This document shows positions 1 through 64,000 of a DNA stretch of 64,000 nucleotides, one piece after another; the stretch's first letter is position 1, and every line of letters starts with the position of its first letter. The stretch covers positions 276,713 through 340,712 of the IMG/VR virus record IMGVR_UViG_3300030102_006934; one strand, written 5' to 3'. Below the pieces are notes generated by a model. That model was not told the origin of the DNA. It was given only the letters and a program-made list of their open reading frames with translations, and did no database searches. The position numbers were made by a program, and so were the translations under genes. The DNA comes from a virus.

Positions 1-180
1 GAGTATGGTAAAGAAAAACTAATAAATAGTGGAGATATAGGATTCAAGTATTTTAGTTTTTCAGACGATGGTGTTAGGTATGACATAATAAATGAACCAA
101 GTATAGTGATAGAAACACAGGGTAATTCTGACACTACACTATACAATGGTAATAAAAGTCCTATAATATATAAAAATTAA
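1..180 (+). CDS. Structural protein, 3' fragment
   Basis: The window opens inside this gene; 59 codons remain before TAA. The visible tail (GFKYFSFSDDGVRYD, then TLYNG) matches the start of the next protein (DIKYFSLTDEGINYE, then TLYNG), so the two are tandem paralogues. No family recognised. Its place ahead of other large, Gly/Ser/Thr/Asn-rich proteins suggests a virion component such as a baseplate or neck protein; that is inference. Confidence 0.6.
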   Translation, partial: EYGKEKLINSGDIGFKYFSFSDDGVRYDIINEPSIVIETQGNSDTTLYNGNKSPIIYKN

Positions 181-183
181 AAA

Positions 184-1299
184 ATGGCTTTTGAAGAAGT
201 AAGTACAGCAGGATTTAAAACTTATCTAACTAGATATGGCATTTCTAGGTTACTAGATCCTAAAGGTAATTTTGATATAAAATATTTTAGTTTAACCGAT
301 GAAGGTATAAATTATGAACAGACAGTAGATTCATCTGTCTTAGTTTCATCAGTAAATGGTGAAGATTTAAAAACATTATACAATGGTGGTGAGATTTTAG
401 ATTTTATCGGTAATGAAAAAGACGAAGAAACTAGTGAAATGACGATAAGTAAGTCAGAAATTGTTTTTGTTAATGATTGTGACAATTTGGAGTATAAGAA
501 TCTAGATGTAACAGTTTATTTAGGTAATTATTTACAAAATTTAAGAGATACTAACTCTAATATAGAAAATGTATCTAGAGGTTATGAACCTTTCATTAGG
601 TTATACGATTTTGTCAATGTTTATGAATATACTGAGAATGCTTTTGGTGAGTATAAACTTTGGGATACTAAAAATTATAATTTAAATTACGTTTTTGAAA
701 ATGACAGTGATTATAATAACTACAAGACTTTCGTAAATACGTTTGTCTCAAAAGTAGGCACAAACGCTAAAGTTAATTACGACACCAATAGATTTAAATC
801 ACCCTTTCAATTAACAATAGGTAGTCATAAATCTAATACAACTAATACGGTAACACAAAATGGTGGACTAACCATTCAATTATACCCAGTAAACAACATT
901 GTCTATAGAACTGATACAAGTGATGTTCAAATACAAAATTTAAATGAGAATTCGTATGAAACCAATAAAAATATCATACCTTCAGTTAATTTTAATGGGG
1001 TGAACCATAATATTAAAATGGATAGAAACGTTGTTTACAGAGATAATGTTAATCTACCTATTTTTAGGTTTGATAATCTATTAGAATCTGGTATTACTGC
1101 TGCTAAGAATATGTTTGAGTTTTATGGTGTTGACTCCGCTTCAGATTCCAATGTTAAAGTCATTACAATAAACATGGAGGTTATGGTTAATGACGATACT
1201 TTTAAACCAAGACCCGCTAAATTAAAGTTAAATTTAACATTAGATTTAAATGAATCAAATTGGGTGGGTACTAACGATTTTACAAAAATAAACCAATAA
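184..1299 (+). CDS. Putative virion structural protein, paralogue of the upstream gene
   Basis: 371 aa, starting 3 nt after the previous stop. Asn/Tyr/Val-rich with alternating hydrophobic residues, as in beta-rich phage structural proteins; no signal peptide or membrane segment. Residues about 17-75 repeat the pattern of the preceding fragment. No enzymatic motif seen. A structural role is inferred from composition and neighbours only. Confidence 0.6.
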   Translation: MAFEEVSTAGFKTYLTRYGISRLLDPKGNFDIKYFSLTDEGINYEQTVDSSVLVSSVNGEDLKTLYNGGEILDFIGNEKDEETSEMTISKSEIVFVNDCDNLEYKNLDVTVYLGNYLQNLRDTNSNIENVSRGYEPFIRLYDFVNVYEYTENAFGEYKLWDTKNYNLNYVFENDSDYNNYKTFVNTFVSKVGTNAKVNYDTNRFKSPFQLTIGSHKSNTTNTVTQNGGLTIQLYPVNNIVYRTDTSDVQIQNLNENSYETNKNIIPSVNFNGVNHNIKMDRNVVYRDNVNLPIFRFDNLLESGITAAKNMFEFYGVDSASDSNVKVITINMEVMVNDDTFKPRPAKLKLNLTLDLNESNWVGTNDFTKINQ

Positions 1300-1303
1300 T
1301 AAA

Positions 1304-1612
1304 ATGCAACAAACATATACATTATTTAGTCAAAATTGTACTTCTTGTACACAGTTCGCCAAAGGTGATGAATTAGGGTTAGACCAAGGAAAAATATACG
1401 GTAAAAATATTTTCAATATACCAGATAACTTTACACCTAATTCTGGTTCTGTAAGAGCTACTAACTTTTATGGGTTATCAATTTCAGAGTTCGGTAGATT
1501 TATTTATAAATCAAATAATGAACAGTTTGAGTTACAAAAAATGGCATTCCCAAATGTGGATAGTGTTTACGCCACACGTAAAAATAATAAATGGGTGTTA
1601 GGTATATCTTAA
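1304..1612 (+). CDS. Hypothetical protein with CTSC motif
   Basis: 102 aa, 4 nt after the previous stop, in the same transcription unit. Contains CTSC at residues 12-15 and aromatic, beta-prone sequence. Too short and featureless for a family call; could be a small baseplate or tail accessory protein. Confidence 0.5.
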   Translation: MQQTYTLFSQNCTSCTQFAKGDELGLDQGKIYGKNIFNIPDNFTPNSGSVRATNFYGLSISEFGRFIYKSNNEQFELQKMAFPNVDSVYATRKNNKWVLGIS

Positions 1613-1632
1613 CAGATAAAAATGAATAAAAA

Positions 1633-2754
1633 ATGAAAAAATTAATAAAACCAATTGATAGTATTAGTTACACTGAGGAAGTGGTTAAAGATAATTTAAA
1701 GACAGTTTCTGGTAGTGACTTAGAGTTTATACTAAGTCCTAAGTCTGGTACCACATATTCACACTTGTGGTTAGGACCCTTATTTAGTTTACCTGTTAAT
1801 GATAGGATGCAAAAAGAATTTATAACACCTTATGTAGACGGTGGACTTTCTGGTACATCTTTAGAGTATCTAGTTAAAGAGGTTGGTGACAATGTAATTA
1901 TAGCCAGCATAAGTAAAAATTCTTTTGAATCTGGTATTGATGGTTTGAACTTTAGGTTAAACATTCCACTAGATCCTTCATACAGTGGTACTAGTTTCTC
2001 TGGGTTAAGTACTACATCATTATATGGTTCTTATTTAAAAACAGAACTTTATGATAGAAAAAACACAACAGGACCTTGTTCTTGTTCTGTTATGGATACC
2101 TTGTTGTCAGAAAATTCACAAAAAGTAACGACTGAAATTTCACAAGGGTTATCATTTCAAAAAGGAGTTAATCCTAAAAATAGTAACTCTTTTTATAGTA
2201 GTGGTTTGGTTTATTTATTTTCAGATGATGTTAAAAGACCTAACATAAGTGCTAGTACAGTACCAACAGTAAACTCATGGGCAACAGGATTTGGTAGTGA
2301 GTGTCCCTATACATTCAATAAAAAATTCCCATTTAATTTAACAACAGACTTAATAAACGGTTATTTTTACGACCAACCAGTCGGTGTTGTTGATTTATTG
2401 GGTGGTAAAGTAACTATATTTAATAAAGACTTAGTTGATGGGTTTAATTTTTCTGGTTCAACTGGTGGTACTAGTACTACTGGAGCCACTTTCCCTATTA
2501 GTGCCGCTAGTACAAACTTTGTTTCTTACGATGTTGAACAAGGGTTGGATATGACATTAATAGCTGGTAAGAATGAATTTATAACATCTACTAACCCAAC
2601 CTATGACCCACAATCTTGTGACGGTAAAATTTACATCACTTATGTTGACTTTTACGATAGTAGTGGTAAATTAGTAGCTAAGGGTGTGACAGAAACACCA
2701 CTTAGTAAAGAAAGAGACGAAATATTAGTGTTAAACGCTAATATCAAGTTATAA
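1633..2754 (+). CDS. Putative virion structural protein, Gly/Ser/Thr-rich
   Basis: 373 aa. Low-complexity GTS stretches (SGTSFSGLSTTS; SGSTGGTSTTGATF), many Tyr/Phe/Asn residues and no charged coiled coils, typical of beta-structured tail or fibre proteins. CSCS is present at about residue 149. Last of the structural block; the next gene begins DNA metabolism. No homologue recognised. Confidence 0.55.
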   Translation: MKKLIKPIDSISYTEEVVKDNLKTVSGSDLEFILSPKSGTTYSHLWLGPLFSLPVNDRMQKEFITPYVDGGLSGTSLEYLVKEVGDNVIIASISKNSFESGIDGLNFRLNIPLDPSYSGTSFSGLSTTSLYGSYLKTELYDRKNTTGPCSCSVMDTLLSENSQKVTTEISQGLSFQKGVNPKNSNSFYSSGLVYLFSDDVKRPNISASTVPTVNSWATGFGSECPYTFNKKFPFNLTTDLINGYFYDQPVGVVDLLGGKVTIFNKDLVDGFNFSGSTGGTSTTGATFPISAASTNFVSYDVEQGLDMTLIAGKNEFITSTNPTYDPQSCDGKIYITYVDFYDSSGKLVAKGVTETPLSKERDEILVLNANIKL

Positions 2755-2773
2755 AGTTTTTAAAATGTTTTAA

Positions 2774-3424
2774 ATGGAATCAAAAAATAAACCTGGTAGG
2801 GTTTTAGGCTTAGACGTATCAACAAAAACGATTGGTATCGCTCTTTTCGAGGGAAATGGTAAATTACTTGAGTTAACACACATTACACCTAAAATTAAAC
2901 CAAAACCAGAAACCAAACTAGAAGAGTTATTTAAAAAAGTAGATGCTTTTGAAAAATTAATAACTAGATATATTGAACTAGATATTGAAAGGGTTATTAT
3001 AGAAGAACCACTTTTAAATAGTAACAATGTTTATACTGTTGGCACACTATTAAAGTTCAACGGTATGATATCTAAAGTTGTATCCGAAGTTTTAAATGTT
3101 ATACCAGACTTTGTATCTTCTTACGATGCTAGAGCTTATTCCTTCCCAGAATTAATGGAAATAAGAAAGTTTAATAAAAAAGGTGAACCTTACCCAGAAA
3201 AAGAAATAAAAAAGAAAAAACCAGTTTTATTCGGTGGTTACCCTTGGGATGTGGACAAAAAAAATATTATTTTGGAAAAAGTGGCAGACTTAGAACCACA
3301 GATTGTTTGGGAGTACACTAAAAACAATACTCTTAAAAAAGAAAACTTTGATATGACCGATGCATACACTTGTGTTAGAGCGGTTATGTGTAAAGACGGT
3401 TTGTGGAACTGTAACCAAAACTAA
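2774..3424 (+). CDS. RuvC-like RNase H-fold Holliday-junction resolvase
   Basis: 216 aa. The start GLDVSTKTIG (D14) is the first strand of an RNase H/RuvC fold; IIEEP (E77/E78) supplies the second acidic position and DMTDAYT (D193/D196) the C-terminal acids. Such enzymes cut four-way junctions, which phages need to resolve recombination intermediates before packaging. It lies directly before the primase gene. Longer than host RuvC (about 170 aa). Family-level call from motifs; substrate not provable here. Confidence 0.75.
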   Translation: MESKNKPGRVLGLDVSTKTIGIALFEGNGKLLELTHITPKIKPKPETKLEELFKKVDAFEKLITRYIELDIERVIIEEPLLNSNNVYTVGTLLKFNGMISKVVSEVLNVIPDFVSSYDARAYSFPELMEIRKFNKKGEPYPEKEIKKKKPVLFGGYPWDVDKKNIILEKVADLEPQIVWEYTKNNTLKKENFDMTDAYTCVRAVMCKDGLWNCNQN

Positions 3425-3447
3425 ACACCCCCTTTATTATTTAAAAT

Positions 3448-3462
3448 AAATTTATTATACTT
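3448..3462 (+). promoter_or_regulatory. Probable promoter box TATACTTG before primase
   Basis: TATACTTG at 3455-3462 differs by one base from the Bacteroidota TAnnTTTG -7 box and lies just before the primase start. No clear TTG at the -33 distance, so this is weak. Confidence 0.35.
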
Positions 3463-3467
3463 GTACT

Positions 3468-4433
3468 ATGGCTGAGAACAGACTCATTTATGGTATATTG
3501 ATAGATGTTTTAGGTAGACCTAAAAAAAAGAACGAATCAAAGCAACAATTTGCCTTTGATTGTCCAGTGTGTTCCGCTGAAAAAGGCGAATGTGATGGTG
3601 ACGGTAAAGGTAACCTAGAGGTTAATTTAGCTGAAGGTTTATATCATTGTTGGGCTTGTGGTGACATAAATGGTACCAAAGGGGGGTTAAAAAAATTATT
3701 TAAATCTTTTGCTAACCCAAACCAAATCAAAAAATTAAAAATGATTGGTTTTGATTTAAGTAGTTTCAAAACCAAAGTAAAAGAAAAAAATGTAATAGAC
3801 AACCTAATATTACCAAAGGGGTATATTAGTTTTGAAGAGGGTAATCCCAAGTCTCTACTATATAAACAAGCTTGGAATTATTTAACGAAAGAAAGAAAGA
3901 TAGACCCTAAGTTAATTATAAAAAGAAAAATGGGTTTTGTTAATGGTGGTCAGTATGATTCTAGGGTTGTAATACCTTCTTATGATATTAATGACGAACT
4001 CAATTATTGGGTAACTAGAACTTATGTTAATGCTAGACCTAAATATTTAAACCCAGACTCAGATAAAGAACAAATAATATTTAATGAGTGTTGTTTAAAT
4101 TGGGATTCTGATGTATATTTAGTTGAGGGACCTTTCGATCATATGGTGGTCTACAATTCAATACCAATACTAGGTAAAAAAATATCTGATAAGTTAATGG
4201 CTTCACTATTTAACAAAACTAGTGCTAACATAATAATTTTATTAGATTCTGACGCTTGGTTGGATGCTAAAAAACATTATGCTAAATTAAACGTGGGTAG
4301 ATTGTTTGGTAGGGTTAAAATAATTAGATTAAAAGAAGGTTATGACATAGCTAAAATCCAAGAGGAGTATGGTCGTGAGGGTGTGATTAAAACTATGAAG
4401 ACCTCTTTCCATTTAAAAGAAAGTGAATTATAA
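3468..4433 (+). CDS. DnaG-type DNA primase (zinc finger plus TOPRIM)
   Basis: 321 aa. An N-terminal zinc-binding domain has CPVC (C32, C35) and CWAC (C61, C64). The TOPRIM core shows VYLVEGPFD (E220) and ILLDSDAW (D260, D262), which bind catalytic metal ions. The protein would make RNA primers for lagging-strand synthesis. It is shorter than host DnaG (about 650 aa), lacking the helicase-binding C-terminus, like T4 gp61. Its stop overlaps the next ATG (TAATG), so translation is coupled. Confidence 0.85.
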   Translation: MAENRLIYGILIDVLGRPKKKNESKQQFAFDCPVCSAEKGECDGDGKGNLEVNLAEGLYHCWACGDINGTKGGLKKLFKSFANPNQIKKLKMIGFDLSSFKTKVKEKNVIDNLILPKGYISFEEGNPKSLLYKQAWNYLTKERKIDPKLIIKRKMGFVNGGQYDSRVVIPSYDINDELNYWVTRTYVNARPKYLNPDSDKEQIIFNECCLNWDSDVYLVEGPFDHMVVYNSIPILGKKISDKLMASLFNKTSANIIILLDSDAWLDAKKHYAKLNVGRLFGRVKIIRLKEGYDIAKIQEEYGREGVIKTMKTSFHLKESEL

Positions 4434-4657
4434 TGGGTTTAAGAGTTGATTACATAATAAAAAGACCAAGAGGTAAAATGACCTATAGAATATTAGACAT
4501 AATTTATATTGATGGTGTAAAGTTTTTTAATCTAAAAAATATGATAAATGGTAAGGTTTACCATACTAGAGCAGAAGATAATTGGCAATACTATGGTAGG
4601 GTATATGATACTATTGAACCTCAAAAAACATTTCCTAAATTTAACTTTAAAAAATGA
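4433..4657 (+). CDS. Small hypothetical protein
   Basis: 74 aa, start overlapping the primase stop. Basic N-terminus (KRPRGK), then beta-prone sequence. Not recognised. Its stop overlaps the next start by 4 nt, so it belongs to the primase-nuclease operon. Confidence 0.55.
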   Translation: MGLRVDYIIKRPRGKMTYRILDIIYIDGVKFFNLKNMINGKVYHTRAEDNWQYYGRVYDTIEPQKTFPKFNFKK

Positions 4658-4863
4658 GTTTTAATAAAAAATATATCAACAAAGAAGCTTTAATAGAGAG
4701 GTTTAAACTAGAAGGATACCAAGGTGTTATTAGTTACATCGGAAAGGCGGATGCTATAATAGGTTTAACAGACGATTTGGAAGAAATATTAGACATCAGC
4801 CATCGTGATATTTGCCCAACACAAAAAAACGATAAAATTAAGAAAATAATAAATGGCGAGTAA
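4654..4863 (+). CDS. Small hypothetical protein
   Basis: 69 aa, ATGA overlap with the previous gene and 11-nt overlap with the nuclease gene downstream. Contains GYQGVISYIGKADAI. No family recognised; tight coupling to the nuclease suggests co-expression. Confidence 0.5.
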   Translation: MSFNKKYINKEALIERFKLEGYQGVISYIGKADAIIGLTDDLEEILDISHRDICPTQKNDKIKKIINGE

Positions 4864-5620
4864 AAGAGAATCAAAGGTTTGGTTAGAACCAGAAGAACAT
4901 GTTTATATACATAAAGACACTGAGGTTAAATATAAATCTGTTACAACAGTTCTTTCTTTATTGGAACCCCATTTTGATACGGAGGGTGTTGCTAGAGCAA
5001 TATCCTTACAATCGGATGAAGATAAAAAACCAGAATATATTGGAATGTCCAAGGAAGAAATATTAACTGAGTGGGAACGTATTAATCGTGAAGCTAATGA
5101 GTATGGTACTGAGGTTCACGAAATACTAGAAAGATATTTGTTGGCAGATAGAATATATATTCCCCAAAGTGATTATGAAAAAGAGATTATAACAAAGTTT
5201 CAAAAAATAGATCCAATGACTACAGGTGTCGTTTATCCCGAAACAATACTTTTTTCAGAAAAACACTCTTTAGCTGGGACAGCTGATATAATAGAGGATT
5301 GTGGTAACCATTTTAATGTATGGGATTTTAAGACAAATAAAAAATTAAACTATATCTCACAATATGGACAATGGTTAAAAAAACCAGTATCACACTTATC
5401 AGATTGTCAGTTTAATGTTTATGCGTTACAAATGTCAATTTACGCATATATGTTTCAAATGGAAACTAGAAAGAAAGTGGGTAGGATGGCTTTATTTTAT
5501 CTTAACCCAGAAAAAGACTATGAGTTTGAGGTAATACCTGTTAATTATATGGGGTATGAAGCTAAAAAAGTTTTAGATTTTTGGTTGGAAAAACAAGAAA
5601 AAGATGGTAAAAAAGTTTAA
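4853..5620 (+). CDS. RecB/Cas4-like PD-(D/E)XK exonuclease
   Basis: 255 aa. Motifs in RecB-nuclease order: GTEVHE (H89), E130, AGTADI (D145), VWDFKTNK (D158, K160), and a Q-x3-Y-like QFNVYALQ helix near residues 186-193. This is the signature of the RecB/AddB/Cas4 single-strand exonuclease group. No iron-sulphur cysteine cluster is seen, which argues against Cas4 itself. Sits in the replication and recombination block; likely role in DNA recombination or host DNA breakdown. Confidence 0.75.
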   Translation: MASKRESKVWLEPEEHVYIHKDTEVKYKSVTTVLSLLEPHFDTEGVARAISLQSDEDKKPEYIGMSKEEILTEWERINREANEYGTEVHEILERYLLADRIYIPQSDYEKEIITKFQKIDPMTTGVVYPETILFSEKHSLAGTADIIEDCGNHFNVWDFKTNKKLNYISQYGQWLKKPVSHLSDCQFNVYALQMSIYAYMFQMETRKKVGRMALFYLNPEKDYEFEVIPVNYMGYEAKKVLDFWLEKQEKDGKKV

Positions 5621-6005
5621 CGAAGAAGATTTTATATTCTACAATAAAGTACAATTATTTATGTGGAGATGTTGGGGGGTTTATCGTAAGGATAAAGACT
5701 CAAGTGTTAATGAAAAATTAAACACAATGTCTACATGGTTTTTGGAGTTATTTCCAGAAGTGATGAATAGTAGAATTCAAATCTTAGATGATAACTTTCT
5801 AGAAATACCACTAAATAGGTGTGACGAAACTAATCACCATATAGTATATATGAGTATCCAACACACCAACCGACTTGAAGTCGTTTTGTTACGTTTTGAT
5901 CTAAGAGAGAGCCCAAACGAACACCAATTAACAAATATATGTTGGGTCGATGAAATATCTGATCGACCTAAATATGCTTATAAAAAAACACCTAAAGTAT
6001 TTTAA
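5604..6005 (+). CDS. Hypothetical protein
   Basis: 133 aa, overlapping the nuclease gene by 17 nt. Acidic and aromatic, with no membrane segment or motif that I recognise. Last gene before a short gap. Confidence 0.5.
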   Translation: MVKKFNEEDFIFYNKVQLFMWRCWGVYRKDKDSSVNEKLNTMSTWFLELFPEVMNSRIQILDDNFLEIPLNRCDETNHHIVYMSIQHTNRLEVVLLRFDLRESPNEHQLTNICWVDEISDRPKYAYKKTPKVF

Positions 6006-6071
6006 TATTATTTTAAGTATTTAAAGTTTAATTTATTTTACTTATTATTAAAAAAAAAGATTAATAAAACA

Positions 6072-7331
6072 ATGAAGTATTCAAATCCAAATCAACTAAG
6101 TCTATTTCCAGATTATTTCGGAGAAGATGAAAACCATTTAACAGTAGAGGGTAATATTACTACAGCAGTAGAAAATTACCCAATAATGGATCCAGAATCA
6201 CCCTTTCAGTTTTCAGAACAAGAGACTTTCGATATTAGAGATAGTTTTGTCAATTTCTATCAAGGATTAAATACAATACAAGATTATTTTTTATCTAGGA
6301 AAAAAGAAAAGATAGTTGGTATTGACCACAATAAATATACACATTTAATGTTTGACAACTACGATATCGAACCCAAGGACATGGAGTTTGACATTGAAGT
6401 GATGACAGGTACAGAATTCAACCCAATAGTACAGATTGTAACATCATTACCACTAGAATCACAAATAGGTAGACAAATATCTTTAGCTGTTAAAGAAAGA
6501 AATAGTGGTAAGTATGTTGGTTTTGTAAGAGTAGCATCACCAGTACTAACTATTAAACCTAGAAATAATTATTTTGGCGAAACTTTACAAGCGACTGAGG
6601 TAAATAGACACATGATAAACGGAGCGATAATAGTACCAGTTCAACCATTTGGGTTTAACTACTTGGGTGGTAAATTATTGGCTGCTATAGCTTGTTCACA
6701 CAAAGTAAGACGAATGTTAAAAGAAAAATATGGTGAAAAAATAGAACCTTGTTTTTTTGAGACCACTTCTTTGTATGGTGACATGAAGGGTGTTAGTCAA
6801 TACGATGGCATGAAACCCAGAATAAGGTATCAAGACATGACAGAATCTAATTTATTTTTGTTCCCAACGGAAGAAGTTTACGCACCAATTAGAACAAGAA
6901 TGCGACATTTTTATGGTAAAGAGGAGTGGAGAGGAAATATTATTGACCCAATACCTTCTGGACCTAAAATGAGAGAGTTTAATAAAGCTATTTCTATATT
7001 AAAAAACCATCTAAAACATTATGATGAGGAATCATATAAGGAATTTTTAGAATTTACAAAAACTAATATGAAAGCTAAAACTAAGAAAAGGTATTACTAC
7101 TCAAACTTTGGTTTTGATAATGTCAAGGAACACATTACTTCTGGTGGGGAAACACCACTCCAAAAAGGCCAAAACTACCATAAACACGAAATAGAACATA
7201 TTCTTGAATGGTGGAAGAAAAAAGCACAGAAAAGATATGATAAACTTAAGGTCGATGGTCGGTTAAGAAGAGAGATAGAGGTATATACTGAAGATAGTAT
7301 AGACAATAATGTGGTAGATATGGTAAGATAA
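6072..7331 (+). CDS. DUF4338 (Druantia DruA-like) protein
   Basis: 419 aa. The central part has GKYVGFVRVASPVLTI (146-161), FNYLGGKLLA (195-204), a VRRMLKEKYG helix (212-221) and FFETTSLYGD (228-237). This resembles the DUF4338 family, which includes DruA of the Druantia anti-phage system. The first ~110 and last ~100 residues are extra. Known: the family's biochemical activity is poorly defined. Inferred: the phage may use it in DNA metabolism or to compete with other phages. Placed between nuclease and small ATPase genes. Confidence 0.6.
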   Translation: MKYSNPNQLSLFPDYFGEDENHLTVEGNITTAVENYPIMDPESPFQFSEQETFDIRDSFVNFYQGLNTIQDYFLSRKKEKIVGIDHNKYTHLMFDNYDIEPKDMEFDIEVMTGTEFNPIVQIVTSLPLESQIGRQISLAVKERNSGKYVGFVRVASPVLTIKPRNNYFGETLQATEVNRHMINGAIIVPVQPFGFNYLGGKLLAAIACSHKVRRMLKEKYGEKIEPCFFETTSLYGDMKGVSQYDGMKPRIRYQDMTESNLFLFPTEEVYAPIRTRMRHFYGKEEWRGNIIDPIPSGPKMREFNKAISILKNHLKHYDEESYKEFLEFTKTNMKAKTKKRYYYSNFGFDNVKEHITSGGETPLQKGQNYHKHEIEHILEWWKKKAQKRYDKLKVDGRLRREIEVYTEDSIDNNVVDMVR

Positions 7332-7351
7332 TAAACTAAAAAAAAAATACG

Positions 7352-7576
7352 ATGAAAGAAAGATTATTAAAAATGTTACAAGCGAAAGCTATTGAAAAAA
7401 GAGAAAAAGCTTTAACAAGTTTAGAGTTGTTAATGAATAATTCAGTTGGTATTGGAGACCATTCGACAGATGACTTCTACAAAAACGTAGAAGAAGCATT
7501 TGAAAACCTATCAGAAGCAGATGACATGTTAGAGACTTTAGAAAAATACGATTGGAATAACATAGAAGAGATGTAA
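7352..7576 (+). CDS. Small helical hypothetical protein
   Basis: 74 aa, strongly helical and charged, with an acidic C-terminal half. Six nt before the small P-loop gene. No family recognised. Confidence 0.5.
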   Translation: MKERLLKMLQAKAIEKREKALTSLELLMNNSVGIGDHSTDDFYKNVEEAFENLSEADDMLETLEKYDWNNIEEM

Positions 7577-7582
7577 TATGAT

Positions 7583-7984
7583 ATGTATTTAGAGGTTAAA
7601 GAAAGGGGTTCGGGTAAAACAACTAGGTTAATAGATGAAATAGTAGATTTCTTATTAGAAAACGCTGATAAAGTTGCTTTAATAGTCACACCACTTAACA
7701 GTGAACGCAGGTTTATACAAAAAAAAGTACATGAGAGATGTGGTGATTTATGTTCCAAAAGAACTATAACATCATATAAAATGTTGGAACCTTGTGAAAC
7801 TATAAAACAGTTTGTGGATGAGTTTGATTGTATGTTACCAGAAAGATTATTTTTAGATAAAGAGGCTTATTATAGTACAACAAACTGTGAAAGTCAAAAA
7901 TGTAGGGAGATTTCTGATGTATATAAACAAATCAAAACTGGTTCAGTAAAACCAAATAAATTTATTAAAAAACACGAATTATAG
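7583..7984 (+). CDS. Small P-loop NTPase
   Basis: 133 aa. Walker A RGSGKTTRL (G9-T14) and a Walker-B-like FVDEFD (D79, E80) suggest a helicase/AAA-type ATP-binding core, but the protein is far shorter than any helicase and has no C-terminal RecA lobe or sensor motifs. Possibly a minimal DNA-dependent ATPase acting with neighbouring recombination proteins. The odd feature is its size. Confidence 0.6.
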   Translation: MYLEVKERGSGKTTRLIDEIVDFLLENADKVALIVTPLNSERRFIQKKVHERCGDLCSKRTITSYKMLEPCETIKQFVDEFDCMLPERLFLDKEAYYSTTNCESQKCREISDVYKQIKTGSVKPNKFIKKHEL

Positions 7985-7986
7985 AA

Positions 7987-8268
7987 ATGTATCAAAAATT
8001 AAAATGTTGGTTTGATTTTAACTATAATCATTTAGGGTATCAGATAACACCTTGTTATACAACTGAAGATCTAATTACCAAGTTTGATGTGTTAAGATTT
8101 GGTAGAGAGACTGAAATAAAAGAATTAAATCTAGAAAAAATTATGGATTTTTCTGTTGGTGATAGAGAATTAAGAAAACTTCTTTTTGATGCTTTATTTA
8201 GACAACATGGTTATAGAGTGGATAATGATTTTACCCCATTAAAAGAAATTAAAGAATTTAAATTATGA
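7987..8268 (+). CDS. Hypothetical protein
   Basis: 93 aa, 2 nt after the previous stop and overlapping the SbcD-like gene by 4 nt. Aromatic, with mixed charge. Not recognised; it belongs to the recombination operon. Confidence 0.5.
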   Translation: MYQKLKCWFDFNYNHLGYQITPCYTTEDLITKFDVLRFGRETEIKELNLEKIMDFSVGDRELRKLLFDALFRQHGYRVDNDFTPLKEIKEFKL

Positions 8269-9074
8269 TAAAACATTTATACCACTGTGCAGACATTCAC
8301 ATTAGACTTTATAAAAGACATGATGAATATAGAGAACAGATTCAGAAATTTTTTGATTCTGTAAGGGAACATATGGAAGATAATGAACTAACTAGAGAAG
8401 AAGTTAGAATTGTTATTGCTGGAGATGTTGTACACTCTAAAAACCAAATGACACCAGAACTAATTAATATTGTTACTTGGTTTTTTAAAGGTTGTTGTGA
8501 CATAACAGATACTATTGTTATCTTGGGTAATCATGATTTTTTAGCTAATAACCTAGATAGAATGGATGCTCTCTCACCAATAGTGGAAACAATGTGTGAT
8601 AACAGACTTAAATTTTTAAAACATACAGGGTGTTATGAGGACAATAATATAGTTTGGTGTGTCTATGGTCATATGGAAGGTTCTGAGAGACCTAACATAG
8701 AAGAGGCAAGAGAAAAGTATGGTGAAAAAAAATATGTTGGTTTATATCATGACCCACTTATTGGTTTAAAAACAAATGTTGGTTTTGAATTTGAAGAAGC
8801 ACAAGATATATCAATATTCGATGGTTGTGATTTTGTCTGTTGTGGTGACATCCATTTATATCAAGTAATGAATTATCATGGTATACCCATTGTACAACCT
8901 AGTTCAATGGTACAACAGGATTTTGGTGAGTCTGTGAACAACCATGGTTATGTTATTTGGGATGTTGAAACAAAAGAACATAAACATATCAATATAGAAT
9001 CAGATTATGGTTTCTATACATTTAAAATAAGTTCAATAGAAGATATTGAAGAAGAAGTGGAAAAGTTGGTATGA
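8265..9074 (+). CDS. SbcD/Mre11-like nuclease subunit (T4 gp47 type)
   Basis: 269 aa. All calcineurin-like phosphoesterase motifs are visible: HCADIH (D10, H12), IAGDVVHS (D54), LGNHD (N89-D91), LYHD (H162) and CCGDIH (D195, H197). With the SbcC/Rad50-like ATPase at 11149-13524 it should form an Mre11-Rad50-type complex that processes DNA ends for recombination-dependent replication. The capping domain is short, as in phage versions. The partner gene is separated by five small genes. Confidence 0.85.
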   Translation: MIKHLYHCADIHIRLYKRHDEYREQIQKFFDSVREHMEDNELTREEVRIVIAGDVVHSKNQMTPELINIVTWFFKGCCDITDTIVILGNHDFLANNLDRMDALSPIVETMCDNRLKFLKHTGCYEDNNIVWCVYGHMEGSERPNIEEAREKYGEKKYVGLYHDPLIGLKTNVGFEFEEAQDISIFDGCDFVCCGDIHLYQVMNYHGIPIVQPSSMVQQDFGESVNNHGYVIWDVETKEHKHINIESDYGFYTFKISSIEDIEEEVEKLV

Positions 9075-9568
9075 GACCTAAAGATTACATAGAAGATATA
9101 ACCACGTTAACAAATACTTTAACAGAGAGTATGACTTATTCCCAAGACACGGAACTTGATGAGTATGTGGATTTTATATCTGAGTTTTTAACAGAATTTA
9201 GGAATGAAAAAGTTTATGTTACACCTTTACCTTGTTTGGTGATACAACATCCAGAGGGACTGAGAAGGCATTTAATAGATACACCTCACAACCTTGTAGA
9301 TACACCAACTGACAGAACGGTTGTCTCAGAGTTCCATTTTATGGGTAGTTTTGAAACATTAAAACATTCTGTTATACGAGAATTGAATTTAAATAAAGAA
9401 GTTTTTATTTACAATATACTTCCTTATAGACACATGGATTCAGATGGAGAAATAAGATATGAACCAGTTATGAGATGGACTAGGTTACCTTTGGAGATGT
9501 GGTATAATGATGTACCCCCTACAGACCCAATTAATATAATAAAAATGATTAAAAAACATAAATTATGA
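9071..9568 (+). CDS. Hypothetical protein
   Basis: 165 aa, ATGA overlap with the SbcD-like gene. Contains RRHLIDTPHNLVDTPTD and several aromatic residues near the C-terminus. No known motif. Conserved operon position suggests a DNA-metabolism accessory, which is inference. Confidence 0.5.
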   Translation: MRPKDYIEDITTLTNTLTESMTYSQDTELDEYVDFISEFLTEFRNEKVYVTPLPCLVIQHPEGLRRHLIDTPHNLVDTPTDRTVVSEFHFMGSFETLKHSVIRELNLNKEVFIYNILPYRHMDSDGEIRYEPVMRWTRLPLEMWYNDVPPTDPINIIKMIKKHKL

Positions 9569-9792
9569 AAATAGGTGACAAAGTAAAACTTGAGGACCCA
9601 ATTAATGGTACCCTAATAGGTATTATAATAGACAAAATAACACCGTCATGTAAATGTAAAGGTAGGGGTGAATGGGTTGTAGACTTCGAAGATCATGGTA
9701 AGAGAAGCATTAAAGTAAAAAATTCTAAGTTAAAAAAATTGGGGGACCCATTTAAGGCTAAACCCAATAAATTAGGTTTTAAATTTAATTAA
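9565..9792 (+). CDS. Small SH3/KOW-like protein
   Basis: 75 aa, ATGA overlap with the upstream gene. The order MKIGDKVKLEDPINGTLIGII ... GEWVVDFEDHGKRSIKV is that of a small SH3/KOW-like barrel, found in several nucleic-acid-binding proteins. Lys-rich. Function unknown. Confidence 0.5.
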   Translation: MKIGDKVKLEDPINGTLIGIIIDKITPSCKCKGRGEWVVDFEDHGKRSIKVKNSKLKKLGDPFKAKPNKLGFKFN

Positions 9793-9794
9793 AT

Positions 9795-10199
9795 ATGATG
9801 AGAAATAGACCAGACAATATAGTTTTCGATGAAAATAAAAAAATGTTTGATGCTAATATTAAACACTACCCCACAACCGTAGGTGGACAAAAATTTGAGG
9901 TTCTTAAGGTGGATAAATCTGATGCTTTAAAAGCTGACAAATACTTTAATAAAAGATTAGGTGAATTAAAAGAAGAGTGGGATAAATTAGTGGGTGAGTA
10001 CGAGTCTACCAAACTTATTTATGATACCACCTATAACTTTCAGCCCATATTGGGTGAGGTTTACCATATTTATAGAACTAATAACGATAAAACCTTTCTT
10101 AGTTTAATTAACCCTAATGAATGGGATAAAGAACACTTAGGTTCTTATAGGTTAAACACAAACGGTACTTGGGAAGAAGTTGATTATGGAAATACCTAG
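9795..10199 (+). CDS. Hypothetical protein
   Basis: 134 aa; starts with ATGATG, so the first or second Met may be used. The middle is helical (KLGELKEEWDKLVGEYE), followed by a beta-prone C-terminus with YHIYRTNNDKTFLSLI. Resembles small phage DUF2452-like proteins in layout, but I cannot confirm this. Overlaps the next gene by 14 nt. Confidence 0.5.
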   Translation: MMRNRPDNIVFDENKKMFDANIKHYPTTVGGQKFEVLKVDKSDALKADKYFNKRLGELKEEWDKLVGEYESTKLIYDTTYNFQPILGEVYHIYRTNNDKTFLSLINPNEWDKEHLGSYRLNTNGTWEEVDYGNT

Positions 10200-10812
10200 A
10201 AAATTAAAAGATGAGATTTGGGAATATTGTAGATTAAATGATATAACCGACATTGATGCTTTTATAATCAATTCTACACAACAAGGGTTTAATATTGAGA
10301 AGTATGGTACCACACCTTTTAAAATAGGTGGGGACCCTGAAGTTATAGAAAAAGAGGTGGTAAAAGTTGTTACCGCAACAACAGAGGTTGAGGTTATAAA
10401 AGAAGTACCCATAGAGGTTGAGGTCATTAAAGAGGTAGAGAAAATAGTTGAGGTTACTATTACAGATAACGAATTAATAGATAAATTAGAGTTAGAAAAA
10501 AAAGATTTAGAGGATAAAATAGAAGACCTAAACCAAAAGGTAGACCACTTAAAAGAAGACCTAAAAAAAGAGGGTGAGAAAGTTAATGAGTTATTAGATT
10601 CTGACGCTGGTTTAATAAAATCTCTAAATCAAAAATTAAAAAACTTAGAAATAGAGTTAGAGTTAGAGAAAAATAGGCATAAAAAACCTAAAAAAAGAGA
10701 AAAAAACAAAGAAGACGACAAAAGAAAACCAAGATTCGGTAATATCATCAACTGGGTACCTCAATCTGAAAGAGAAGAAGGGGATGAAAATTTAGATTTA
10801 TATGGGGAATAA
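10186..10812 (+). CDS. Coiled-coil protein with EVIKEV repeats
   Basis: 208 aa from the ATG at 10186, preferred over a TTG 6 nt upstream. Residues about 60-90 repeat VEVIKEV/IEVEVIKEVEKIVEV; residues 95-165 form a long heptad coiled coil, followed by a Lys/Arg-rich tail (HKKPKKREKNKEDDKRKPR). Probably an elongated oligomeric protein binding nucleic acid through its basic end; function unknown. Confidence 0.55.
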   Translation: MEIPRKLKDEIWEYCRLNDITDIDAFIINSTQQGFNIEKYGTTPFKIGGDPEVIEKEVVKVVTATTEVEVIKEVPIEVEVIKEVEKIVEVTITDNELIDKLELEKKDLEDKIEDLNQKVDHLKEDLKKEGEKVNELLDSDAGLIKSLNQKLKNLEIELELEKNRHKKPKKREKNKEDDKRKPRFGNIINWVPQSEREEGDENLDLYGE

Positions 10813-10815
10813 TTA

Positions 10816-11100
10816 TTAATCCATTACTAATCCATGACTACATATTATTTCTCTCATAAGTGTTTTTTTGATTTCAGAGAACTCAATATCTAAATCACCA
10901 TCAACTATTGTTGTAGAATCGTAAACGTAAATACCTAAGTTATTTAATAATTCAAAATTAAATTCCCAAGCTATTGTTGATATTGTTATCTTACCACCTT
11001 CTATAACGGTGTTTATTGATTTGTTTTCTACCATAGATGAAACTTTTTCTACCATTTTAGGTAAACTCATCGTCTTCATGGTCTTTTTTTTTAAGAGCAT
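10816..11100 (-). CDS. Hypothetical protein on the minus strand
   Basis: 94 aa at most; the internal Met at codon 8 (MKTMSLPKMVEKV) is the likelier start because the first codons are a Lys run. It fills a 336-nt interval with no plus-strand gene and has normal phage amino-acid composition. It converges on the coiled-coil gene and diverges from the SbcC-like gene. No family recognised. Confidence 0.45.
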   Translation of the reverse strand: MLLKKKTMKTMSLPKMVEKVSSMVENKSINTVIEGGKITISTIAWEFNFELLNNLGIYVYDSTTIVDGDLDIEFSEIKKTLMREIICSHGLVMD

Positions 11101-11148
11101 TTATTTAATTAAAATAAATGTTTATATTTCAATAAATATAGTAACCAT

Positions 11149-13524
11149 ATGGAAAAAACATTAGAACTAACAAAGGTTGACATACCCTCAAAAGCTAAAG
11201 TCAGAGTTTTATGGGAGGATAATCCAGAGAATTATACACAAGAAAAAGCTAAGTTGGTACATAGGTATTTTAGTGAAAAATACAATAATTTGAACGTACA
11301 AGTGGTTTTTAAACCTAAAAAGATTGTTACAAAAGATGGTGAAGTCGAAATGACTGTGGCTGATAATGTCATGGACCCCACCTATCAAAGAAAATTATTC
11401 AAAAAGTGGTTGGAAAACACTAACATAGAAGTAGATTGGGATAGAATAATAAGACTAGATACTAAGGTTAATGAGAAACTTTCTCAAAAAAGAGAAACTG
11501 ATTATAGGTATAGGAACTGGGCAATTAAAGAATTAGAATGGTCAAATTTTTTATCTTATGGTGATAATAATAAAATATCTTTTAAAGAGCTAGAGGGTAT
11601 TACAGTTATCACATCTAACCCATTAAATATGGGTGGTAAAACTACGTTAGCTTTGGACTTATTATTATTTCTATTTTTTAACACGACAACTAAAGGCAGC
11701 ACGGCATCAAAAATGTTCAACCTATTTAGAGATAAAAATGAGGTTTCGGTTAAGGGTACTGTAGAAATAGACGGTGTTGATTATGTAATTGAAAGGGTTG
11801 TAACTAGAAAATTAAAAAAAGACAAAATAAACTATAACACTAGGACCGATTTATCTTTTCATAGAATATTACCAGACAACACAATTGAAAATTTAGAAGG
11901 TGAACAAAGGCGAGAAACAGAAGAATTTATTAAAAAATCTATAGGTTCTGTTGATGATTTCTTATTAACTATTATAGCTGATTCTGATAACCTAGAGGAC
12001 ATAATACACACTAAACCAACCGAAAAAGGTAGAATATTATCTAGATTTATCGGTTTAGAAGTTATCGAAGACAAAGAAAGCATAGTTAAAGAAATGAAAA
12101 GTAATTGGTCCAAAGGATTAAAATCAGACCAATATAATATTTTAGATTTAAAATCTGAAATAAAAAAATTAAAAACCACTATAGAAGAAAATCACAAAAC
12201 TGTAACCGATAACGAAAAAGATATTTTAAAAATAAATTCTGATATTAAAAAATCTATACAGAAAAAAGAGGTTTTAATTGGTAAAAAAATTAATATAGAC
12301 GAGGAAGTAATAAATCTTAGGGAAGAGGATATTGATAGGGAAATAGACTCCATTAACAAAAATGGTATTAAGAAAAAGAAAGAGTATGAAGAAGTTAAAA
12401 AAATATTTGATTCAATAGAAGAGCCCAACTACGATGAAGATTACCATAATGAACAAATTAAATCAGAGAGAGAACTTACCTTGGAGTTAAGTATTTTAAA
12501 TTCTAAGATAGATGTAGTTTTAGAACGTATAAAAAACTTAGAAGAAGGTGAGTTTTGTTCATTATGTGGACAAGCTTTAGCTGATGTAGACCACTCAGAA
12601 GAAATAAAAGAAAATAAAAATAACTTAAAAAAAATGAAGTCCGAACATACTAAATTAGTGGATGAAATTGGGAAAACTAATCAGCTTGTAATAGAGCAGG
12701 ATAACTTAAAAAATTCTGTATCAGAGTATGATAGAACTTCTTTAAAGGTAGATAAGTTAGACTTAGATTTGGAAAAATTAAGAATAGAAAGAAAAGAAAA
12801 AATGTCCCTAAAAAAGAGGTATGTGGATAATATTGATAATATAGAAGCAAATAAAACTCTTGATAGTAAAATATTAGGTTACAACACAAAAATATCTAAC
12901 CTAGAATTAGATAAGACTGTTAAAATAAAGTTAAATGAACGTTTGATTAGTGAGAATTCACAAAACGAAATGGAGATAAATAAAAAAGAAGAATATATTA
13001 AAACAATTAAATCTGAAGAAGAAATAAAAACCATTTTTGAAATTTATCAAAGGATGGTCGGTAAAAACGGAATTTTAAAAATGGTGATGAAGAGTGTTAT
13101 GCCTATGATAAATTCTGAATTAGATAGGTTATTGATAGATACCGCACCATTTAAGTTAGAGGTTGAGATTAATGATAAAAAAGAGGTTGAGTTTATTGTT
13201 ATAAAAAATGGTGATAATGATGGTGTCATCAGATACCCACTAAATGAGTGTAGTGGTTTTGAAAAAACGGTTTCATCATTGGCTTTAAGATGTGTTATGA
13301 CCAAAGTTAGTTGTTTACCAAAACCTAATATAGTAGTTTTTGATGAGGTTTTTGGTAAGGTAGCAAATTCTAATTTAGAACTTATTGGTAACTTCTTTCA
13401 GAAATGTTCAGAAATGTTCCCAAATATATTTTTAATTACCCATAACGAAATGGTTAAAGATTGGTCTAATAAAATATTAACTATCAATAAAAGTAACAAC
13501 ATATCCTCTTTGTTATTAAAATAA
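11149..13524 (+). CDS. SbcC/Rad50-like ATPase (T4 gp46 type)
   Basis: 791 aa. The ATPase core begins near residue 125 (WSNFLSYGDNN), with a divergent Walker A NPLNMGGKTT (157-166), two coiled-coil arms (about 320-465 and 485-650) around a zinc hook CSLC (C470, C473), an ABC signature ECSGFEK (700-706) and Walker B VVFDEVF (D732, E733). It would pair with the SbcD-like nuclease at 8265. Two oddities: a ~120-residue N-terminal extension absent from T4 gp46 (560 aa), and a Walker A lacking the usual first Gly. Confidence 0.85.
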   Translation: MEKTLELTKVDIPSKAKVRVLWEDNPENYTQEKAKLVHRYFSEKYNNLNVQVVFKPKKIVTKDGEVEMTVADNVMDPTYQRKLFKKWLENTNIEVDWDRIIRLDTKVNEKLSQKRETDYRYRNWAIKELEWSNFLSYGDNNKISFKELEGITVITSNPLNMGGKTTLALDLLLFLFFNTTTKGSTASKMFNLFRDKNEVSVKGTVEIDGVDYVIERVVTRKLKKDKINYNTRTDLSFHRILPDNTIENLEGEQRRETEEFIKKSIGSVDDFLLTIIADSDNLEDIIHTKPTEKGRILSRFIGLEVIEDKESIVKEMKSNWSKGLKSDQYNILDLKSEIKKLKTTIEENHKTVTDNEKDILKINSDIKKSIQKKEVLIGKKINIDEEVINLREEDIDREIDSINKNGIKKKKEYEEVKKIFDSIEEPNYDEDYHNEQIKSERELTLELSILNSKIDVVLERIKNLEEGEFCSLCGQALADVDHSEEIKENKNNLKKMKSEHTKLVDEIGKTNQLVIEQDNLKNSVSEYDRTSLKVDKLDLDLEKLRIERKEKMSLKKRYVDNIDNIEANKTLDSKILGYNTKISNLELDKTVKIKLNERLISENSQNEMEINKKEEYIKTIKSEEEIKTIFEIYQRMVGKNGILKMVMKSVMPMINSELDRLLIDTAPFKLEVEINDKKEVEFIVIKNGDNDGVIRYPLNECSGFEKTVSSLALRCVMTKVSCLPKPNIVVFDEVFGKVANSNLELIGNFFQKCSEMFPNIFLITHNEMVKDWSNKILTINKSNNISSLLLK

Positions 13525-13538
13525 TATTATTATATTTG
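13510..13538 (+). promoter_or_regulatory. Host-type promoter TTG-N18-TATATTTG
   Basis: TTG at 13510-13512 and TATATTTG at 13531-13538, 18 nt apart, match the Bacteroidota -33/-7 promoter. It overlaps the end of the SbcC-like gene and precedes the start at 13554. Confidence 0.65.
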
Positions 13539-13553
13539 TTAAAAAAAAGATAG

Positions 13554-13985
13554 ATGGAAAAAAAATATAGGTATTTATTAATTTTAATAGGTTCTAGTAA
13601 AAATATAGAAGATGACTTAAATCAGGTATCAATACCAGAAGAAACGGTTAATTTTGTTGATGGAAACGGAATATTTATGGCAACCTTCTATAGTAGGTAT
13701 CAAACGGATGAATTATATAATTTATTAGCTCATAGAGAAGCGTATCTACTTTTTAGTATTGATGATTTTACAACTTATGGCGTCAACCTGCCAAGAAAAT
13801 TTTACAAAGGACTATTTCCAGAAATAGAAAAAATAATACCAAACGTAGAAAAAATAATGACAAAACCCACTGAAACTGAGGGTGAATTAACCGATATAAA
13901 CGATATACTAGATAAGTTAAGTAAAAACGATTTTGACACCTCCTGTTTAACAAAATCAGAATTAAAAATATTAAATAATGTTTAA
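13554..13985 (+). CDS. Hypothetical protein
   Basis: 143 aa, own host-type promoter. Contains YLLILIGSSKNIEDDL then TFYSRYQTDELYNLLAHREAYLLFSIDD, an alpha/beta pattern, and a helical acidic tail. Not recognised. The separate promoter suggests early or independent expression. Confidence 0.5.
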   Translation: MEKKYRYLLILIGSSKNIEDDLNQVSIPEETVNFVDGNGIFMATFYSRYQTDELYNLLAHREAYLLFSIDDFTTYGVNLPRKFYKGLFPEIEKIIPNVEKIMTKPTETEGELTDINDILDKLSKNDFDTSCLTKSELKILNNV

Positions 13986-14013
13986 ATTTATTTTTTAATT
14001 CAGAAAAAAACAC

Positions 14014-14021
14014 TACATTTG
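14014..14021 (+). promoter_or_regulatory. Host-type -7 box TACATTTG
   Basis: TACATTTG fits TAnnTTTG; no good TTG at -33. It lies 28 nt before the putative TTG start at 14049. Confidence 0.45.
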
Positions 14022-14048
14022 TTAAAAATTAGTTAAAAAATATAAATT

Positions 14049-14426
14049 TTGGACTTTAGGTTATACGAAAAAATTATTAAAGAGGGTGAAAAAATAGATT
14101 GGTATGGTACTGAGGTACCGAAAGATTTGATAAATAAAAAAGTTATTTTTATATCTGAAAATCTACACAAAGAAATAGATGATTTAAAATCAAAATTATT
14201 AAATACTAGAGGTAGTGGCTTTGATAAGATGGAACATTACATAAAAGCACTAGAAAATAACCTAAAGAACCTACCCTATAGTTTAAATGGTGATTGTTAT
14301 TTGAAAAAGAAAAAAATTATTGAACAATCCATACAAGAAAAACAACCTAAACAAACAAAAACAAGTAAAAAAAAGGTGAAAAAGACTAAGAATAGTAACA
14401 TAATATTTGGTAATAAAACAAAATAA
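14049..14426 (+). CDS. Hypothetical Lys-rich protein, TTG start
   Basis: 125 aa from a TTG codon; there is no in-frame ATG before the conserved-looking start DFRLYEKIIKEGEKIDWYG. Ends in a Lys/Thr-rich tail (KQTKTSKKKVKKTKNS) that could bind nucleic acid. It ends 4 nt before the likely ATG of the sigma-factor gene. No family recognised. Confidence 0.45.
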   Translation: MDFRLYEKIIKEGEKIDWYGTEVPKDLINKKVIFISENLHKEIDDLKSKLLNTRGSGFDKMEHYIKALENNLKNLPYSLNGDCYLKKKKIIEQSIQEKQPKQTKTSKKKVKKTKNSNIIFGNKTK

Positions 14427-14430
14427 AAAT

Positions 14431-15246
14431 ATGGTAACCAACAAAAAATATATTGACCAATCAGAAGAGTCGATATCTAAATACCTAAAAGAGGTTAGAA
14501 AGACAAATACACTAACACCAGAAGAAGAGGTTGTTATAACTAAAAAAATATTTGAGGGGGATGAGTCTCAAATTGAGTTGTTAGTAAAAGCAAATCTCAG
14601 ATTTGTTATATCTATAGCTAAAGAGTATCAAGGACAAGGAATACCTTTAGTAGATTTAATAAATGAGGGTAATTACGGCTTAATAAAAGCTGCTAAAAAA
14701 TTCGACTATACTAGAGGTTTTAGATTTATTTCTTACGCCGTTTGGTGGATTAGACAATCTATTCTACAATCATTATCTGATAATAGTAGAACAGTTAGAT
14801 TACCAGTAAACATAACTAACCAACTATCTAAAATTAGAAAAGAGATAGCACAGTTTGAACAAGAAAATCAAAGAAAACCAATCCATGGTGAGATGGACCT
14901 ATCTGTTTTAAACCACCCAACATGTGGATCTTTAAATGATAAGGTAAATGAAGATGGTGATGAAGTTTTAGATTTAGTGGAAGACACTTCTTTCGAGAGA
15001 CCAGACTCTGACTTTTATAGTGATGATATTTTGAAAAAAAATATAGAAAAAACACTAAGTATTTTATCTGATAGGGAGAAAACAATAATAAACATGTATT
15101 TCGGTATAGATGGTAGTCCAATGACCTTAGAACAGATTGGTGAAGAATATGATCTAACGAAAGAAAGGATTAGACAAATAAAAGAAAAGAGTTTACGTAA
15201 ACTTAGATCCAATTGTGATAACCTTTTCGATTTTGTGTACAAGTAA
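14431..15246 (+). CDS. RpoD-like sigma factor
   Basis: 271 aa from the ATG at 14431; an in-frame ATG at 14407 lies inside the previous gene. Region 1.2 (SISKYLKEVRKTNTLTPEEE), region 2 (LLVKANLRFVISIAKEYQGQG, DLINEGNYGLIKAAKKFD, FISYAVWWIRQSIL) and region 4 (LSDREKTIINMYFG, TLEQIGEEYDLTKERIRQI) all match the housekeeping sigma of Bacteroidota, with a shortened region 3. It would steer host RNA polymerase to phage promoters. This differs from T4, which uses the tiny gp55. Confidence 0.9.
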   Translation: MVTNKKYIDQSEESISKYLKEVRKTNTLTPEEEVVITKKIFEGDESQIELLVKANLRFVISIAKEYQGQGIPLVDLINEGNYGLIKAAKKFDYTRGFRFISYAVWWIRQSILQSLSDNSRTVRLPVNITNQLSKIRKEIAQFEQENQRKPIHGEMDLSVLNHPTCGSLNDKVNEDGDEVLDLVEDTSFERPDSDFYSDDILKKNIEKTLSILSDREKTIINMYFGIDGSPMTLEQIGEEYDLTKERIRQIKEKSLRKLRSNCDNLFDFVYK

Positions 15247-15277
15247 TTTGTAATAACATTTTAAAGTGTTGAAAATT

Positions 15278-15308
15278 AAACCACGGTGTAGTAATCGTGG
15301 TTTTTTTA
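15278..15308 (+). terminator. Rho-independent terminator after sigma gene
   Basis: AAACCACG pairs with CGTGGTTT across a 10-nt loop, followed by a T run. Confidence 0.85.
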
Positions 15309-15317
15309 TTTTACAAA

Positions 15318-15327
15318 TATTTATAAT
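15318..15327 (+). promoter_or_regulatory. TATTTATAAT box (phage-type promoter)
   Basis: One of at least 16 copies of TATTTATWAT-like boxes upstream of genes in this window. Here it opens the lysis-like gene block, directly after a terminator. Confidence 0.55.
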
Positions 15328-15382
15328 AGAAATAAAGTATATACTTTCAGAGAAAAGTAATTAATTTAAAAGAAAAATATTT

Positions 15383-15682
15383 ATGAAAAAGATAGTTAGT
15401 TTTATCGATGAGTGGGGTTCTAGAATTATTTTCCCCCTAGTTATTATCATGTTCTTTAAAACATGTACAACAAATAATAACATACAAAGTACAGAATCTA
15501 GATTAAAGGAAGATATAACCAAAGTAGATAGTTTAATTAAAAAAATAAATGAAAATTATGTTACCAAAGAAAAGATGGTAGATTTATTGAAAACTACACC
15601 TAATTGGAAAACTTTGGAATTAGAGGAATTGTCGGACAAGAATAGAATACCGATCAATAAGTTAAAAAACGATGAAGAATGA
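15383..15682 (+). CDS. Small membrane protein, possible lysis accessory
   Basis: 99 aa. One hydrophobic segment at about residues 14-27 (RIIFPLVIIMFFKTC), then a helical cytoplasmic or periplasmic region. Overlaps the next gene by 4 nt (ATGA). First of five genes (membrane, membrane, amidase, unknown, envelope-spanning) that together look like a lysis group; a holin or antiholin role is inferred. Confidence 0.5.
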   Translation: MKKIVSFIDEWGSRIIFPLVIIMFFKTCTTNNNIQSTESRLKEDITKVDSLIKKINENYVTKEKMVDLLKTTPNWKTLELEELSDKNRIPINKLKNDEE

Positions 15683-16353
15683 AAACCATCTTAAGTTGGG
15701 TTAAAAATAACCCCAATAGGTCTATGTTCCTTCTACCAATCATATTGGTAGCTTTAATATCAATATCACACGTAGTATCATGGTATGAAATGACAAACCC
15801 AATTACTTGGGCTATATACCTATCTGTAGCTATAGAGGTTGGTGCGATTACAGCTCTAGTTGCTGCAACAAATAAGATAAAGGGTGGTATATGGTTTATG
15901 TTTGGTGTAGTAACTTTTATACAAATGGTGGGTAATATTTTCTACTCATTTAAAGAAATTGATGCTAATGGTGACTTATTCATTTCTTGGGTAGAATTGA
16001 CGGGTCCAGTTTGGGAGTTGGTAGGTACAGATATTACAGACATAACCGCCATGAAGAGATGGTTAGCTTTCTTAGAGGGTGGTTTATTACCTGTTATATC
16101 TTTAACTTCATTACACTTTTTCGTTAAATATGAAAAATCAGAAGAAGAAGTGCAAAAGGTGATAACTAAAGATTCTAAATCTGTGGTGGAAGATAGAAAA
16201 GATGAAGAGAAACCAAAAGTAGAAAAGTCAGAAGAGAAAGAAGTTACAGAAAAATCTATTGAAATGGTTAAAAGACCGAAAAAGATAACCCCAAATGAAA
16301 TCAAAAAAAAGGGTAAATCTATTAAAAAAAATAATATAATAAATAGGCTGTAG
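15679..16353 (+). CDS. Polytopic membrane protein, candidate holin
   Basis: 224 aa. Four probable membrane segments: about 15-33, 42-62, 68-88 and 130-147. The last ~75 residues are highly charged (EEEVQKVITKDSKSVVEDRK). The stop shares a base with the GTG start of the amidase gene, so they are coupled. Size and charged tail fit a class I-like holin, but no holin family is recognisable. Confidence 0.5.
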   Translation: MKTILSWVKNNPNRSMFLLPIILVALISISHVVSWYEMTNPITWAIYLSVAIEVGAITALVAATNKIKGGIWFMFGVVTFIQMVGNIFYSFKEIDANGDLFISWVELTGPVWELVGTDITDITAMKRWLAFLEGGLLPVISLTSLHFFVKYEKSEEEVQKVITKDSKSVVEDRKDEEKPKVEKSEEKEVTEKSIEMVKRPKKITPNEIKKKGKSIKKNNIINRL

Positions 16354-16949
16354 TGACTATAGATAAAAAAAAATATAAATTAAATGATTCTAATTATTAT
16401 GACCATGTTTATGAAAAAACACAAATAGTTATTGGTCACAATAGTAGAAAAGACATGAGACATGTGGAGGGTTGGTCCAGAAGAGATTTCGGTAATTATA
16501 AAAGAACAGCTTCCCATAGTATTGATAGAGATGGGAAAGTATACCAACACTTTGACCCTAAATACTATTCGGACTTCATAGGTCATGAACAAGATAAATG
16601 CTCAATATCCATATGTTTAGTTAATGTGGGTTGGTTAAAGTATAATGATTTCCTTAAAAACTACACCGATTGGTTAGGTCATACTTATAGTTCTAAAAAT
16701 AAACTAGTAAAAAAGTCTTGGAGAAATAAAGATTTTTGGTTTCCTTATACAAAAAAACAAGAAGTCTCACTACTTAAACTTTTAGATAAATTGTGTGAAG
16801 ATTTTAATATAGAAAGAGATTTCATAGGTAATAATGTTTATAACGAAAATGCAGATATTTATAAAGGAATAGTGTTTAGAAGCAACTATGACATTAAATT
16901 AACAGACGTTAGTCCAGCTTTTAACATGGACGCATTAAAAACAATATAG
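16353..16949 (+). CDS. N-acetylmuramoyl-L-alanine amidase-like endolysin
   Basis: 198 aa from a GTG start overlapping the previous stop; no earlier in-frame ATG fits. TQIVIGHNS (H29), ASHSIDRDGKVYQHFD and CSISICLVNVGW follow the order of amidase_2/PGRP enzymes that cut peptidoglycan between sugar and peptide. The usual second zinc histidine near the C-terminal DVSPAF motif is replaced (SNYDIKLTDVSP), so activity is uncertain. A second, larger amidase lies at 23527. No signal peptide, so export would need a holin. Confidence 0.65.
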   Translation: MTIDKKKYKLNDSNYYDHVYEKTQIVIGHNSRKDMRHVEGWSRRDFGNYKRTASHSIDRDGKVYQHFDPKYYSDFIGHEQDKCSISICLVNVGWLKYNDFLKNYTDWLGHTYSSKNKLVKKSWRNKDFWFPYTKKQEVSLLKLLDKLCEDFNIERDFIGNNVYNENADIYKGIVFRSNYDIKLTDVSPAFNMDALKTI

Positions 16950-16951
16950 AA

Positions 16952-17494
16952 ATGGATGAAAGAGAATTCTTAAAAAAGATAAGAACAATACAAGAAAGTG
17001 ATAATAAAATTAGTCTCACAGATTTTCCAGTAAATAAATTGGACGGAACAGTAAATGTTGCTAGATTAATAAGTGAAGAGTCAGAACCATTAAAACTTCT
17101 AAGAGAAGATGTTCAAACATTAGAAGCTCAAGAACAAAAAGAAGAAGAAAATAAATTTAAAGATATAGTTTCTAAACTTGTAAAATTTGAACCTATTAAA
17201 GTTTATCCAGAAAACGTTGAGTGGTCGGGTCATTTAATTAGAGAAAAAGTTGATTGGACCTTTTCTTTGGATGATACAACTGGTTGTTATATATACACAA
17301 CTGAATTAATACAGTTAAGAGATGAAACATTAGAAGTGTTGAAAAAGTTGAGGGGTTACTACGATGTTTGGGCAGATGAATGGTCTTCTAGACTCACAGG
17401 ATTACCAACAGAAGAAAGTGGTGAAGAAGTTTTAGATGACACAACAGATACTGGTTTTGGTGAAGATTCTGGGTCTGAAGAAATGAGTTTTTAA
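16952..17494 (+). CDS. Hypothetical acidic protein in lysis-like operon
   Basis: 180 aa, two nt after the amidase gene, sharing a base with the next ATG. Acidic coiled-coil segments and an acidic C-terminal tail (GEEVLDDTTDTGFGEDSG). The middle (EWSGHLIREKVDWTFSLDDTTGCYIYTTE) looks beta-rich. Not recognised. Confidence 0.5.
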   Translation: MDEREFLKKIRTIQESDNKISLTDFPVNKLDGTVNVARLISEESEPLKLLREDVQTLEAQEQKEEENKFKDIVSKLVKFEPIKVYPENVEWSGHLIREKVDWTFSLDDTTGCYIYTTELIQLRDETLEVLKKLRGYYDVWADEWSSRLTGLPTEESGEEVLDDTTDTGFGEDSGSEEMSF

Positions 17495-18285
17495 TGAATA
17501 AAAATAAATTCAAAGATACCGTACTTTATGGTTTGATAATAGTTTTAGTACTATTATTAATATTTGGTGCTTGGAGGTCTAACGTTGAGAGGAAAAAACT
17601 AGAAGAAATAATCCAAGAAGGTAATAAAATGATAGTTAAATTAGATAAAACCACAAAAGAGGGCGATGGACAATACTCAAAATTAATTAACTACTTTAAC
17701 ACCGAAAAAGATTTAAACAAAGAATTAAAAGAACAAAACAAAGATTTATACAATCTTATAAAAGAACAAGACGAGAAACTTTTGGTGTTAAATAATAGTA
17801 TCTTATCTTTAAAGGGCCAAATAAACGAAGGTTTTGGTTCTGTAAATCAAGAAGATACTAATAAGATAGACATAGAGTTAAACTATCCCAATGACGAAGA
17901 TAATTTTATAACGTGGGATGGTTACGTAAATAAACAAAGTTCATTCTATAAAGGTGAGTGGAGATTCGGTGAACTACCATTACAGGTAATTATGACTGAG
18001 ACTAATAGGGGGTTGTGGAAATCTAGATTGGTAGGACCCAAATGGTTAAAGGTTGATTCTATAGAGGTAAATAGTTTACCACTACCAATAAAAGAGAAGA
18101 AAAGTAATCTAAGTTTAATTCTAGGTGGTGGGTATATCAAGTCCTTTAGTGACACACCAAACGCAGTTTCAATTGGTGCGGGTATAAGATTTAAAGACCA
18201 TAAATTGATCATAAATGGAACAACCAACCAATCCGTAGGCTTTAGTTATTACTATAATATATTTAATTTTAATAAAAAAAGATAA
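17494..18285 (+). CDS. Envelope-spanning protein, candidate spanin-like
   Basis: 263 aa. Short cytoplasmic start, one membrane helix (residues about 11-26, YGLIIVLVLLLIFGAW), a coiled coil (about 30-110), then a soluble segment and a C-terminus of alternating hydrophobic strands (NLSLILGGGYIKSF, AVSIGAGIRF, QSVGFSYYYNIF) that resembles outer-membrane beta hairpins. This could bridge inner and outer membrane, as spanins do. No lipobox. It follows the amidase, as spanin genes often do. Confidence 0.5.
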   Translation: MNKNKFKDTVLYGLIIVLVLLLIFGAWRSNVERKKLEEIIQEGNKMIVKLDKTTKEGDGQYSKLINYFNTEKDLNKELKEQNKDLYNLIKEQDEKLLVLNNSILSLKGQINEGFGSVNQEDTNKIDIELNYPNDEDNFITWDGYVNKQSSFYKGEWRFGELPLQVIMTETNRGLWKSRLVGPKWLKVDSIEVNSLPLPIKEKKSNLSLILGGGYIKSFSDTPNAVSIGAGIRFKDHKLIINGTTNQSVGFSYYYNIFNFNKKR

Positions 18286-18286
18286 T

Positions 18287-18610
18287 ATGGACAAAAAGAA
18301 AATTTTTAAACTATTAAAAGAAATCAAAGACAATGACCACAAAAATATTTCTGTTTATGCTTTAAACGGTTGTCCAGCTTGTGACGAGTTAAAAAAGAAA
18401 TTAAACAATATAGGTATAACATATGAAGAAATAATCATGAATGGTAATGACGATATGTGGTCAAAATTAGAAGAATGGGGTGGTAGTGATTTTGCTCCAC
18501 AAGTTAAAGTAGAAGATTACCTAATAAAAGAAGATGAATATGAAACTGTTAACGAATTAATCAGTAAAACAGTTTCTTTAGTTATAGATAGAAGGGTGGT
18601 TTTAAAATAA
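18287..18610 (+). CDS. Glutaredoxin-like protein
   Basis: 107 aa. SVYALNGCPACDELKKKL carries the CPAC redox site (C29, C32), and FAPQVKVEDYLI matches the thioredoxin-fold cis-Pro region. Phage glutaredoxins usually reduce ribonucleotide reductase or other thiol enzymes; no reductase gene is in this window. It starts one nt after the previous stop. Confidence 0.75.
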   Translation: MDKKKIFKLLKEIKDNDHKNISVYALNGCPACDELKKKLNNIGITYEEIIMNGNDDMWSKLEEWGGSDFAPQVKVEDYLIKEDEYETVNELISKTVSLVIDRRVVLK

Positions 18611-18630
18611 GTTTTTTTTATTTTACAATA

Positions 18631-18640
18631 TATTTATAAT
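18631..18640 (+). promoter_or_regulatory. TATTTATAAT box
   Basis: Ends only 4 nt before the ATG at 18645, so if it is a promoter the mRNA has almost no leader. Confidence 0.5.
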
Positions 18641-18644
18641 AGTA

Positions 18645-19022
18645 ATGGGTTCATTAAAATTAAAAACAATCTTAGAAAAAACAAATACAGAAAACCCTTT
18701 TGATGTAGAAAAGGAGTATGACTTATTTGAACCGAAAACAAAATCAAATGAAATAACAAAGATAGAAGACGATATCAAAGATATCAAATCCGACATTAAA
18801 GATATTAAAAAAGATATCTTAGACTTAGCTGATGATTTAAACGATGATGTGGGTAGAATGTCTTATGTTAGACAATTAAGTGGTGAATTCTTAGAGTATT
18901 TAAATACATTAGATACAGAACTACAAGGACAAGTAGAAACACCAGAATCAAATGAATTAATGAACAAGATAATGGGTAGGTCGGAAAGAAAAAAATATTA
19001 TATGAGTAAGTTTAGGTTATAA
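18645..19022 (+). CDS. Leader-bearing coiled-coil protein, probably packaged
   Basis: 125 aa. The N-terminus LKLKTILEKTNTE resembles the short amphipathic leader ending in L/I-x-E found on many proteins here and similar to T4 capsid-targeting propeptides. Residues 35-70 are a KIEDDIKDIKSDIKDI coiled coil. Inferred to be an internal virion protein; no family known. Confidence 0.5.
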   Translation: MGSLKLKTILEKTNTENPFDVEKEYDLFEPKTKSNEITKIEDDIKDIKSDIKDIKKDILDLADDLNDDVGRMSYVRQLSGEFLEYLNTLDTELQGQVETPESNELMNKIMGRSERKKYYMSKFRL

Positions 19023-19046
19023 TTTGTTTTTTTCTATAGAAACATA

Positions 19047-19056
19047 TATTTATTAT
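19047..19056 (+). promoter_or_regulatory. TATTTATTAT box
   Basis: Second base-perfect type of the recurrent box, 24 nt before the ATG at 19081. Confidence 0.5.
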
Positions 19057-19080
19057 AAAATAATCGATTATTAAAATAAA

Positions 19081-19248
19081 ATGAAAATGGCTAAAAAAGT
19101 ATTAAAGTACACAGAGGAAGAATTTGTTACTTTGTTAGAGAACATAGTAAAAAGGGTAAAAAAAGAGAACGTATTAGAAGAATCTAATAAGTCTAGAGTT
19201 AGAGAATCTAGAAGAGGTAACTTAAGGTCTAGAAGATCTAGGAAATAG
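19081..19248 (+). CDS. Small Arg-rich protein
   Basis: 55 aa (start may be the ATG at 19087). N-terminal half is an amphipathic helix (FVTLLENIVKRVKKENVLEES); the C-terminus is very basic (RESRRGNLRSRRSRK). It has its own TATTTATTAT box and terminator. A basic tail behind a leader-like helix suggests a packaged DNA-binding internal protein; inferred. Confidence 0.55.
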   Translation: MKMAKKVLKYTEEEFVTLLENIVKRVKKENVLEESNKSRVRESRRGNLRSRRSRK

Positions 19249-19269
19249 TTTTATTTTTTTATTTTAAAA

Positions 19270-19297
19270 AAAGAGGGGTTAACTCCTCTTTTTTTTT
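19270..19297 (+). terminator. Rho-independent terminator
   Basis: AAAGAGG pairs with CCTCTTT, followed by a long T run. Confidence 0.85.
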
Positions 19298-19309
19298 GTT
19301 TATACTTTA

Positions 19310-19321
19310 TATTTATATAAT
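19310..19321 (+). promoter_or_regulatory. TATTTATATAAT box
   Basis: Variant of the recurrent box directly downstream of a terminator, 11 nt before the ATG at 19333. Confidence 0.5.
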
Positions 19322-19332
19322 AAAATTGGGTT

Positions 19333-19602
19333 ATGAAAAATGCAATCAAGAAGATAATAAAAGAAGAATTAACAAGGGATGATAAGGCAGAGATTAAAAA
19401 ACTGGCCAGAAAAGAGTTTGAGGACATGTTGAAAACAACTGACATTAAAACTAAAATAGAGAACCTAGTTAAAAAACAAATGAAAAACGATAAACCCACA
19501 CAAAAAGAGATTGCTAAAATATCAGAAAAAGTATTAGTACAATTCTATAAAACTTTATGGACTAGAAGAAGTTTTTGGTCTAATAAACTAGATAACATAT
19601 AA
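19333..19602 (+). CDS. Leader-bearing small helical protein
   Basis: 89 aa. Starts KNAIKKIIKEELTRDD, the I-I-K-E-E leader shared with the 51.8-56.4 kb genes. Rest is helical and basic (KKLARKEFEDMLKTTDIKTKIENL), ending with KTLWTRRSFWSNKL. Possibly a small scaffold or internal head protein. Two nt before the next ATG. Confidence 0.5.
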   Translation: MKNAIKKIIKEELTRDDKAEIKKLARKEFEDMLKTTDIKTKIENLVKKQMKNDKPTQKEIAKISEKVLVQFYKTLWTRRSFWSNKLDNI

Positions 19603-19604
19603 TA

Positions 19605-21146
19605 ATGGAAAGAAACATCGACCCAACGGCTAAACAAGGTATGAGAATCCGTATGCAAATGATGGTTGACGATAGACCAGTATCTTCAGGTATGGAAGGC
19701 ACAATCAAATGGATTGATAGTTTAGGTACTCTACATGTTAAGTGGGACAATGGTAGAACATTAGGTGTCATACCCAATGAAGATAAATACGAGTTACTCC
19801 CATCAGAAGAAGACCAAATAGACTTTGATGTATTTGAAAACTCAGCTGAAAGGTTAATGAAAAAAATTTCCAAAAAACCTATAAGTGGTTCTATAGATAA
19901 GACATTTAAAAAAGCTTACACAAAAAATGATTTAAAAGCCGAATCAGAAAATGATTCTGAAATAGATTATGATGAAATTTTAGAATTGATGAAAGAGAAA
20001 GGCTGGGGAGATGGTGTATCTAACCATATAGAGGATTTTGAATCTTCAGACTATTATCCAGCAAGGTCCATCTATTCCACAAACGAAGACCCTACCATGA
20101 ACTATTTAGAGACTTTCCATAAATACATGCAAGACCTATCTACAGGAAATAATGAAATAGAAGAAACTACCACCGCTGGAGCCGCAGGAGCTTATAACGC
20201 ACCTCTTTTTGGTAAACCAACAACAATAAAAAAAGCTAAAACCAAAAAAACTAGTTCTAATGTGATTACAAAGGGTGATTTAAAAAACCCATTAGGTAAA
20301 GTTTACTCCTTAAAATCGAAAAATGAATCTAAAGTCTTTAAAGTTGGTGACCTATTAAATGAAATATCATCAACACACGCCTCAAAACTAAGAGCGGCTG
20401 AGGGTACTTACGATGGTGACCCATGGGTTGGTAAGAAGGGTTGGATGAGAAGAGATGAACTAGCTTGGGAAGGTGGTGAAATAGCTGATATAATGGCTAA
20501 ATTAAATATTAATTGGAATGATTCTGATTTAACTTTAACGGATATGGAAACCGATGCCATCAATGAAACATCAGTAAAGAAAAAAGTTAAAAAAAAGAAA
20601 GAAAAAGAGGAGGATTTAGAAGAAGCAACAACTTTTAATTCAGTTTTCGGAAGTGGTTTTCCAGTAACACCCTTTATGTTTGCCAAGAAAGGTAAACACA
20701 TACCCTCAAAGAAACCTATATGGAAAGGTGGTAAGATTGTACAAAAAGCTGATAAAGCTGATTTATTGGGTGAGTCTAATAAAAAGTTTAGTAAATCTAC
20801 CCTCCTTGATGAAATCAACAAAGTTAAGTGGGTTAAAGGTGGTAAGTATGTTAAGATTAAAGATAGATGTGCTAAATACAATAATAAACCTTGGTGTAGT
20901 CAGGGAGCAATTGATAATCCTTTGGAATTAAGTGATACTGTTTTTGAGAATATTGAAAAGATTTCTAAGAAGACTGGTGTTTCTGAAGAAAAAATTTATG
21001 ATAAAATAAAGGCTAAACTAAATGGTGTTAGTAAAGAACAAATAGATTATAATAAAGAACATGGATTGCCAATATGGTGGAGAGGAACTAAAGAAGGGTT
21101 TTATGAAAAAATGGAACCCAGAAAGAATAATACTGGTAGTAATTAA
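19605..21146 (+). CDS. DUF4314-like N-terminus, modular virion polyprotein
   Basis: 513 aa. Residues about 12-66 (GMRIRMQMMVDDRPVSSG then GTIKWIDSLGTLHVKWDNGR) match the small DUF4314 SH3-like domain. Further on are low-complexity joints: ETTTAGAAGAYNAPLFGKPT (about 182-201), EEATTFNSVFGSGFPVTPFM (about 342-361) and a Cys-bearing segment KIKDRCAKYNNKPWCSQG. Such Ala/Gly/Thr/Phe joints after acidic L-x-E-like stretches suggest processing into several virion peptides. Function inferred. Confidence 0.5.
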   Translation: MERNIDPTAKQGMRIRMQMMVDDRPVSSGMEGTIKWIDSLGTLHVKWDNGRTLGVIPNEDKYELLPSEEDQIDFDVFENSAERLMKKISKKPISGSIDKTFKKAYTKNDLKAESENDSEIDYDEILELMKEKGWGDGVSNHIEDFESSDYYPARSIYSTNEDPTMNYLETFHKYMQDLSTGNNEIEETTTAGAAGAYNAPLFGKPTTIKKAKTKKTSSNVITKGDLKNPLGKVYSLKSKNESKVFKVGDLLNEISSTHASKLRAAEGTYDGDPWVGKKGWMRRDELAWEGGEIADIMAKLNINWNDSDLTLTDMETDAINETSVKKKVKKKKEKEEDLEEATTFNSVFGSGFPVTPFMFAKKGKHIPSKKPIWKGGKIVQKADKADLLGESNKKFSKSTLLDEINKVKWVKGGKYVKIKDRCAKYNNKPWCSQGAIDNPLELSDTVFENIEKISKKTGVSEEKIYDKIKAKLNGVSKEQIDYNKEHGLPIWWRGTKEGFYEKMEPRKNNTGSN

Positions 21147-21164
21147 TTTTATCAGATAAACTGA

Positions 21165-21174
21165 TATTTATTAA
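21165..21174 (+). promoter_or_regulatory. TATTTATTAA box
   Basis: Recurrent box, 11 nt before the ATG at 21186. Confidence 0.5.
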
Positions 21175-21185
21175 AAAAGATTGAT

Positions 21186-22349
21186 ATGTCAAAAAATATT
21201 AAAAAATTATTAAAAAAGAATTTAAACACATTACTTGAAACAAAAGGATTCGAACATATGGAGGTTGCTTTTGGTTTACAAGAAAAAAGTGATAACCTTT
21301 CAGACGCTGAAAAAAAACAATTCGGTGAGATGGAAACAATACAAAATGAGAAAGGTGTTAATTTAGGAGACGCCACAGTTCAACCAGCTTTAAATAAAGT
21401 ACATAAAGAAGATAAAAAAGATGAGGAAACTTATTTTAAGGATGTTGAAAAGAAAATGAAAGATTTTCAAACCACATCTGAAGCCGAACCAACACAGATT
21501 GGTGAAGCTTTTGAACCACCAAAGGTCAACAGAGAAGACGACCAAACAGAACCAGAGGAAGTTTATTCAACTGAAGCTTTAGGTCCTGGTATGTTAGCTT
21601 TAAGGTATGACAATAGAGATACTGAGGTTCATAAAAAATTTGAAGAAAGGGTTGATGATTTAAATGGTGATGATTTAACTTATAAAAAATTGAAACAATA
21701 TGGTGAAAAGTATTTAAAACATAAATATGAAAAACCAGATGAATACCATTATTCACCTAAAGTTAGGGCAACAGTAAAAGAAAGTGTTATGGAAACATAT
21801 GTAGACGTATTAGAAGAAAATATATTTAAGGTTAAAGGAACCATAAAAGCTAAAGAACAGGTCATTAGTTTAGTGGATAAGTTACCTAATAGAGTTAAAG
21901 TTAATGAAACTGTTTTTGCTATTACTGATGGTGAGAATGAGTATAGGTTATTGTGGGAAGGTTCAGAAGATGGTGAAGCCGTAATTACACATGAAAAAAA
22001 TGTTACTACAATAAATGAGAGTATCGATAAAATGAAACACCTTTGGGAGTTTAAATCTTCAAACTCTAGTAAAAGGAGTATTAAAGAAAATGATGACGTA
22101 TTCTTTAAGATGATGGATAAGGTTAGAGGTAAAGAAACTTTAAACGAAGCTGTTGCGGTTGATGCGAAAGCTAATAAATCAACAATCAAAAAATTAGCTA
22201 AAGAATTATCTAATGACGCCGACTTAGGTGCTAAGTGTAGACAACTAATCAAAAAAGATGGTGATTGTTCACAAGAGTTAAAAGATATGGCTAAAGAAAA
22301 TTCTAATGACGCTGATTTAGGTGCAGCTTGTAGAGAAATGTGCAAGTAA
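21186..22349 (+). CDS. Leader-bearing protein with C-terminal Asn-Asp-Ala repeats
   Basis: 387 aa. N-terminus NIKKLLKKNLNTLLETKGF is a leader-like amphipathic helix. The C-terminus carries two copies of a ~33-residue repeat centred on SNDADLGAKCR / SNDADLGAACR (residues about 340-387), each ending in paired cysteines. The middle has KVKGTIKAKEQVISLVDKLP. Likely a packaged or head-associated protein; no family recognised. Confidence 0.5.
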   Translation: MSKNIKKLLKKNLNTLLETKGFEHMEVAFGLQEKSDNLSDAEKKQFGEMETIQNEKGVNLGDATVQPALNKVHKEDKKDEETYFKDVEKKMKDFQTTSEAEPTQIGEAFEPPKVNREDDQTEPEEVYSTEALGPGMLALRYDNRDTEVHKKFEERVDDLNGDDLTYKKLKQYGEKYLKHKYEKPDEYHYSPKVRATVKESVMETYVDVLEENIFKVKGTIKAKEQVISLVDKLPNRVKVNETVFAITDGENEYRLLWEGSEDGEAVITHEKNVTTINESIDKMKHLWEFKSSNSSKRSIKENDDVFFKMMDKVRGKETLNEAVAVDAKANKSTIKKLAKELSNDADLGAKCRQLIKKDGDCSQELKDMAKENSNDADLGAACREMCK

Positions 22350-22350
22350 A

Positions 22351-23454
22351 ATGAAAAATTTAAAAGAAATAAAATTAATGATGGAGAGATTAGAATCTCC
22401 AAGGTTAACCGAAACTGAGTTAAACTATAAGAAAAGTCTTTTAAAAGAAGAGGATGAAGAGGTAACCAAAGACCCAGACCAATTAGATTTATTTACTGGT
22501 GAAACAAAAGAAGTAAATGAGCTGGTAAGACAATTCGAGGAGTTAAAAAGATTGATATTAGATGAAATAGAAGGGTTAGATGTAAACTACATGCATACAG
22601 CTATGGTGAACGGTGAGTTAGATTCAGCACTATCGGAGTACTATAGTTTGGTTAATGAACTTGAATATTGGATAGATAATAACGATTTTGAGGGTGAGTT
22701 ATTGAGGGAAGCTAATAATCTATTAGAGGTACTTCAGTATGGTCCTGTTGATTTTGAAATTACTTTAACCCCAGAAGTCGAAGAACTATTAAAAAGAGAA
22801 AGACCAGGTATAAAAGTTGGTTCCGAAAAAGAAATAGCAGACATGTCTGAAGGAAAAGATAAAATGGGTCTTTTGAAAGAAGAATATAAACACCAATGTT
22901 ATGAAATTGATTTAGGTTTAGACTCTTTAATTGGACAAGAACTATCTAGAATATTTGTTCCAGGACAATATAAAAGTCGTAGTCCTTTTGGGGCCGAATC
23001 TATACATATGCAGGATGTTTTTACACCACCATCAAAAGATGAAAACGGTAATTTAACTTATACCCTACCAAAAATAACACAATTTTATTCTTATTTTTGT
23101 CCTAGAAAAAGAGAAAACTACCCAGAGTTAAAAGATGGTCAATTTATAACTTTCCCTAGTGACACGGATGTTACTAATATTTATGTTGGTCTTGATGGTG
23201 GTAAAATTACCCCATTCGGTATGTCTGGAAAAGTTGTTGATGTTTCGGGTAACGCAATAGTTTTACATGGAGGAAGAAAAGGCTTTGTAGATAGATTATC
23301 TGTTTACCAAAATGGTAAATATATTAAATCATTAGATGATGGTCAATTTATTGTTGGTGCGAAAAATAGTGATACCTCAGTATATGATAAAATAAAATCT
23401 AAACTAGGTGAAAAAGTGGACCCCAGTGATACCAAAGAAATAGAGATGCAATAA
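22351..23454 (+). CDS. Hypothetical virion-associated protein
   Basis: 367 aa from the ATG at 22351, one nt after the previous stop; a GTG 30 nt upstream is inside that gene. Leader-like start (NLKEIKLMMERLESPRLTE). Residues about 240-360 are beta-rich (GKITPFGMSGKVVDVSGNAIVLHGG). Shares the TATTTATTAA promoter at 21165 with the preceding gene. Function unknown. Confidence 0.5.
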   Translation: MKNLKEIKLMMERLESPRLTETELNYKKSLLKEEDEEVTKDPDQLDLFTGETKEVNELVRQFEELKRLILDEIEGLDVNYMHTAMVNGELDSALSEYYSLVNELEYWIDNNDFEGELLREANNLLEVLQYGPVDFEITLTPEVEELLKRERPGIKVGSEKEIADMSEGKDKMGLLKEEYKHQCYEIDLGLDSLIGQELSRIFVPGQYKSRSPFGAESIHMQDVFTPPSKDENGNLTYTLPKITQFYSYFCPRKRENYPELKDGQFITFPSDTDVTNIYVGLDGGKITPFGMSGKVVDVSGNAIVLHGGRKGFVDRLSVYQNGKYIKSLDDGQFIVGAKNSDTSVYDKIKSKLGEKVDPSDTKEIEMQ

Positions 23455-23471
23455 TAAAATAATAAAAAATT

Positions 23472-23499
23472 AAATAAGGTCTTCGGACCTTATTTTTTT
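23472..23499 (+). terminator. Rho-independent terminator with UUCG loop
   Basis: AAATAAGGTC and GACCTTATTT flank a TTCG tetraloop, followed by T7. Confidence 0.9.
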
Positions 23500-23506
23500 G
23501 CCAGCA

Positions 23507-23516
23507 TATTTATAAT
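23507..23516 (+). promoter_or_regulatory. TATTTATAAT box
   Basis: Directly after a terminator and 10 nt before the endolysin ATG, which strongly suggests a promoter. Confidence 0.6.
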
Positions 23517-23526
23517 AAAAAAAGAA

Positions 23527-24738
23527 ATGTTAATAAAAAAGGGAGACAGTGGTCCAAATGTGAGAGAATTACAAACACTATTAAATGACAATGGTTTTTG
23601 GACTTATCATACAATTACGGATTATTTTGGGGACATAACAGAAACTGCGGTTAAGAATTTCCAAGAAGCAAAAAAAATAACAGTAGATGGTTTAGTGGGT
23701 AATACAACCTACAGTTATCTAATAGACGGTGTAAGAGATAATATTATGTTAAAAAAGGGTGATAGAGGACCACAAGTAAAGGAAGTACAACAAATGTTGG
23801 GTATTAGTGATGATGGTATATTTGGTTCTGATACCGAATCATCAGTAAAAAGATTTCAATCAGATAAAGGTTTAGTTTCTGATGGTATTGTAGGTCCTAA
23901 AACCTATGAAACTTTAGTTAATGAAACCATGGGTGTTAATTTCGATAACAATCAAGATATAGATACTGATAGAACTGATTTTGATGACTCTAACGATATA
24001 GATGATAAATTAAATTATTTAGGTTCTTACATCACAGAAGATGGTTTAGAAATAGATAAAGCCTATTTGGATGGTGATGAATATGTGAAAGATTATGGTA
24101 AGATAGAACCAGAAAACTTTTTTATCCATCACACAGCCGGTTGGAACAATCCTTATAATACTATTAATAGTTGGAACAAAGACGATAGAGGTCGTGTGGC
24201 AACACAATATTGTATTGGTGGAACAAGTGTTAAAATAGGTAGTTACGGTGATGACAAATACAATGGGCAAGTTGTAGAGTGTTTCCCTGATAATTACATC
24301 GGATGGCACTTAGGAAAAGTAGGTGACTTCAACATGTCTAAATACTCTTCAGCGGTTGAGATTAATAATTTTGGATACGCTATCAAAAAGAATGGTAAGT
24401 ATTATAACTATGTCAATAGTGAAATACCTGAGAGTATGGTATGTGATTTAGGTTATGAATTTAGAGGACACCAATATTGGCACGCATATACTTTAGAACA
24501 AATAGAAAGTTTAGGTTTGTTAATCAAACATGTACAAAGAATCTACCCTAATATTGATATGTCAGCAGGTTTACCTCAGTTATTAAAAGACGGAATCCAC
24601 CCTAAAGAAGCTTTTGAATTTAATGAAGATGCGTATTGGGGTAGAGTTAAAGGTCTGTGGACGCATACTAATACTAGAACAGACAAGTTTGATTGTTTCC
24701 CACAATCAGAATTGATAGACCTGTTAAAGTCATTATAG
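23527..24738 (+). CDS. Endolysin: two peptidoglycan-binding domains plus amidase
   Basis: 403 aa. Two PG_binding_1 modules (about 3-66 and 74-131), each with KKGD..GPxVxExQxxL and DGIxGxxTxxxVKxFQ. A linker rich in Asp (about 140-162) leads to an N-acetylmuramoyl-L-alanine amidase domain with FFIHHTAGW (H201, H202) and DGIHPKEAF near the end. Degrades cell-wall peptidoglycan at lysis, or may be virion-bound and act at entry. Flanked by its own TATTTATAAT box and a palindrome. Confidence 0.85.
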   Translation: MLIKKGDSGPNVRELQTLLNDNGFWTYHTITDYFGDITETAVKNFQEAKKITVDGLVGNTTYSYLIDGVRDNIMLKKGDRGPQVKEVQQMLGISDDGIFGSDTESSVKRFQSDKGLVSDGIVGPKTYETLVNETMGVNFDNNQDIDTDRTDFDDSNDIDDKLNYLGSYITEDGLEIDKAYLDGDEYVKDYGKIEPENFFIHHTAGWNNPYNTINSWNKDDRGRVATQYCIGGTSVKIGSYGDDKYNGQVVECFPDNYIGWHLGKVGDFNMSKYSSAVEINNFGYAIKKNGKYYNYVNSEIPESMVCDLGYEFRGHQYWHAYTLEQIESLGLLIKHVQRIYPNIDMSAGLPQLLKDGIHPKEAFEFNEDAYWGRVKGLWTHTNTRTDKFDCFPQSELIDLLKSL

Positions 24739-24751
24739 AATTAGTATTTAG

Positions 24752-24773
24752 TTTTGGGTCAAATGACCTAAAA
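24752..24773. promoter_or_regulatory. 22-bp inverted repeat after endolysin
   Basis: TTTTGGGTCA and TGACCTAAAA form a near-perfect dyad with a 2-nt centre. Could be a weak terminator or an operator for the genes that follow. Confidence 0.35.
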
Positions 24774-24780
24774 TTGTATT

Positions 24781-25263
24781 ATGAAAAGGATTGATAAAAT
24801 ATTAAAAAGTTTTGATTTTATAGAATATATATCTAAACCAATGGAAAGAAAAGACATACACCTAATATTGAAAATAAATGGTTTTATCACCGAAAGGGGT
24901 GATTTATTATTAGATTTTTGTAAATCGATAACACAAAAAATTATAAAAACTTATTTAGGTGATGATGTAATGTCTGAAGATGATAAAGAAAAACATTTTC
25001 AGTGGTGCTGGGATAGTGTTTTGGAAGACTTTGGCAAAGAGTTGATTTATTTTAATAAAAAAGGTGATTTAAAAGATTATTTTAAATATTTTTTTTATGA
25101 GATATTCTATAAAGAAGAAAGTAAAGAAGAAAAAAGCTTTGAAAAAACTTTATATTTTGTAATAAAATCTTTTAATTATAACGGAATACGAACAAAATCT
25201 GAAATAGATAATTATTTAGATTTATACAAAATATTCAATAAAAGTTATAATGTTAGTGTTTGA
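24781..25263 (+). CDS. Hypothetical helical protein
   Basis: 160 aa, helical, Lys/Asp/Phe-rich, no membrane segment. First gene of a tightly packed run up to 26658 with overlapping stops and starts. Not recognised. Confidence 0.5.
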   Translation: MKRIDKILKSFDFIEYISKPMERKDIHLILKINGFITERGDLLLDFCKSITQKIIKTYLGDDVMSEDDKEKHFQWCWDSVLEDFGKELIYFNKKGDLKDYFKYFFYEIFYKEESKEEKSFEKTLYFVIKSFNYNGIRTKSEIDNYLDLYKIFNKSYNVSV

Positions 25264-25493
25264 TGGATATAAATAAAAAATTTGATTTACTTACAAATCA
25301 CTTAGTTTTAGAAAAAGAAAAAAAACATCTAGAATTAGAACGTTTTATAAACGATAATATAGTCATAGATGATATGTGTCATGATTTAAGTAACAAAATA
25401 ACTGATTATAGAAATTCTATAGACAACCTACGTATATGGTTAGAGTTTATAGAACCAATAAATAACACCGAAAAAGAAGAAGGTGAAAATTAA
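25263..25493 (+). CDS. Small coiled-coil protein
   Basis: 76 aa from the ATG overlapping the previous TGA. Helical throughout (LVLEKEKKHLELERFINDN). No family recognised. Confidence 0.5.
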   Translation: MDINKKFDLLTNHLVLEKEKKHLELERFINDNIVIDDMCHDLSNKITDYRNSIDNLRIWLEFIEPINNTEKEEGEN

Positions 25494-25504
25494 AATTACA
25501 TAAA

Positions 25505-25699
25505 ATGATGGAAGAAAACAGAACAAATGAAATGGAGACTTTAGTTGAGAACTTTAAATCAGAGTACTCTAAATTTACCGAAAAAGGTAATAAAGCGGCA
25601 GCAACTAGAGCTAGAAAACATTTACAAGATATTCGTAATTTAGCAAAAGACTTAAGAGACGAAATAAGTAAGACTAAAAAAGAAATGGTCACCGCGTAA
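25505..25699 (+). CDS. Histone H1-like (Hc1-type) DNA-binding protein
   Basis: 64 aa (second Met at 25508 may be the start). KFTEKGNKAAATRARKHL then DIRNLAKDLRDEI follows the pattern of the small H1-like proteins of Bacteroidota (FYxKGNxAAGTRxRKxxQxLxxLAxxIR). These bind and compact DNA. In a phage it could organise phage DNA or displace host nucleoid proteins. Call is by pattern recognition. Confidence 0.65.
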   Translation: MMEENRTNEMETLVENFKSEYSKFTEKGNKAAATRARKHLQDIRNLAKDLRDEISKTKKEMVTA

Positions 25700-25893
25700 T
25701 GTTAGTTGAAAAAATATTATACCTATTATTTTTTTTAAGTGTATTGAATGTACTATCACACTTATTTAATTTAGTAGTAGAAATTAGAAAGGAAGAACCA
25801 AAAGAAATAGAAAACACTAAGTTTAGTATATTTCTTTTTGGTTTATCCTTATCATATATCTTAACGATAATTTTTACAAGTTTTCAAATATGA
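25699..25893 (+). CDS. Small membrane protein, two helices
   Basis: 64 aa, start overlapping the previous stop. Two hydrophobic segments (about 4-21 and 43-63) joined by a charged loop (RKEEPKEIENTK). Unknown; possibly a superinfection-exclusion or host-envelope factor. Confidence 0.5.
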   Translation: MLVEKILYLLFFLSVLNVLSHLFNLVVEIRKEEPKEIENTKFSIFLFGLSLSYILTIIFTSFQI

Positions 25894-26399
25894 TACAAGA
25901 AAGAATAGATAAATTAAAACCTTACTTTAGGGGGTTAAAAGTAGCAGATAATTATAGAATAGTCGAATTTAACCTAAAAAATACTTGGGTGATAGAAAAA
26001 TCTGATGGTATAGAATTACAACAGAAAAAAATAAAAGAATCTGATAATGTACTATATAGTATGTTTTATTCGGAAAAAATTTCTTTTGATGATATACTAG
26101 ATTATGTTGAAAATGAAGTTATAAGATATAACCTAGATTTAGAAGAAAAAGAACGGTTACTAATGATGAAGGTTGAAGAACTAAAACGTGTTTTTGAAGA
26201 TAAAGATTTAGATGAACTAAACAGCTTAAAATTTACAACATCAGACCCAACCATTAAACTAGGAAAAAAAAAGAAACCAACACCACCAAGTCAAATGATA
26301 AAAGAAGGTGAAAACTCAATCAAACCAGAGTATCTTAACGGTATTGATGATAAAAATAAACAGAATGGGCATACCAAAGAATTATCAGAACAAAGTTAA
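25890..26399 (+). CDS. Hypothetical protein
   Basis: 169 aa, ATGA overlap upstream. Helical with a basic stretch (LGKKKKPTPPSQMIKEG) in a probably unfolded C-terminus. The last 35 nt overlap the next gene in another frame. Not recognised. Confidence 0.45.
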   Translation: MIQERIDKLKPYFRGLKVADNYRIVEFNLKNTWVIEKSDGIELQQKKIKESDNVLYSMFYSEKISFDDILDYVENEVIRYNLDLEEKERLLMMKVEELKRVFEDKDLDELNSLKFTTSDPTIKLGKKKKPTPPSQMIKEGENSIKPEYLNGIDDKNKQNGHTKELSEQS

Positions 26400-26658
26400 T
26401 TTAGAGAATAGGGTTAAAGCTCTTAACGAAGTAAACTTTTACATGGTTAAATCTGAATACACCCCAAAAGATGGTGGTGACAAGGTAACTTCAATTATTG
26501 AGGTAAACGCATTAAATGAGGAACAAATGGAAAAGAAGTTTGATAAAATAATGTTTAAAGAGGGTATATCTGATTACAAAATATTGAATTATCAAACTTC
26601 TTCTTTTTCAGACAGAATTAATAACCTAGGTTTAGATTCTATATTAAATCCTAATTAA
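26365..26658 (+). CDS. Hypothetical protein
   Basis: 97 aa from the ATG at 26365, chosen because an upstream in-frame ATG would overlap the previous gene by 92 nt. Alpha/beta pattern (VNFYMVKSEYTP, KVTSIIEVNALNEEQMEKKFDKIMF). It converges with the leftward membrane-protein gene, overlapping its end by 8 nt. Confidence 0.45.
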   Translation: MGIPKNYQNKVNLENRVKALNEVNFYMVKSEYTPKDGGDKVTSIIEVNALNEEQMEKKFDKIMFKEGISDYKILNYQTSSFSDRINNLGLDSILNPN

Positions 26659-26974
26659 AAGCTCTCTCACACATTTCTTGAAAAGTGTGAATCAACCAAA
26701 CAGTACCAGAAGCTAATATACCATCAAAAAAGACAGATGTAAAAATACTAGGTATAACTACACCCCCCAAACCGTAATACTCAGTTGGCGAGAAGAAAAA
26801 CAAAGATAGGAAAAAACCTACCCAAGTAGGGAAACAAATCATACAGCTCACCAGTTCTCCCCAAAAATTAGGACTAACCTTTTTTAAAAAATTTCTCATT
26901 CCTTTAAATATAGATCCATAAACTACGATATTAGAAAAACCGTAGGTAACTAAAATAAATAATAATGTGTTCAT
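26651..26974 (-). CDS. Membrane protein
   Basis: 107 aa, three probable membrane segments (about 2-20, 45-62 and 70-95) and a CMICFPTWVGFF motif like that of DUF1360-type phage membrane proteins. It occupies an interval free of plus-strand genes. Possible role at the host membrane; not proven. Confidence 0.55.
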   Translation of the reverse strand: MNTLLFILVTYGFSNIVVYGSIFKGMRNFLKKVSPNFWGELVSCMICFPTWVGFFLSLFFFSPTEYYGLGGVVIPSIFTSVFFDGILASGTVWLIHTFQEMCERAFN

Positions 26975-27064
26975 AATATTTTTGTATTTATTTAATTATA
27001 GTACATTTTTTTTAAAAATAAAAGATTAGTGTAGTGAAAAACTTTCCAATTAGTAAAAAATAAG

Positions 27065-27079
27065 TTATCTTAGAGATAA
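27065..27079. promoter_or_regulatory. Perfect inverted repeat TTATCT-TAG-AGATAA
   Basis: 15-nt dyad 18 nt before the start at 27098; operator-like. Confidence 0.3.
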
Positions 27080-27097
27080 TAAGTTAAAATAAAAATC

Positions 27098-27298
27098 ATG
27101 GGTAGTAGAGAAGACTGGGCATTAGAAAAAGAAAAAAGAAAACTTTTACAAGATCAAATAGTTACAGAACATAAGAAAAATAAATTTATAAGAGAAATGA
27201 AATCTGGTTTAGGTGAAAAAATACTAAAGGAACCTAACAAGATACAGAAAAAAATAACTTTTATACAAAAAATTAAAAAACTAGTAGGATGGAATTAA
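27098..27298 (+). CDS. Small basic helical protein
   Basis: 66 aa, Lys/Arg/Glu-rich helix (WALEKEKRKLLQDQIVTEHKKN). Overlaps the next gene by 10 nt. Not recognised. Confidence 0.45.
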   Translation: MGSREDWALEKEKRKLLQDQIVTEHKKNKFIREMKSGLGEKILKEPNKIQKKITFIQKIKKLVGWN

Positions 27299-27534
27299 AA
27301 AATTTTGTGGACTTTGCCTACTCACTAACCAACATGGAAGAGGTAAAAGACGGTGTTTTCAAACTACCCAAAGAAATAGTGTTTGAGTTAGATAAAAAAC
27401 AACACATAAATATTGAAAAGGAGGTTTTACGACAGAAAGGTGTTAGTGATAGTGATATTACACATTTTGAAGAGTTCGATGTTTCTATTTTAGGTGTTAA
27501 TTTTAAATTTAAAAGAACGGATGAAACCCAATGA
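27289..27534 (+). CDS. Hypothetical protein
   Basis: 81 aa, beta/alpha pattern, no motif known. Overlaps the next gene by 14 nt. Confidence 0.45.
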   Translation: MELKNFVDFAYSLTNMEEVKDGVFKLPKEIVFELDKKQHINIEKEVLRQKGVSDSDITHFEEFDVSILGVNFKFKRTDETQ

Positions 27535-27715
27535 CATTGGACCGTACATAGAAAGTCTAAAAAATAGTGTGTCTAAAATATTACCAAAAAAAAATATAGA
27601 AAATGCTATGGTGGATATATCTAATTACTTTTTAAGTAGGTGGGTTATTGATAATAATTTCTTATTGAGTAAATCAGATATTAATAATATTGTGAAAAAA
27701 TATATTAACGACTAA
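27521..27715 (+). CDS. Small hypothetical protein
   Basis: 64 aa from the ATG at 27521, preferred over an upstream start deep in the preceding gene. Helical. Its last 11 nt overlap the end of the leftward gene that follows. Confidence 0.4.
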   Translation: MKPNDIGPYIESLKNSVSKILPKKNIENAMVDISNYFLSRWVIDNNFLLSKSDINNIVKKYIND

Positions 27716-28346
27716 TTTTACGATATAAACGGTTATAACTAACACCAGTTTGTTCGTGTATTCTTTTATACCATAAACCTTTATCTTGTTTGTGTACCTC
27801 ACCAAAAAACACAACGTTAGGTATAGACTTATCCCAACATAATTTCCTTAAGTAGTTGTATAGTCTAATCACTTCTGATACGTCTTTACATGTAACCATG
27901 TTTATAACCAAACTATCTATTATTAATTTATTATTTAACATTAGTACTTGTTTTGTATTTTTTTCAGATATTTTATTTAGTAAAACACTATTAAGTATTT
28001 CCGAAGCGGATAATTTACGATTTGCCCCAGTAACACTATACTGTTCTTCTATTTCATAATCAGAAACACTAATAACAACCTCATTTGGGTCATTCATTAT
28101 CTTTTCTAAAATCTTACCATATCCATCTCTAACAACAACACTCTTATCACCTTCTTCTCTTTTTTTAGTTAGTAGTATCCTGTAAGAAACATCTTTAAGT
28201 TCTTTATTTTTGTATACTACCTCTTTTTTAAGTGAAACTTTTTTACTGGTCAAAGATTTTAATCTATAGGTGGCATCTTTTCTCCTACTATAGTTGTATA
28301 AAACCTTTAGTTTGTCATTATTTTCATATAAAACTAATTTGTACAT
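27705..28346 (-). CDS. Hypothetical protein, leftward
   Basis: 213 aa, Lys-rich, with KLVLYENNDKLKVLYNYSRRKDATYRLKSL at the start and a helical C-terminus ending WYKRIHEQTGVSYNRLYRKI, which looks like a helix-turn-helix-type DNA-binding tail. Diverges from the DnaJ gene. Function unknown. Confidence 0.5.
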   Translation of the reverse strand: MYKLVLYENNDKLKVLYNYSRRKDATYRLKSLTSKKVSLKKEVVYKNKELKDVSYRILLTKKREEGDKSVVVRDGYGKILEKIMNDPNEVVISVSDYEIEEQYSVTGANRKLSASEILNSVLLNKISEKNTKQVLMLNNKLIIDSLVINMVTCKDVSEVIRLYNYLRKLCWDKSIPNVVFFGEVHKQDKGLWYKRIHEQTGVSYNRLYRKISR

Positions 28347-28403
28347 AAATATTAAATAAGTTTATACATTTACAAAAATGTATTTTGTATTAATATTAAT
28401 CAT

Positions 28404-29336
28404 ATGAATCCACATTATCAAGTCTTAGGTTTAAATTCTAACGCCACTGAAGAAGATATAAAAAAAGCTTATAGAAAATTAAGTAAAAAATATCACCCAG
28501 ATTTAAACCCAGAAAACCCAAATGCTGAAGACATGTTTAAGAAGGTTTCAGAGGCCTATACTCACTTAACCGATACTAAAAAACATACATATAACAATAA
28601 TGATTTTTTTAGTAGTTTTCAAAGAAGAAGAAAACCAAAGGCTAGAACAATACTATATAATCTAGAAATAACATTAGAAGAGGCATTTTTCGGTACTGAA
28701 AAACAATTAGAAATTGTTAGGGATGTTGTTTGTGATAGCTGTAAAGGAGATGGTGGTATAGATAAAGTTAGTTGTAATCAATGTAATGGTCAGGGAATAT
28801 TAAAGGGTGATAATACTTTTTATATGTGTAATAATTGTATGGGTAAAGGATTTTTATTCATGAAAAAATGTGGTACTTGTCACATGTCTGGTTATAAAAC
28901 AGAAAAAAAAATAATTACCATAAATATAAACCCCAGTATATTAAATAACATGAATATAACTAAATTTGGTGTTGGTAGTGAGGTTAAAGATGGATTGACT
29001 GGGGACGTTTTAATTTCAACATCCATAAAAAAACACAAACACTTTACCCTAGAAGGTTACGATTTAAAGATGAAAAAACCATTATCAGTATTAGATGTTA
29101 TTTTAGGTGGTGAGTTTAATGTAAAAACGATAGATGGTGAGGTTAAAATAAAGATACCACAATTCTCAGATATTAATAATTACTTTAGGGTTAAAAATAA
29201 AGGTATGAGAAAAGAAAACAACAAAAGAGGTGATTTATACGTCAAGATAGAACCCAAGTACCCTAAAAAAATAAACCCTCAAGAAATGGCTCTAATAAAT
29301 GCCTTAAAAAACTCACCCAACTTTAAACTAGACTAG
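28404..29336 (+). CDS. dnaJ: DnaJ (Hsp40) co-chaperone
   Basis: 310 aa. J domain with the HPD motif (H31-D33); zinc-finger region with [24 protein letters not shown] and CGTCHMSG repeats (about 113-175); C-terminal substrate-binding domains with a LDVILGGEF-type motif. The Gly/Phe linker is nearly absent. It would stimulate host DnaK, perhaps for virion assembly or replication. Full-length DnaJ with zinc finger is unusual for a phage. Confidence 0.9.
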
Positions 29337-29338
29337 AA

Positions 29339-29348
29339 TATTTATATT
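29339..29348 (+). promoter_or_regulatory. TATTTATATT box
   Basis: Recurrent box 5 nt before the ATG at 29354 of a leader-bearing gene. Confidence 0.5.
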
Positions 29349-29353
29349 ATGAA

Positions 29354-30562
29354 ATGTATAAAATAAAAAAAGGTCATCTAATCAATGAGATAATGGGGGT
29401 ACCCCAACAACTAGAACCTTGGACGAACTCTTTTAGTGAGATAATAGTAGATGTTATAAAAAAAGAAATTGCTAAAGGTTGGCCTTATTCTGGTGAAGTA
29501 ATCTATATTAATGATGATGGTGATGAGATTACTGATATTGCTCATAAAACAGAGAATATAAACATAGGTGGTAAAGAGTTTATGAAACTTTTAGCGAAAA
29601 ACAAAGGTTTTTCTAATGAAAAAGAACTTTTAAAATCCAAAATGTTTAAAGATTTTCCACTATGGAGACCAGAAATAAGAGTAGAGGTAAAGGCGATACC
29701 CAAAGAACTTTACGAAAAAGAGAGAACAACAGTTCAAGCAGATTTTGGTATGGAAATGCAACAAGAGTTAAGTACTCTAGCTGGTCAAAAAGTATTACCT
29801 AAATCTAAATTTGGTTTTGATATAATAACTGCGTTAAAAGATGGTGGTGACTTTGATAGTAAATTGGTGGGTGAATTAAAATCAAGTATAGCACACGAAT
29901 TATTACACGCATATCAAAAATATAAACAACTACAGGCAGGCGGTAAATCACACTATGGTCGTGAAACGGTTTTAAACGCACTATCACAAAACCCAACACT
30001 AACCGATATAGAAATTAATTGGTGGAAATCATTTTTACATTTAATATATCTACACTTATCTTTTGAAATAAACGCTAGAGTCACTCAACTATATCATGAA
30101 ATGCTAGATAAAGGAGTCAAAACAAAAGAAGATTTTTTAAAAGAGTTAAAAAATTCTCAAGTATGGAACGAGATGAAAAATTTAGAAGAATTTAATGCTA
30201 AAGAATATATTGAAACTTTTAAAATACCGAAGTTAAATAATCTAAATGATATCACGGAAAACCCACTACTTTACTTATCTAAATTACAAAAATTAAAAAA
30301 TATAAAAGATAGGGGGGTTGATATATTGGACAAGAATCAAACCCTAAAAGATTTAATTAATCTGTGGGACGATGTCTTACGTATAGGTAATAAACATGTT
30401 AAAAATACTACAGGTATAGACTTCAATATGTTACCAGTTCCAGAAAGTGCTAGAGAAAACCCATTTTTATTCTTTAAATTTTTCGAAAAAAGATTTCACA
30501 AAAAGGCAAAAAAATGGAAGAAAAAACTATATAGATTAGCTAGTTTATTGATTAAAGACTAG
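29354..30562 (+). CDS. Leader-bearing protein with HExxH zinc-protease motif
   Basis: 402 aa. N-terminus IKKGHLINEIMGVPQQLEP resembles the propeptide-like leader of other genes here. SSIAHELLHAYQK contains HExxH (H181, E182, H185); SFEINARV (E238) fits a third zinc ligand of gluzincin type. Residues 340-402 are basic (FFKFFEKRFHKKAKKWKKK). A metalloprotease carried in the virion is the inference; it might process the leader proteins or act on entry. Confidence 0.6.
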   Translation: MYKIKKGHLINEIMGVPQQLEPWTNSFSEIIVDVIKKEIAKGWPYSGEVIYINDDGDEITDIAHKTENINIGGKEFMKLLAKNKGFSNEKELLKSKMFKDFPLWRPEIRVEVKAIPKELYEKERTTVQADFGMEMQQELSTLAGQKVLPKSKFGFDIITALKDGGDFDSKLVGELKSSIAHELLHAYQKYKQLQAGGKSHYGRETVLNALSQNPTLTDIEINWWKSFLHLIYLHLSFEINARVTQLYHEMLDKGVKTKEDFLKELKNSQVWNEMKNLEEFNAKEYIETFKIPKLNNLNDITENPLLYLSKLQKLKNIKDRGVDILDKNQTLKDLINLWDDVLRIGNKHVKNTTGIDFNMLPVPESARENPFLFFKFFEKRFHKKAKKWKKKLYRLASLLIKD

Positions 30563-30621
30563 TTTAGTTGTTTACATTTAAAATAAATAATACTAAGTTT
30601 ATAAAAAAATAAATATATATT

Positions 30622-31044
30622 ATGAGCAAAATTGAAAACGGAAAAACTGTTAAAGTACATTATACTGGTAAATTCGATGACCAAAATGTATTTGACTCTT
30701 CTCTAGAGAGAGAACCATTAGAAGTAACTTTGGGTAAAGGTCAGTTAATACCTGGGTTCGAAAAAGGGTTAGTTGGGTTATCTGAAGGTGATAAGAAAAC
30801 TATTGAAATACAAGCTTCTGAAGCTTACGGTGAATTAAGAGAAGACTTAATTCAAGAAGTAGGCATAACTCAACTACCAGAAAATGTACAGGTAGGTGAC
30901 AGATTACAAGCACAAGCTGAAAACGGAAACCCAATCCCAGTAGTAGTTACTGAAATCAATGGGAGTAAGGCAAAAGTAGATGCTAATCATCCATTAGCTG
31001 GTAAAAATTTAATTTTCGATGTCGAGGTACTTGAGGTAGTTTAA
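30622..31044 (+). CDS. FKBP-type peptidyl-prolyl isomerase
   Basis: 140 aa. KTVKVHYTGKFDDQNVFDSS, LIPGFEKGLVGLSEGDKK and AYGELREDLIQEV are the hallmark FKBP/SlyD sequences, with an insert-in-flap domain (about 65-120) and a C-terminal DVEVLEV. Speeds proline isomerisation during protein folding. Its better conservation and slightly different base use suggest acquisition from a bacterial host. Ends at its own terminator. Confidence 0.9.
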   Translation: MSKIENGKTVKVHYTGKFDDQNVFDSSLEREPLEVTLGKGQLIPGFEKGLVGLSEGDKKTIEIQASEAYGELREDLIQEVGITQLPENVQVGDRLQAQAENGNPIPVVVTEINGSKAKVDANHPLAGKNLIFDVEVLEVV

Positions 31045-31073
31045 CATTAGGTGTTAAAAAAACATAAAAATTT

Positions 31074-31104
31074 AATCCGATATTTTTTATATCGGATTTT
31101 TTTA
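31074..31104 (+). terminator. Rho-independent terminator after FKBP gene
   Basis: AATCCGATA pairs with TATCGGATT, followed by a T run. Confidence 0.9.
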
Positions 31105-31140
31105 TATATATTTGTTTTTTAAAAATCAAAAACTAAAAAG

Positions 31141-31171
31141 TTGACTAATTAAAATAAATTTTTTATGTTTG
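31141..31171 (+). promoter_or_regulatory. Host-type promoter TTG-N20-TATGTTTG
   Basis: TTG 31141-31143 and TATGTTTG 31164-31171, 20 nt apart. The -7 box contains an ATG (31165), so transcription should start downstream of it and the true start codon is the ATG at 31192. Confidence 0.75.
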
Positions 31172-31191
31172 AAGAAAAAAAAGAATATATT

Positions 31192-31356
31192 ATGAAATTT
31201 TTAGAAAAATACTACCCAGTGATATTGGCTTTCGTGAGCTTTTTATTTTCTGTAACTCTATGGTTTAAGGGTTATAAAGATGAGGGAATGTTTGTTGGGA
31301 TATGGGTACCCTCAATACTAGGATTAGGTAATTTCTTTAACACAGTCAAGAAATGA
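31192..31356 (+). CDS. Small membrane protein
   Basis: 54 aa from the ATG at 31192; the in-frame ATG at 31165 lies inside the -7 box of the promoter. Two hydrophobic stretches (VILAFVSFLFSVTLWF and GMFVGIWVPSILGLG). First of three overlapping small membrane-protein genes. Unknown function. Confidence 0.6.
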   Translation: MKFLEKYYPVILAFVSFLFSVTLWFKGYKDEGMFVGIWVPSILGLGNFFNTVKK

Positions 31357-31541
31357 TGGAGTATTATATCTTTGGTATTGGTTTACTTATTTTTATGACT
31401 TATATGTTTTTCTTAGTTAGGATGATAAATATAACACATAAACAACAAGAAAAAGAAGATGGACCTAATGATAATAAAACAACAAAACAACTTGTGGATA
31501 AGATATTAAAAACTTGGTCTGAAAATAAAATAAATGAGTGA
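31353..31541 (+). CDS. Small membrane protein
   Basis: 62 aa, overlapping the previous stop. One N-terminal membrane helix (about 4-24), then a charged helical tail (HKQQEKEDGPNDNKTTKQ). Unknown. Confidence 0.55.
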   Translation: MMEYYIFGIGLLIFMTYMFFLVRMINITHKQQEKEDGPNDNKTTKQLVDKILKTWSENKINE

Positions 31542-31753
31542 TGATAGGTTTAATATTTATAGTAGGTTGTCTTATATCTTCATTGTATGTAACATTTTTT
31601 TTATTTGAAAATCGTGTAGATGAAAAAAATGGGAACAATATTAAAATAGACGATGCTATGGATTATGATGGCCATGGTAATTGGGGTAGATTTCCACCTA
31701 AAAAGATTAAGATTAAAGAGGGTGGTGTAAAAAAAATAAATAAAAACTATTGA
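31541..31753 (+). CDS. Small membrane protein
   Basis: 70 aa from the ATG sharing a base with the previous TGA. N-terminal membrane helix (about 2-22), charged remainder ending KIKIKEGGVKKINKNY. Its end overlaps the -33 element of the next promoter. Confidence 0.5.
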   Translation: MIGLIFIVGCLISSLYVTFFLFENRVDEKNGNNIKIDDAMDYDGHGNWGRFPPKKIKIKEGGVKKINKNY

Positions 31754-31780
31754 CTAATTAAAAAACATTACTTATATTTG
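31750..31780 (+). promoter_or_regulatory. Host-type promoter TTG-N20-TATATTTG for Ro60-like gene
   Basis: TTG 31750-31752 and TATATTTG 31773-31780, exactly 20 nt apart. Start codon 22 nt downstream. Confidence 0.85.
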
Positions 31781-31802
31781 TATAATTAAAAATTTGGAAA
31801 CT

Positions 31803-33221
31803 ATGTCAAAATTAATGGAAGCTTTACAAAGAGAGAACACAACTACTACTAATGGTATGACCACAAGTTCATCATCATTAAATAATTGTGTTAACTTGTT
31901 TTTCTCCATCGGAGCGATGAGAGGGAAGAACAAAAATAGGGTAATTTCTATTTTTTCCAAAGCTTTCAATGAAGATGCTAGAACTGCGATGAGAATTTTA
32001 TTCTGGTCTAGAGATGTTAGGTTTGGAGCAGGTGAAAGACAAATCTTTAGAGATGTGTTATCTTACCTAGTAGAGAACCATACTGAAGTGGTTAAAGCTA
32101 ATCTTGACTTAATTCCAGAGTACGGAAGATGGGATGATGTTCATGGACTAATCGGAACCGATTTAGAAAATGAAGCTATCTCACTTCTTGTATATGGTTT
32201 AAAAGAAGCTAACGGTTTAACAGCTAAATGGATGCCTCGTAAAGGTTTAGTATTTAATAAAGTACGAAAACATTTAAAAGTCACCCCAAAAGAGTTGAGA
32301 AAACTAATAGTTTCACTATCAAACACAGTTGAACAAAAAATGTGTTCAGGTAAGTGGGGAGAAATCGAATACCATAAATCACCATCATTAGCTATGTCTA
32401 GATATAGTAAAGCTTTTGGTAGGAATGATTATGATAGATTCACTGAATTTATACAAAATCTAAAAAAGGGTAAAACCACAGTTAACGCTGGAGCTTTATA
32501 CCCTTATGATATAACTAAAAATGTGTCTTATGGGGACGCTGATTTAGCTAGTGAACAATGGAAAGCTTTACCTAATTGGATGGAGGGTTCAGATGAACTA
32601 ATCCTACCTATGGTTGATGTTTCTGGTTCTATGGGTTGTTCCGCAGGTAACAATAAAAATTTATCTTGTATGGACGTAGCTGTATCATTAGGTTTATATA
32701 TTTCAGAAAGAAACGAGGGAGCTTTTAAGGATATGTTTATGACATTTTCTTCAACACCCAAAGTTCAAACTTTATTGGGTTCATTGAAAGATAGAATGTT
32801 ACAATTAAGTAGAGCTGAGTGGGGGTTCAGTACCAACATCGAAGCTGCTTTTCAAACCATCTTAGACCAAGCTGTTAAATTTAATATACCACAAAATGAA
32901 ATGCCAACCAAGGTATTAATTTTATCGGATATGGAATTTGATTCAGCGGTTAAAGGTAAAGAAATTAACCCTAGTGTTATGACTATGATTGATGAAATGT
33001 ATACCGAAGCTGGTTATACCAGACCTGGTATTATATTTTGGAATATTAATAGTCATGGGGATAACTTCCCAGCTAAGTTTGATGAAATGGGTACCGCTTT
33101 AATTAGTGGTTTTAGCCCAAGTATAATGAAGTCAGTGATTTCAAATCCTAATAGTTTAACACCTATTAATATTATGAATGAAACTGTTAATTCAGAAAGA
33201 TACGAATCGGTAACGATTTAA
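31803..33221 (+). CDS. DUF2828 / Ro60(TROVE)-like protein with vWA domain
   Basis: 472 aa from the ATG at 31803 (an upstream TTG is too close to the promoter). Residues 30-240 form a helical repeat domain with DLIPEYGRWDDV (102-113), KWMPRKG, EQKMCSGKWGEIEYHKSPS (177-195) and VNAGALYPYDI. Residues 266-440 are a vWA domain with MIDAS DVSGSM (D272, S274, S276), LSDMEFD and GIIFWNIN. This is the DUF2828 pattern, the same two-domain plan as Ro60/Rsr, the ring protein that binds Y RNAs. A ~460-nt structured RNA follows at once. RNA binding is inferred. Confidence 0.75.
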   Translation: MSKLMEALQRENTTTTNGMTTSSSSLNNCVNLFFSIGAMRGKNKNRVISIFSKAFNEDARTAMRILFWSRDVRFGAGERQIFRDVLSYLVENHTEVVKANLDLIPEYGRWDDVHGLIGTDLENEAISLLVYGLKEANGLTAKWMPRKGLVFNKVRKHLKVTPKELRKLIVSLSNTVEQKMCSGKWGEIEYHKSPSLAMSRYSKAFGRNDYDRFTEFIQNLKKGKTTVNAGALYPYDITKNVSYGDADLASEQWKALPNWMEGSDELILPMVDVSGSMGCSAGNNKNLSCMDVAVSLGLYISERNEGAFKDMFMTFSSTPKVQTLLGSLKDRMLQLSRAEWGFSTNIEAAFQTILDQAVKFNIPQNEMPTKVLILSDMEFDSAVKGKEINPSVMTMIDEMYTEAGYTRPGIIFWNINSHGDNFPAKFDEMGTALISGFSPSIMKSVISNPNSLTPINIMNETVNSERYESVTI

Positions 33222-33233
33222 GTTCTTTGACAT
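33221..33233 (+). promoter_or_regulatory. boxA-like antitermination element
   Basis: AGTTCTTTGACAT begins at the last base of the Ro60-like stop codon. It resembles the boxA (TTCTTTGA) of rRNA leaders and matches the element before the tRNA-Leu at 42769. Confidence 0.55.
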
Positions 33234-33680
33234 AAAGTATTGTGGTATTAAGGAATAATTGCAGCAATTATCTTTAAACGATCAAATAGAGAAAAGGCTT
33301 TGATAACCTTAAAGGTGGTGATTTATGTCACTACCATATAAAAGAGTCAAACGATTCTGTTACCACAAAACTTTTAGATATAAAACGAATGGATTCTGCA
33401 ACCTATAACTTCAAAAATAGAAACGTAGAATAGAGGTTTTATCCCACCTTTACCCAAAATTTATAAAGGGGGTGACCATAGGTAAGTTTAAACGTAGGAC
33501 AATCCTACACTTGAGGTCGTAAAACATACCTCTTGGATTTGTCTCAAGTAAAATAAAGACATTCAGTGGGGCTGAATTAAAAATCTACCGTATCTACAGT
33601 GGTTACGTGAAAAATAAAAACTGAACACCATTCCGATATCAAAAAACTAGGGGGGGAAATTATTTTCCCCCTTTTTTTTT
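33222..33680 (+). ncRNA. Large structured RNA downstream of Ro60-like gene
   Basis: About 460 nt without a credible reading frame, bounded by boxA and a strong terminator. Domain 1 (33234-33374) is closed by paired ends: AAAGT-A-TTGTGGTA with TACCACAA-A-ACTTT. Inside are a long hairpin (33248-33277), AAGG/CCTT (33294-33310), GGTGGTGA/TCACTACC (33314-33335) and AGAGTC/GATTCT (33343-33358), a cloverleaf-like set; ATCAAA at 33281 can also pair with the loop TTTGAT at 33299. Further hairpins: ATTCTGC/GTAGAAT, GTAGGA/TCCTAC, ACTTGAG/CTCAAGT, ATTCAG/CTGAAT, and GTATC-AGTGGT/ACCATT-GATAT. Paired ends and the GGTGGTGA/TCACTACC helix recall Y RNA. Confidence 0.7.
33652..33680 (+). terminator. Rho-independent terminator of the structured RNA
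   Basis: GGGGGAAA pairs with TTTCCCCC, then T9. Confidence 0.95.
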
Positions 33681-33735
33681 ATAAAGCTTTTTTTATTTTT
33701 AAAAAATAACTATAATTATTTAAAATGTTATAACA

Positions 33736-34518
33736 ATGAAATATTTTTTCGACATAAAAGAGATAGATAAAAATTTAGCAATAGATTTTATACAAGAAAG
33801 ACACTACTCTAAAGTACTACCTAGATTGACTAAACACTGGTTGGGTTGTTTTTACGATGGTGAACTAGTGGGTGTTTTAACTTTAGGTTGGGGTACACAG
33901 CCTTTACAGACAATAAAAAAATTATTCCCTAAGTTGGTATCACAAGATTATTATGAAATCGGTAAAATGTGTATGGATGATAAAATGCCTAGGAACTCAG
34001 AGTCTCAAATGATATCTTCAGTTGTCAGATGGATTAAAATTAATCTACCAGAAAAAAAATTTTTATACACATGGGCTGATGGTATTGTAGGTAAAGTGGG
34101 TTACGTTTATCAAGCTTCAAATTTCATATATGGTGGTTTTATATGGACAGATATCTATATATCTCCGAAAGGTGAAAAAATACACCCTAGAAGTTCTAAG
34201 TCACTACTAAAAGAAAATGCTGATTTTTTGGGTAAAGATAAGTTATTTTGGATGACCCCAGATTTTATGAAAACAAAGGGTATTAGAAGGATAAGGGGTA
34301 AACAATTTAGGTATATTATACCCCTAAGTAAAAGTTCTAAAAAAATATTAAAAAATGGGTCCACTGTCACTTGGGGTATAGAATACCCTAAAGCTAAAGA
34401 TCTATTATGGAAAGAACAAGTTGCTAAAGGTAAATATGATACACTAAAAGAGATACCACAAATGAATTTAAGTGTTGTAGAGATTAATGAAAAAAATGTG
34501 AACGCACATAAGAATTAA
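33736..34518 (+). CDS. Mom-like GNAT-family DNA-modification protein
   Basis: 260 aa. HWLGCFYDGELVGVLTLGWG gives the first strands of a GNAT acyltransferase; YEIGKMCMDDKMPRNSESQM and ADGIVGKVGYVYQASNF match the order of phage Mu Mom, which adds a carbamoylmethyl group to adenine and shields DNA from restriction. A second Mom-like gene follows at 34793. The target base and modification here are unknown. Confidence 0.65.
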   Translation: MKYFFDIKEIDKNLAIDFIQERHYSKVLPRLTKHWLGCFYDGELVGVLTLGWGTQPLQTIKKLFPKLVSQDYYEIGKMCMDDKMPRNSESQMISSVVRWIKINLPEKKFLYTWADGIVGKVGYVYQASNFIYGGFIWTDIYISPKGEKIHPRSSKSLLKENADFLGKDKLFWMTPDFMKTKGIRRIRGKQFRYIIPLSKSSKKILKNGSTVTWGIEYPKAKDLLWKEQVAKGKYDTLKEIPQMNLSVVEINEKNVNAHKN

Positions 34519-34552
34519 ACACTTTTTTTGATACTTATTAATAAAGTGTCAC

Positions 34553-34732
34553 ATGTCAACAATAGAAGATATTCTATACAAAGCTCAAGAACTTAATCTG
34601 AGAGATGAGTTATTCAGAAATTTAAAGAAAATAAAAAATAAAGATGAATATAAATATTTAGATTTAAAGTCTTTATATGAAATAGCCTTTAATGATTTAG
34701 TTTGTGATTTTTCTGAAATTAAAAACACTTAA
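34553..34732 (+). CDS. Small hypothetical protein
   Basis: 59 aa, between the two Mom-like genes. Helical and charged (STIEDILYKAQELNLRDEL ... LDLKSLYEIAFNDLV). Resembles small phage-encoded inhibitors in size, but nothing identifies it. Confidence 0.5.
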   Translation: MSTIEDILYKAQELNLRDELFRNLKKIKNKDEYKYLDLKSLYEIAFNDLVCDFSEIKNT

Positions 34733-34758
34733 TTATTTTTTATTTAAATTAATTTTAT

Positions 34759-34766
34759 TATATTTG
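34759..34766 (+). promoter_or_regulatory. Host-type -7 box TATATTTG
   Basis: 27 nt before the ATG at 34793; the -33 region reads TTT rather than TTG. Confidence 0.55.
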
Positions 34767-34792
34767 TGTTATTAAATGTAAAACACAAAAAA

Positions 34793-35554
34793 ATGAAATA
34801 CGATTTAATACAAAAATTTATCAACAGAGAGGTCAAAGCTAAAAGTATTTTTACCATCAAAAAGATAAATAAGAGTGAAGCTTATGACTTTATTAAAAAG
34901 TATCATTATTTAGGTGACGCAAAATTTTTCTCTAAATTTGCGTATGGTTTATTTAGTAGAGAGGATGATGGTCTTATTGGGGTCACCACTTTTTCTAACC
35001 CACAAGGAGCCACAACTATGAAAGGTTGGTTTAACCTAACTAACCAAGATCAATCTGTTTTGGAACTAAGTAGATTGTGTGTTATACCAGAACTAAATGG
35101 GACTAACGCCACATCTTTCTTATTGGGTAATAGTATTAAGATGTTGAAGAAAGAAGGTATAAGATCAGTAATAACTTTAGCTGATAATTCTAGACATAGT
35201 GGCAGTATCTACCAAGTTTGTAACTTCACTTATTTTGGTTTATCTAATAAAAAGAGTGATTTTTTCTTATACAAAGGTGATGGTACCTTTAAGAAAAATT
35301 TTAGAGGTAAAACAAATGATGCACAAGGTGTTTGGTTACCAAGAACCCAAAAACACAGATACGCCTATATTTTAGATAAGACACTACTATGTAATTATGA
35401 ACCTAAACCTTACCCAAAGAAAGAAGACTTTGGTGTGAAAGAATGTACTTGTGATAATAACGTTATCCTTGACAAAAGGTTTAACGTTAAGTATACTTGT
35501 CCCAACTGTACCAATGAGTTGAAATTGGTAGAAGAGGAGAAAGAGTGGTTTTAA
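34793..35554 (+). CDS. Mom-like GNAT-family DNA-modification protein, second copy
   Basis: 253 aa from the ATG at 34793; a GTG at 34766 overlaps the promoter. YDFIKKYHYLGDAKFFSKFAYGLF, GLIGVTTFSNPQG, VLELSRLCVIPELNG and ADNSRHSGSIYQVCNFTYFG follow Mu Mom closely. The C-terminus has a zinc-ribbon-like CTCDNN...CPNC. Divergent from the gene at 33736, so the two probably act on different substrates or as partners. Confidence 0.7.
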   Translation: MKYDLIQKFINREVKAKSIFTIKKINKSEAYDFIKKYHYLGDAKFFSKFAYGLFSREDDGLIGVTTFSNPQGATTMKGWFNLTNQDQSVLELSRLCVIPELNGTNATSFLLGNSIKMLKKEGIRSVITLADNSRHSGSIYQVCNFTYFGLSNKKSDFFLYKGDGTFKKNFRGKTNDAQGVWLPRTQKHRYAYILDKTLLCNYEPKPYPKKEDFGVKECTCDNNVILDKRFNVKYTCPNCTNELKLVEEEKEWF

Positions 35555-35570
35555 TACCGCATTTATTTTT

Positions 35571-36479
35571 ATGAAGGAAAAAATTAGACAAATACTTAGA
35601 GAAAGACAACTAGAGTTAGACCTACAAGCAAAGTCTAACGATATTGATGAAACCAAATATGATAGGTGCTCACGTTACGAATACAACAGTAAGCATAAAA
35701 ATCTATGTTTAGATTTGGCAAGTATGGGTAGTTTTTTACATAAAGATTTAGGTCTTAAAGATATAATAAACTCTAAAATATTACTAATGGGGGAGGTCAA
35801 AGATCTAAACCACCAATACCAAGAACCCTTAAGTATTTTATATAATAAACCAAACTTTGAAGAAATCAAAAAGGTATCTGATGGTTATTATGTTGAACAT
35901 CTAAACAATAAAGTGGTATTATTTGATGAGTCTGGTCAATGGCACCATGTAAACAAATTGAATACTAATTATTCAGATTTGGCAGAACTTTTAACAGAAC
36001 TTTTTATTAGGAGTGGGGATATTAAAAACATAGTCAATAAAAATAGTTTAGGTTTAAAAAAATACTTATTATCACAAAAAGAAAATTTAAGATCTTTAAT
36101 GGATAAACATTTTCAGTTAGAAGAGTATAAAGAATTTGTTAGAAACACAAAGACACTTTCAGAAAGAGGTGAAAGAGCTGAAAACGAAGTCAAGTCAATA
36201 TTAGAAAAAGTAGGATTCAAAACACTATACCAAGGAGGGCATGGTGACTTTATTGATATGATATTTGGTATTGATTTAATTATGAATTATAATGATGAGG
36301 TAGTTACAATACAAGTGAAAAATTCGGAAAGCCAAGCTTTAAAGGCTTCAGAACAATTCACCTATAGAAGGGTTGATTATTTTGCTTCACCCACCAATTT
36401 AGGCATGGTCATTAAAAACAGAAAGGGTGAAATAACAGAACTAGATAGAGATGGTAGGATAACTAATGAAACCGAATAA
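35571..36479 (+). CDS. PD-(D/E)XK endonuclease, leader-like N-terminus
   Basis: 302 aa. C-terminal nuclease core: GERAENEVKSILEKVGF (E205), DFIDMIFGIDLIM (D229/D235) and VVTIQVKNS (Q248, K250), a restriction- or resolvase-type fold. The first 180 residues are a separate helical domain starting EKIRQILRERQLELDLQ, similar to the short leaders of packaged proteins. Directly after the Mom-like genes, so it could cut unmodified DNA. Confidence 0.65.
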   Translation: MKEKIRQILRERQLELDLQAKSNDIDETKYDRCSRYEYNSKHKNLCLDLASMGSFLHKDLGLKDIINSKILLMGEVKDLNHQYQEPLSILYNKPNFEEIKKVSDGYYVEHLNNKVVLFDESGQWHHVNKLNTNYSDLAELLTELFIRSGDIKNIVNKNSLGLKKYLLSQKENLRSLMDKHFQLEEYKEFVRNTKTLSERGERAENEVKSILEKVGFKTLYQGGHGDFIDMIFGIDLIMNYNDEVVTIQVKNSESQALKASEQFTYRRVDYFASPTNLGMVIKNRKGEITELDRDGRITNETE

Positions 36480-36804
36480 AAGCATACCTAGTTTTTGTTT
36501 TGAATCCCCTTGGTTAAAACCATTTGACCTTTCAACAGAATTTGGGGAAATAAATGTGACTACTAGGGTAATACCTAGGGTAAGACCAATTTGGGTTCAA
36601 GAACTCACAGTTACTACTGATACCAATAACATCATAACCGAAGAACCTATCGATTCACCACAAGGTAACCTATTTTATTTCGATTACCAGTTTCAAAATA
36701 TAACAGATCCCATTGTTTATGGTGATGGTTCTTGGTCTTATGAAAATTTATTTGAAGGTACTATTGGTATTAAATTAGAAATTAAAGAACATAAATTTAT
36801 TTAA
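36466..36804 (+). CDS. Hypothetical protein
   Basis: 112 aa, overlapping the nuclease gene by 14 nt. Beta-rich, aromatic and Thr-rich; looks more like a structural protein than an enzyme. Not recognised. Confidence 0.45.
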   Translation: MKPNKSIPSFCFESPWLKPFDLSTEFGEINVTTRVIPRVRPIWVQELTVTTDTNNIITEEPIDSPQGNLFYFDYQFQNITDPIVYGDGSWSYENLFEGTIGIKLEIKEHKFI

Positions 36805-36817
36805 TGAAACTAGATAA

Positions 36818-36827
36818 TATTTATTAA
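36818..36827 (+). promoter_or_regulatory. TATTTATTAA box
   Basis: Recurrent box 21 nt before the ATG at 36849. Confidence 0.5.
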
Positions 36828-36848
36828 TAAGAAAACAGTTATTAAAAT

Positions 36849-39203
36849 ATGTCTAAAAAAACAAAACTAGGTTCTTGGTTTACCGACCCAATGAAAAGGG
36901 GTTGGATAAATAGAGATACCCTCATAAACGAAGAGGGTGATTTTGATTGGGTCAGAGATGTATCCCCCTCAGTACCAAAGTGGGAAGATAGGGAAAAAAT
37001 AGACTTAGTAGGTTTTTTAATAGAACTAGCAGAATTTGATTTAGGTATTTTAGATGATTTAAATGGTCAAGGAGTTTTAGAACCAACAGATGAGTATAGA
37101 ATGGGATACACCGATGACGAATGGGGTGAATACGGTTTTGATAGGTGGAGAGATGTTGATTGGAAGGCAGATGGTATGATGAACACTCAGTTAGATAGGG
37201 AAGCTCTTAGTTTTTCACACGATATTATTTACTACCTAGAAAATGCGAATCACCCAAAATGGGAATTTGTTAAATGGGATACAACAGAGTACAATCTAGA
37301 ACACTCAACACACCAAGATGTAATTATTGTTAAAAATAAAAAACAAGATAGATATTTTGCCATTTATTTAGAGGGTTCACCTTGGGATGGTATAAATTTT
37401 GATGATAACTCAGTAGTTGAGGTTTTCCCAAAGAAAATAACAAAAACCATTTATGAATCAAAAATAACCAATAAAACTATCGTAGAAACCGATTTTGAGT
37501 GGGCTTCAGAATTTAATTGGTCCAAAGAAATGTTAGATAGTTTATTGGAAGATTGTAAAACATTAAAGGTCGCTAATTTTAATGTTAGAAACAAGCAACC
37601 TTATCGTTCAGCTGGAGGTCCAGCGATTATGTTTTTAAGTAGGTGTAGAGAATGGTGGGATTACTTTAGTAGTTTACCATTAAGTCATTCTGGTAGAGGA
37701 CCAGCAGAATGGTTCACTGAGGACAGTTACAAAAATGGTGAGTATGGGGTTATTTGGAATCCAAATTGGGGTACAAAAAGAATAACTCCACAGTTAGAGG
37801 ATTTGAAAAATGGTTATACGTCAGCTATAACAACACCTTGGGGTTATGGTATAGAAAAACAATTAAATGGTATAAGTGGTAGTGAAGCTTGGTTCGTAGT
37901 AGATGAGAACAATAAACCAGTTTACAACTTAATGCCTAATAATGTTAAAGAGTATGCTAAAATATATGAAGAAGAATTTTTTGGTAACAAGTTAAATGAA
38001 TCTGAAGATTTTGAATGGGTTAAAAAATATGATATTAACAACTTCTTTGATGAATATTTTAAAAAAGAAAATTTTTACATGGACACTTTGGGTGATAACC
38101 CAAGTAATTACACTTTAGTATCGGATAATACTGTTTTTGTTTCTGATGATGATGTGTTTATTAATATTTCAGAAGATGATTTAGATGAAATGATTGACGA
38201 GGAAGATTACATTTTAAGGGAACTTCTTAAAACAGGTAAATATGATGATGGTGGTTATGGTTACGAATTTGAGCAAGAGGAAATGAATTATATTAGAATA
38301 CCAGACCCAAAACGACTTGAAACTATTTTACAAGACTATTCTGAAGAATTACCACAATTTATTGAAGACGGTAAGATACAAAATTTAATGAACAATAGTA
38401 ATCTAAATGAAATAGTAGAAATTGTTAAGTGTCCAAAATTCGATGCATTATGGAACGAATTTACTGATAACTTTCTTATTGATTATGGTTATGTAATTTC
38501 TGAGTATAAATCAGAATACGTAACCCAAATTTATAACAGCGTTGTGGAAAATTTAAACTTCGAATTTGGTTGGGATTATGGGAATTTAATTTATGAATTT
38601 ACCTTCAAAAAAGATGATTTCTTTAATTATTTTTCAAACAATAATGGTGAAACTATAGAAGACTACTTATTAGATAAGTTAAAACCTATAATTAAAGAAG
38701 ATATGCAAACGACTTACGCGGATGCATTTGGTGGTGATTACAGTGAATACTTGGATTACCACTATAACAATTTTATAGATAAAGTAGAAGATTTTGTATG
38801 GTCAGGTGAGTTAGAGGGTTGTATTAATAATGTTGAAAAATGGGAATCATTAGGATTTAGTGTCAAAAAAAGTAGCTATGGTCATAGTCTTGACAACGCT
38901 TGGATGGAAATTGTTACAGATAAATTTACGTATGAAAAGGATGTAACACGTTATAATTCTACAGAAAAGAAAACAGAAACAAAACCATTTGTTTTTACCG
39001 CTAGGTTAAATAGTGATGCCACCCGTTGTATATCATTAAAAGCACAATATCGTGATGTTTGGGGAACACCAATAAAACTATATCAAATGGAAGAGAATGA
39101 TGAGGGCATCACACCTAGACAAACAAAAAAATTGGTAAATGATTTTATAAAAAATAATACACAAAAGTCAGTTAATAAATTACTTTTCGATGATGAAGAT
39201 TAA
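36849..39203 (+). CDS. Large modular protein with DFxW motifs, probably packaged
   Basis: 784 aa, very acidic and aromatic. GDFDWVRDVSP at residues 30-40, a related TDFEWASEF near 217 and SEDFEWVKKYDI near 388 mark module starts, as in the 51.8-56.4 kb genes. The middle and C-terminal parts (LLDKLKPIIKEDMQTTYADAF) are helical; no enzyme motif seen. Proposed to be a polyprotein cut into virion-internal parts; not a known family. Confidence 0.5.
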   Translation: MSKKTKLGSWFTDPMKRGWINRDTLINEEGDFDWVRDVSPSVPKWEDREKIDLVGFLIELAEFDLGILDDLNGQGVLEPTDEYRMGYTDDEWGEYGFDRWRDVDWKADGMMNTQLDREALSFSHDIIYYLENANHPKWEFVKWDTTEYNLEHSTHQDVIIVKNKKQDRYFAIYLEGSPWDGINFDDNSVVEVFPKKITKTIYESKITNKTIVETDFEWASEFNWSKEMLDSLLEDCKTLKVANFNVRNKQPYRSAGGPAIMFLSRCREWWDYFSSLPLSHSGRGPAEWFTEDSYKNGEYGVIWNPNWGTKRITPQLEDLKNGYTSAITTPWGYGIEKQLNGISGSEAWFVVDENNKPVYNLMPNNVKEYAKIYEEEFFGNKLNESEDFEWVKKYDINNFFDEYFKKENFYMDTLGDNPSNYTLVSDNTVFVSDDDVFINISEDDLDEMIDEEDYILRELLKTGKYDDGGYGYEFEQEEMNYIRIPDPKRLETILQDYSEELPQFIEDGKIQNLMNNSNLNEIVEIVKCPKFDALWNEFTDNFLIDYGYVISEYKSEYVTQIYNSVVENLNFEFGWDYGNLIYEFTFKKDDFFNYFSNNNGETIEDYLLDKLKPIIKEDMQTTYADAFGGDYSEYLDYHYNNFIDKVEDFVWSGELEGCINNVEKWESLGFSVKKSSYGHSLDNAWMEIVTDKFTYEKDVTRYNSTEKKTETKPFVFTARLNSDATRCISLKAQYRDVWGTPIKLYQMEENDEGITPRQTKKLVNDFIKNNTQKSVNKLLFDDED

Positions 39204-39231
39204 TTTTATACCATTTTTTCATTAAAAATAG

Positions 39232-39262
39232 TTGTTTTTATCTTTTTTTAACCTTATATTTG
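39232..39262 (+). promoter_or_regulatory. Host-type promoter TTG-N20-TATATTTG
   Basis: TTG 39232-39234, TATATTTG 39255-39262, exactly 20 nt spacing, 15 nt before the start codon. Confidence 0.85.
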
Positions 39263-39277
39263 TGTAAATTACATTAA

Positions 39278-39970
39278 ATGGGTGATATATTAAAAATAAC
39301 ATTAATTTCAGACACACATACTAGACACAATAAATTAAATCATTTATTACCTGGTGGGGATGTTTTAATTCATGCAGGTGATGTAACTTCTGTAGGTAAT
39401 TTCACTGAAACTTTAGATTTTATTAAATGGTTCGATAAAATAGATAACTACGATAAAAAAATATTTATTGCCGGAAATCATGACTACTTATTTCAACAAA
39501 GACCTGACCAAACACTTGAGATGATTCTTGACCATGAAAGTGTTACCTATTTACAAGATAGTCAAACCTTTTTAGGGATTGAAAATAATATCAAAACTTG
39601 GGGTACACCTTGGCAACCAGAATTTAAAAGTTGGGCTTTTAATTTAAAAAGGAGAAGTAAAGAAATAAAAGAAAAATGGGCTCAAATACCAAAAGACACA
39701 CAACTACTAATCACACACGGACCACCTTTTGGACGTTTAGATTGGGTCACTAAAAGTTATGAAAACGTTGGTTCTTTAGAATTAGCTAGAAGAATAGAAA
39801 TAATCAAACCAAAGATACACGTTTTTGGCCATGTACATGAAGGTTATGGGTATACTCATGATGGTTATACACATTATATAAACGCTTCTATGGTCAGCCA
39901 TCAAGACATGAACAACAATCCCATAAATATTATTTGGGATGTAGATAAAAATGAGGTAAAATTTTTGTAA
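39278..39970 (+). CDS. Calcineurin-like metallophosphoesterase
   Basis: 230 aa. ISDTHTRH (D11, H13), IHAGDVT, IAGNHDYLF, LLITHGPPFG and HVFGHVHEGYG are the five metal-binding motifs of metallophosphoesterases of the MPPED/UPF type. Substrate could be cyclic nucleotides, nucleotides or nucleic acid. Has its own host-type promoter, so expression is probably early. Confidence 0.85.
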   Translation: MGDILKITLISDTHTRHNKLNHLLPGGDVLIHAGDVTSVGNFTETLDFIKWFDKIDNYDKKIFIAGNHDYLFQQRPDQTLEMILDHESVTYLQDSQTFLGIENNIKTWGTPWQPEFKSWAFNLKRRSKEIKEKWAQIPKDTQLLITHGPPFGRLDWVTKSYENVGSLELARRIEIIKPKIHVFGHVHEGYGYTHDGYTHYINASMVSHQDMNNNPINIIWDVDKNEVKFL

Positions 39971-39993
39971 TAAATAAAAATTTGTTATATTTG
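39965..39993 (+). promoter_or_regulatory. Host-type promoter TTG-N18-TATATTTG
   Basis: TTG 39965-39967 and TATATTTG 39986-39993, immediately before the start at 39998, giving a nearly leaderless mRNA. Confidence 0.65.
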
Positions 39994-39997
39994 AAAT

Positions 39998-40369
39998 ATG
40001 AAAAAAATAATAATCTTAATCGTTATAATTTTAAATAGCGTGTTAGTATTATCACAAACCAACACTAACTATTTAATAGAGAATTATACAACTAGTAAAG
40101 GACAAACTGTGAAGACCAAGAATTATACCCAACAGTATAATTTTTATATTGAAAAGTCTGAAAGACAGAGAAATATAGCAACAATAGTTGGTTTAGTTGG
40201 TGGTTTAGTTGGTGTGGTTGGGTATAACTACTTACCACGTAACACACAAGGAAATTATTATTTAATAATAACTTCGATGGCAACCTCATGTATCTCAACA
40301 ACTTTTTACATAAGGTCATCGGTTAATAGAAGAAAAGCGTATAAACTTAAAAAAAATACTTATTTATGA
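39998..40369 (+). CDS. Secreted or membrane protein
   Basis: 123 aa. Signal-peptide-like start (KKIIILIVIILNSVLVLSQT), then two hydrophobic segments (IATIVGLVGGLVGVVGYNYL and LIITSMATSCISTTFYI). Not recognised; likely envelope-located, perhaps superinfection exclusion. Overlaps the next start. Confidence 0.5.
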   Translation: MKKIIILIVIILNSVLVLSQTNTNYLIENYTTSKGQTVKTKNYTQQYNFYIEKSERQRNIATIVGLVGGLVGVVGYNYLPRNTQGNYYLIITSMATSCISTTFYIRSSVNRRKAYKLKKNTYL

Positions 40370-40641
40370 TTAACACACTAACATACAGTTTTATGGCATT
40401 AGTTTTTTTAATTTTTATTACAGTACTAGTAATAAAAATTTATAAAATGTACCCCCAATTTGGTATTGCTCTGATGTGGGGTAGTTTGTTTACCAAGATG
40501 TTATTTATTATAACCTATACATTGGTAGTAAAAGATTTGATTGATAATCATATAATATATGCCACCTTTATTCTAATGGCTGTCATATATAGTATGGTAC
40601 ACACACTTATATCACTTAAAAACATTTTTAAAAAAGTATAA
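40366..40641 (+). CDS. Membrane protein, three helices
   Basis: 91 aa with membrane segments at about 5-25, 33-52 and 60-80. Starts within the previous stop and ends in the start of the alarmone hydrolase gene, so all three are co-translated. Unknown. Confidence 0.5.
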   Translation: MINTLTYSFMALVFLIFITVLVIKIYKMYPQFGIALMWGSLFTKMLFIITYTLVVKDLIDNHIIYATFILMAVIYSMVHTLISLKNIFKKV

Positions 40642-41177
40642 TGAAAAAAGATAGGTTTTTATCGGTTAAAAAATTAGCAACAAAACTACATGGAGAACAA
40701 AAAAGAAAATACTCTGGTGAACCATATGTTACACACACTATTAGGGTTGCTAAAATTGTTGAGGACCATGGTGGTGATGATAATATGATCTATGCTGCAT
40801 TACTCCATGATGTTCTAGAGGATACAGAAACCACTGAATTGGAATTGTTCTCTATGTTGTCTACTATTATAGGTAATACTGACTCTATAGATACTCTTCG
40901 TTTAGTTAAGGAACTAACAGATGTTTTTACAACAGAAGAATACCCCAAAATAAATAGAAGTGGAAGAAAAGAAATGGAATCTTTTAGACTGGGTAAGGTT
41001 TCACCTAGGTCACAAACAATTAAATACGCGGACCTATTAGACAATAGTGCTGATATTTTAAGAAATGATCCTAAGTTCGCTAAATTATACCTAAAAGAAA
41101 AAGAGATGATTTTAAATCAAATGGACCAAGGTAACCAAACACTTTATAAAAAATGTTTAAATGTCTTGAACCTTTGA
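40641..41177 (+). CDS. MESH1/SpoT-like HD alarmone hydrolase
   Basis: 178 aa. KYSGEPYVTHTIRVAKIV (H32), AALLHDVLEDT (H56, D57, E60, D61) and KYADLLDNSADIL (N144 region) match the (p)ppGpp hydrolase domain of SpoT and small alarmone hydrolases. No synthetase, TGS or ACT domain. It would remove (p)ppGpp and so keep the infected cell's transcription and translation going. It sits just upstream of the tRNA operon. Confidence 0.8.
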   Translation: MKKDRFLSVKKLATKLHGEQKRKYSGEPYVTHTIRVAKIVEDHGGDDNMIYAALLHDVLEDTETTELELFSMLSTIIGNTDSIDTLRLVKELTDVFTTEEYPKINRSGRKEMESFRLGKVSPRSQTIKYADLLDNSADILRNDPKFAKLYLKEKEMILNQMDQGNQTLYKKCLNVLNL

Positions 41178-41196
41178 TTTATTAATACTATATTTA
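41166..41196 (+). promoter_or_regulatory. Probable promoter TTG-N20-TATATTTA for tRNA operon
   Basis: TTG 41166-41168 and TATATTTA 41189-41196, exact 20-nt spacing, last base of the -7 box mismatched. Overlaps the end of the hydrolase gene. Confidence 0.5.
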
Positions 41197-41200
41197 AATA

Positions 41201-41267
41201 AAGATAAGGGGTTACACAATAACGTTTGGAACTCTGTAACCTTAAAAAAGAACCTTATCTTTTTTTT
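41201..41267 (+). ncRNA. Hairpin RNA / attenuator ahead of tRNA-Glu
   Basis: AAGATAAGG pairs with CCTTATCTT and inside it GGTTACA pairs with TGTAACC; a T run follows at 41261-41267, then tRNA-Glu 5 nt on. A promoter-like element starts transcription right at its 5' side. It can be a terminator for the hydrolase gene, an attenuator for the tRNA operon, or a free small RNA with paired ends and U tail. Confidence 0.6.
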
Positions 41268-41272
41268 ATTTT

Positions 41273-41344
41273 GGCCCCTTCGTCTAGTGGTTAGGACGCT
41301 AGGTTTTCATCCTAGAAACAGGAGTTCGATTCTCCTAGGGGCTA
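41273..41344 (+). tRNA. tRNA-Glu(TTC)
   Basis: Full cloverleaf: GGCCCCT/AGGGGCT acceptor, anticodon arm CTAGG-TTTTCAT-CCTAG, T arm AGGAG-TTCGATT-CTCCT. No CCA encoded. Confidence 0.95.
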
Positions 41345-41435
41345 CTGAGTAGGTTTTCGGTGTAAAACTCTTCGGAGTACCTAATCAAAATCCAGCCATT
41401 GTTCAGAATGGGAGATTATGAATAAAAACCGAAAC
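41345..41435 (+). ncRNA. Structured spacer between tRNA-Glu and tRNA-Asp
   Basis: TAGGT/ACCTA encloses GTTTT-CGGTGT-AAAAC and ACTC-TTCG-GAGT (a UUCG tetraloop), giving a compact three-way fold. Could be a processing signal or small RNA. Confidence 0.4.
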
Positions 41436-41509
41436 GGTCTGGTAGTTCAGTTGGTTAGAATACCTGCCTGTCACGCAGGGGGTCGCGAGTTCGAGTCTCG
41501 TCCAGACCG
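41436..41509 (+). tRNA. tRNA-Asp(GTC)
   Basis: GGTCTGG/CCAGACC acceptor, anticodon arm CCTGC-CTGTCAC-GCAGG, T loop TTCGAGT. No CCA encoded. Confidence 0.95.
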
Positions 41510-41519
41510 CAAATATTTA

Positions 41520-41604
41520 GGAAGATTGGCAGAGTGGTCGAATGCACTGGTCTTGAAAACCAGCATACCGAGAGGTATCGAAGGTTCGAATCCTTCATCT
41601 TCCG
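41520..41604 (+). tRNA. tRNA-Ser(TGA)
   Basis: GGAAGAT/ATCTTCC acceptor, anticodon arm CTGGT-CTTGAAA-ACCAG, long variable arm ATACCGAGAGGTAT, T loop TTCGAAT. No CCA encoded. Confidence 0.95.
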
Positions 41605-41610
41605 CAAAAT

Positions 41611-41637
41611 AAACCCAAATACTCTTTGGGTTTTTTT
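41611..41637 (+). terminator. Rho-independent terminator after tRNA-Ser
   Basis: AAACCCAAA pairs with TTTGGGTTT, T run follows. Confidence 0.9.
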
Positions 41638-41649
41638 GTTAACCCAAAC

Positions 41650-41659
41650 TATTTATTGT
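41650..41659 (+). promoter_or_regulatory. TATTTATTGT box
   Basis: Variant of the recurrent box directly after a terminator, 2 nt before the ATG at 41662. Confidence 0.45.
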
Positions 41660-41661
41660 TG

Positions 41662-42420
41662 ATGAAACTTTTTGAAGTGTACGAAGATATAGTTATTGAA
41701 AACTCTTGGGGTAAACTAGAGGAAATACTACAATCAGGTTTATTTCAAGAAGAAGGTGACTCTAAATTAAATGAATTACTAGAGAAGTCACAATTGTTAA
41801 TTTTTAAAGCCTTTGACATAAACCCCAAAGAGGGTGGTAAATATTTTGTTTCTGGTTCCGCTAGACTATTTAAAAATCCTAGATTATTGAATGTGTTAAA
41901 CAAACACGATAAATCTTTTGAGTTAGTATTAGGTGATTTAGATGTGGTAATACCTAATCAAGAAAACTGGGAAACATTATACAAAAACTATACAAATACA
42001 AATTCTGAATTTATAAAAGAGTTGTCACAAAAAATAAGTAAATCACCAGAAGATATTAAAAATAAGTTTTTAGAACAAAAGGGTAATTTTACAAAAGGTA
42101 TTTATAGACCTGGTGTTGGCGGTATGGAACTTGTTGATGACGATATGGAAGCTTTTAAAGTTTGGGACCCTAGTAAAGCTAAAGACGCAAAAGACATGTC
42201 TGTTAGGAGCCAAAGTGACATTCTAAAAGACAGTGTTAATATAGGTGGTTATTTTTTTATGAATATAAAAGATGTATTTGATTATAAATCAAAATTGAGT
42301 AGGGAAAAAGAAAAAAACATTGTGGCTTTCTTAAAAGATTATTTAACAGGAGAAGAGTCCCCACAAAGAGCCGAAGAACTTTTCAATAAAATAGGTGAAG
42401 AACTTGGAAAGGATAAATAA
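41662..42420 (+). CDS. Nucleotidyltransferase-like protein
   Basis: 252 aa from the ATG at 41662; upstream in-frame codons lie in the terminator. YFVSGSARLF (about 64-73) and LVLGDLDVVIP (about 93-103) give the G-S and D-x-D elements of a nucleotidyltransferase fold, but the third acid is not clear. Acidic C-terminus. Could be an NTase-fold packaged protein or toxin/antitoxin-like factor; call is tentative. Confidence 0.45.
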   Translation: MKLFEVYEDIVIENSWGKLEEILQSGLFQEEGDSKLNELLEKSQLLIFKAFDINPKEGGKYFVSGSARLFKNPRLLNVLNKHDKSFELVLGDLDVVIPNQENWETLYKNYTNTNSEFIKELSQKISKSPEDIKNKFLEQKGNFTKGIYRPGVGGMELVDDDMEAFKVWDPSKAKDAKDMSVRSQSDILKDSVNIGGYFFMNIKDVFDYKSKLSREKEKNIVAFLKDYLTGEESPQRAEELFNKIGEELGKDK

Positions 42421-42438
42421 TTTAACTATCTTTACACA

Positions 42439-42726
42439 ATGAAAGGTAAAGAATACTTTAATAGGTTCACGGAAGATGAAAAAGTGGTTTGGTTAAAAAA
42501 TTTCCACAAGTTTGGTTTTAATGATTTTAAGTCTTCAGAACAAGTAATGAAAACTGAATTTAAAAACTACTTTCAGTTTTTTTTCGGTATATTCCCAATA
42601 GAAAAAACTGAAGAAGGTTATAGTTATTGGTCAAACCTTTTCCACAAATATAGAGAATACGATAAGTTAACTATTAAAATTGGTCATAATTTTAAGAGTT
42701 ATGTAACTGAACCAAAAATTTTTTAG
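42439..42726 (+). CDS. Hypothetical protein
   Basis: 95 aa, aromatic and Lys-rich, no motif recognised. A TATCTTTA box at 42427-42434 may be its promoter. Last gene before the second RNA cluster. Confidence 0.45.
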   Translation: MKGKEYFNRFTEDEKVVWLKNFHKFGFNDFKSSEQVMKTEFKNYFQFFFGIFPIEKTEEGYSYWSNLFHKYREYDKLTIKIGHNFKSYVTEPKIF

Positions 42727-42733
42727 AAATAGG

Positions 42734-42764
42734 TTGTTATATTAAAAAGTTTTATTTATATTTG
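42734..42764 (+). promoter_or_regulatory. Host-type promoter TTG-N20-TATATTTG for RNA cluster
   Basis: TTG 42734-42736 and TATATTTG 42757-42764, exact 20-nt spacing, 21 nt before the tRNA-Leu 5' end. Confidence 0.85.
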
Positions 42765-42768
42765 TATC

Positions 42769-42784
42769 AGTTCTTTGAAAATAT
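42769..42784 (+). promoter_or_regulatory. boxA-like antitermination element
   Basis: AGTTCTTTGAAAATAT just after the predicted transcription start; very close to the boxA of rRNA leaders. A related AGTTATTTGAAATAT precedes the tmRNA. Confidence 0.6.
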
Positions 42785-43040
42785 GACCGTGTGGCGGAAT
42801 TGGTAGACGCTTACAAGAAAAACTAAAACTATGGTAAAACTTGGTTTATATGTTTCCCTCTCACCCTTGTGTTGGTGAAAAAACATATAAGTATAATATA
42901 ATATAATAATAACAACTAAAAGATTACTAACGCGTTAGTTGAAACAAATTATAATATGATAAATAATAAAGAAAAATCCAGTTGTTTTAGTTTGATTGTA
43001 TGAACGAAAGTTCGTGAAGGTTCGAATCCTTCCATGGTCA
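42785..43040 (+). tRNA. tRNA-Leu interrupted in the anticodon arm
   Basis: Ends are a normal class II tRNA-Leu: GACCGTG/CATGGTC acceptor, GCGGAATTGGTAGACGC D arm, GAAC-GAAA-GTTC variable arm, GAAGG-TTCGAAT-CCTTC T arm. The anticodon stem TACAA (42812-42816) and TTGTA (42996-43000) are separated by 179 nt where 7 are expected. The insert begins and ends with AAACTAAAAC / GTTTTAGTTT (10 bp), stacked on the stem through GAA/GA, and contains further hairpins (TTATATGTTT/AAACATATAA; CAACTAA/TTAGTTG). The anticodon cannot be assigned. Confidence 0.75.
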
Positions 43041-43045
43041 CAATA

Positions 43046-43129
43046 GGGTGGTAGATAAAATAGTAAAAAATCAATAATGCACCGAAAGGGGGAAATTCAA
43101 TTTAGCATAAAAATCAATTACAACCACCC
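43046..43129 (+). ncRNA. tRNA-like RNA without T arm
   Basis: 84 nt closed by GGGTGGT/ACCACCC, the size and end pairing of a tRNA, but with no TTCGA loop or recognisable anticodon arm. Inside ATGC/GCAT closes a hairpin with CC-GAAA-GG. Lies between tRNA-Leu and tRNA-Met in the same operon. Could be a decayed tRNA or a tRNA mimic. Confidence 0.5.
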
Positions 43130-43138
43130 ACAGTTTTA

Positions 43139-43212
43139 GGACTTTTAGCTCAGTTGGTTAGAGCACTTGACTCATAATCAAGGGGTCGTAGGTTCGAGCC
43201 CTACATGGTCCA
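43139..43212 (+). tRNA. tRNA-Met(CAT)
   Basis: GGACTTT/ATGGTCC acceptor (one T-T mismatch), anticodon arm CTTGA-CTCATAA-TCAAG, T arm GTAGG-TTCGAGC-CCTAC. Looks like elongator Met; Ile with modified C34 cannot be excluded. No CCA encoded. Confidence 0.9.
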
Positions 43213-43221
43213 CGTTAATTA

Positions 43222-43305
43222 GCTCGGGTGGCGGAATAGGTAGACGCGTCAGACTTAAAATCTGATTCCCAGTTGGGAGTGAGGGTTCGATTCCCTCTCC
43301 GAGTA
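43222..43305 (+). tRNA. tRNA-Leu(TAA)
   Basis: GCTCGGG/TCCGAGT acceptor, anticodon arm TCAGA-CTTAAAA-TCTGA, long variable arm, T arm GAGGG-TTCGATT-CCCTC. No CCA encoded. Confidence 0.95.
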
Positions 43306-43524
43306 CTAGAGAGAGTGATGGGTACTCTCGGTGTTAGTAGAGGTCACGAAACTCTACCCCAAAAGCCTACGCGCGGGAAGAGCGAGGTATGTGGATACAC
43401 GGATGGGTCATCCCCCTACCCCCACATCAAGGATTGACTTTTTTATGTGGTAAGACACTAATGAGTATTTTGAATAGGAAAAGAACGTTAAAATCTAGTA
43501 CACTAAACCCTAGTGTACGCATTT
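43306..43524 (+). ncRNA. GC-rich structured RNA between tRNA-Leu and tRNA-Arg
   Basis: 219 nt, noncoding, richer in G+C than its surroundings. Hairpins: GAGAGT/ACTCTC (43311-43329), GTAGAG/CTCTAC (43337-43357), CCT-CGC/GCG-AGG (43366-43387), GGATG/CATCC (43401-43413) inside ATGTGG/CCACAT (43389-43427), and a perfect GTACACTA/TAGTGTAC (43498-43518). CCACAT can pair either with ATGTGG at 43389 or with a second ATGTGG at 43445. No RNase P, 6S or SRP motif recognised. Confidence 0.6.
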
Positions 43525-43598
43525 GGATGGGTAGCTCAGCTGGATAGAGCATCTGCCTTCTAAGCAGACGGTCGCAGGTTCGAATCCTGCCCCGTTCA
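43525..43598 (+). tRNA. tRNA-Arg(TCT)
   Basis: GGATGGG/CCCGTTC acceptor, anticodon arm TCTGC-CTTCTAA-GCAGA, T arm GCAGG-TTCGAAT-CCTGC. No CCA encoded. Confidence 0.95.
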
Positions 43599-43603
43599 CT
43601 ATT

Positions 43604-43632
43604 AAAACCTCGACATTAGTTGGGGTTTTTTA
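43604..43632 (+). terminator. Rho-independent terminator of RNA cluster
   Basis: AAAACCTCGAC pairs with GTTGGGGTTTT across ATTA, T run follows. Confidence 0.85.
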
Positions 43633-43662
43633 TTGCCAATTAAAATAGGTTACCTACCTTTG
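43633..43662 (+). promoter_or_regulatory. Host-type promoter TTG-N19-TACCTTTG
   Basis: TTG 43633-43635 and TACCTTTG 43655-43662, 17 nt before the CCA-enzyme start. Confidence 0.75.
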
Positions 43663-43679
43663 TTCTAAACAAATAAGTT

Positions 43680-44420
43680 ATGTTAAATATATTTGAGGTT
43701 GGTGGATGTGTTAGAGATGAAATTCTAGGTGTAAGTACCAACGACATCGATTTTACTTTTGTTATAGAAGATACCAACCAAACAGTGGATGAGGGTTGGG
43801 ATCAAATGTTATCTCACCTAAAAGAGGCTGGGTTTAAAATATTTTTAGAAACAAAAGAATGTTTTACTGTTAGAGCTAAATTCCCCAAAAACCATATTAA
43901 TGAAGGATTAGTGGCTGACTTTGTTATGGCTAGGAAAGAAGTTGGTTACATTGATGGTACTAGGAAACCTATTTTAGAACTAGGTACACTGTTAGATGAC
44001 TTAGTTAGAAGAGATTTTACAATCAATGCTTTAGCAAAAGATATGGACGGTAATATTATAGACCCCTTCGGTGGTGTAAAACATCTTAAAGAAGGTATCC
44101 TAATAACACCTCTAGATTCAAGAAAAACCATGATGGACGACCCACTTAGAATATTAAGAGCTTTAAGATTTTCTATCACAAAAGGTTTTGAGGTATCTGA
44201 AGACATTATGGAAGCTATGAAGCAACCAAACATTTTAGAGAAATTAAAAACAACAGTTAGCCAAGAAAGAATTAGAGAAGAGTTGACTAAGATGATGAAA
44301 TTCGATACAATTAAAACAATGAAACTACTAGTTAATATTGATAACGAGTTTATTCATGGGTTTTTAAATATCATTTTTGAAAAAGACATGTGGTTAAACC
44401 CAACTACCAAAAACAAGTAA
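43680..44420 (+). CDS. tRNA CCA-adding enzyme (class II nucleotidyltransferase), short form
   Basis: 246 aa. FEVGGCVRDEILG and NDIDFTFV (D22, D24) form the active site; LVRRDFTINALAKD, DPFGGVKHL and DPLRILRALRFSI are the following conserved blocks that read the incoming nucleotide. The usual C-terminal body and tail domains (to about 400 aa) are mostly missing. Adds or repairs the 3' CCA. None of the eight phage tRNAs encodes CCA, so this enzyme would complete them. It is next to the RNA cluster with its own promoter. Confidence 0.85.
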   Translation: MLNIFEVGGCVRDEILGVSTNDIDFTFVIEDTNQTVDEGWDQMLSHLKEAGFKIFLETKECFTVRAKFPKNHINEGLVADFVMARKEVGYIDGTRKPILELGTLLDDLVRRDFTINALAKDMDGNIIDPFGGVKHLKEGILITPLDSRKTMMDDPLRILRALRFSITKGFEVSEDIMEAMKQPNILEKLKTTVSQERIREELTKMMKFDTIKTMKLLVNIDNEFIHGFLNIIFEKDMWLNPTTKNK

Positions 44421-44437
44421 ATTAAAAAACAAAAAAA

Positions 44438-44692
44438 ATGAATTTATTAAATAATATCGTAGATTATTACGAAGAAGAGGAAATATTAAAGGCAGATGGT
44501 TTCGATGAGGCGGTTATTGGTATAGAAGAAGGTACCATGAGATTGATTTATTCAGTTACTAAGTGTATTGAAATACTAATGACTGAAGATGATATGTCTA
44601 TGGAAGATGCTATGGAACATTTTAGATATAATGTTAGTGGTGCTTATGTTGGTAAAAAAACACCTATATGGTCAGAGGATATGTTTTATTAA
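44438..44692 (+). CDS. Small acidic protein
   Basis: 84 aa, acidic, helical (YYEEEEILKADGFDEAVIGIEEGTMRLIYS; MTEDDMSMEDAMEHF). Follows the CCA enzyme by 17 nt. Not recognised. Confidence 0.5.
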   Translation: MNLLNNIVDYYEEEEILKADGFDEAVIGIEEGTMRLIYSVTKCIEILMTEDDMSMEDAMEHFRYNVSGAYVGKKTPIWSEDMFY

Positions 44693-44694
44693 CA

Positions 44695-44704
44695 TATTTA
44701 TATA
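44695..44704 (+). promoter_or_regulatory. TATTTATATA box
   Basis: Recurrent box upstream of the 20-residue reading frame and tRNA-Ala. Confidence 0.35.
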
Positions 44705-44749
44705 GTAGTAAAATAACTTTTACATAATTTGTTTTTTTATATAGAAATA

Positions 44750-44812
44750 ATGTACAATATTTTTGAACCAGAGAACATTCATGACGAGGATGACGAGTTA
44801 GATATTTTCTAG
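44750..44812 (+). CDS. Possible 20-aa acidic peptide
   Basis: ATG to TAG, strongly acidic (HDEDDELDIF). Fills part of a 270-nt interval and ends just before a TATTTATTAG box. Could be real or chance. Confidence 0.25.
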   Translation: MYNIFEPENIHDEDDELDIF

Positions 44813-44814
44813 TA

Positions 44815-44824
44815 TATTTATTAG
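44815..44824 (+). promoter_or_regulatory. TATTTATTAG box before tRNA-Ala
   Basis: Ends 5 nt before the mature tRNA 5' end. A translation signal makes no sense here, so this copy supports a promoter role for the box. Confidence 0.55.
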
Positions 44825-44829
44825 AAAAT

Positions 44830-44903
44830 GGGGGATTAGCTCAGCTGGCTAGAGCACCTGCCTTGCACGCAGGGGGTCATCGGTTCGACTCCGATATCCT
44901 CCA
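44830..44903 (+). tRNA. tRNA-Ala(TGC)
   Basis: GGGGGAT/ATCCTCC acceptor, anticodon arm CCTGC-CTTGCAC-GCAGG, T arm ATCGG-TTCGACT-CCGAT. No CCA encoded. Confidence 0.95.
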
Positions 44904-44952
44904 CAATAAAATTGTTTTTACTCACCACTATCACTTATTAACTATCTTACTA

Positions 44953-44962
44953 TATTTATATT
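44953..44962 (+). promoter_or_regulatory. TATTTATATT box
   Basis: Recurrent box 4 nt before the ATG at 44967. Confidence 0.45.
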
Positions 44963-44966
44963 CGAT

Positions 44967-45419
44967 ATGTTAGATGAATTTATATTGAATACTAAAGAGG
45001 CGAGATTAATACAAATCGATTATAAATTGATTACTGGCGATTTAAATGAGGAGTTACTATCCAAAATGTCACCTCAAGAACAAATTAACACATATAACTT
45101 AGCTTTACTACTACCTAGTAGAAGTTGTGAAGAAGACGATGAACTTTATTGGGATCAAATACTAGTTGATGAATTTATATTATCTTATTTAGAACAAATA
45201 CTAAATAAAAGAAAAATAAAATATTTTTTAACTGACATAACAAAAGATTATTATAAAAAATCTAGTTACCTTGACCTTGATTTTATAAAAGATATCGATG
45301 GGTTTATGGATACCTTATTAACTATTGATGATGTTTTGGATAGGATAAATGATGTTGGTTTGGATAAGATAAATTTATTGGAGTTATCTTTTTTAGAAAG
45401 GAATTCTAGTAAGTTTTAG
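44967..45419 (+). CDS. Hypothetical acidic protein
   Basis: 150 aa, acidic, helical, Leu/Asp-rich, no motif recognised. Flanked by TATTTAT boxes on both sides, so it is probably its own transcription unit. Confidence 0.5.
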   Translation: MLDEFILNTKEARLIQIDYKLITGDLNEELLSKMSPQEQINTYNLALLLPSRSCEEDDELYWDQILVDEFILSYLEQILNKRKIKYFLTDITKDYYKKSSYLDLDFIKDIDGFMDTLLTIDDVLDRINDVGLDKINLLELSFLERNSSKF

Positions 45420-45431
45420 TTTAAACGTTAA

Positions 45432-45441
45432 TATTTATAAT
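45432..45441 (+). promoter_or_regulatory. TATTTATAAT box
   Basis: Recurrent box 10 nt before the ATG at 45452. Confidence 0.5.
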
Positions 45442-45451
45442 AAAAGGTCGT

Positions 45452-45961
45452 ATGAAGGTCTTAGTATTGAATATGGATTACAGTCCTATAAACGTAACAT
45501 CCCTACAGAGAGGTTTTAAGTTAGTATTTAAAGGAAAGGCAGAAATAGTAACACACGAAATAAAAAACCCAATCAAAACGGAAAGAAAAAAATACAGAAG
45601 ACCAACGGTAATAAGACTTTTAAGATATATTTCAGTACCATTTAGAAAGGTTAAATTAAATAGACAAAATATTTTTAGGAGAGACGATTATAAGTGTGTG
45701 TACTGTTACTCCAAAGATAACCTCACCTTAGACCATTTAATACCTAAATGTAAGGGTGGTCAAAATAGTTGGTCTAATTTAGTTACTTCTTGTGGTAGTT
45801 GTAATGTTAAAAAGGGTGATAAGGATGTTGACTTATTCTTAGAAGAGAATAACATTGAAATGAGTCATCAACCATTTAAACCAACATACTTATATTTTGT
45901 AGAAAAAATAAATAATGTAAACCCAGATTGGAAACAGTTTGTGGGTATAGTAAAAAAATAA
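45452..45961 (+). CDS. HNH endonuclease (McrA-like)
   Basis: 169 aa. RDDYKCVYCYSKDNLTLDHL, GGQNSWSNLVTSCGSCN: zinc-binding CxxC pairs around the D-H, N and C-xx-C of an HNH fold, as in the bacterial HNH proteins that start KVLVLNMDYSPINV. Same N-terminus occurs in bacterial chromosomal HNH proteins, so horizontal exchange with the host is likely. Role: DNA nicking, homing-like or packaging. Confidence 0.85.
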   Translation: MKVLVLNMDYSPINVTSLQRGFKLVFKGKAEIVTHEIKNPIKTERKKYRRPTVIRLLRYISVPFRKVKLNRQNIFRRDDYKCVYCYSKDNLTLDHLIPKCKGGQNSWSNLVTSCGSCNVKKGDKDVDLFLEENNIEMSHQPFKPTYLYFVEKINNVNPDWKQFVGIVKK

Positions 45962-45962
45962 A

Positions 45963-46121
45963 ATGGATTTCGAGTTAGGTAAGGATTATTATTTAGAGAA
46001 TGGTAAAATAGTTTTAACAGAAATATACCATAAAAAAAGAGGTACTTGTTGTGGTTCTAATTGTAGACATTGTGCCTATGAGCCACCACATCAAAAAGGT
46101 AATAAAAAATTAAAAGAATAA
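45963..46121 (+). CDS. DUF5522-like small zinc protein
   Basis: 52 aa. GTCCGSNCRHCAYEPPHQKGNK matches the small cysteine cluster C-C-G-S-x-C-x-x-C-P/A-Y of DUF5522, common in Bacteroidota. Starts one nt after the HNH gene stop. Confidence 0.65.
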   Translation: MDFELGKDYYLENGKIVLTEIYHKKRGTCCGSNCRHCAYEPPHQKGNKKLKE

Positions 46122-46123
46122 TA

Positions 46124-46133
46124 TATTTATAAC
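46124..46133 (+). promoter_or_regulatory. TATTTATAAC box
   Basis: Recurrent box 3 nt before the GH16 start codon. Confidence 0.45.
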
Positions 46134-46136
46134 TAT

Positions 46137-46847
46137 ATGGAATGGGAAGGTTATGATTGGCAAATAGGTGAGAGATGGGGTATTATTCACCCAAATAAAC
46201 CAATTTGTTATTACGATAAGGACGCGGTTAAAATAAATAAAAAGGGTGAACTAGAATTATACACACACTATAACCCTAGAAAATTTGATGGTAAAACTGT
46301 TAACACAGGCGTTGGTTTGATTAATTGCAAAGAGAAGTTCGAATATGGTAGGTTCGACATAGATATTAAATTACCTAAAGGACCATCTTTGTGGCCAGCT
46401 TTTTGGATGTGGTCTTATAACTTTTGGCCACCAGAGATTGATGTGTTTGAGGCGTACTCAAATAAAAAGGGTAGTTATTTTAATTGGAATATAGATGCTC
46501 TTTGGGGGAACTTTTGGAATGTTAAGAGTAATTTACATTTGGGAATTCAACCAGAAAATTATCAATATGGTGCAAAAAGACATTGGTTGGGCTGGGAATG
46601 TCCTAGTAAGGATTTTCATAAGTATAGTGTGGAGTGGTTCCCAAATGAGGTAAACATTCTATTTGACGATAGATTGGTCAGAAAAATTAATGATGAAAAA
46701 ACTTTATCACAATTAAGAGATTTCCCAATGAATGTTATTATAAATACACACATTAGGCCAGGTTACCCAGCAGAGGATAAAGAATTAATCACAAAAATGG
46801 TTTGTAAAAACTTTAGATACTCTAAGTTTTACCCTTACAATTTATAG
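46137..46847 (+). CDS. GH16 family glycoside hydrolase
   Basis: 236 aa. FEYGRFDIDIKLPKGPSLWP, then WPPEIDVFEAY with the GH16 catalytic E-x-D-x-x-E (E100, D102, E105); aromatic residues lining the cleft (WMWSYNFW, HWLGWECPSKDFHKYSVEW). The family cuts beta-1,3/1,4 glucans, agar, carrageenan and similar marine polysaccharides. No signal peptide, so it is probably virion-bound and clears capsule or algal polysaccharide during attachment. Confidence 0.85.
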   Translation: MEWEGYDWQIGERWGIIHPNKPICYYDKDAVKINKKGELELYTHYNPRKFDGKTVNTGVGLINCKEKFEYGRFDIDIKLPKGPSLWPAFWMWSYNFWPPEIDVFEAYSNKKGSYFNWNIDALWGNFWNVKSNLHLGIQPENYQYGAKRHWLGWECPSKDFHKYSVEWFPNEVNILFDDRLVRKINDEKTLSQLRDFPMNVIINTHIRPGYPAEDKELITKMVCKNFRYSKFYPYNL

Positions 46848-46854
46848 AATTGTA

Positions 46855-46884
46855 TTGACAAAAATATTTTTTTGGTTATATTAA
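46855..46884 (+). promoter_or_regulatory. Probable promoter TTGACA-N16-TATATTAA
   Basis: TTGACA 46855-46860 and TATATTAA 46877-46884; 21 nt before the ATG at 46905. Confidence 0.5.
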
Positions 46885-46904
46885 TAAAAAAAAAGTTATA
46901 AATT

Positions 46905-47336
46905 ATGGATAATTTAAATTTCGGAAGTATGGATGATGATTTATTTAGAAAAGATTTTTTGAATTTTTTAAATCAACACCAAAAAAGGATGAGTGATTTC
47001 ATGAAAAAAATGTATGGTGATAATAATTTAAATTCCGGTCAGTCATTTGACGAAATCATGTCAAGACTAAATATTACCCCCAATAATATAGAAAGGGGTG
47101 AGGATGAGTATGGGACTTGGGAGAATAGTGAATGGTTCTCAAATGATGGTAATACTCATTACAACTCTTTTTTCAGAGAATTTAACCCATATAAAGACAT
47201 AAAACCAAGGAGTAAAACTCAAGAGATTAGCACCCTTGATTTATTGGAGTCAAAGTTAAACAAGTCTATATTAGAAGAGGATTACGAATCCGCGGCTAAA
47301 ATTAGAGATTTGATGAAGTCTTTGAGTGAAGATTAA
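46905..47336 (+). CDS. Protein with C-terminal UVR motif
   Basis: 143 aa. The last ~35 residues (LLESKLNKSILEEDYESAAKIRDLMKSL) are a UVR (UvrB/UvrC) helical hairpin, also found in Clp-associated adaptors. N-terminus FRKDFLNFLNQHQKRMSDFMKKMYGD is helical. May link to a partner such as a Clp ATPase; inferred. Its stop overlaps the next ATG. Confidence 0.6.
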   Translation: MDNLNFGSMDDDLFRKDFLNFLNQHQKRMSDFMKKMYGDNNLNSGQSFDEIMSRLNITPNNIERGEDEYGTWENSEWFSNDGNTHYNSFFREFNPYKDIKPRSKTQEISTLDLLESKLNKSILEEDYESAAKIRDLMKSLSED

Positions 47337-47860
47337 TGGAACCTAGGAAAGTAGTAAAAAAATTTCAAGAATTTACTGATACTAACTATCCCAGAGGTAT
47401 CTTTAATCACCATATTTATGAACCCACACAATCGATTAGAAGAGTAATGGAATTACCCATGGGTAATGTCTTAGGTATTCTTAAAGTTGATTCAGAAGCA
47501 CCAATAATGTTGACGAAACAGGTGGGTTTACCTATAGGGATGTTGGCAGAAGATTTTCCTAGAACGGCGGTCTCTTCCAATTCCCATACCCCACGACCAA
47601 TAAGAATAAGGTTTAGGGACGGTATTAATGTCACAGAAATAGAATTACAAGATAGTATATGGGATTGGGCTGATAGTATGAGTAAAAAAAATATTTGTAT
47701 AAAAACTTTAGACCCTACAGGGGTAGAAACAGAAAGATGGGATTTAAGAGGTTGTTTCCCTACACAAATCGGTTATGATTTAATTCCAGGGAACGATGAG
47801 CATCTATATTTAGAAATAACTTTAAATTGGGATTGCTTAACGAAACAAATTTTAGAGTAA
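47336..47860 (+). CDS. Tail-tube-like protein (gp19-type)
   Basis: 174 aa. Beta-rich, with SIWDWADSM then ETERWDLRGCFPTQIGYDLIPGNDEHLYLEITLNWD, the layout of T4 gp19-type tail tube proteins in which a W-x-L-x-x-x-FP-T stretch precedes a final strand with LxxExTLxxD. Could form the tail tube or a related baseplate piece. Its end faces a bidirectional terminator. Confidence 0.5.
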   Translation: MEPRKVVKKFQEFTDTNYPRGIFNHHIYEPTQSIRRVMELPMGNVLGILKVDSEAPIMLTKQVGLPIGMLAEDFPRTAVSSNSHTPRPIRIRFRDGINVTEIELQDSIWDWADSMSKKNICIKTLDPTGVETERWDLRGCFPTQIGYDLIPGNDEHLYLEITLNWDCLTKQILE

Positions 47861-47946
47861 TTTTTGTTTATACCAGATATTTAATTATTGTCAGTAATGT
47901 AATCACATCCCCCGACCAAAACAAACTCAATGGGGTTTTTATTGGC

Positions 47947-47981
47947 AAAAAAAAGGGACCTCTAGGGGTCCCAATTTTTTT
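47947..47981. terminator. Bidirectional terminator
   Basis: A8-GGGACC-TCTAGG-GGTCCC-AA-T7 lies between convergent genes and can stop transcription from either side. Confidence 0.85.
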
Positions 47982-48363
47982 ATATATCAATTTGTTTAAC
48001 ATCTTTAAAGTATTTTTCAATACCCTCATAGTCTACAAAACTACCCAAATTATCTAATAAGCCTTGTAGTGTCATGATCTTCCAATCTAGTAAGTTATGT
48101 AAATCGTCTACTTCATTTTGAAGTTTATACCCCCATGTATCGAAATCTTCATCTGAAAGCTTATTTAATTTTTTTTCTACACTCTTACGCTTTTCATAAG
48201 AAGAATCATTTATTTTAGACAAAGACCACCATATAGAATTTAAATCCATCTCTCCCTTTATTATTTCATCTAAAGTAGTAAATGTTATGGTACTATATAT
48301 ATTATTGATTTTGTTAATTTCTTTTTCTACAAAATCCCTATATTTTTTAACTTCTTCTACCAT
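47980..48363 (-). CDS. Helical hypothetical protein, leftward
   Basis: 127 aa, helical, acidic/basic, no membrane segment. Preceded on its strand by a TATATTTG box. First gene of a leftward group of at most four. Not recognised. Confidence 0.55.
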   Translation of the reverse strand: MVEEVKKYRDFVEKEINKINNIYSTITFTTLDEIIKGEMDLNSIWWSLSKINDSSYEKRKSVEKKLNKLSDEDFDTWGYKLQNEVDDLHNLLDWKIMTLQGLLDNLGSFVDYEGIEKYFKDVKQIDI

Positions 48364-48367
48364 AATA

Positions 48368-48375
48368 CAAATATA
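48368..48375 (-). promoter_or_regulatory. Host-type -7 box TATATTTG on minus strand
   Basis: CAAATATA on the plus strand, 4 nt before the start of the leftward gene; no TTG at the right distance. Confidence 0.45.
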
Positions 48376-48389
48376 ATAAATTAAGTTGA

Positions 48390-49820
48390 TTAACCTATTT
48401 TAGACCTATTATTTTTAATAAAATCTAAGACTTCATCCTCCATTTGTTCAGAACTAGAATCTACGGAATTTTCTAGGATATCTAAATCAGTTTTTATACC
48501 ATAAAACTCCATACCATCATTATTCTCTAATTTTAATTTTAACATATTAATTATTCTATATGAGGCGGGGTCTAATGGATCAACCTTAAGTAGGTTTATA
48601 ACTTCTTTGTCTGGTCTGGATAAGAATACGTAAAAATTACTTTGGTTATGTTTTTCTAAATCTTCTGGTGTATAACTCCATTTCCTAAGTAATACCTTAC
48701 TATCTGTATTATTTATCTTTTTAGCATCAATCTTACCAGCAATCTCATTTTTCTTTGATTGATCAATTTCATCAGATATGTCTTTCATAACTTCAAACTG
48801 GTTTAATATGTGTGGATTGTTTATAACAACCAATAATCTTTCATCCACAGTTAAATTATCTCTCATCTCTTTATAATCATTAATACTAACCTCACCTTGT
48901 GTATATTTGGTTATAAATTCGTTCTTTTGTTTAGGACTTAAATCTCCTGACAATACTTTGAATGTATTTGAGTCTAACTTAACATCTTTACTATTCAATA
49001 ATTTATCAACCACGGAACTTCTTTGTTCTGGTTTTAAGATATCATTAAACTTCTTATAATCCCTTATAGTAGGGTTTTTTAAATAAGTTTGTAGTTGTGC
49101 ACTTAATTTTTTCTCTTTATGTATAGGATTAAAAGCCTCAACTTTATCCATCATTTCTTGGGTGACCCAAGTTGGTCTGTTTTGACTAGGGCTATCTTGG
49201 GCGTCCCACCAAGTTTGGCCTCCACCATCAGTAAATTTATATTGTAAAGCGTACTTGTAGTCTCTACCAGTTGCTGGAGCATTTTTCTTAATAAAGAAAT
49301 AAAAATTAGAATGTCTACTATAATCCTCAAAGTGACTATTAAAACCATCAGCACCGGCAGTTGCCGCAATACACCACTGTGAACCAGCTCCATACTTACA
49401 AGAGGCCTGAACTGTAAAAGGTGCGAAAACAACAACCTCATCATCTTCATATACTTTTTTAGCTTGTTTAGCGAATTTTTTTTCTTCTGCTTTCTTTTCA
49501 GCTTCATCAACAACCGCTTTAAATTCAAATATAGATTCATAAGAATTAATATCTTTGTTTTTAATTCTAGGTAAATTTTTGTGAAACCCCTTAACCAACT
49601 TAACAATTGAATCAGCACTAAGAATATCTTCTTCCGCTTCTAACTTACCTAAAGCTGCTTTAGTCATCCACCCTAAATATTTATTATTTCCAGATGGATC
49701 TTCTTGTGATAATTTATTGATTAGGTCTATATTTTCTTCCCCATATTTTCTTATCACATCTTCTTTTCTACCCTCTAATAATATGGTAGATTCTAAAATT
49801 TGATTTAAATTAAATTCCAT
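48390..49820 (-). CDS. Leader-bearing protein with YGAGSQWC domain
   Basis: 476 aa. N-terminus NLNQILESTILLEGRKED is leader-like. Residues about 140-215 contain SCKYGAGSQWCIAA, HSNFYFFIKKN and KYALQYKFTDGG then TWWDAQDS, a domain with a GAG(S/T)xWC core that I have seen in large phages but cannot assign to a function. The rest is helical repeats. Three nt from the leftward HNH gene. Confidence 0.5.
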   Translation of the reverse strand: MEFNLNQILESTILLEGRKEDVIRKYGEENIDLINKLSQEDPSGNNKYLGWMTKAALGKLEAEEDILSADSIVKLVKGFHKNLPRIKNKDINSYESIFEFKAVVDEAEKKAEEKKFAKQAKKVYEDDEVVVFAPFTVQASCKYGAGSQWCIAATAGADGFNSHFEDYSRHSNFYFFIKKNAPATGRDYKYALQYKFTDGGGQTWWDAQDSPSQNRPTWVTQEMMDKVEAFNPIHKEKKLSAQLQTYLKNPTIRDYKKFNDILKPEQRSSVVDKLLNSKDVKLDSNTFKVLSGDLSPKQKNEFITKYTQGEVSINDYKEMRDNLTVDERLLVVINNPHILNQFEVMKDISDEIDQSKKNEIAGKIDAKKINNTDSKVLLRKWSYTPEDLEKHNQSNFYVFLSRPDKEVINLLKVDPLDPASYRIINMLKLKLENNDGMEFYGIKTDLDILENSVDSSSEQMEDEVLDFIKNNRSKIG

Positions 49821-49823
49821 TAC

Positions 49824-50237
49824 TTATTTCTTTTTTTTATAAATATCTTGGTTTTCTTTAAATTTCCTTAAAATCTTATGAGATTCTTCAGTTAATCTAA
49901 AACTTTTATCCCTATTCTCTTTTTTAGGTATGAATTTAAGGTTATCCATAGACCCAACTAAGTGAGGTGGTATATTCTCTAAATATGCGTGAGCGATTGG
50001 AAGTACGTGGTCTAATTCATAGCAACCAGACCTACCCCAACAACGTTTGGTGTAGTTTTTTAATTTTTTTAATGGCTGCATTTCAGTTACCAACCAAACC
50101 CTTAAATAATATAATCTTTTTTTCTTATTCTTTATTTTATCTAAAGATCTTTTTTTAAGTTTAGGCATTATTCGATAGATATCAACCTCAGTGGTGTCAT
50201 ATAGTTTAAACCCCTTTTTATTTTTCTTTAAACCCAT
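49824..50237 (-). CDS. HNH endonuclease, leftward
   Basis: 137 aa. CYELDHVLPIAHAYLENIPP then MDNLKFIPKKENRDKSF shows the D-H ... N-x8-N-x-K order of an HNH nuclease without paired zinc cysteines. Very basic N-terminus. Could be homing-type or host-DNA-degrading. Codes from the opposite strand to most neighbours. Confidence 0.7.
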   Translation of the reverse strand: MGLKKNKKGFKLYDTTEVDIYRIMPKLKKRSLDKIKNKKKRLYYLRVWLVTEMQPLKKLKNYTKRCWGRSGCYELDHVLPIAHAYLENIPPHLVGSMDNLKFIPKKENRDKSFRLTEESHKILRKFKENQDIYKKKK

Positions 50238-50282
50238 TTACAATAAACTATTATATGTTATAATTATTATAAAATAAAGATT

Positions 50283-50468
50283 ATGACAAACGAACAAAAA
50301 GGTAAATATTACGATCAGTTACTAAAAGAACATGATCAAAAAGCTTCTAGAGTTAGTAACTTAAAGAATAAAATAGACATTACCAAAGAAGAAAAGGAAG
50401 AGATTAAAAAATTAAAACAAGAAATGGTGGAAATTCAAAGAAAAGCCTATTCTTTAGGAACACTTTAA
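50283..50468 (+). CDS. Small coiled-coil protein
   Basis: 61 aa, helical (QKASRVSNLKNKI, EEIKKLKQEMVEIQRKAYSLG). Three nt before the HAD-enzyme gene. Not recognised. Confidence 0.55.
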   Translation: MTNEQKGKYYDQLLKEHDQKASRVSNLKNKIDITKEEKEEIKKLKQEMVEIQRKAYSLGTL

Positions 50469-50471
50469 GTT

Positions 50472-51179
50472 ATGGTAGCTTACGTATTTGATGTAGATGG
50501 TACTCTGACACCTAGTAGATTACCCATGAATCAAGAATTCAGTCAATTTTTTACTAATTGGTCGAGGGATAAAGAAGTATTTTTTGTTACAGGTTCAAAT
50601 AGTGATAAAACTATTGAACAAGTTGGTTTAGATATATGGAAAAACATTACCGCATCATTACAGTCTTGCGGGAATCAAATATTCATAGATGGTAAAGAAG
50701 TTTACAAAAACGAGTGGGAACCTAATGAAAAATTAATTAGTTTATTAGAATACTTTTTAATGAGTTCTGACTATAGAAAAAGAACTTCTAACCATATTGA
50801 AGAAAGGGTTGGTTTATTAAACTTCTCTGTTGTTGGTAGGGATTGTACACAACAAGAGAGAGAAAATTATTACGAGTGGGATAAAACGGCTCAAGAGAGG
50901 GTCTCCATGGTAAAAGAGATTATGGAGAAGTTTACAGAGCTAGAAGCTTCTGTTGGTGGTCAAATATCCATAGACATTCACCCTAAAGGTGCTAATAAAG
51001 GACAAGCTAAAGATTGGATATTAAATCATTTAGGTAAAGATACAAGTATTTATTTTTACGGTGATAAAACAGAATTTGGTGGGAATGATTATGACCTAGC
51101 AAAAGTACTTACAGAAGATAGACATAAAGTCTTTCAAGTGAGTGGTTGGGAGGAGACTTATAAACTACTAAAAAAATAG
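50472..51179 (+). CDS. Phosphomannomutase-like HAD enzyme
   Basis: 235 aa. VFDVDGTLTPSRLPM (D7, D9), FVTGSNSDKTIEQVG, EERVGLLNFSVVGRDC and GGQISIDIHPKGANKGQAKDW follow the eukaryotic-type PMM family (HAD fold), which converts mannose-6-phosphate and mannose-1-phosphate. Bacteria normally use an unrelated PMM family. Possible role in sugar nucleotide supply for DNA or virion glycosylation; inferred. Confidence 0.7.
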   Translation: MVAYVFDVDGTLTPSRLPMNQEFSQFFTNWSRDKEVFFVTGSNSDKTIEQVGLDIWKNITASLQSCGNQIFIDGKEVYKNEWEPNEKLISLLEYFLMSSDYRKRTSNHIEERVGLLNFSVVGRDCTQQERENYYEWDKTAQERVSMVKEIMEKFTELEASVGGQISIDIHPKGANKGQAKDWILNHLGKDTSIYFYGDKTEFGGNDYDLAKVLTEDRHKVFQVSGWEETYKLLKK

Positions 51180-51199
51180 ACATCATAATAATTTTTTAT

Positions 51200-51207
51200 T
51201 ATATTTG
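51200..51207 (+). promoter_or_regulatory. Host-type -7 box TATATTTG before tmRNA
   Basis: 20 nt before the tmRNA 5' end; followed by the boxA-like AGTTATTTGAAATAT (51212-51226). No TTG at -33. Confidence 0.55.
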
Positions 51208-51226
51208 TGTTAGTTATTTGAAATAT

Positions 51227-51623
51227 GGGGGTATTCTGGATTTGACTTGCAGTAATCAAGATTGGTGTAAGCATGTCGTGAAATGATACTATCACGTAAA
51301 TCTGTGTATTACAACTCTTAAATGGCAACATTTTAGAAAACGCAACAGTAGGTCATTTTGTGGCTGAAGATGCAGCTGTAGTAGCCTAATTAGATTAGGA
51401 CTAACTACCCATCACAACTAAGACTCCGATATTAGAGTATGTGATGTCAACGAATCGGAAACAGACTTAGTATGGTATAGTAGCCAAGTCGAACTACTAT
51501 CAATGTTGTTGAACACTGTAAAAAAATCAACTATTTTGGTAAGTTAGAAAACTTAATCCTAAACATGTAGAAGACCGTTAAGATGCGGTAAGGACATGGG
51601 TTCGACTCCCATTACCTCCACCA
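51227..51623 (+). ncRNA. ssrA: tmRNA
   Basis: 397 nt. The tRNA half pairs GGGGGTA with TACCTCC, has ATGGG-TTCGACT-CCCAT as T arm and encodes the final CCA, which the tRNAs here do not. 5' end reads GGGGGTATTCTGGATTTGAC as in bacterial tmRNAs. The reading frame for the tag starts at GGC (51324) and ends at TAA 51387-51389, giving 21 residues that end AEDAAVVA instead of the usual ALAA. Rescues stalled ribosomes with tagged degradation. Confidence 0.95.
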
Positions 51624-51767
51624 TTAAGGTTGGTAGTGTCTCTACGGAGAGCTTGTAGAAATACACTGCAGTCCCTGATTTGATCAATCAAAAACTACCA
51701 TTTTTCCTTGTTTTTAAAAAACAAGGTGGTGGAAAACCTAAAAAATGGTTAATCCATTCAAGGCCCC
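51624..51767 (+). ncRNA. Structured RNA downstream of tmRNA
   Basis: TGGTAGT (51631-51637) can pair with ACTACCA (51694-51700); inside, AGTGT/ACACT encloses CTAC/GTAG and TTTGAT faces ATCAAA. CCTTGTTTTT/AAAAACAAGG (51706-51726) and AATGG/CCATT follow. About 140 nt, no reading frame. It is transcribed with the tmRNA and ends at the terminator. Confidence 0.45.
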
Positions 51768-51798
51768 AAAAACCCTCACAGAGATGTGGGGGTTTTTT
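51768..51798 (+). terminator. Rho-independent terminator after tmRNA operon
   Basis: AAAAACCCTCAC pairs with GTGGGGGTTTTT. Confidence 0.9.
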
Positions 51799-51810
51799 AG
51801 TTACAAAGGA

Positions 51811-51820
51811 TATTTATTAT
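51811..51820 (+). promoter_or_regulatory. TATTTATTAT box
   Basis: One nt before the GTG start at 51822, following a terminator. Confidence 0.5.
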
Positions 51821-51821
51821 T

Positions 51822-52019
51822 GTGAGTATCAAAAGAATCATAAAAGAAGAGGTGGATGAATTTGATTGGGTTAAAGATGTTAACCCAAGACTACCAATAT
51901 CTAAAAAAGAAATATCTTTGATTAATGAAGTTATAAATTTCCTAATTGATAATGAACAGTATGGTGATGATTGGGGTGAACATATCGATACACTTCAAAA
52001 AATAATAGACCAAGGTTAA
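51822..52019 (+). CDS. Leader plus DFxWV module protein (short)
   Basis: 65 aa, GTG start fixed by the leader SIKRIIKEEVDEFDWVKDV, which matches the neighbours. Helical remainder (KKEISLINEVINFLIDNEQYG). First of five genes (51822-56390) that begin I-K-R-I/V-I-K/R-E-E. Proposed capsid-targeted small protein. Confidence 0.5.
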   Translation: MSIKRIIKEEVDEFDWVKDVNPRLPISKKEISLINEVINFLIDNEQYGDDWGEHIDTLQKIIDQG

Positions 52020-52021
52020 AA

Positions 52022-53470
52022 ATGAACATAAAAAGGGTTATACGAGAAGAGTTGAGTGACTTTGACTGGGTTGAAGAGATACCCAGTGTATTACCCAAAG
52101 ATAGTGATTGGTGGATAATCAATGATGTTGATCCCTATAGTTTAGAGGTAAGTGAAGAAATACAAGATTTTGTATTTAAACAAGGTTTTACTTGGATGTC
52201 GGGTCGGAAAAATTTCGTACCCAACAAGGTCGTAGCAATCTCACATCGAGGTGGAACATATGATCAACAATTAGGTAGATTTGGTTTTTACCGTCCATCT
52301 GACCATTCACCAAGTGACATAGAAAGATATGAAACAGGGAAAGATGACCTAGTTTATCGATGGAGTGAAATCGTTAAACCAATTAAAGAATCGGATGATA
52401 TGGATTGGATTAGAGATATAAAACCAACAGACCCAATCGGTGATTTCCTCATGAAAAAATTTCATGAGAAAATGGTTACTTATTTATCGTTGGGTGGTAG
52501 AAAAGGTGATGTTATTTCTAGGGAATGGGCTACCGTTGAAGCTTTTTTAATTGAATTAAGGGAATTAAAAGAGAATGGCTTTGTTAATTTTTTAAGTAGG
52601 GTATTATTACAAAGTCATGTCGATAGACCTTACCCACATGTCTTAAAGGCTATAGAAGACTCAGGTTTTGACGTTAATAAGTCAGAAGAAACCAAAAGAC
52701 TTTATAAAATATTTCAGTCTTATAACTCTTTGGGTAATAGAATAAAAAGGACTTTAAAAAAAACTTTCATAAGAGAGAATGACCTAGATTGGATTGCTGG
52801 TGTTAGTAAAGACTATTGGGATTATTATGATGCTGTGGTTTTCAAAAAAACATTGTTTGATGCTGAATTTAAGAAGTTTATTAACCAAGCCCTAAAATCC
52901 GTACAACCAACCAACGCTTCAGATTGGGAAGAAGATGATGAGATGAGTGATTTAGAGTACTTAAATTATAGGATTAGAAGACATGGCCAAGCTTTTATCG
53001 GAAAATACAGAGATGAAAAAGGTCGGAATGTTTTAGTTTTTGGTCAGGACCCAGATTATGAACTATACCCCCAAGTAAAGGATGCTAAAACTATAAATTA
53101 CGAAGATATAAAAAAGGGGTTGTTCGAATCCAACGACTTTAGTTGGATCCAAGATATAGAACCACCGGTATTTAAACAACTAGATATTGCCACAAAAGAT
53201 GATAATGATATAAACGTAAAGTGGGGTGATAATGGGGATTTTAGTGAGGTGATAGATTCTAGTGGTCATAGGTATTTTAATCAAAGGGAATTAGGTTTAT
53301 TTTTAGGTCTTTCTTATAGAAATTGGTCTGAAACTATTAATAATCTAGGGAAGTCAAATCTACTATTATATATAAAACACTTGATTGATTCTATAGAGTG
53401 GAGTTTACCAAGAGAACAGGAAGATTATGATGATTTTATTAAATTATATAAAATAGTGGAAAAGTTATGA
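52022..53470 (+). CDS. Four-module leader/DFxWV polyprotein
   Basis: 482 aa. Starts NIKRVIREELSDFDWVEEI and repeats the motif as KESDDMDWIRDI (122-133), IRENDLDWIAGV (250-261) and FESNDFSWIQDI (368-379), spacing 110-130 residues, each followed by unrelated sequence. This spacing suggests a chain of separate small domains cut at the motif. No enzyme motif seen. Overlaps the next gene by 4 nt. Confidence 0.5.
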   Translation: MNIKRVIREELSDFDWVEEIPSVLPKDSDWWIINDVDPYSLEVSEEIQDFVFKQGFTWMSGRKNFVPNKVVAISHRGGTYDQQLGRFGFYRPSDHSPSDIERYETGKDDLVYRWSEIVKPIKESDDMDWIRDIKPTDPIGDFLMKKFHEKMVTYLSLGGRKGDVISREWATVEAFLIELRELKENGFVNFLSRVLLQSHVDRPYPHVLKAIEDSGFDVNKSEETKRLYKIFQSYNSLGNRIKRTLKKTFIRENDLDWIAGVSKDYWDYYDAVVFKKTLFDAEFKKFINQALKSVQPTNASDWEEDDEMSDLEYLNYRIRRHGQAFIGKYRDEKGRNVLVFGQDPDYELYPQVKDAKTINYEDIKKGLFESNDFSWIQDIEPPVFKQLDIATKDDNDINVKWGDNGDFSEVIDSSGHRYFNQRELGLFLGLSYRNWSETINNLGKSNLLLYIKHLIDSIEWSLPREQEDYDDFIKLYKIVEKL

Positions 53471-53997
53471 ACCTAAAAAAAATTATAAAAGAGGAATTAA
53501 TTAAAGAATCTGGTGTAGAAAATTATCTACAATCAATATCTAGTATAACTTCAGGTAATCAAAAAAAGTATTACCAATGGATTTTAGATAATCTAGAAAA
53601 AATTCCTGTTGTTAGTTATCGTTCTAACGAAGAACTAAAAGATAAAATAGATTCTTTTGTGGGAAAAATGAGACGCCGTGGTAGTTTTTGTGAAAAGAAA
53701 GGTTGTTTTGATACTGCCTATAATACAGCAATGCATGTTCCTGGAGTTCATTATATAGAAGGTTATGTTCAATCCATGATACCTATTGTTCACGCATGGA
53801 ATTATCTTCCAGAAGAAGGTATATATTTTGATTTAATTAACGATATAGCTTGGGAAGAAGAAGATTCACACTTTAACGAATACTATAAGGTTATAGATTT
53901 AGATAAGTCAGGTGTGTTAAAATGGTCCATTGAAACTGGTTACGGTGGTGGATTCCTAGAAAGCCCAAAGTTTGTTAAACATATTTTAAAACAATAA
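53467..53997 (+). CDS. Leader-bearing papain/transglutaminase-like protein
   Basis: 176 aa. Leader NLKKIIKEELIKESG. Then CEKKGCFDTAYNTA (C75, C80), HYIEGYV, IPIVHAWNY (H109) and IYFDL (D122): a Cys-His-Asp order like papain- or transglutaminase-fold proteins found in phages and bacteria. If packaged, it could act on host proteins after injection. Catalysis is inferred from motif order only. Confidence 0.5.
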   Translation: MNLKKIIKEELIKESGVENYLQSISSITSGNQKKYYQWILDNLEKIPVVSYRSNEELKDKIDSFVGKMRRRGSFCEKKGCFDTAYNTAMHVPGVHYIEGYVQSMIPIVHAWNYLPEEGIYFDLINDIAWEEEDSHFNEYYKVIDLDKSGVLKWSIETGYGGGFLESPKFVKHILKQ

Positions 53998-54002
53998 TTA
54001 AA

Positions 54003-54012
54003 TATTTATTAT
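54003..54012 (+). promoter_or_regulatory. TATTTATTAT box
   Basis: Two nt before the ATG at 54014. Confidence 0.5.
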
Positions 54013-54013
54013 T

Positions 54014-55039
54014 ATGAACATCAAAAGAATTATAAAAGAGGAGATGGATGACTTTGATTGGGTTAGAAATATAGAGGTTGATACTGATTTAACCCCTGCT
54101 CAACTTTACAATAGAATTAATGATTTACCAAATGGTATAGTTGGCCCTTATGTCGGTGAAAACTTCGCTGATATTAAGTATGAGAATGGTAGGTACTATT
54201 TAATGGTTGATGATTTTTGTGATTTTAAAGAATGGTTTAGTGATAGAGAAAACGGTTCTCAAGGTTATTATATGAATCAATGGGCTTTTACACAAGCTTT
54301 TTGTGGAGAAGATGATTTTTTTGAACCTTATGGTGATTTGGTTTATGATTGGATTGACCAAGTATGGGAACTTGTTGCGGGGGATGAAAAATTATATAAT
54401 TATGTAGTTGATTACATTACTGAAAACTTAGTTGGGGATGAGATGAGATTAGATAATGAGGAAAAAATATTAACTTTAGAAGATGTTCTTACTTGGTCAG
54501 CTGATTCAGATGTTTTAGGAATGGTTATAAATGAACTAGATGTTTTTGAGGATTTAAAATGGGAATTAGAGAGATCTTACGAAAATGCTTATAATACATT
54601 TGTTGTTGATAATATGTATAAAGCAGGTAGGGATGCTATCACAGATGTTGTGGGTGATGGTGAAAGAAAAGATGTAGAACTTTATAATTCATACAGTAAA
54701 TCCAATTACAACGCTAATAAATTAGTTTTTGACGTGACGAGTATGTTGTCAGATTATCTTTATGAGGCTATTGAGTATTGTATAGATAATAGATGTAAAC
54801 CTTATTGGAAACCAGAGAATTATGATTTTGAATCGGAGGGTGAGACGGAAGAAGAAGCTTTTGAAGATTTTTGTCATGAGTGTATGAATTACCCCTTTGA
54901 TGACCATGGGTCTTTCCTTTCTTTTATGAAAGAAATATTAGAAGAAAATGGGGACTTATTAAATCCTAGAGTCGATGATTACCCTAGTAACGATGAGATA
55001 GAAGATTATTTTATAGAAGACGTACATGGAAGATTCTAA
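54014..55039 (+). CDS. Leader/DFxWV module protein
   Basis: 341 aa. Leader NIKRIIKEEMDDFDWVRNI, then a ~300-residue acidic domain (DLTPAQLYNRIND, VGPYVGENFADIKY, EDGDL; CHECMNYPFDDHGSF near the end). The same domain recurs as the second half of the next protein, so the two genes arose by duplication. Its end overlaps the next start by 14 nt. Confidence 0.55.
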   Translation: MNIKRIIKEEMDDFDWVRNIEVDTDLTPAQLYNRINDLPNGIVGPYVGENFADIKYENGRYYLMVDDFCDFKEWFSDRENGSQGYYMNQWAFTQAFCGEDDFFEPYGDLVYDWIDQVWELVAGDEKLYNYVVDYITENLVGDEMRLDNEEKILTLEDVLTWSADSDVLGMVINELDVFEDLKWELERSYENAYNTFVVDNMYKAGRDAITDVVGDGERKDVELYNSYSKSNYNANKLVFDVTSMLSDYLYEAIEYCIDNRCKPYWKPENYDFESEGETEEEAFEDFCHECMNYPFDDHGSFLSFMKEILEENGDLLNPRVDDYPSNDEIEDYFIEDVHGRF

Positions 55040-56390
55040 AAAAACAAATTTAAAATTAATTATACGAGAAGAGTTGGATGACTTTGATTGGGTCAGAGAC
55101 GTGAATACCAATCAAGATATCGCATTAGACATTGTTAATAAAACTAAATTTTTTGTGTTAGACGGTAGTTTAAGGGTAGACCTACCTTTTATGAGTTATT
55201 ATGAAGGTTATCCAGTGAAACAGTTATTTAACTCCTCGTCATTACTTAAAAGTAATAGCCCTACTATTATGTTCCTTAATTACGTTAGCCAAAATCATGG
55301 GTTTGAAAGAACCGACTTCATGGCCAAATATAACATAAACGCAAATGTACGTGATATATGGTTTAGGTATAAAAATTTAATGACACAAAAAGTTTTAGAC
55401 AACCTTAAAGATAAACCAATTAACGAATCAGATGACTTTGGTTGGGTTAGGGATATAAAGATTGATTATGATTTAACTCCTGCTCAGTTTTACCATAGGT
55501 ATGAAGGTAATTTACCACTAAAATTTGTAGGACCACTAATAGATAATGGATTTATTGATATAGACTATGATGGAGATGAACTTTATTTAAAATTGGAAGA
55601 CGGTTGGTGTGATTTAAAATCACTTTTTACGGAACATGATACCAGTTCTTCTCAAGGAGCATACATTAACAAAAGTTTAGTTAATAATTTATATTGTGAT
55701 GAGGATTACTTTGAACCATTCGATGGGATAGTTTATGATTGGGAAGATCAAGTTTGGGGCCTTATAACTCAAGATGATGAACTATATAAATACATAATAG
55801 ACCATATAAACGAAAATATTGTGGGTTACCAAATGGATTTTGAGGGTGAACAAAGAACTCTAACTAAGGAAGATATTCTTGAATGGTCTGCCGACTCCGA
55901 TGGGTTGGGTGAAGTCATCAATGACTTGAATGTTTTTGAGGATTTAAAATGGGAATTAGAACTTTCTTATGAAAATGCTTATAACAATGTAATTAGAGAT
56001 AATATTTACGAATCCGTTAGAAAAAGTGTTGAGGATTATCTTGGTCCGGCTGATTGGTATGGTAATGTTTTAACTTTTAAAGTAACTGAACCTCTTTTAG
56101 AACTTATAGGTAATGAAATTGGTGATTGTTGGGAAAACTGTAAACGACTTTGGGATCCAAAAGAATATGAAGATACTTATATGATGTTCAATAAAACCGA
56201 AGAAGAAGCTTTTGAGGAATACTGTGGTTCTTGTTTTGACCACCCATTTGATTCATATGGTTACTTTTTGGATTTCTTTAGTGAGTACTTATCTGAAGAA
56301 GGGGAATTACTAAACCCAAGGCTTGATGAATTCGCGTCAGATGCTGAAATGTTACCATATTTTAAAGACGAGGTCTATTCTAGATTTTAA
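55026..56390 (+). CDS. Two-module leader/DFxWV polyprotein
   Basis: 454 aa. LKLIIREELDDFDWVRDV starts module 1 (about residues 9-130). INESDDFGWVRDIKIDYDL starts module 2 (about 131-454), which is a paralogue of the protein at 54014 (DLTPAQFYHRY, VGPLI, CGSCFDHPFDSYGYF). The short module 1 has no match I recognise. Same inferred packaging and processing. Confidence 0.55.
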   Translation: MEDSKKTNLKLIIREELDDFDWVRDVNTNQDIALDIVNKTKFFVLDGSLRVDLPFMSYYEGYPVKQLFNSSSLLKSNSPTIMFLNYVSQNHGFERTDFMAKYNINANVRDIWFRYKNLMTQKVLDNLKDKPINESDDFGWVRDIKIDYDLTPAQFYHRYEGNLPLKFVGPLIDNGFIDIDYDGDELYLKLEDGWCDLKSLFTEHDTSSSQGAYINKSLVNNLYCDEDYFEPFDGIVYDWEDQVWGLITQDDELYKYIIDHINENIVGYQMDFEGEQRTLTKEDILEWSADSDGLGEVINDLNVFEDLKWELELSYENAYNNVIRDNIYESVRKSVEDYLGPADWYGNVLTFKVTEPLLELIGNEIGDCWENCKRLWDPKEYEDTYMMFNKTEEEAFEEYCGSCFDHPFDSYGYFLDFFSEYLSEEGELLNPRLDEFASDAEMLPYFKDEVYSRF

Positions 56391-56414
56391 TTTTAGGTTT
56401 ACAAACAATTCAGA

Positions 56415-56424
56415 TATTTATAAT
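56415..56424 (+). promoter_or_regulatory. TATTTATAAT box
   Basis: Recurrent box 13 nt before the PrsW-like start. Confidence 0.5.
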
Positions 56425-56437
56425 TAAAACTAATCAT

Positions 56438-57184
56438 ATGTTATTAGGGTTTAATATCCAATTATTGGTAGCAATATTTTTTATCCCTTTAATCTACGCT
56501 GTAATAATTTATTTTACATCACCATATAAATCAGTTAGTTTTAGAAGGGGGTTATTATACCTATGGGCTGGTTTACTTTCACCTACTGTAGTTCAAATGT
56601 TCTATTTTTTTATACCACACTTAAGGGAAAATCATTCGGATTTCTACCAAATGTTCGCCATCGTAGGGCCAGTTGAGGAGATATCTAAATTTATTTTATT
56701 TTATACCGTATTAATCGTAACCAAAGAAAAGAAAATTAGTGACCACCCCTTCAAGTATATGTTCTATTTCGCTATGACTGGATTAGGTTTTGCTATTTTT
56801 GAGAATATTCACTATATCATGATGTATGGTGAATCCGTATTACCTATAAGGACTTTTACCAGTACAGTAGCTCACATGATATTTGGTTTGTTGTTTGGGT
56901 ATTGGATTGGTTTAGGTACCATTGTTAGGAAAAATTTTGAAGACCGTTCTGTTTTTGGGGTTTTGGTTAGAAAAAACCACGATTTAAGAAGATTTATTTA
57001 TTTTATAGTAGGTTTTGTTTTTGCCTTTTTTTACCACGGAATGTTTAATTATAATTTAGCCACGTCAGAAAGTTCAACTATGGTAATATTGATAATGTTA
57101 ATATCTTTTGGTTTGGTAACTTCTAAGTTATTGGCTGATGATTTAAATAGAAAATGGTCTTCTAGGTCTAAAAATAATTACTGA
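56438..57184 (+). CDS. PrsW-like intramembrane metalloprotease
   Basis: 248 aa, seven or eight hydrophobic segments. Conserved motifs of the PrsW/CPBP group: IVGPVEEISK (E80, E81), AIFENIHYI (E122, N123), TVAHMIFG (H146) and FYHGMFN. PrsW cleaves membrane proteins such as anti-sigma factors. In a phage it might alter the host envelope response or process virion membrane proteins. Converges with the next gene, overlapping its end by 17 nt. Confidence 0.75.
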   Translation: MLLGFNIQLLVAIFFIPLIYAVIIYFTSPYKSVSFRRGLLYLWAGLLSPTVVQMFYFFIPHLRENHSDFYQMFAIVGPVEEISKFILFYTVLIVTKEKKISDHPFKYMFYFAMTGLGFAIFENIHYIMMYGESVLPIRTFTSTVAHMIFGLLFGYWIGLGTIVRKNFEDRSVFGVLVRKNHDLRRFIYFIVGFVFAFFYHGMFNYNLATSESSTMVILIMLISFGLVTSKLLADDLNRKWSSRSKNNY

Positions 57185-58628
57185 AATCTATAACCCTCCT
57201 ATTACCAACAAGCTGATGTTTTATTTTGTAGGTATTAAATGAAAACCAGTGATTCTTAATTCCGAATTCAAAAGAACTTAGTTTTTTTCGTAATGAAATA
57301 GATAATAAATCTTCTTCTACGGATCTCTTATTAATTATTCTTTCATAAACTTTATTGAAATATCTTTCTCTAAATAACCCATCCCTTACAAACCTTTTCT
57401 TAAAATAGTCTATTAACTTAATTTGATTTTCAACGTTATCAACAAAAAATATGTCAGGTTGTATTCTATTAATATGTAGGTATTGGATGAAACCGTTAAT
57501 TCTATTTAAATCTTGTAAATTAAATTCACAATTAAAATAATTCTTAGATAACCTAAGACAACGTAATAAACTTAATCTTAAATAAAGATGTTTTGACTTC
57601 ATCTTATTTTGAAAAATAAATTCGTGTAATTTATTTTTAATTTCATCACTGTATTTATCCCTAAAAAATAAATCCCATATAACTAATAAACTTTCCTTGT
57701 GCCAACTTAACAAATTGGTGATGACTCCCCCATACAAGCTCTCTATTGAGGAGATAATTTTTACCGAATTAAAATCTGGTTTAACCTTATAGTAAGTCAA
57801 ACCATCTTCTTCCATAAAAACCACATCATCACCCTCTCTAGGCGTAACCCACACAAAGTTTTCTGAAAATAATTTAGAGTCTTGATTAATTCTAGAAAGC
57901 CAAACATTACCAACAGCTAACATACCACCATTCTCAAATCTTAATACCTCTCTAAGGAGAGACATCTCAGAATCAAAATTTTTTGTAATAGTCTTTAATT
58001 CTGTAGATTTCTTTTTCATTCTGTAAGCTGTTTGAACGGGGTGTTTTAAAGAAGTAACCTCAATCATATCACGAAGTATAAAATCAACAAACTCATCTGT
58101 ATAAACTATTTTTTTTGATACTCTGTTTATACCTGCCATACAACAATTTAAATCAAAAGTGTTGATTAACCCTAAATAATATTTATCTAAATCTTTAGAA
58201 TACTCCCCATTGTGATGAAAAACATCTAAAAATATTTTGTTTATAATACCATCTACCTCACTAGATTTCATGGTTATTTGTTCGCCAAAAGAAGTTATAA
58301 AATACTTAGCGTAATCAGAACCAACTGTATTATCTAAATTTATTTGTTGTATTTCCTTTTGTAGACTTAATTGTGAATAGTCGGGAAAGTAATCTTCCGA
58401 GTAATTAAAAGAAAACACATCCACATCGTTTATCGTTGGGTTATTAAGTTTATCCTTATTAAGGATATAATATATTGTGTTGGCTACAGCACCACCACAA
58501 ATAAAATGTTCAATAGGAACCTCATCAAATTGAGTGCCACGGATGTGACACTCATGTTTGATTATGTTGAGGACTTCGTTAAAAGTCTCGTTAGATTCCA
58601 GTATTTTAATTACTTCCTCTTTTTTCAT
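57168..58628 (-). CDS. Nucleotidyltransferase-fold protein, leftward
   Basis: 486 aa from the Met at 58628, chosen because codons further up lie within the neighbouring gene. EHFICGGAVANTIYYIL and INDVDVFSF (about residues 35-65) form the G-G ... D-x-D active site of a nucleotidyltransferase; the rest is helical with SLKHPVQTAYRMKKKS. It resembles phage proteins that share the poly(A)/CCA NTase core. Overlaps the end of the PrsW-like gene. Confidence 0.55.
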   Translation of the reverse strand: MKKEEVIKILESNETFNEVLNIIKHECHIRGTQFDEVPIEHFICGGAVANTIYYILNKDKLNNPTINDVDVFSFNYSEDYFPDYSQLSLQKEIQQINLDNTVGSDYAKYFITSFGEQITMKSSEVDGIINKIFLDVFHHNGEYSKDLDKYYLGLINTFDLNCCMAGINRVSKKIVYTDEFVDFILRDMIEVTSLKHPVQTAYRMKKKSTELKTITKNFDSEMSLLREVLRFENGGMLAVGNVWLSRINQDSKLFSENFVWVTPREGDDVVFMEEDGLTYYKVKPDFNSVKIISSIESLYGGVITNLLSWHKESLLVIWDLFFRDKYSDEIKNKLHEFIFQNKMKSKHLYLRLSLLRCLRLSKNYFNCEFNLQDLNRINGFIQYLHINRIQPDIFFVDNVENQIKLIDYFKKRFVRDGLFRERYFNKVYERIINKRSVEEDLLSISLRKKLSSFEFGIKNHWFSFNTYKIKHQLVGNRRVIDFSNYF

Positions 58629-58629
58629 T

Positions 58630-58917
58630 TTAAACCAAATTATACCTTTTAACCAACCTTTTATCAACTAGGTGAGTTAAACTTTCTTTTTTAGCTAAGT
58701 CCCAAGCGTGTTTAATCGCTTTTAAACTATCATTGAAACCGCCCTCTATAAGTTTGGTTCCTTGGTATATACCAGCACTTGTAGACCCAGGTGCTGTAGA
58801 GACATCACCCAATCTGTTTTTACCTATTTTAGGTTGTGTAATACTGTGTCTAATTTCATAGTAACCAATTTTACAAACTAATTTTCCGTACTTTGTTGCT
58901 CTAGATTTTGTTGCCAT
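58630..58917 (-). CDS. Small hypothetical protein, leftward
   Basis: 95 aa, basic, Ser/Gly-rich in the middle (STAPGSTSAGIYQGTKLIEGG). One nt upstream of the NTase-fold gene on the same strand, so co-transcribed. Not recognised. Confidence 0.5.
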   Translation of the reverse strand: MATKSRATKYGKLVCKIGYYEIRHSITQPKIGKNRLGDVSTAPGSTSAGIYQGTKLIEGGFNDSLKAIKHAWDLAKKESLTHLVDKRLVKRYNLV

Positions 58918-58968
58918 TTTTTATTTATTTTTGTTTATATATTACAAGTATAGTAATTATTTTTCAAT

Positions 58969-58992
58969 AAAAAAAGGGGTTAACCACTTTTT
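58969..58992 (-). terminator. Terminator for the leftward DUF6011-like gene
   Basis: A-rich arm, GGGG-TTAA-CCAC core and T-rich arm, readable on the minus strand as hairpin plus U run. Confidence 0.5.
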
Positions 58993-59040
58993 TATTGTGA
59001 AATCTAAATTTTCTATAATTTAAAAATTCTATAATACATT

Positions 59041-59502
59041 TTATCTTATTCTACCTCCACAAATTGGTCCTATACCAGACTTAATTGATTGTGGGGTTGT
59101 TAGTTTTTTGTGACAAGCCCCACATCTTCCATGGTGGTATACTTTAACCATTGGGTATTTTTCTTGGCTATTAAAGAATTTATCTAAGAACCACTGAAAA
59201 ACTACTACTTTTTGATCTTTTTGATAAATTTTAGAATTTCTACTGTGTTTGTATTTTTTATCTGAAAAACACGTCCCAATAAAATCGTAATTCCCATATT
59301 GACCTAAAGTGGAAACAAACCACACATCCTCTTCTTTGTGTTTTTTAACTTTGAAGGTCACGTAATTGTTTGTTAGGGTATTAGCCACTGTGAACAAAGA
59401 GTTTCCAGCGAATACAAATTCTCTGAGTTGATTACCTCTTAATTCGTTAGCTGGTATAAAATCGTGTTTCTTTTGTTTTGTGGGTATTTTTACGAAGTCC
59501 AT
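59041..59502 (-). CDS. DUF6011-like zinc-binding protein, leftward
   Basis: 153 aa. The C-terminus GRCGACHKKLTTPQSIKSGIGPICGGRI matches DUF6011 (C-x-x-C, T/S-L-T-x-P-x-S-I-x-x-G-I-G-x-x-C). N-terminus is beta-rich and aromatic. A -7 box TATATTTG precedes it. DNA or RNA binding inferred from the zinc cluster. Confidence 0.65.
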   Translation of the reverse strand: MDFVKIPTKQKKHDFIPANELRGNQLREFVFAGNSLFTVANTLTNNYVTFKVKKHKEEDVWFVSTLGQYGNYDFIGTCFSDKKYKHSRNSKIYQKDQKVVVFQWFLDKFFNSQEKYPMVKVYHHGRCGACHKKLTTPQSIKSGIGPICGGRIR

Positions 59503-59525
59503 GTTTTATTTATTTTATATTTATA

Positions 59526-59555
59526 CAAATATAACACACTTATTTTAATTGGCAA
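59526..59555 (-). promoter_or_regulatory. Host-type promoter TTG-N19-TATATTTG, minus strand
   Basis: CAAATATA 59526-59533 and CAA 59553-59555 on the plus strand give the promoter of the DUF6011-like gene. Confidence 0.75.
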
Positions 59556-59598
59556 AACTTTAAGTAAAATAAGTCTTTATTTAAAAGTTGTTTATATT

Positions 59599-59606
59599 TA
59601 TATTTG
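59599..59606 (+). promoter_or_regulatory. Overlapping TATTTATATT and TATATTTG boxes
   Basis: Both box types overlap, three nt before the S21 ATG at 59610. Confidence 0.45.
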
Positions 59607-59609
59607 AGT

Positions 59610-59798
59610 ATGTTAAAAACCGAAGTCAAAAAGGGGAATATTGAAAAAGCTTTGAAATCTTACAAAAGTAAGGTTATAAAGACTAGACAAATGAAATTAC
59701 TAAATAGTAAAAAAGAATTTGAAAAGCCTTCTGTTAGAAAAAGAAGGGAAAAACAAAAAGGTGCTTATAAGCAAAAAATAAGAAGGGAGAACGATTAG
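59610..59798 (+). CDS. Ribosomal protein bS21 homologue
   Basis: 62 aa from the ATG at 59610 (an upstream TTG overlaps the promoter). VKKGNIEKALKSYKSKVIKT then FEKPSVRKRREKQKGAYKQ matches bS21 of flavobacteria. In Bacteroidota, S21 helps occlude the anti-Shine-Dalgarno of 16S rRNA. A phage copy could replace the host subunit and favour phage mRNAs. Basic C-terminus as in the family. Confidence 0.85.
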   Translation: MLKTEVKKGNIEKALKSYKSKVIKTRQMKLLNSKKEFEKPSVRKRREKQKGAYKQKIRREND

Positions 59799-59820
59799 TC
59801 CTCCCATTACTATTTTAAAC

Positions 59821-60729
59821 CTACTGTATCCTACTCATCCAAACTAATTTATCATTGTTTGTATTAAATATATCACTAAATAATGCTGAGTTTATTTGAC
59901 CACTCCCAATAAAGTTACTAGGGACAAAACCACTAAAGTCACCACCAATTGTATAGAAACCGTATAACGTCATTTCAGACATGTTGTTACCAATTACATT
60001 AGACAATGTGTAGTTTGTTGTTGTACCCCCATTTATTGTGTATTGATTGTTTGATACAAAATGTAAAGTGTCATTAGGGTAATTGTTTGAAAACCCATCA
60101 TAGTATTTAGTTACTACCCATTTTGTACCAACGATTTCGTTTTCCTCAGTAGATTGTGTAATTAACCCACCATAAGTATAACCGTACAAAGCATTTGGTT
60201 GACAACTAGTACAGGTCTCCCCTTGTTTAACAAATGTTAAGGTTGAAAAGTAATTATAGTTAGAACCACTAGAAGAAGCGTAACCTTCTCCTACACGAAC
60301 TGTTAGTTTTTCTTCTGTGAGTTCTAAAACAATTAAAGACCTAGAACTACCATCCTCCAAACCATTAATTGATACTATTTCAGTAGTACCATTCATTTCG
60401 TAAGCGTTTTCACCGTTGAGGGTAAAATTAGAATTACCGAAGTTCCATGTTGTAATATCTTGAACTAAACTATCGAAAAGAACGTCACTACCATTTATTG
60501 GTTGTAGGTTACTAATGTTTTGATTATCACCAAAATGGTCATAGTAAGACTTATCACCATTATCCATGTTCTCCAAATATATCCTACCATCTGATAGGAT
60601 CCAGTTATAACCGATTAGTTCTGCGTTGTTCTCAACTATAACCACATTGTTTTCTGGAATTTCTATAACTTCTTTTTCACAAGATGTTGATAAAAATATT
60701 AGAGTAATAAGGAAGAATAATTTTTTCAT
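59821..60729 (-). CDS. Putative lipoprotein, leftward
   Basis: 302 aa. Signal peptide KKLFFLITLIFLSTSC with lipobox cysteine C17, followed by beta-rich, Asn/Ser/Thr-rich sequence and CTSCQP. It has the host-type promoter on the minus strand. Looks like a host-type exported lipoprotein; it may change the cell surface and block superinfection. No family recognised. Confidence 0.6.
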   Translation of the reverse strand: MKKLFFLITLIFLSTSCEKEVIEIPENNVVIVENNAELIGYNWILSDGRIYLENMDNGDKSYYDHFGDNQNISNLQPINGSDVLFDSLVQDITTWNFGNSNFTLNGENAYEMNGTTEIVSINGLEDGSSRSLIVLELTEEKLTVRVGEGYASSSGSNYNYFSTLTFVKQGETCTSCQPNALYGYTYGGLITQSTEENEIVGTKWVVTKYYDGFSNNYPNDTLHFVSNNQYTINGGTTTNYTLSNVIGNNMSEMTLYGFYTIGGDFSGFVPSNFIGSGQINSALFSDIFNTNNDKLVWMSRIQ

Positions 60730-60756
60730 TTTTAATTGTTTTAATAATTTATACTA

Positions 60757-60786
60757 CAAATATAAGTATTTTATTATTATAGGCAA
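60757..60786 (-). promoter_or_regulatory. Host-type promoter TTG-N19-TATATTTG, minus strand
   Basis: Plus-strand CAAATATA 60757-60764 and CAA 60784-60786. Confidence 0.75.
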
Positions 60787-60795
60787 AATTTATTA

Positions 60796-60826
60796 TTGAC
60801 AATATTAAAAAAATGTCTATTTTTTG
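60796..60826 (+). promoter_or_regulatory. Probable host-type promoter TTG-N19-TATTTTTTG
   Basis: TTG 60796-60798, -7-like box at 60818-60826; drives the gene at 60842. Confidence 0.4.
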
Positions 60827-60841
60827 TGTTAAAATAAAATT

Positions 60842-61057
60842 ATGAATTATAGAAAAGGAGATAAAGTAAGTATAATCACTTATAACCCACCATTAGAGGC
60901 GACTGTTGCTGATTACTATGAATTACCTTTTGAACAGGTACCTATGGATAATGAAACTTTAATAAGAAAATATTACGGTAAAAAAGTACCTATAGTCGAG
61001 GTTTTCAATAACGGTAAACTCTTATCTTTTGTTGCTGATATTGTAAAAAAAAATTAA
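60842..61057 (+). CDS. Small hypothetical protein
   Basis: 71 aa, SH3-like order (YRKGDKVSIITYNPPLEATVADYYELP). Basic C-terminus. Ends 4 nt inside the leftward gene. Not recognised. Confidence 0.5.
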   Translation: MNYRKGDKVSIITYNPPLEATVADYYELPFEQVPMDNETLIRKYYGKKVPIVEVFNNGKLLSFVADIVKKN

Positions 61058-61713
61058 CTTAACTTATTTTTTACTTTATCTAGTACAGACTTAACACCAA
61101 AAGTGGCTGAAGCCAAAGTTATACCCAATAACATCTGTTTAATGTTGTTCACACTCAAGCCATATTCATTAATTATTTGTGTTAGTATGTTAGTTGTTGG
61201 TACTAACAAGAAAGTAAAACCTAATATATCAGATAAACTATAGGTTACTTCTATGGTTTTTTTAGTAACGTTATTGATAATCTTTTTAGTGTTTTTGATG
61301 AGTTCTTTAACACCTTTTAAATTAGATTCAATACCCTTTTCTTTTATCTTATTCCTCAAAATAGTCTTATCAGAATCGTTAATTAGTATTGATATTGCTG
61401 TTATTATCAGTAAAACAATATCTTCCTTTGTCATAGATAAACCAGAACCAGATATTAATTCACTTACAGGATTTACAAAAGCTCCAATACCAGTCCCAAA
61501 GGTAAATAAGAATTTTTTGGATATATTTAAATCGTTAATAATATCACTTATTATATTATTAGTATTTTCTTTTTCATCACTTTCTTTTATTAATAAACTT
61601 AAATCTTTATTATCACCATATTCTGAAATATCGTTATAAAGAGCGTTAACTAACCCCTCTACATAAATTTTTTCTAAAGTTAAATTTAAGTTTATTTTTG
61701 ATGTTTTTACCAT
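61054..61713 (-). CDS. Membrane protein, leftward
   Basis: 219 aa, hydrophobic stretches (FTFGTGIGAFVNPVSELI, IVLLIITAISILI, ILGFTFLLVPTTNILTQII, MLLGITLASATFG). Charged helical loops. Unknown; possibly a host-membrane or superinfection factor. Confidence 0.55.
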   Translation of the reverse strand: MVKTSKINLNLTLEKIYVEGLVNALYNDISEYGDNKDLSLLIKESDEKENTNNIISDIINDLNISKKFLFTFGTGIGAFVNPVSELISGSGLSMTKEDIVLLIITAISILINDSDKTILRNKIKEKGIESNLKGVKELIKNTKKIINNVTKKTIEVTYSLSDILGFTFLLVPTTNILTQIINEYGLSVNNIKQMLLGITLASATFGVKSVLDKVKNKLS

Positions 61714-61741
61714 ATATTAATAAATATAAAAAAAATACAAA

Positions 61742-61948
61742 ATGTTAATACTAAAAATATTGTTTTTTTACATACTAACTATCCCAGTATGTAATCTATT
61801 ATTAAATAGAATAATAAACATAGAATACCTAATCACCGAAAAGAAGGTAAGAAGGTTAAAACGTGTATTTTATATACCATTTCTTAATATAAGTACCTAT
61901 TTCATTTATTTATTGATAGTAATTATAAAATTTAAAAGACCTTTGTAA
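61742..61948 (+). CDS. Small membrane protein
   Basis: 68 aa, two hydrophobic segments with a basic link (ITEKKVRRLKRVFYI). Diverges from the leftward membrane-protein gene. Unknown. Confidence 0.5.
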   Translation: MLILKILFFYILTIPVCNLLLNRIINIEYLITEKKVRRLKRVFYIPFLNISTYFIYLLIVIIKFKRPL

Positions 61949-61958
61949 TATTTATATA
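61949..61958 (+). promoter_or_regulatory. TATTTATATA box
   Basis: Seven nt before the ATG at 61966; partly overlaps the upstream stop codon. Confidence 0.45.
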
Positions 61959-61965
61959 GAAAGAT

Positions 61966-62460
61966 ATGAATATGAAAAAAAGAGTCGTAAAGTTTAATGA
62001 GTCGGATCTAGAAAAAATTGTTCAAAAAATACTAAAGGAAGAGGGTGAAGAAAGAAGTTCACGTTATATGTTCTTTTCTAACTTAGAACAAATTCATAGA
62101 CAAGCAGCCATGTTGTTAGAGATGGATGAAGATATGTTGGAACAAATCTTAAATAACGGTCATGATTGGGCACAAGATCACATATCAGAAGCTAAAAATA
62201 ACATGGACCAAGTATTTGATTTCATTATGAATAAAATCAAAGAACCCCAAAACGTTTCTGTTGATGAGGGTAGTAATTTAAAAAATAATAACTTAATCTC
62301 AGAGAGTGGTAAAAACTGTGCAGACACAGAAAAGGGTTGTATTAGAAAAAGAAAGTCTGGTTGGGTTATTTTAAATAATAAAAAAGGTGGTGTTTGGAGA
62401 AAATGTGACTCCAAAAAACACTGTGAAGAAATATTAGATGCGTTTCACGCTAGTAAGTAG
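61966..62460 (+). CDS. Leader-bearing protein with Cys-rich C-terminus
   Basis: 164 aa. KRVVKFNESDLEKIVQKILKEEG is leader-like; QIHRQAAMLLEMDEDMLEQIL is helical. The C-terminal ~45 residues (NCADTEKGCIRKRKSGWVILN, KGGVWRKCDSKKHCEEIL) form a basic Cys-bearing module found at the ends of other phage proteins. Acidic joint LISESGK separates them, a possible processing site. Confidence 0.5.
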   Translation: MNMKKRVVKFNESDLEKIVQKILKEEGEERSSRYMFFSNLEQIHRQAAMLLEMDEDMLEQILNNGHDWAQDHISEAKNNMDQVFDFIMNKIKEPQNVSVDEGSNLKNNNLISESGKNCADTEKGCIRKRKSGWVILNNKKGGVWRKCDSKKHCEEILDAFHASK

Positions 62461-62462
62461 TT

Positions 62463-63524
62463 ATGGAAATTAAAGAAATTATATTAGAAGAGTTATTTCT
62501 TGAGGCTAAGAAGAAAAAGAAATCTAAAAAAAAGAAGAAAGCTAAAAGAGATGCTTGTTACCATAAAGTTAAGTCTAGATATGATGTTTGGCCTTCAGCT
62601 TATGCTTCAGGAGCCTTAGTAAAATGTAGAAAAGTTGGTGCAGCTAATTGGGGTAACTCAAAGAAAGAATCTGAAGAAATAGAAAACCACAACTTAATCA
62701 CTGAAAAAAAGAAAGGTAAAAGAAAGTTAACTAAAAAGGCTAGTTCAGAATCAAACTTAGGTGATTGGTTCAAAAGAAAAGGAGCTAAAGGTTCTTCTGG
62801 TGGTTGGGTTGATTGTAATGCTCCTGACGGTAAAGGTGGTTATAAATCATGTGGTAGAAAAGAAGGTGAAAAAAGAGCTAAATACCCAGCTTGTAGACCT
62901 ACACCTGGAGCATGTAAAGATAAGGGTAAAGGTAAGTCTTGGGGTAAGAAAGCTAAGAAAGAATCTATATCTGAAAGTTTACAATATCACATAGACCGTA
63001 ATATACCTTTAGTGGAAAACATTTATAGATATGGTTCAGAAGGATTCTTTAACCTTATTAATGAAACTAGAGAATTATATAAAAAAGGTGAGATAGATTT
63101 ATGTTTAGCTGATAAAGAATTACTCCAAACCAATATAGGCGAGAAAGCTATGTTTGAAGGTAAAGAGGTTTGGTTAGACATCCCAATGGAAAACACAGAA
63201 GTATTATTTGAGGATGATAAGTTTAAAGGTAAAAAGTCTGGTTCCCCAACTAGAGATACTTCTGGTGGTAAAGCTTATAAAGTTTATGTTGCTGGTTGTT
63301 CAAAGAAAACAGATTCAAATCCAAGAGGAATTAAATTAGTTAGATTTGGTTCTGGTGGTTTAAAAGCTAAGTTAAGTAACAAAGAAGCTAAAAAGTCTTA
63401 CAACGCTAGACACGGTTGTTCAGAAGGAAGACATAACGATAAGTGTAAGGCTGGTTATTGGTCTTGTAGATTACCACGTTACGCTAAAAAATTAGGTTTG
63501 TCTGGTGGTGGAACTTGGTGGTAA
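62463..63524 (+). CDS. DUF5872-type modular virion protein
   Basis: 353 aa. Leader IKEIILEELFLEAKKKKK, then KRDACYHKVKSRYDVW / ASGALVKCRKVGA (about 28-58), then LGDWFKRKGAKGSSGGWVDC with RAKYPACRPTPGACK (about 98-158), and a C-terminal RHGCSEGRHNDKCKAGYW. These are modules common in cyanophage-like and giant-virus proteins, joined by LITEKKK and ESISESLQ. Very basic; DNA-contacting, capsid-internal peptides are likely. Confidence 0.65.
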   Translation: MEIKEIILEELFLEAKKKKKSKKKKKAKRDACYHKVKSRYDVWPSAYASGALVKCRKVGAANWGNSKKESEEIENHNLITEKKKGKRKLTKKASSESNLGDWFKRKGAKGSSGGWVDCNAPDGKGGYKSCGRKEGEKRAKYPACRPTPGACKDKGKGKSWGKKAKKESISESLQYHIDRNIPLVENIYRYGSEGFFNLINETRELYKKGEIDLCLADKELLQTNIGEKAMFEGKEVWLDIPMENTEVLFEDDKFKGKKSGSPTRDTSGGKAYKVYVAGCSKKTDSNPRGIKLVRFGSGGLKAKLSNKEAKKSYNARHGCSEGRHNDKCKAGYWSCRLPRYAKKLGLSGGGTWW

Positions 63525-63924
63525 AATAGAGTGCCCAATATGTGATTGGGATTGGGAATTAGAATCTGATGATGATAGACCTACATTATGTCATAAATGT
63601 GGATATGATTCGGATATAAAAGAGTTTGATATGAAAGCTTTAAAAAAATGGGAAAAAGAAAACCAACTACCATTTCAAGAACAAAAAGAAGAAAGATATA
63701 TAGTTAGAACTTTTTCCGAATCGACAGAGGATACGGAATTGGTTTGGCATAGAGATAAGGAAGATAGGATAGTTAAAAGTTTAGGTAACACTGATTGGTC
63801 GATTCAATTGGATAATGAACTTCCTAGACCTTTAACAGAAATGATTTACATCCCTAAGAATAGTTACCATAGAGTTATTAAGGGTACGGGTGATTTAAAA
63901 GTGAGAATTAACAAATTATCATGA
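63505..63924 (+). CDS. Zinc-ribbon protein, overlapping GTG start
   Basis: 139 aa from a GTG that overlaps the previous gene by 20 nt in another frame. CPICDWDW and CHKCGYD form a zinc ribbon (about residues 10-35); the C-terminus (RIVKSLGNTDWSIQLDNELP, YHRVIKGTGDLKVRI) is beta-rich and known from large phages. The same two parts are often fused to other phage proteins, so the overlap could reflect a former fusion. Confidence 0.55.
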   Translation: MVELGGKIECPICDWDWELESDDDRPTLCHKCGYDSDIKEFDMKALKKWEKENQLPFQEQKEERYIVRTFSESTEDTELVWHRDKEDRIVKSLGNTDWSIQLDNELPRPLTEMIYIPKNSYHRVIKGTGDLKVRINKLS

Positions 63925-64000
63925 AAACAATAAATGAGGAAATAAATAGGATTAAACAGATAATGGGACTTCTAAATGAAGAAGGAAAACAGTATGGTAC
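63921..64000 (+). CDS. Leader-bearing protein, 5' fragment
   Basis: The window ends after 26 codons. KTINEEINRIKQIMGLLNEEG is the same amphipathic leader with an L-x-E-like end seen on the gene at 29354. Starts within the previous stop region (ATGA). Confidence 0.55.
   Translation, partial: MKTINEEINRIKQIMGLLNEEGKQYG

What the first reader, a model, noticed from the sequence alone, without database searches (positions are those of the whole stretch)
31750..33680. Ro60-like vWA protein paired with a ~460-nt structured RNA: candidate phage RNP system
A DUF2828/TROVE-plan protein (helical ring domain plus MIDAS vWA) has its own host-type promoter and is followed, with no spacer, by boxA, a noncoding structured RNA and a strong terminator. 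The RNA's first domain (33234-33374) closes by 13 bp with an A-A mismatch and holds cloverleaf-like arms, including GGTGGTGA/TCACTACC, close to the Ro-binding helix of animal Y RNAs. Ro60 and Y RNAs act in RNA quality control; TROVE/Y-RNA pairs are known in bacteria and mycobacteriophages, but this DUF2828 version with a multi-domain RNA looks new to me. Inferred: the protein binds this RNA and handles phage or host tRNA-like RNAs.
Basis: partly seen in the sequence, partly recalled or inferred. Interest (0 to 1): 0.92.

Follow-up and report, generated by a model that had tools for sequence, protein, structure and literature searches.

The report
Phage Ro-like protein with partner RNA
A giant phage carries a Ro60-like ring protein followed by a large structured RNA, and the RNA element they share recurs beside this protein in nearly all phages checked and closely matches an unexplained RNA class thought unique to social amoebae, so the partner and origin of that RNA class can now be tested.

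Summary
Window 31803-33221 encodes a DUF2828/DUF7788 protein whose predicted fold best matches TROVE/Ro60. It is followed directly by boxA, a ~430-nt noncoding RNA and a terminator. The RNA is real: 17/33 and 20/29 predicted pairs covary in relatives, and every IMG/VR contig with a relative of it has the gene directly upstream.

The conserved element is a module: AAG, a 5-7 bp variable helix, UUACAGCAA, a variable loop, the helix's other strand, then UG. The window RNA has two variant copies. Modules lie beside DUF2828 in 79 of 82 distinct phage loci; 105/170 cores have a partner helix against 5 by permutation. A covariance model finds them in 16/16 DUF2828+ phages (14 at E<0.01) and 0/7 DUF2828- phages at E<0.01. 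Cellular YrlA RNAs checked lack it.

It closely matches dictyostelid Class I RNA (Rfam RF01414), reported as unique to social amoebae and of unknown function.

Best reading: a phage Ro RNP recognising modular Y-like RNAs with exchangeable payloads (none, permuted tRNA, or a 200-300 nt domain), probably for RNA quality control. Binding and function are inferred; nothing was tested by experiment.

The parts
31750..31780 (+). Bacteroidota-type promoter (TTGACT ... TATATTTG)
   Evidence: sequence; a near-identical promoter precedes the paralogue in the same genome (L082 about 1443-1475)
31803..33221 (+). DUF2828/DUF7788 Ro60-like protein: helical ring plus vWA with MIDAS (D272xSxS, T344, D376)
   Evidence: Pfam/PHROG; invariant columns in A2; AF2 pLDDT 80; Foldseek TROVE 9kop and Rsr 2nvo
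33222..33230 (+). boxA (GTTCTTTGA), rRNA-type antitermination signal
   Evidence: 20/69 loci against 0.3 expected; present in host rRNA leaders
33242..33366 (+). RNA domain 1, closed by GTGGTA (33242-33247) / TACCAC (33361-33366)
   Evidence: A4 helix 1: 5 of 7 pairs with compensatory changes
33250..33361 (+). module 1: AAG, helix GGAAT (33252-33256)/ATTCT (33354-33358), core TTGCAGCAA (33259-33267), end TGTT
   Evidence: core invariant in the family; variant of the module seen in 79/82 loci
33314..33335 (+).
   Evidence: only in the window and L014; replaced by another arm in other relatives, so not the Ro site
33387..33636 (+). module 2: helix GAATGG (33387-33392)/CCATTC (33628-33633), core ATTCTGCAA (33393-33401), end CGA; carries the payload
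33402..33627 (+). type A payload domain (~226 nt) with several conserved, covarying helices and invariant loops
   Evidence: A3: helices 2,3,4,5,7,8 have compensatory changes
33650..33681 (+). intrinsic terminator GGGGGGAAATTATTTTCCCCC followed by T run
   Evidence: sequence

Best explanation
The gene encodes a phage Ro60-type ring protein, and the RNA that follows it is its dedicated Y-like partner. The protein recognises a modular site: A-A-G, a 5-7 bp helix of free sequence, then single-stranded UUACAGCAA on the 5' side and UG(A/U) after the 3' side. Phages string 1 to about 8 such modules together or graft a payload into the module loop: nothing (~60-nt modules), a permuted tRNA (YrlA type), or a 200-300 nt structured domain (type A here, type B elsewhere). 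In this window one transcript, driven by a host-type promoter and protected from early termination by a host rRNA-type boxA, is expected to yield both the mRNA and a ~430-nt RNA with two modules, so it could hold two Ro rings together with a structured payload. By analogy with bacterial Rsr/Y RNA, the RNP then captures 3'-tailed or damaged structured RNAs and hands them to a nuclease, ligase or other factor, sparing or sorting phage tRNA, tmRNA and mRNA during infection. Shown here: protein fold, RNA structure, module, co-occurrence and co-inheritance. Inferred: direct binding, number of rings per RNA, antitermination, and the RNA-quality-control role.
For: Fold: Foldseek top two PDB hits are TROVE/Rsr over the whole chain. 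Pairing: an RNA-only 18-mer scan found RNA relatives only with the gene directly upstream. Modules: 0.66/kb beside the gene against 0.034/kb shuffled and 0.019/kb antisense; 105/170 cores have their own perfect 6-bp partner against 5.3 (max 14) with swapped arms, 48 different helices; 79/82 loci carry a module or typed RNA. Model R1 rings in 16/16 DUF2828+ phage genomes (14 at E<0.01), ten of which gave no training sequence, and in 0/7 DUF2828- genomes at E<0.01. Phages of Listeria, Staphylococcus, Enterococcus, Campylobacter, Vibrio, Aeromonas, Escherichia, Mycobacterium, Sinorhizobium, Erwinia, Fusobacterium and Synechococcus are included. Mycobacteriophage Crossroads has a permuted tRNA (YrlA-like) inside one of three modules; Erwinia phage likewise. 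RNA type follows the protein tree: 7 changes against 35 shuffled. A free-standing two-module RNA lies 224 kb away in the same genome, so the RNA can act in trans. In Listeria phage CKA15 the homologue is found in virions and highly transcribed unannotated regions lie within 2 kb upstream (PMC12282133).
Against: No binding or expression data for this phage. Both window modules are variants (helix 1 is 5 bp with a G-U; core 2 is CUGCAA), and R1 scores the window RNA only weakly (15.9 bits, E 0.24), because long inserts and variant cores lie outside the model. The payloads match no known RNA, so the function of the large domain is unknown. Related loci are not independent, so counts overstate the evidence somewhat. 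Module sequences in A1 were chosen for complementarity; the permutation test and fresh genomes avoid that.
Confidence: 0.82

Rival explanations
1. The RNA is a 3' UTR or cis-acting element that the protein uses to regulate its own mRNA, not a stable partner RNA. The KVP40-type modules that overlap the start codon would be translational operators.
For: The RNA is directly 3' of the gene with no gap here; in KVP40 and Vibrio phage 1.081 the 3' helix arm contains the gene's ATG.
Against: Modules are also found in tRNA arrays and as a separate unit far from the gene; position varies from upstream to downstream; boxA and terminator frame a long noncoding transcript; large payloads are conserved in structure.
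Confidence: 0.12
2. The RNP is an anti-defence device: the modules load the Ro ring with phage RNA so that it sequesters or helps repair tRNAs attacked by host anticodon nucleases.
For: Neighbouring tRNA arrays, tmRNA and CCA-adding-type enzyme in this window; tRNA splicing ligase and RNA ligase beside the gene in A511; Ro/TROVE placed with RNA repair in jumbo phages (PMC7824862).
Against: No ligase was seen near the window gene among the ORFs scanned; no phenotype known; it is a refinement of the main reading rather than a different anatomy.
Confidence: 0.3
3. The protein is Ro-like but its partner is something else, and the downstream RNA is an independent large ncRNA that merely sits beside it.
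For: No direct binding evidence; the type A payload resembles nothing known.
Against: Genome-level co-occurrence, strict adjacency, co-inheritance, and the same module beside Ro proteins with only 29-48% identity.
Confidence: 0.06

Closest known systems
Bacterial Rsr (Ro60) with YrlA / Y RNA (RF02553; D. radiodurans, Salmonella)
   Same: Ro-fold ring plus vWA protein with a partner RNA made of a protein-binding helix and an insert; some phage modules (Crossroads, Erwinia phage) carry a permuted tRNA like YrlA.
   Different: Protein is DUF2828, not the Pfam TROVE family by sequence. About 80 bacterial YrlA-like loci inspected mostly share another lower stem (such as GGCGAAUGCCG..GGAACUACA / GUUUCC..UUGUCGCC) and, with about three exceptions, no CAGCAA nearby. 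The window RNA has no tRNA-like domain and is far larger.
Dictyostelid Class I RNA (RF01414)
   Same: AAG start, ~6-bp terminal helix of variable sequence with compensatory changes, single-stranded UUACAGCAA right after the 5' arm, variable loop, CUGU end (PMC7919456). RF01414 hits largely fall on the modules found independently.
   Different: Eukaryotic and small (42-65 nt), with its own promoter type; one more base between helix and CAGCAA in the consensus; reported binder is an RRM protein (Rnp1A); hits stay below the Rfam cut-off (best 28.7 of 41.5 bits).
Phage 'Ro-like RNA binding protein' (PHROG 850) and putative Y RNAs of mycobacteriophages and Listeria phage CKA15
   Same: Homologous protein; RNA next to the gene or to tRNAs.
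   Different: I found no description of the shared module or of the large payloads in the papers held; Chen et al. 2014 (RNA 20:1715) was not available to check.
Large ornate phage RNAs (GOLLD, ROOL)
   Same: Long structured ncRNA in phages, often near tRNAs (own knowledge).
   Different: No Rfam match; dedicated Ro-type protein gene and module architecture.

Membership tests
Ro60/TROVE fold | HEAT-like helical ring plus vWA with MIDAS | tested here: met
   AF2 model; Foldseek 9kop E 7e-9 (TM 0.56), 2nvo E 8e-6; D272xSxS, T344, D376 conserved
Ro60/TROVE fold | Pfam TROVE sequence match | tested here: not met
   Pfam gives DUF2828, DUF7788 and a weak VWA_2 only; the A2 profile reaches TROVE chains only weakly, E 0.08
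Ro60/TROVE fold | binds Y RNA and RNA 3' ends | not testable with these tools
   needs protein-RNA binding assays
Y RNA / YrlA | Rfam Y_RNA or YrlA match | tested here: not met
   none in the window RNA even at E<=10; no YrlA in the 380-kb genome
Y RNA / YrlA | encoded beside a Ro-family gene and modular (binding helix plus insert) | tested here: met
Dictyostelid Class I RNA | 6-bp variable terminal helix, UUACAGCAA motif, AAG start, CUGU end | tested here: inconclusive
   met by many phage modules; the window's two copies are variants; scores below the Rfam cut-off
Dictyostelid Class I RNA | partner protein family shared (DUF2828 in dictyostelids) | not testable with these tools
   no eukaryotic genomes held

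The most novel reading that the evidence does not exclude
Phage Ro-module RNAs and dictyostelid Class I RNAs are one RNA family bound by one protein family (DUF2828 Ro-like), shared between phages and social amoebae. The Class I RNAs would then be Y-RNA analogues, and phages would carry the most elaborate members, with payloads up to 300 nt.
Probability: 0.45. Interest if true: 0.95.

Novelty: new variant of a known kind. Interest (0 to 1): 0.88.

Why it matters
It gives a single sequence-and-structure rule for finding the RNA partners of phage Ro-like proteins, of which 681 GenBank phage records hold a homologue, and exposes large RNA domains not in Rfam. It predicts a partner and an evolutionary link for Class I RNA, an abundant developmental RNA class whose origin and mechanism are unexplained and which was reported as unique to dictyostelids. 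Both predictions can be tested with standard pull-downs in laboratory strains.

Tried and rejected
Rfam identity of the RNA: none. DNA similarity of the RNA to GenBank phages: none. The type B payload also lacks a known family. R1 on the window alone is weak because of the long inserts. The RF01414 match in T4 (E 0.0024) lies inside an ORF and was discounted as chance. Cellular YrlA was checked for the phage module: absent as a rule. DUF2828 in host genomes: 0 of 198 Bacteroidota over the cut-off. Swarozyc/TEP1 paper (TROVE in vaults): not relevant to these RNAs. Chen 2014, Sim 2020 and Avesson 2011 were not held.

Full report
Setting. The window is 64 kb of a 380,343-bp virus record. A Bacteroidota host is inferred from promoter and boxA style. 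The same genome holds a second copy of the protein at 75494-76942 (58% identity).

Protein. Window 31803-33218 is 472 aa and matches DUF2828, DUF7788 and PHROG 850. 681 GenBank phage records hold a homologue, 665 of them over at least 80% of its length. In 198 Bacteroidota genomes none passes the DUF2828 cut-off. The AlphaFold2 model (27 sequences, mean pLDDT 80) has as its two best PDB matches a TROVE protein (9kop, E 7e-9) and D. radiodurans Rsr (2nvo, E 8e-6); the next hits are mostly vWA domains alone. MIDAS residues are conserved. So it works like a Ro60 protein by fold, although Pfam does not call it TROVE.

RNA. Between the stop codon and 33735 there is no ORF of 50 aa. Close relatives (about 72-78% protein identity) keep a 520-640 nt noncoding gap with long conserved blocks. 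A scan of IMG/VR for an RNA-only 18-mer gave 58 stretches; every one that holds a real RNA relative by profile search has the DUF2828 gene directly upstream, and the rest are chance words with neither. Structure is supported by covariation in both domains against shuffled and slid controls. boxA occurs just before the RNA even where a small ORF separates it from the gene (L018, L019, L021, L024), which fits antitermination of a long untranslated transcript (inference).

The module. Reading the downstream regions of distant relatives showed one recurring element: [AAG]-helix-UUACAGCAA-loop-helix-UG. It is 19 times more frequent beside the gene than in shuffled sequence. Without requiring a helix first, 105 of 170 cores have a perfect 6-bp partner in their own sequence, against 5.3 on average and 14 at most in 500 permutations of arms between loci; antisense 3 of 57. 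There are 48 different helices. 79 of 82 distinct loci carry a module or a typed RNA; the exceptions are L040, L055 (a contig end) and L146 (Erwinia phage, which has modules elsewhere in its genome). A covariance model (R1) rings in 16 of 16 DUF2828+ phage genomes with best E from 1.6e-8 to 0.054, 14 of them below 0.01. The six genomes were chosen afterwards and gave no training sequence; all have modules next to the gene, although in W21 the helix scan saw none and R1 rings just downstream. Seven phages without the protein (T4, phiKZ, K, SPO1, P-SSM2, rV5, G) give nothing below 0.07.

Payloads. Three kinds of insert sit in the module loop. First, none: ~60-nt modules, often in tandem (three beside the gene in Listeria A511 and Staphylococcus CF1, about eight in Aeromonas 4_4572). 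Second, a permuted tRNA, as in YrlA (Crossroads, Erwinia phage). Third, large structured domains: type A (window type, 20 loci) and type B (22 loci), neither in Rfam. RNA type follows the protein tree (7 changes against 35 in shuffles; near-copies help this). The paralogue has its own ~170-nt RNA, and a free-standing two-module RNA lies at 84644-84771 of the same genome, far from both genes. This argues for action in trans.

In the window, module 1 is AAG-GGAAT..UUGCAGCAA..AUUCU-GUU inside an outer helix GTGGTA/TACCAC. Module 2 is GAATGG-AUUCUGCAA..CCATTC-CGA and holds the ~226-nt type A payload. Both are variants of the consensus; their family-wide conservation rather than the model score is the evidence for them.

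Comparison with known systems. Cellular YrlA loci pulled from bacterial genomes use a different lower stem and, as a rule, no CAGCAA. So the phage DUF2828 proteins appear to have their own recognition element. The Listeria phage study PMC12282133 found the homologue CKA15_055 in purified particles and highly transcribed unannotated regions within 2 kb upstream, and suggested Y RNAs; the three A511 modules lie directly upstream of the gene, in a region conserved in CKA15. Whether they coincide with the transcribed regions is not checked.

Class I RNA. The Rfam search put a phage module on RF01414, dictyostelid Class I RNA, again in L143 and as the best of all families in 64 kb of other loci. 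In whole genomes about 15 of 23 RF01414 matches fall on modules found independently (my comparison). The published description of Class I RNA (AAG start, 6-bp helix with compensatory changes, 11-nt motif, CUGU end; said to be unique to dictyostelids) fits the phage modules point by point, except for one base of spacing. Common descent, transfer or convergence on a shared protein family cannot be told apart here because no eukaryotic genomes are held.

Mechanism. Best supported: a phage Ro RNP. The steps from RNA to function (capture of tailed or damaged RNA, hand-over to nuclease or ligase, care of phage tRNAs) rest on Rsr/Y RNA biology and on context: seven tRNAs, a tmRNA and a CCA-adding-type enzyme in this window. 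They are inference.

Noticed in passing
window 51227-51623: Phage-encoded tmRNA (RF00023, 106.7 bits); locus L044 also carries one.
   Followed up: no
window 41273-44904: Seven tRNA genes with a PolyA_pol-head (CCA-adding type) nucleotidyltransferase ORF at 43680-44417 among them.
   Followed up: partly
window 33736-34518 and 34766-35554: Two Mom-like DNA modification genes directly downstream of the RNA.
   Followed up: no
L137 (KVP40) 2961-3010 and L138: A short module overlaps the start codon of the DUF2828 gene itself, suggesting autoregulation.
   Followed up: partly
L149 (KVP40) and L156 (Erwinia phage): tRNA genes whose anticodon region is replaced by an insert that in L156 holds a helix and ACAGCA.
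   Followed up: no
G000:C1:84644-84880 (L281 1140-1380): Free-standing two-module RNA in the same phage genome, with what looks like its own promoter and terminator.
   Followed up: partly
L139 (Listeria A511) 2110-2731, 4040-4378 and 4453-5112: Long unannotated noncoding stretches between tRNA genes, two with strong TTGACA promoters, without clear modules; candidates for the highly transcribed RNAs of CKA15.
   Followed up: no
window 50472-51176: ORF matching the eukaryotic-type phosphomannomutase family PF03332 (8e-31).
   Followed up: no
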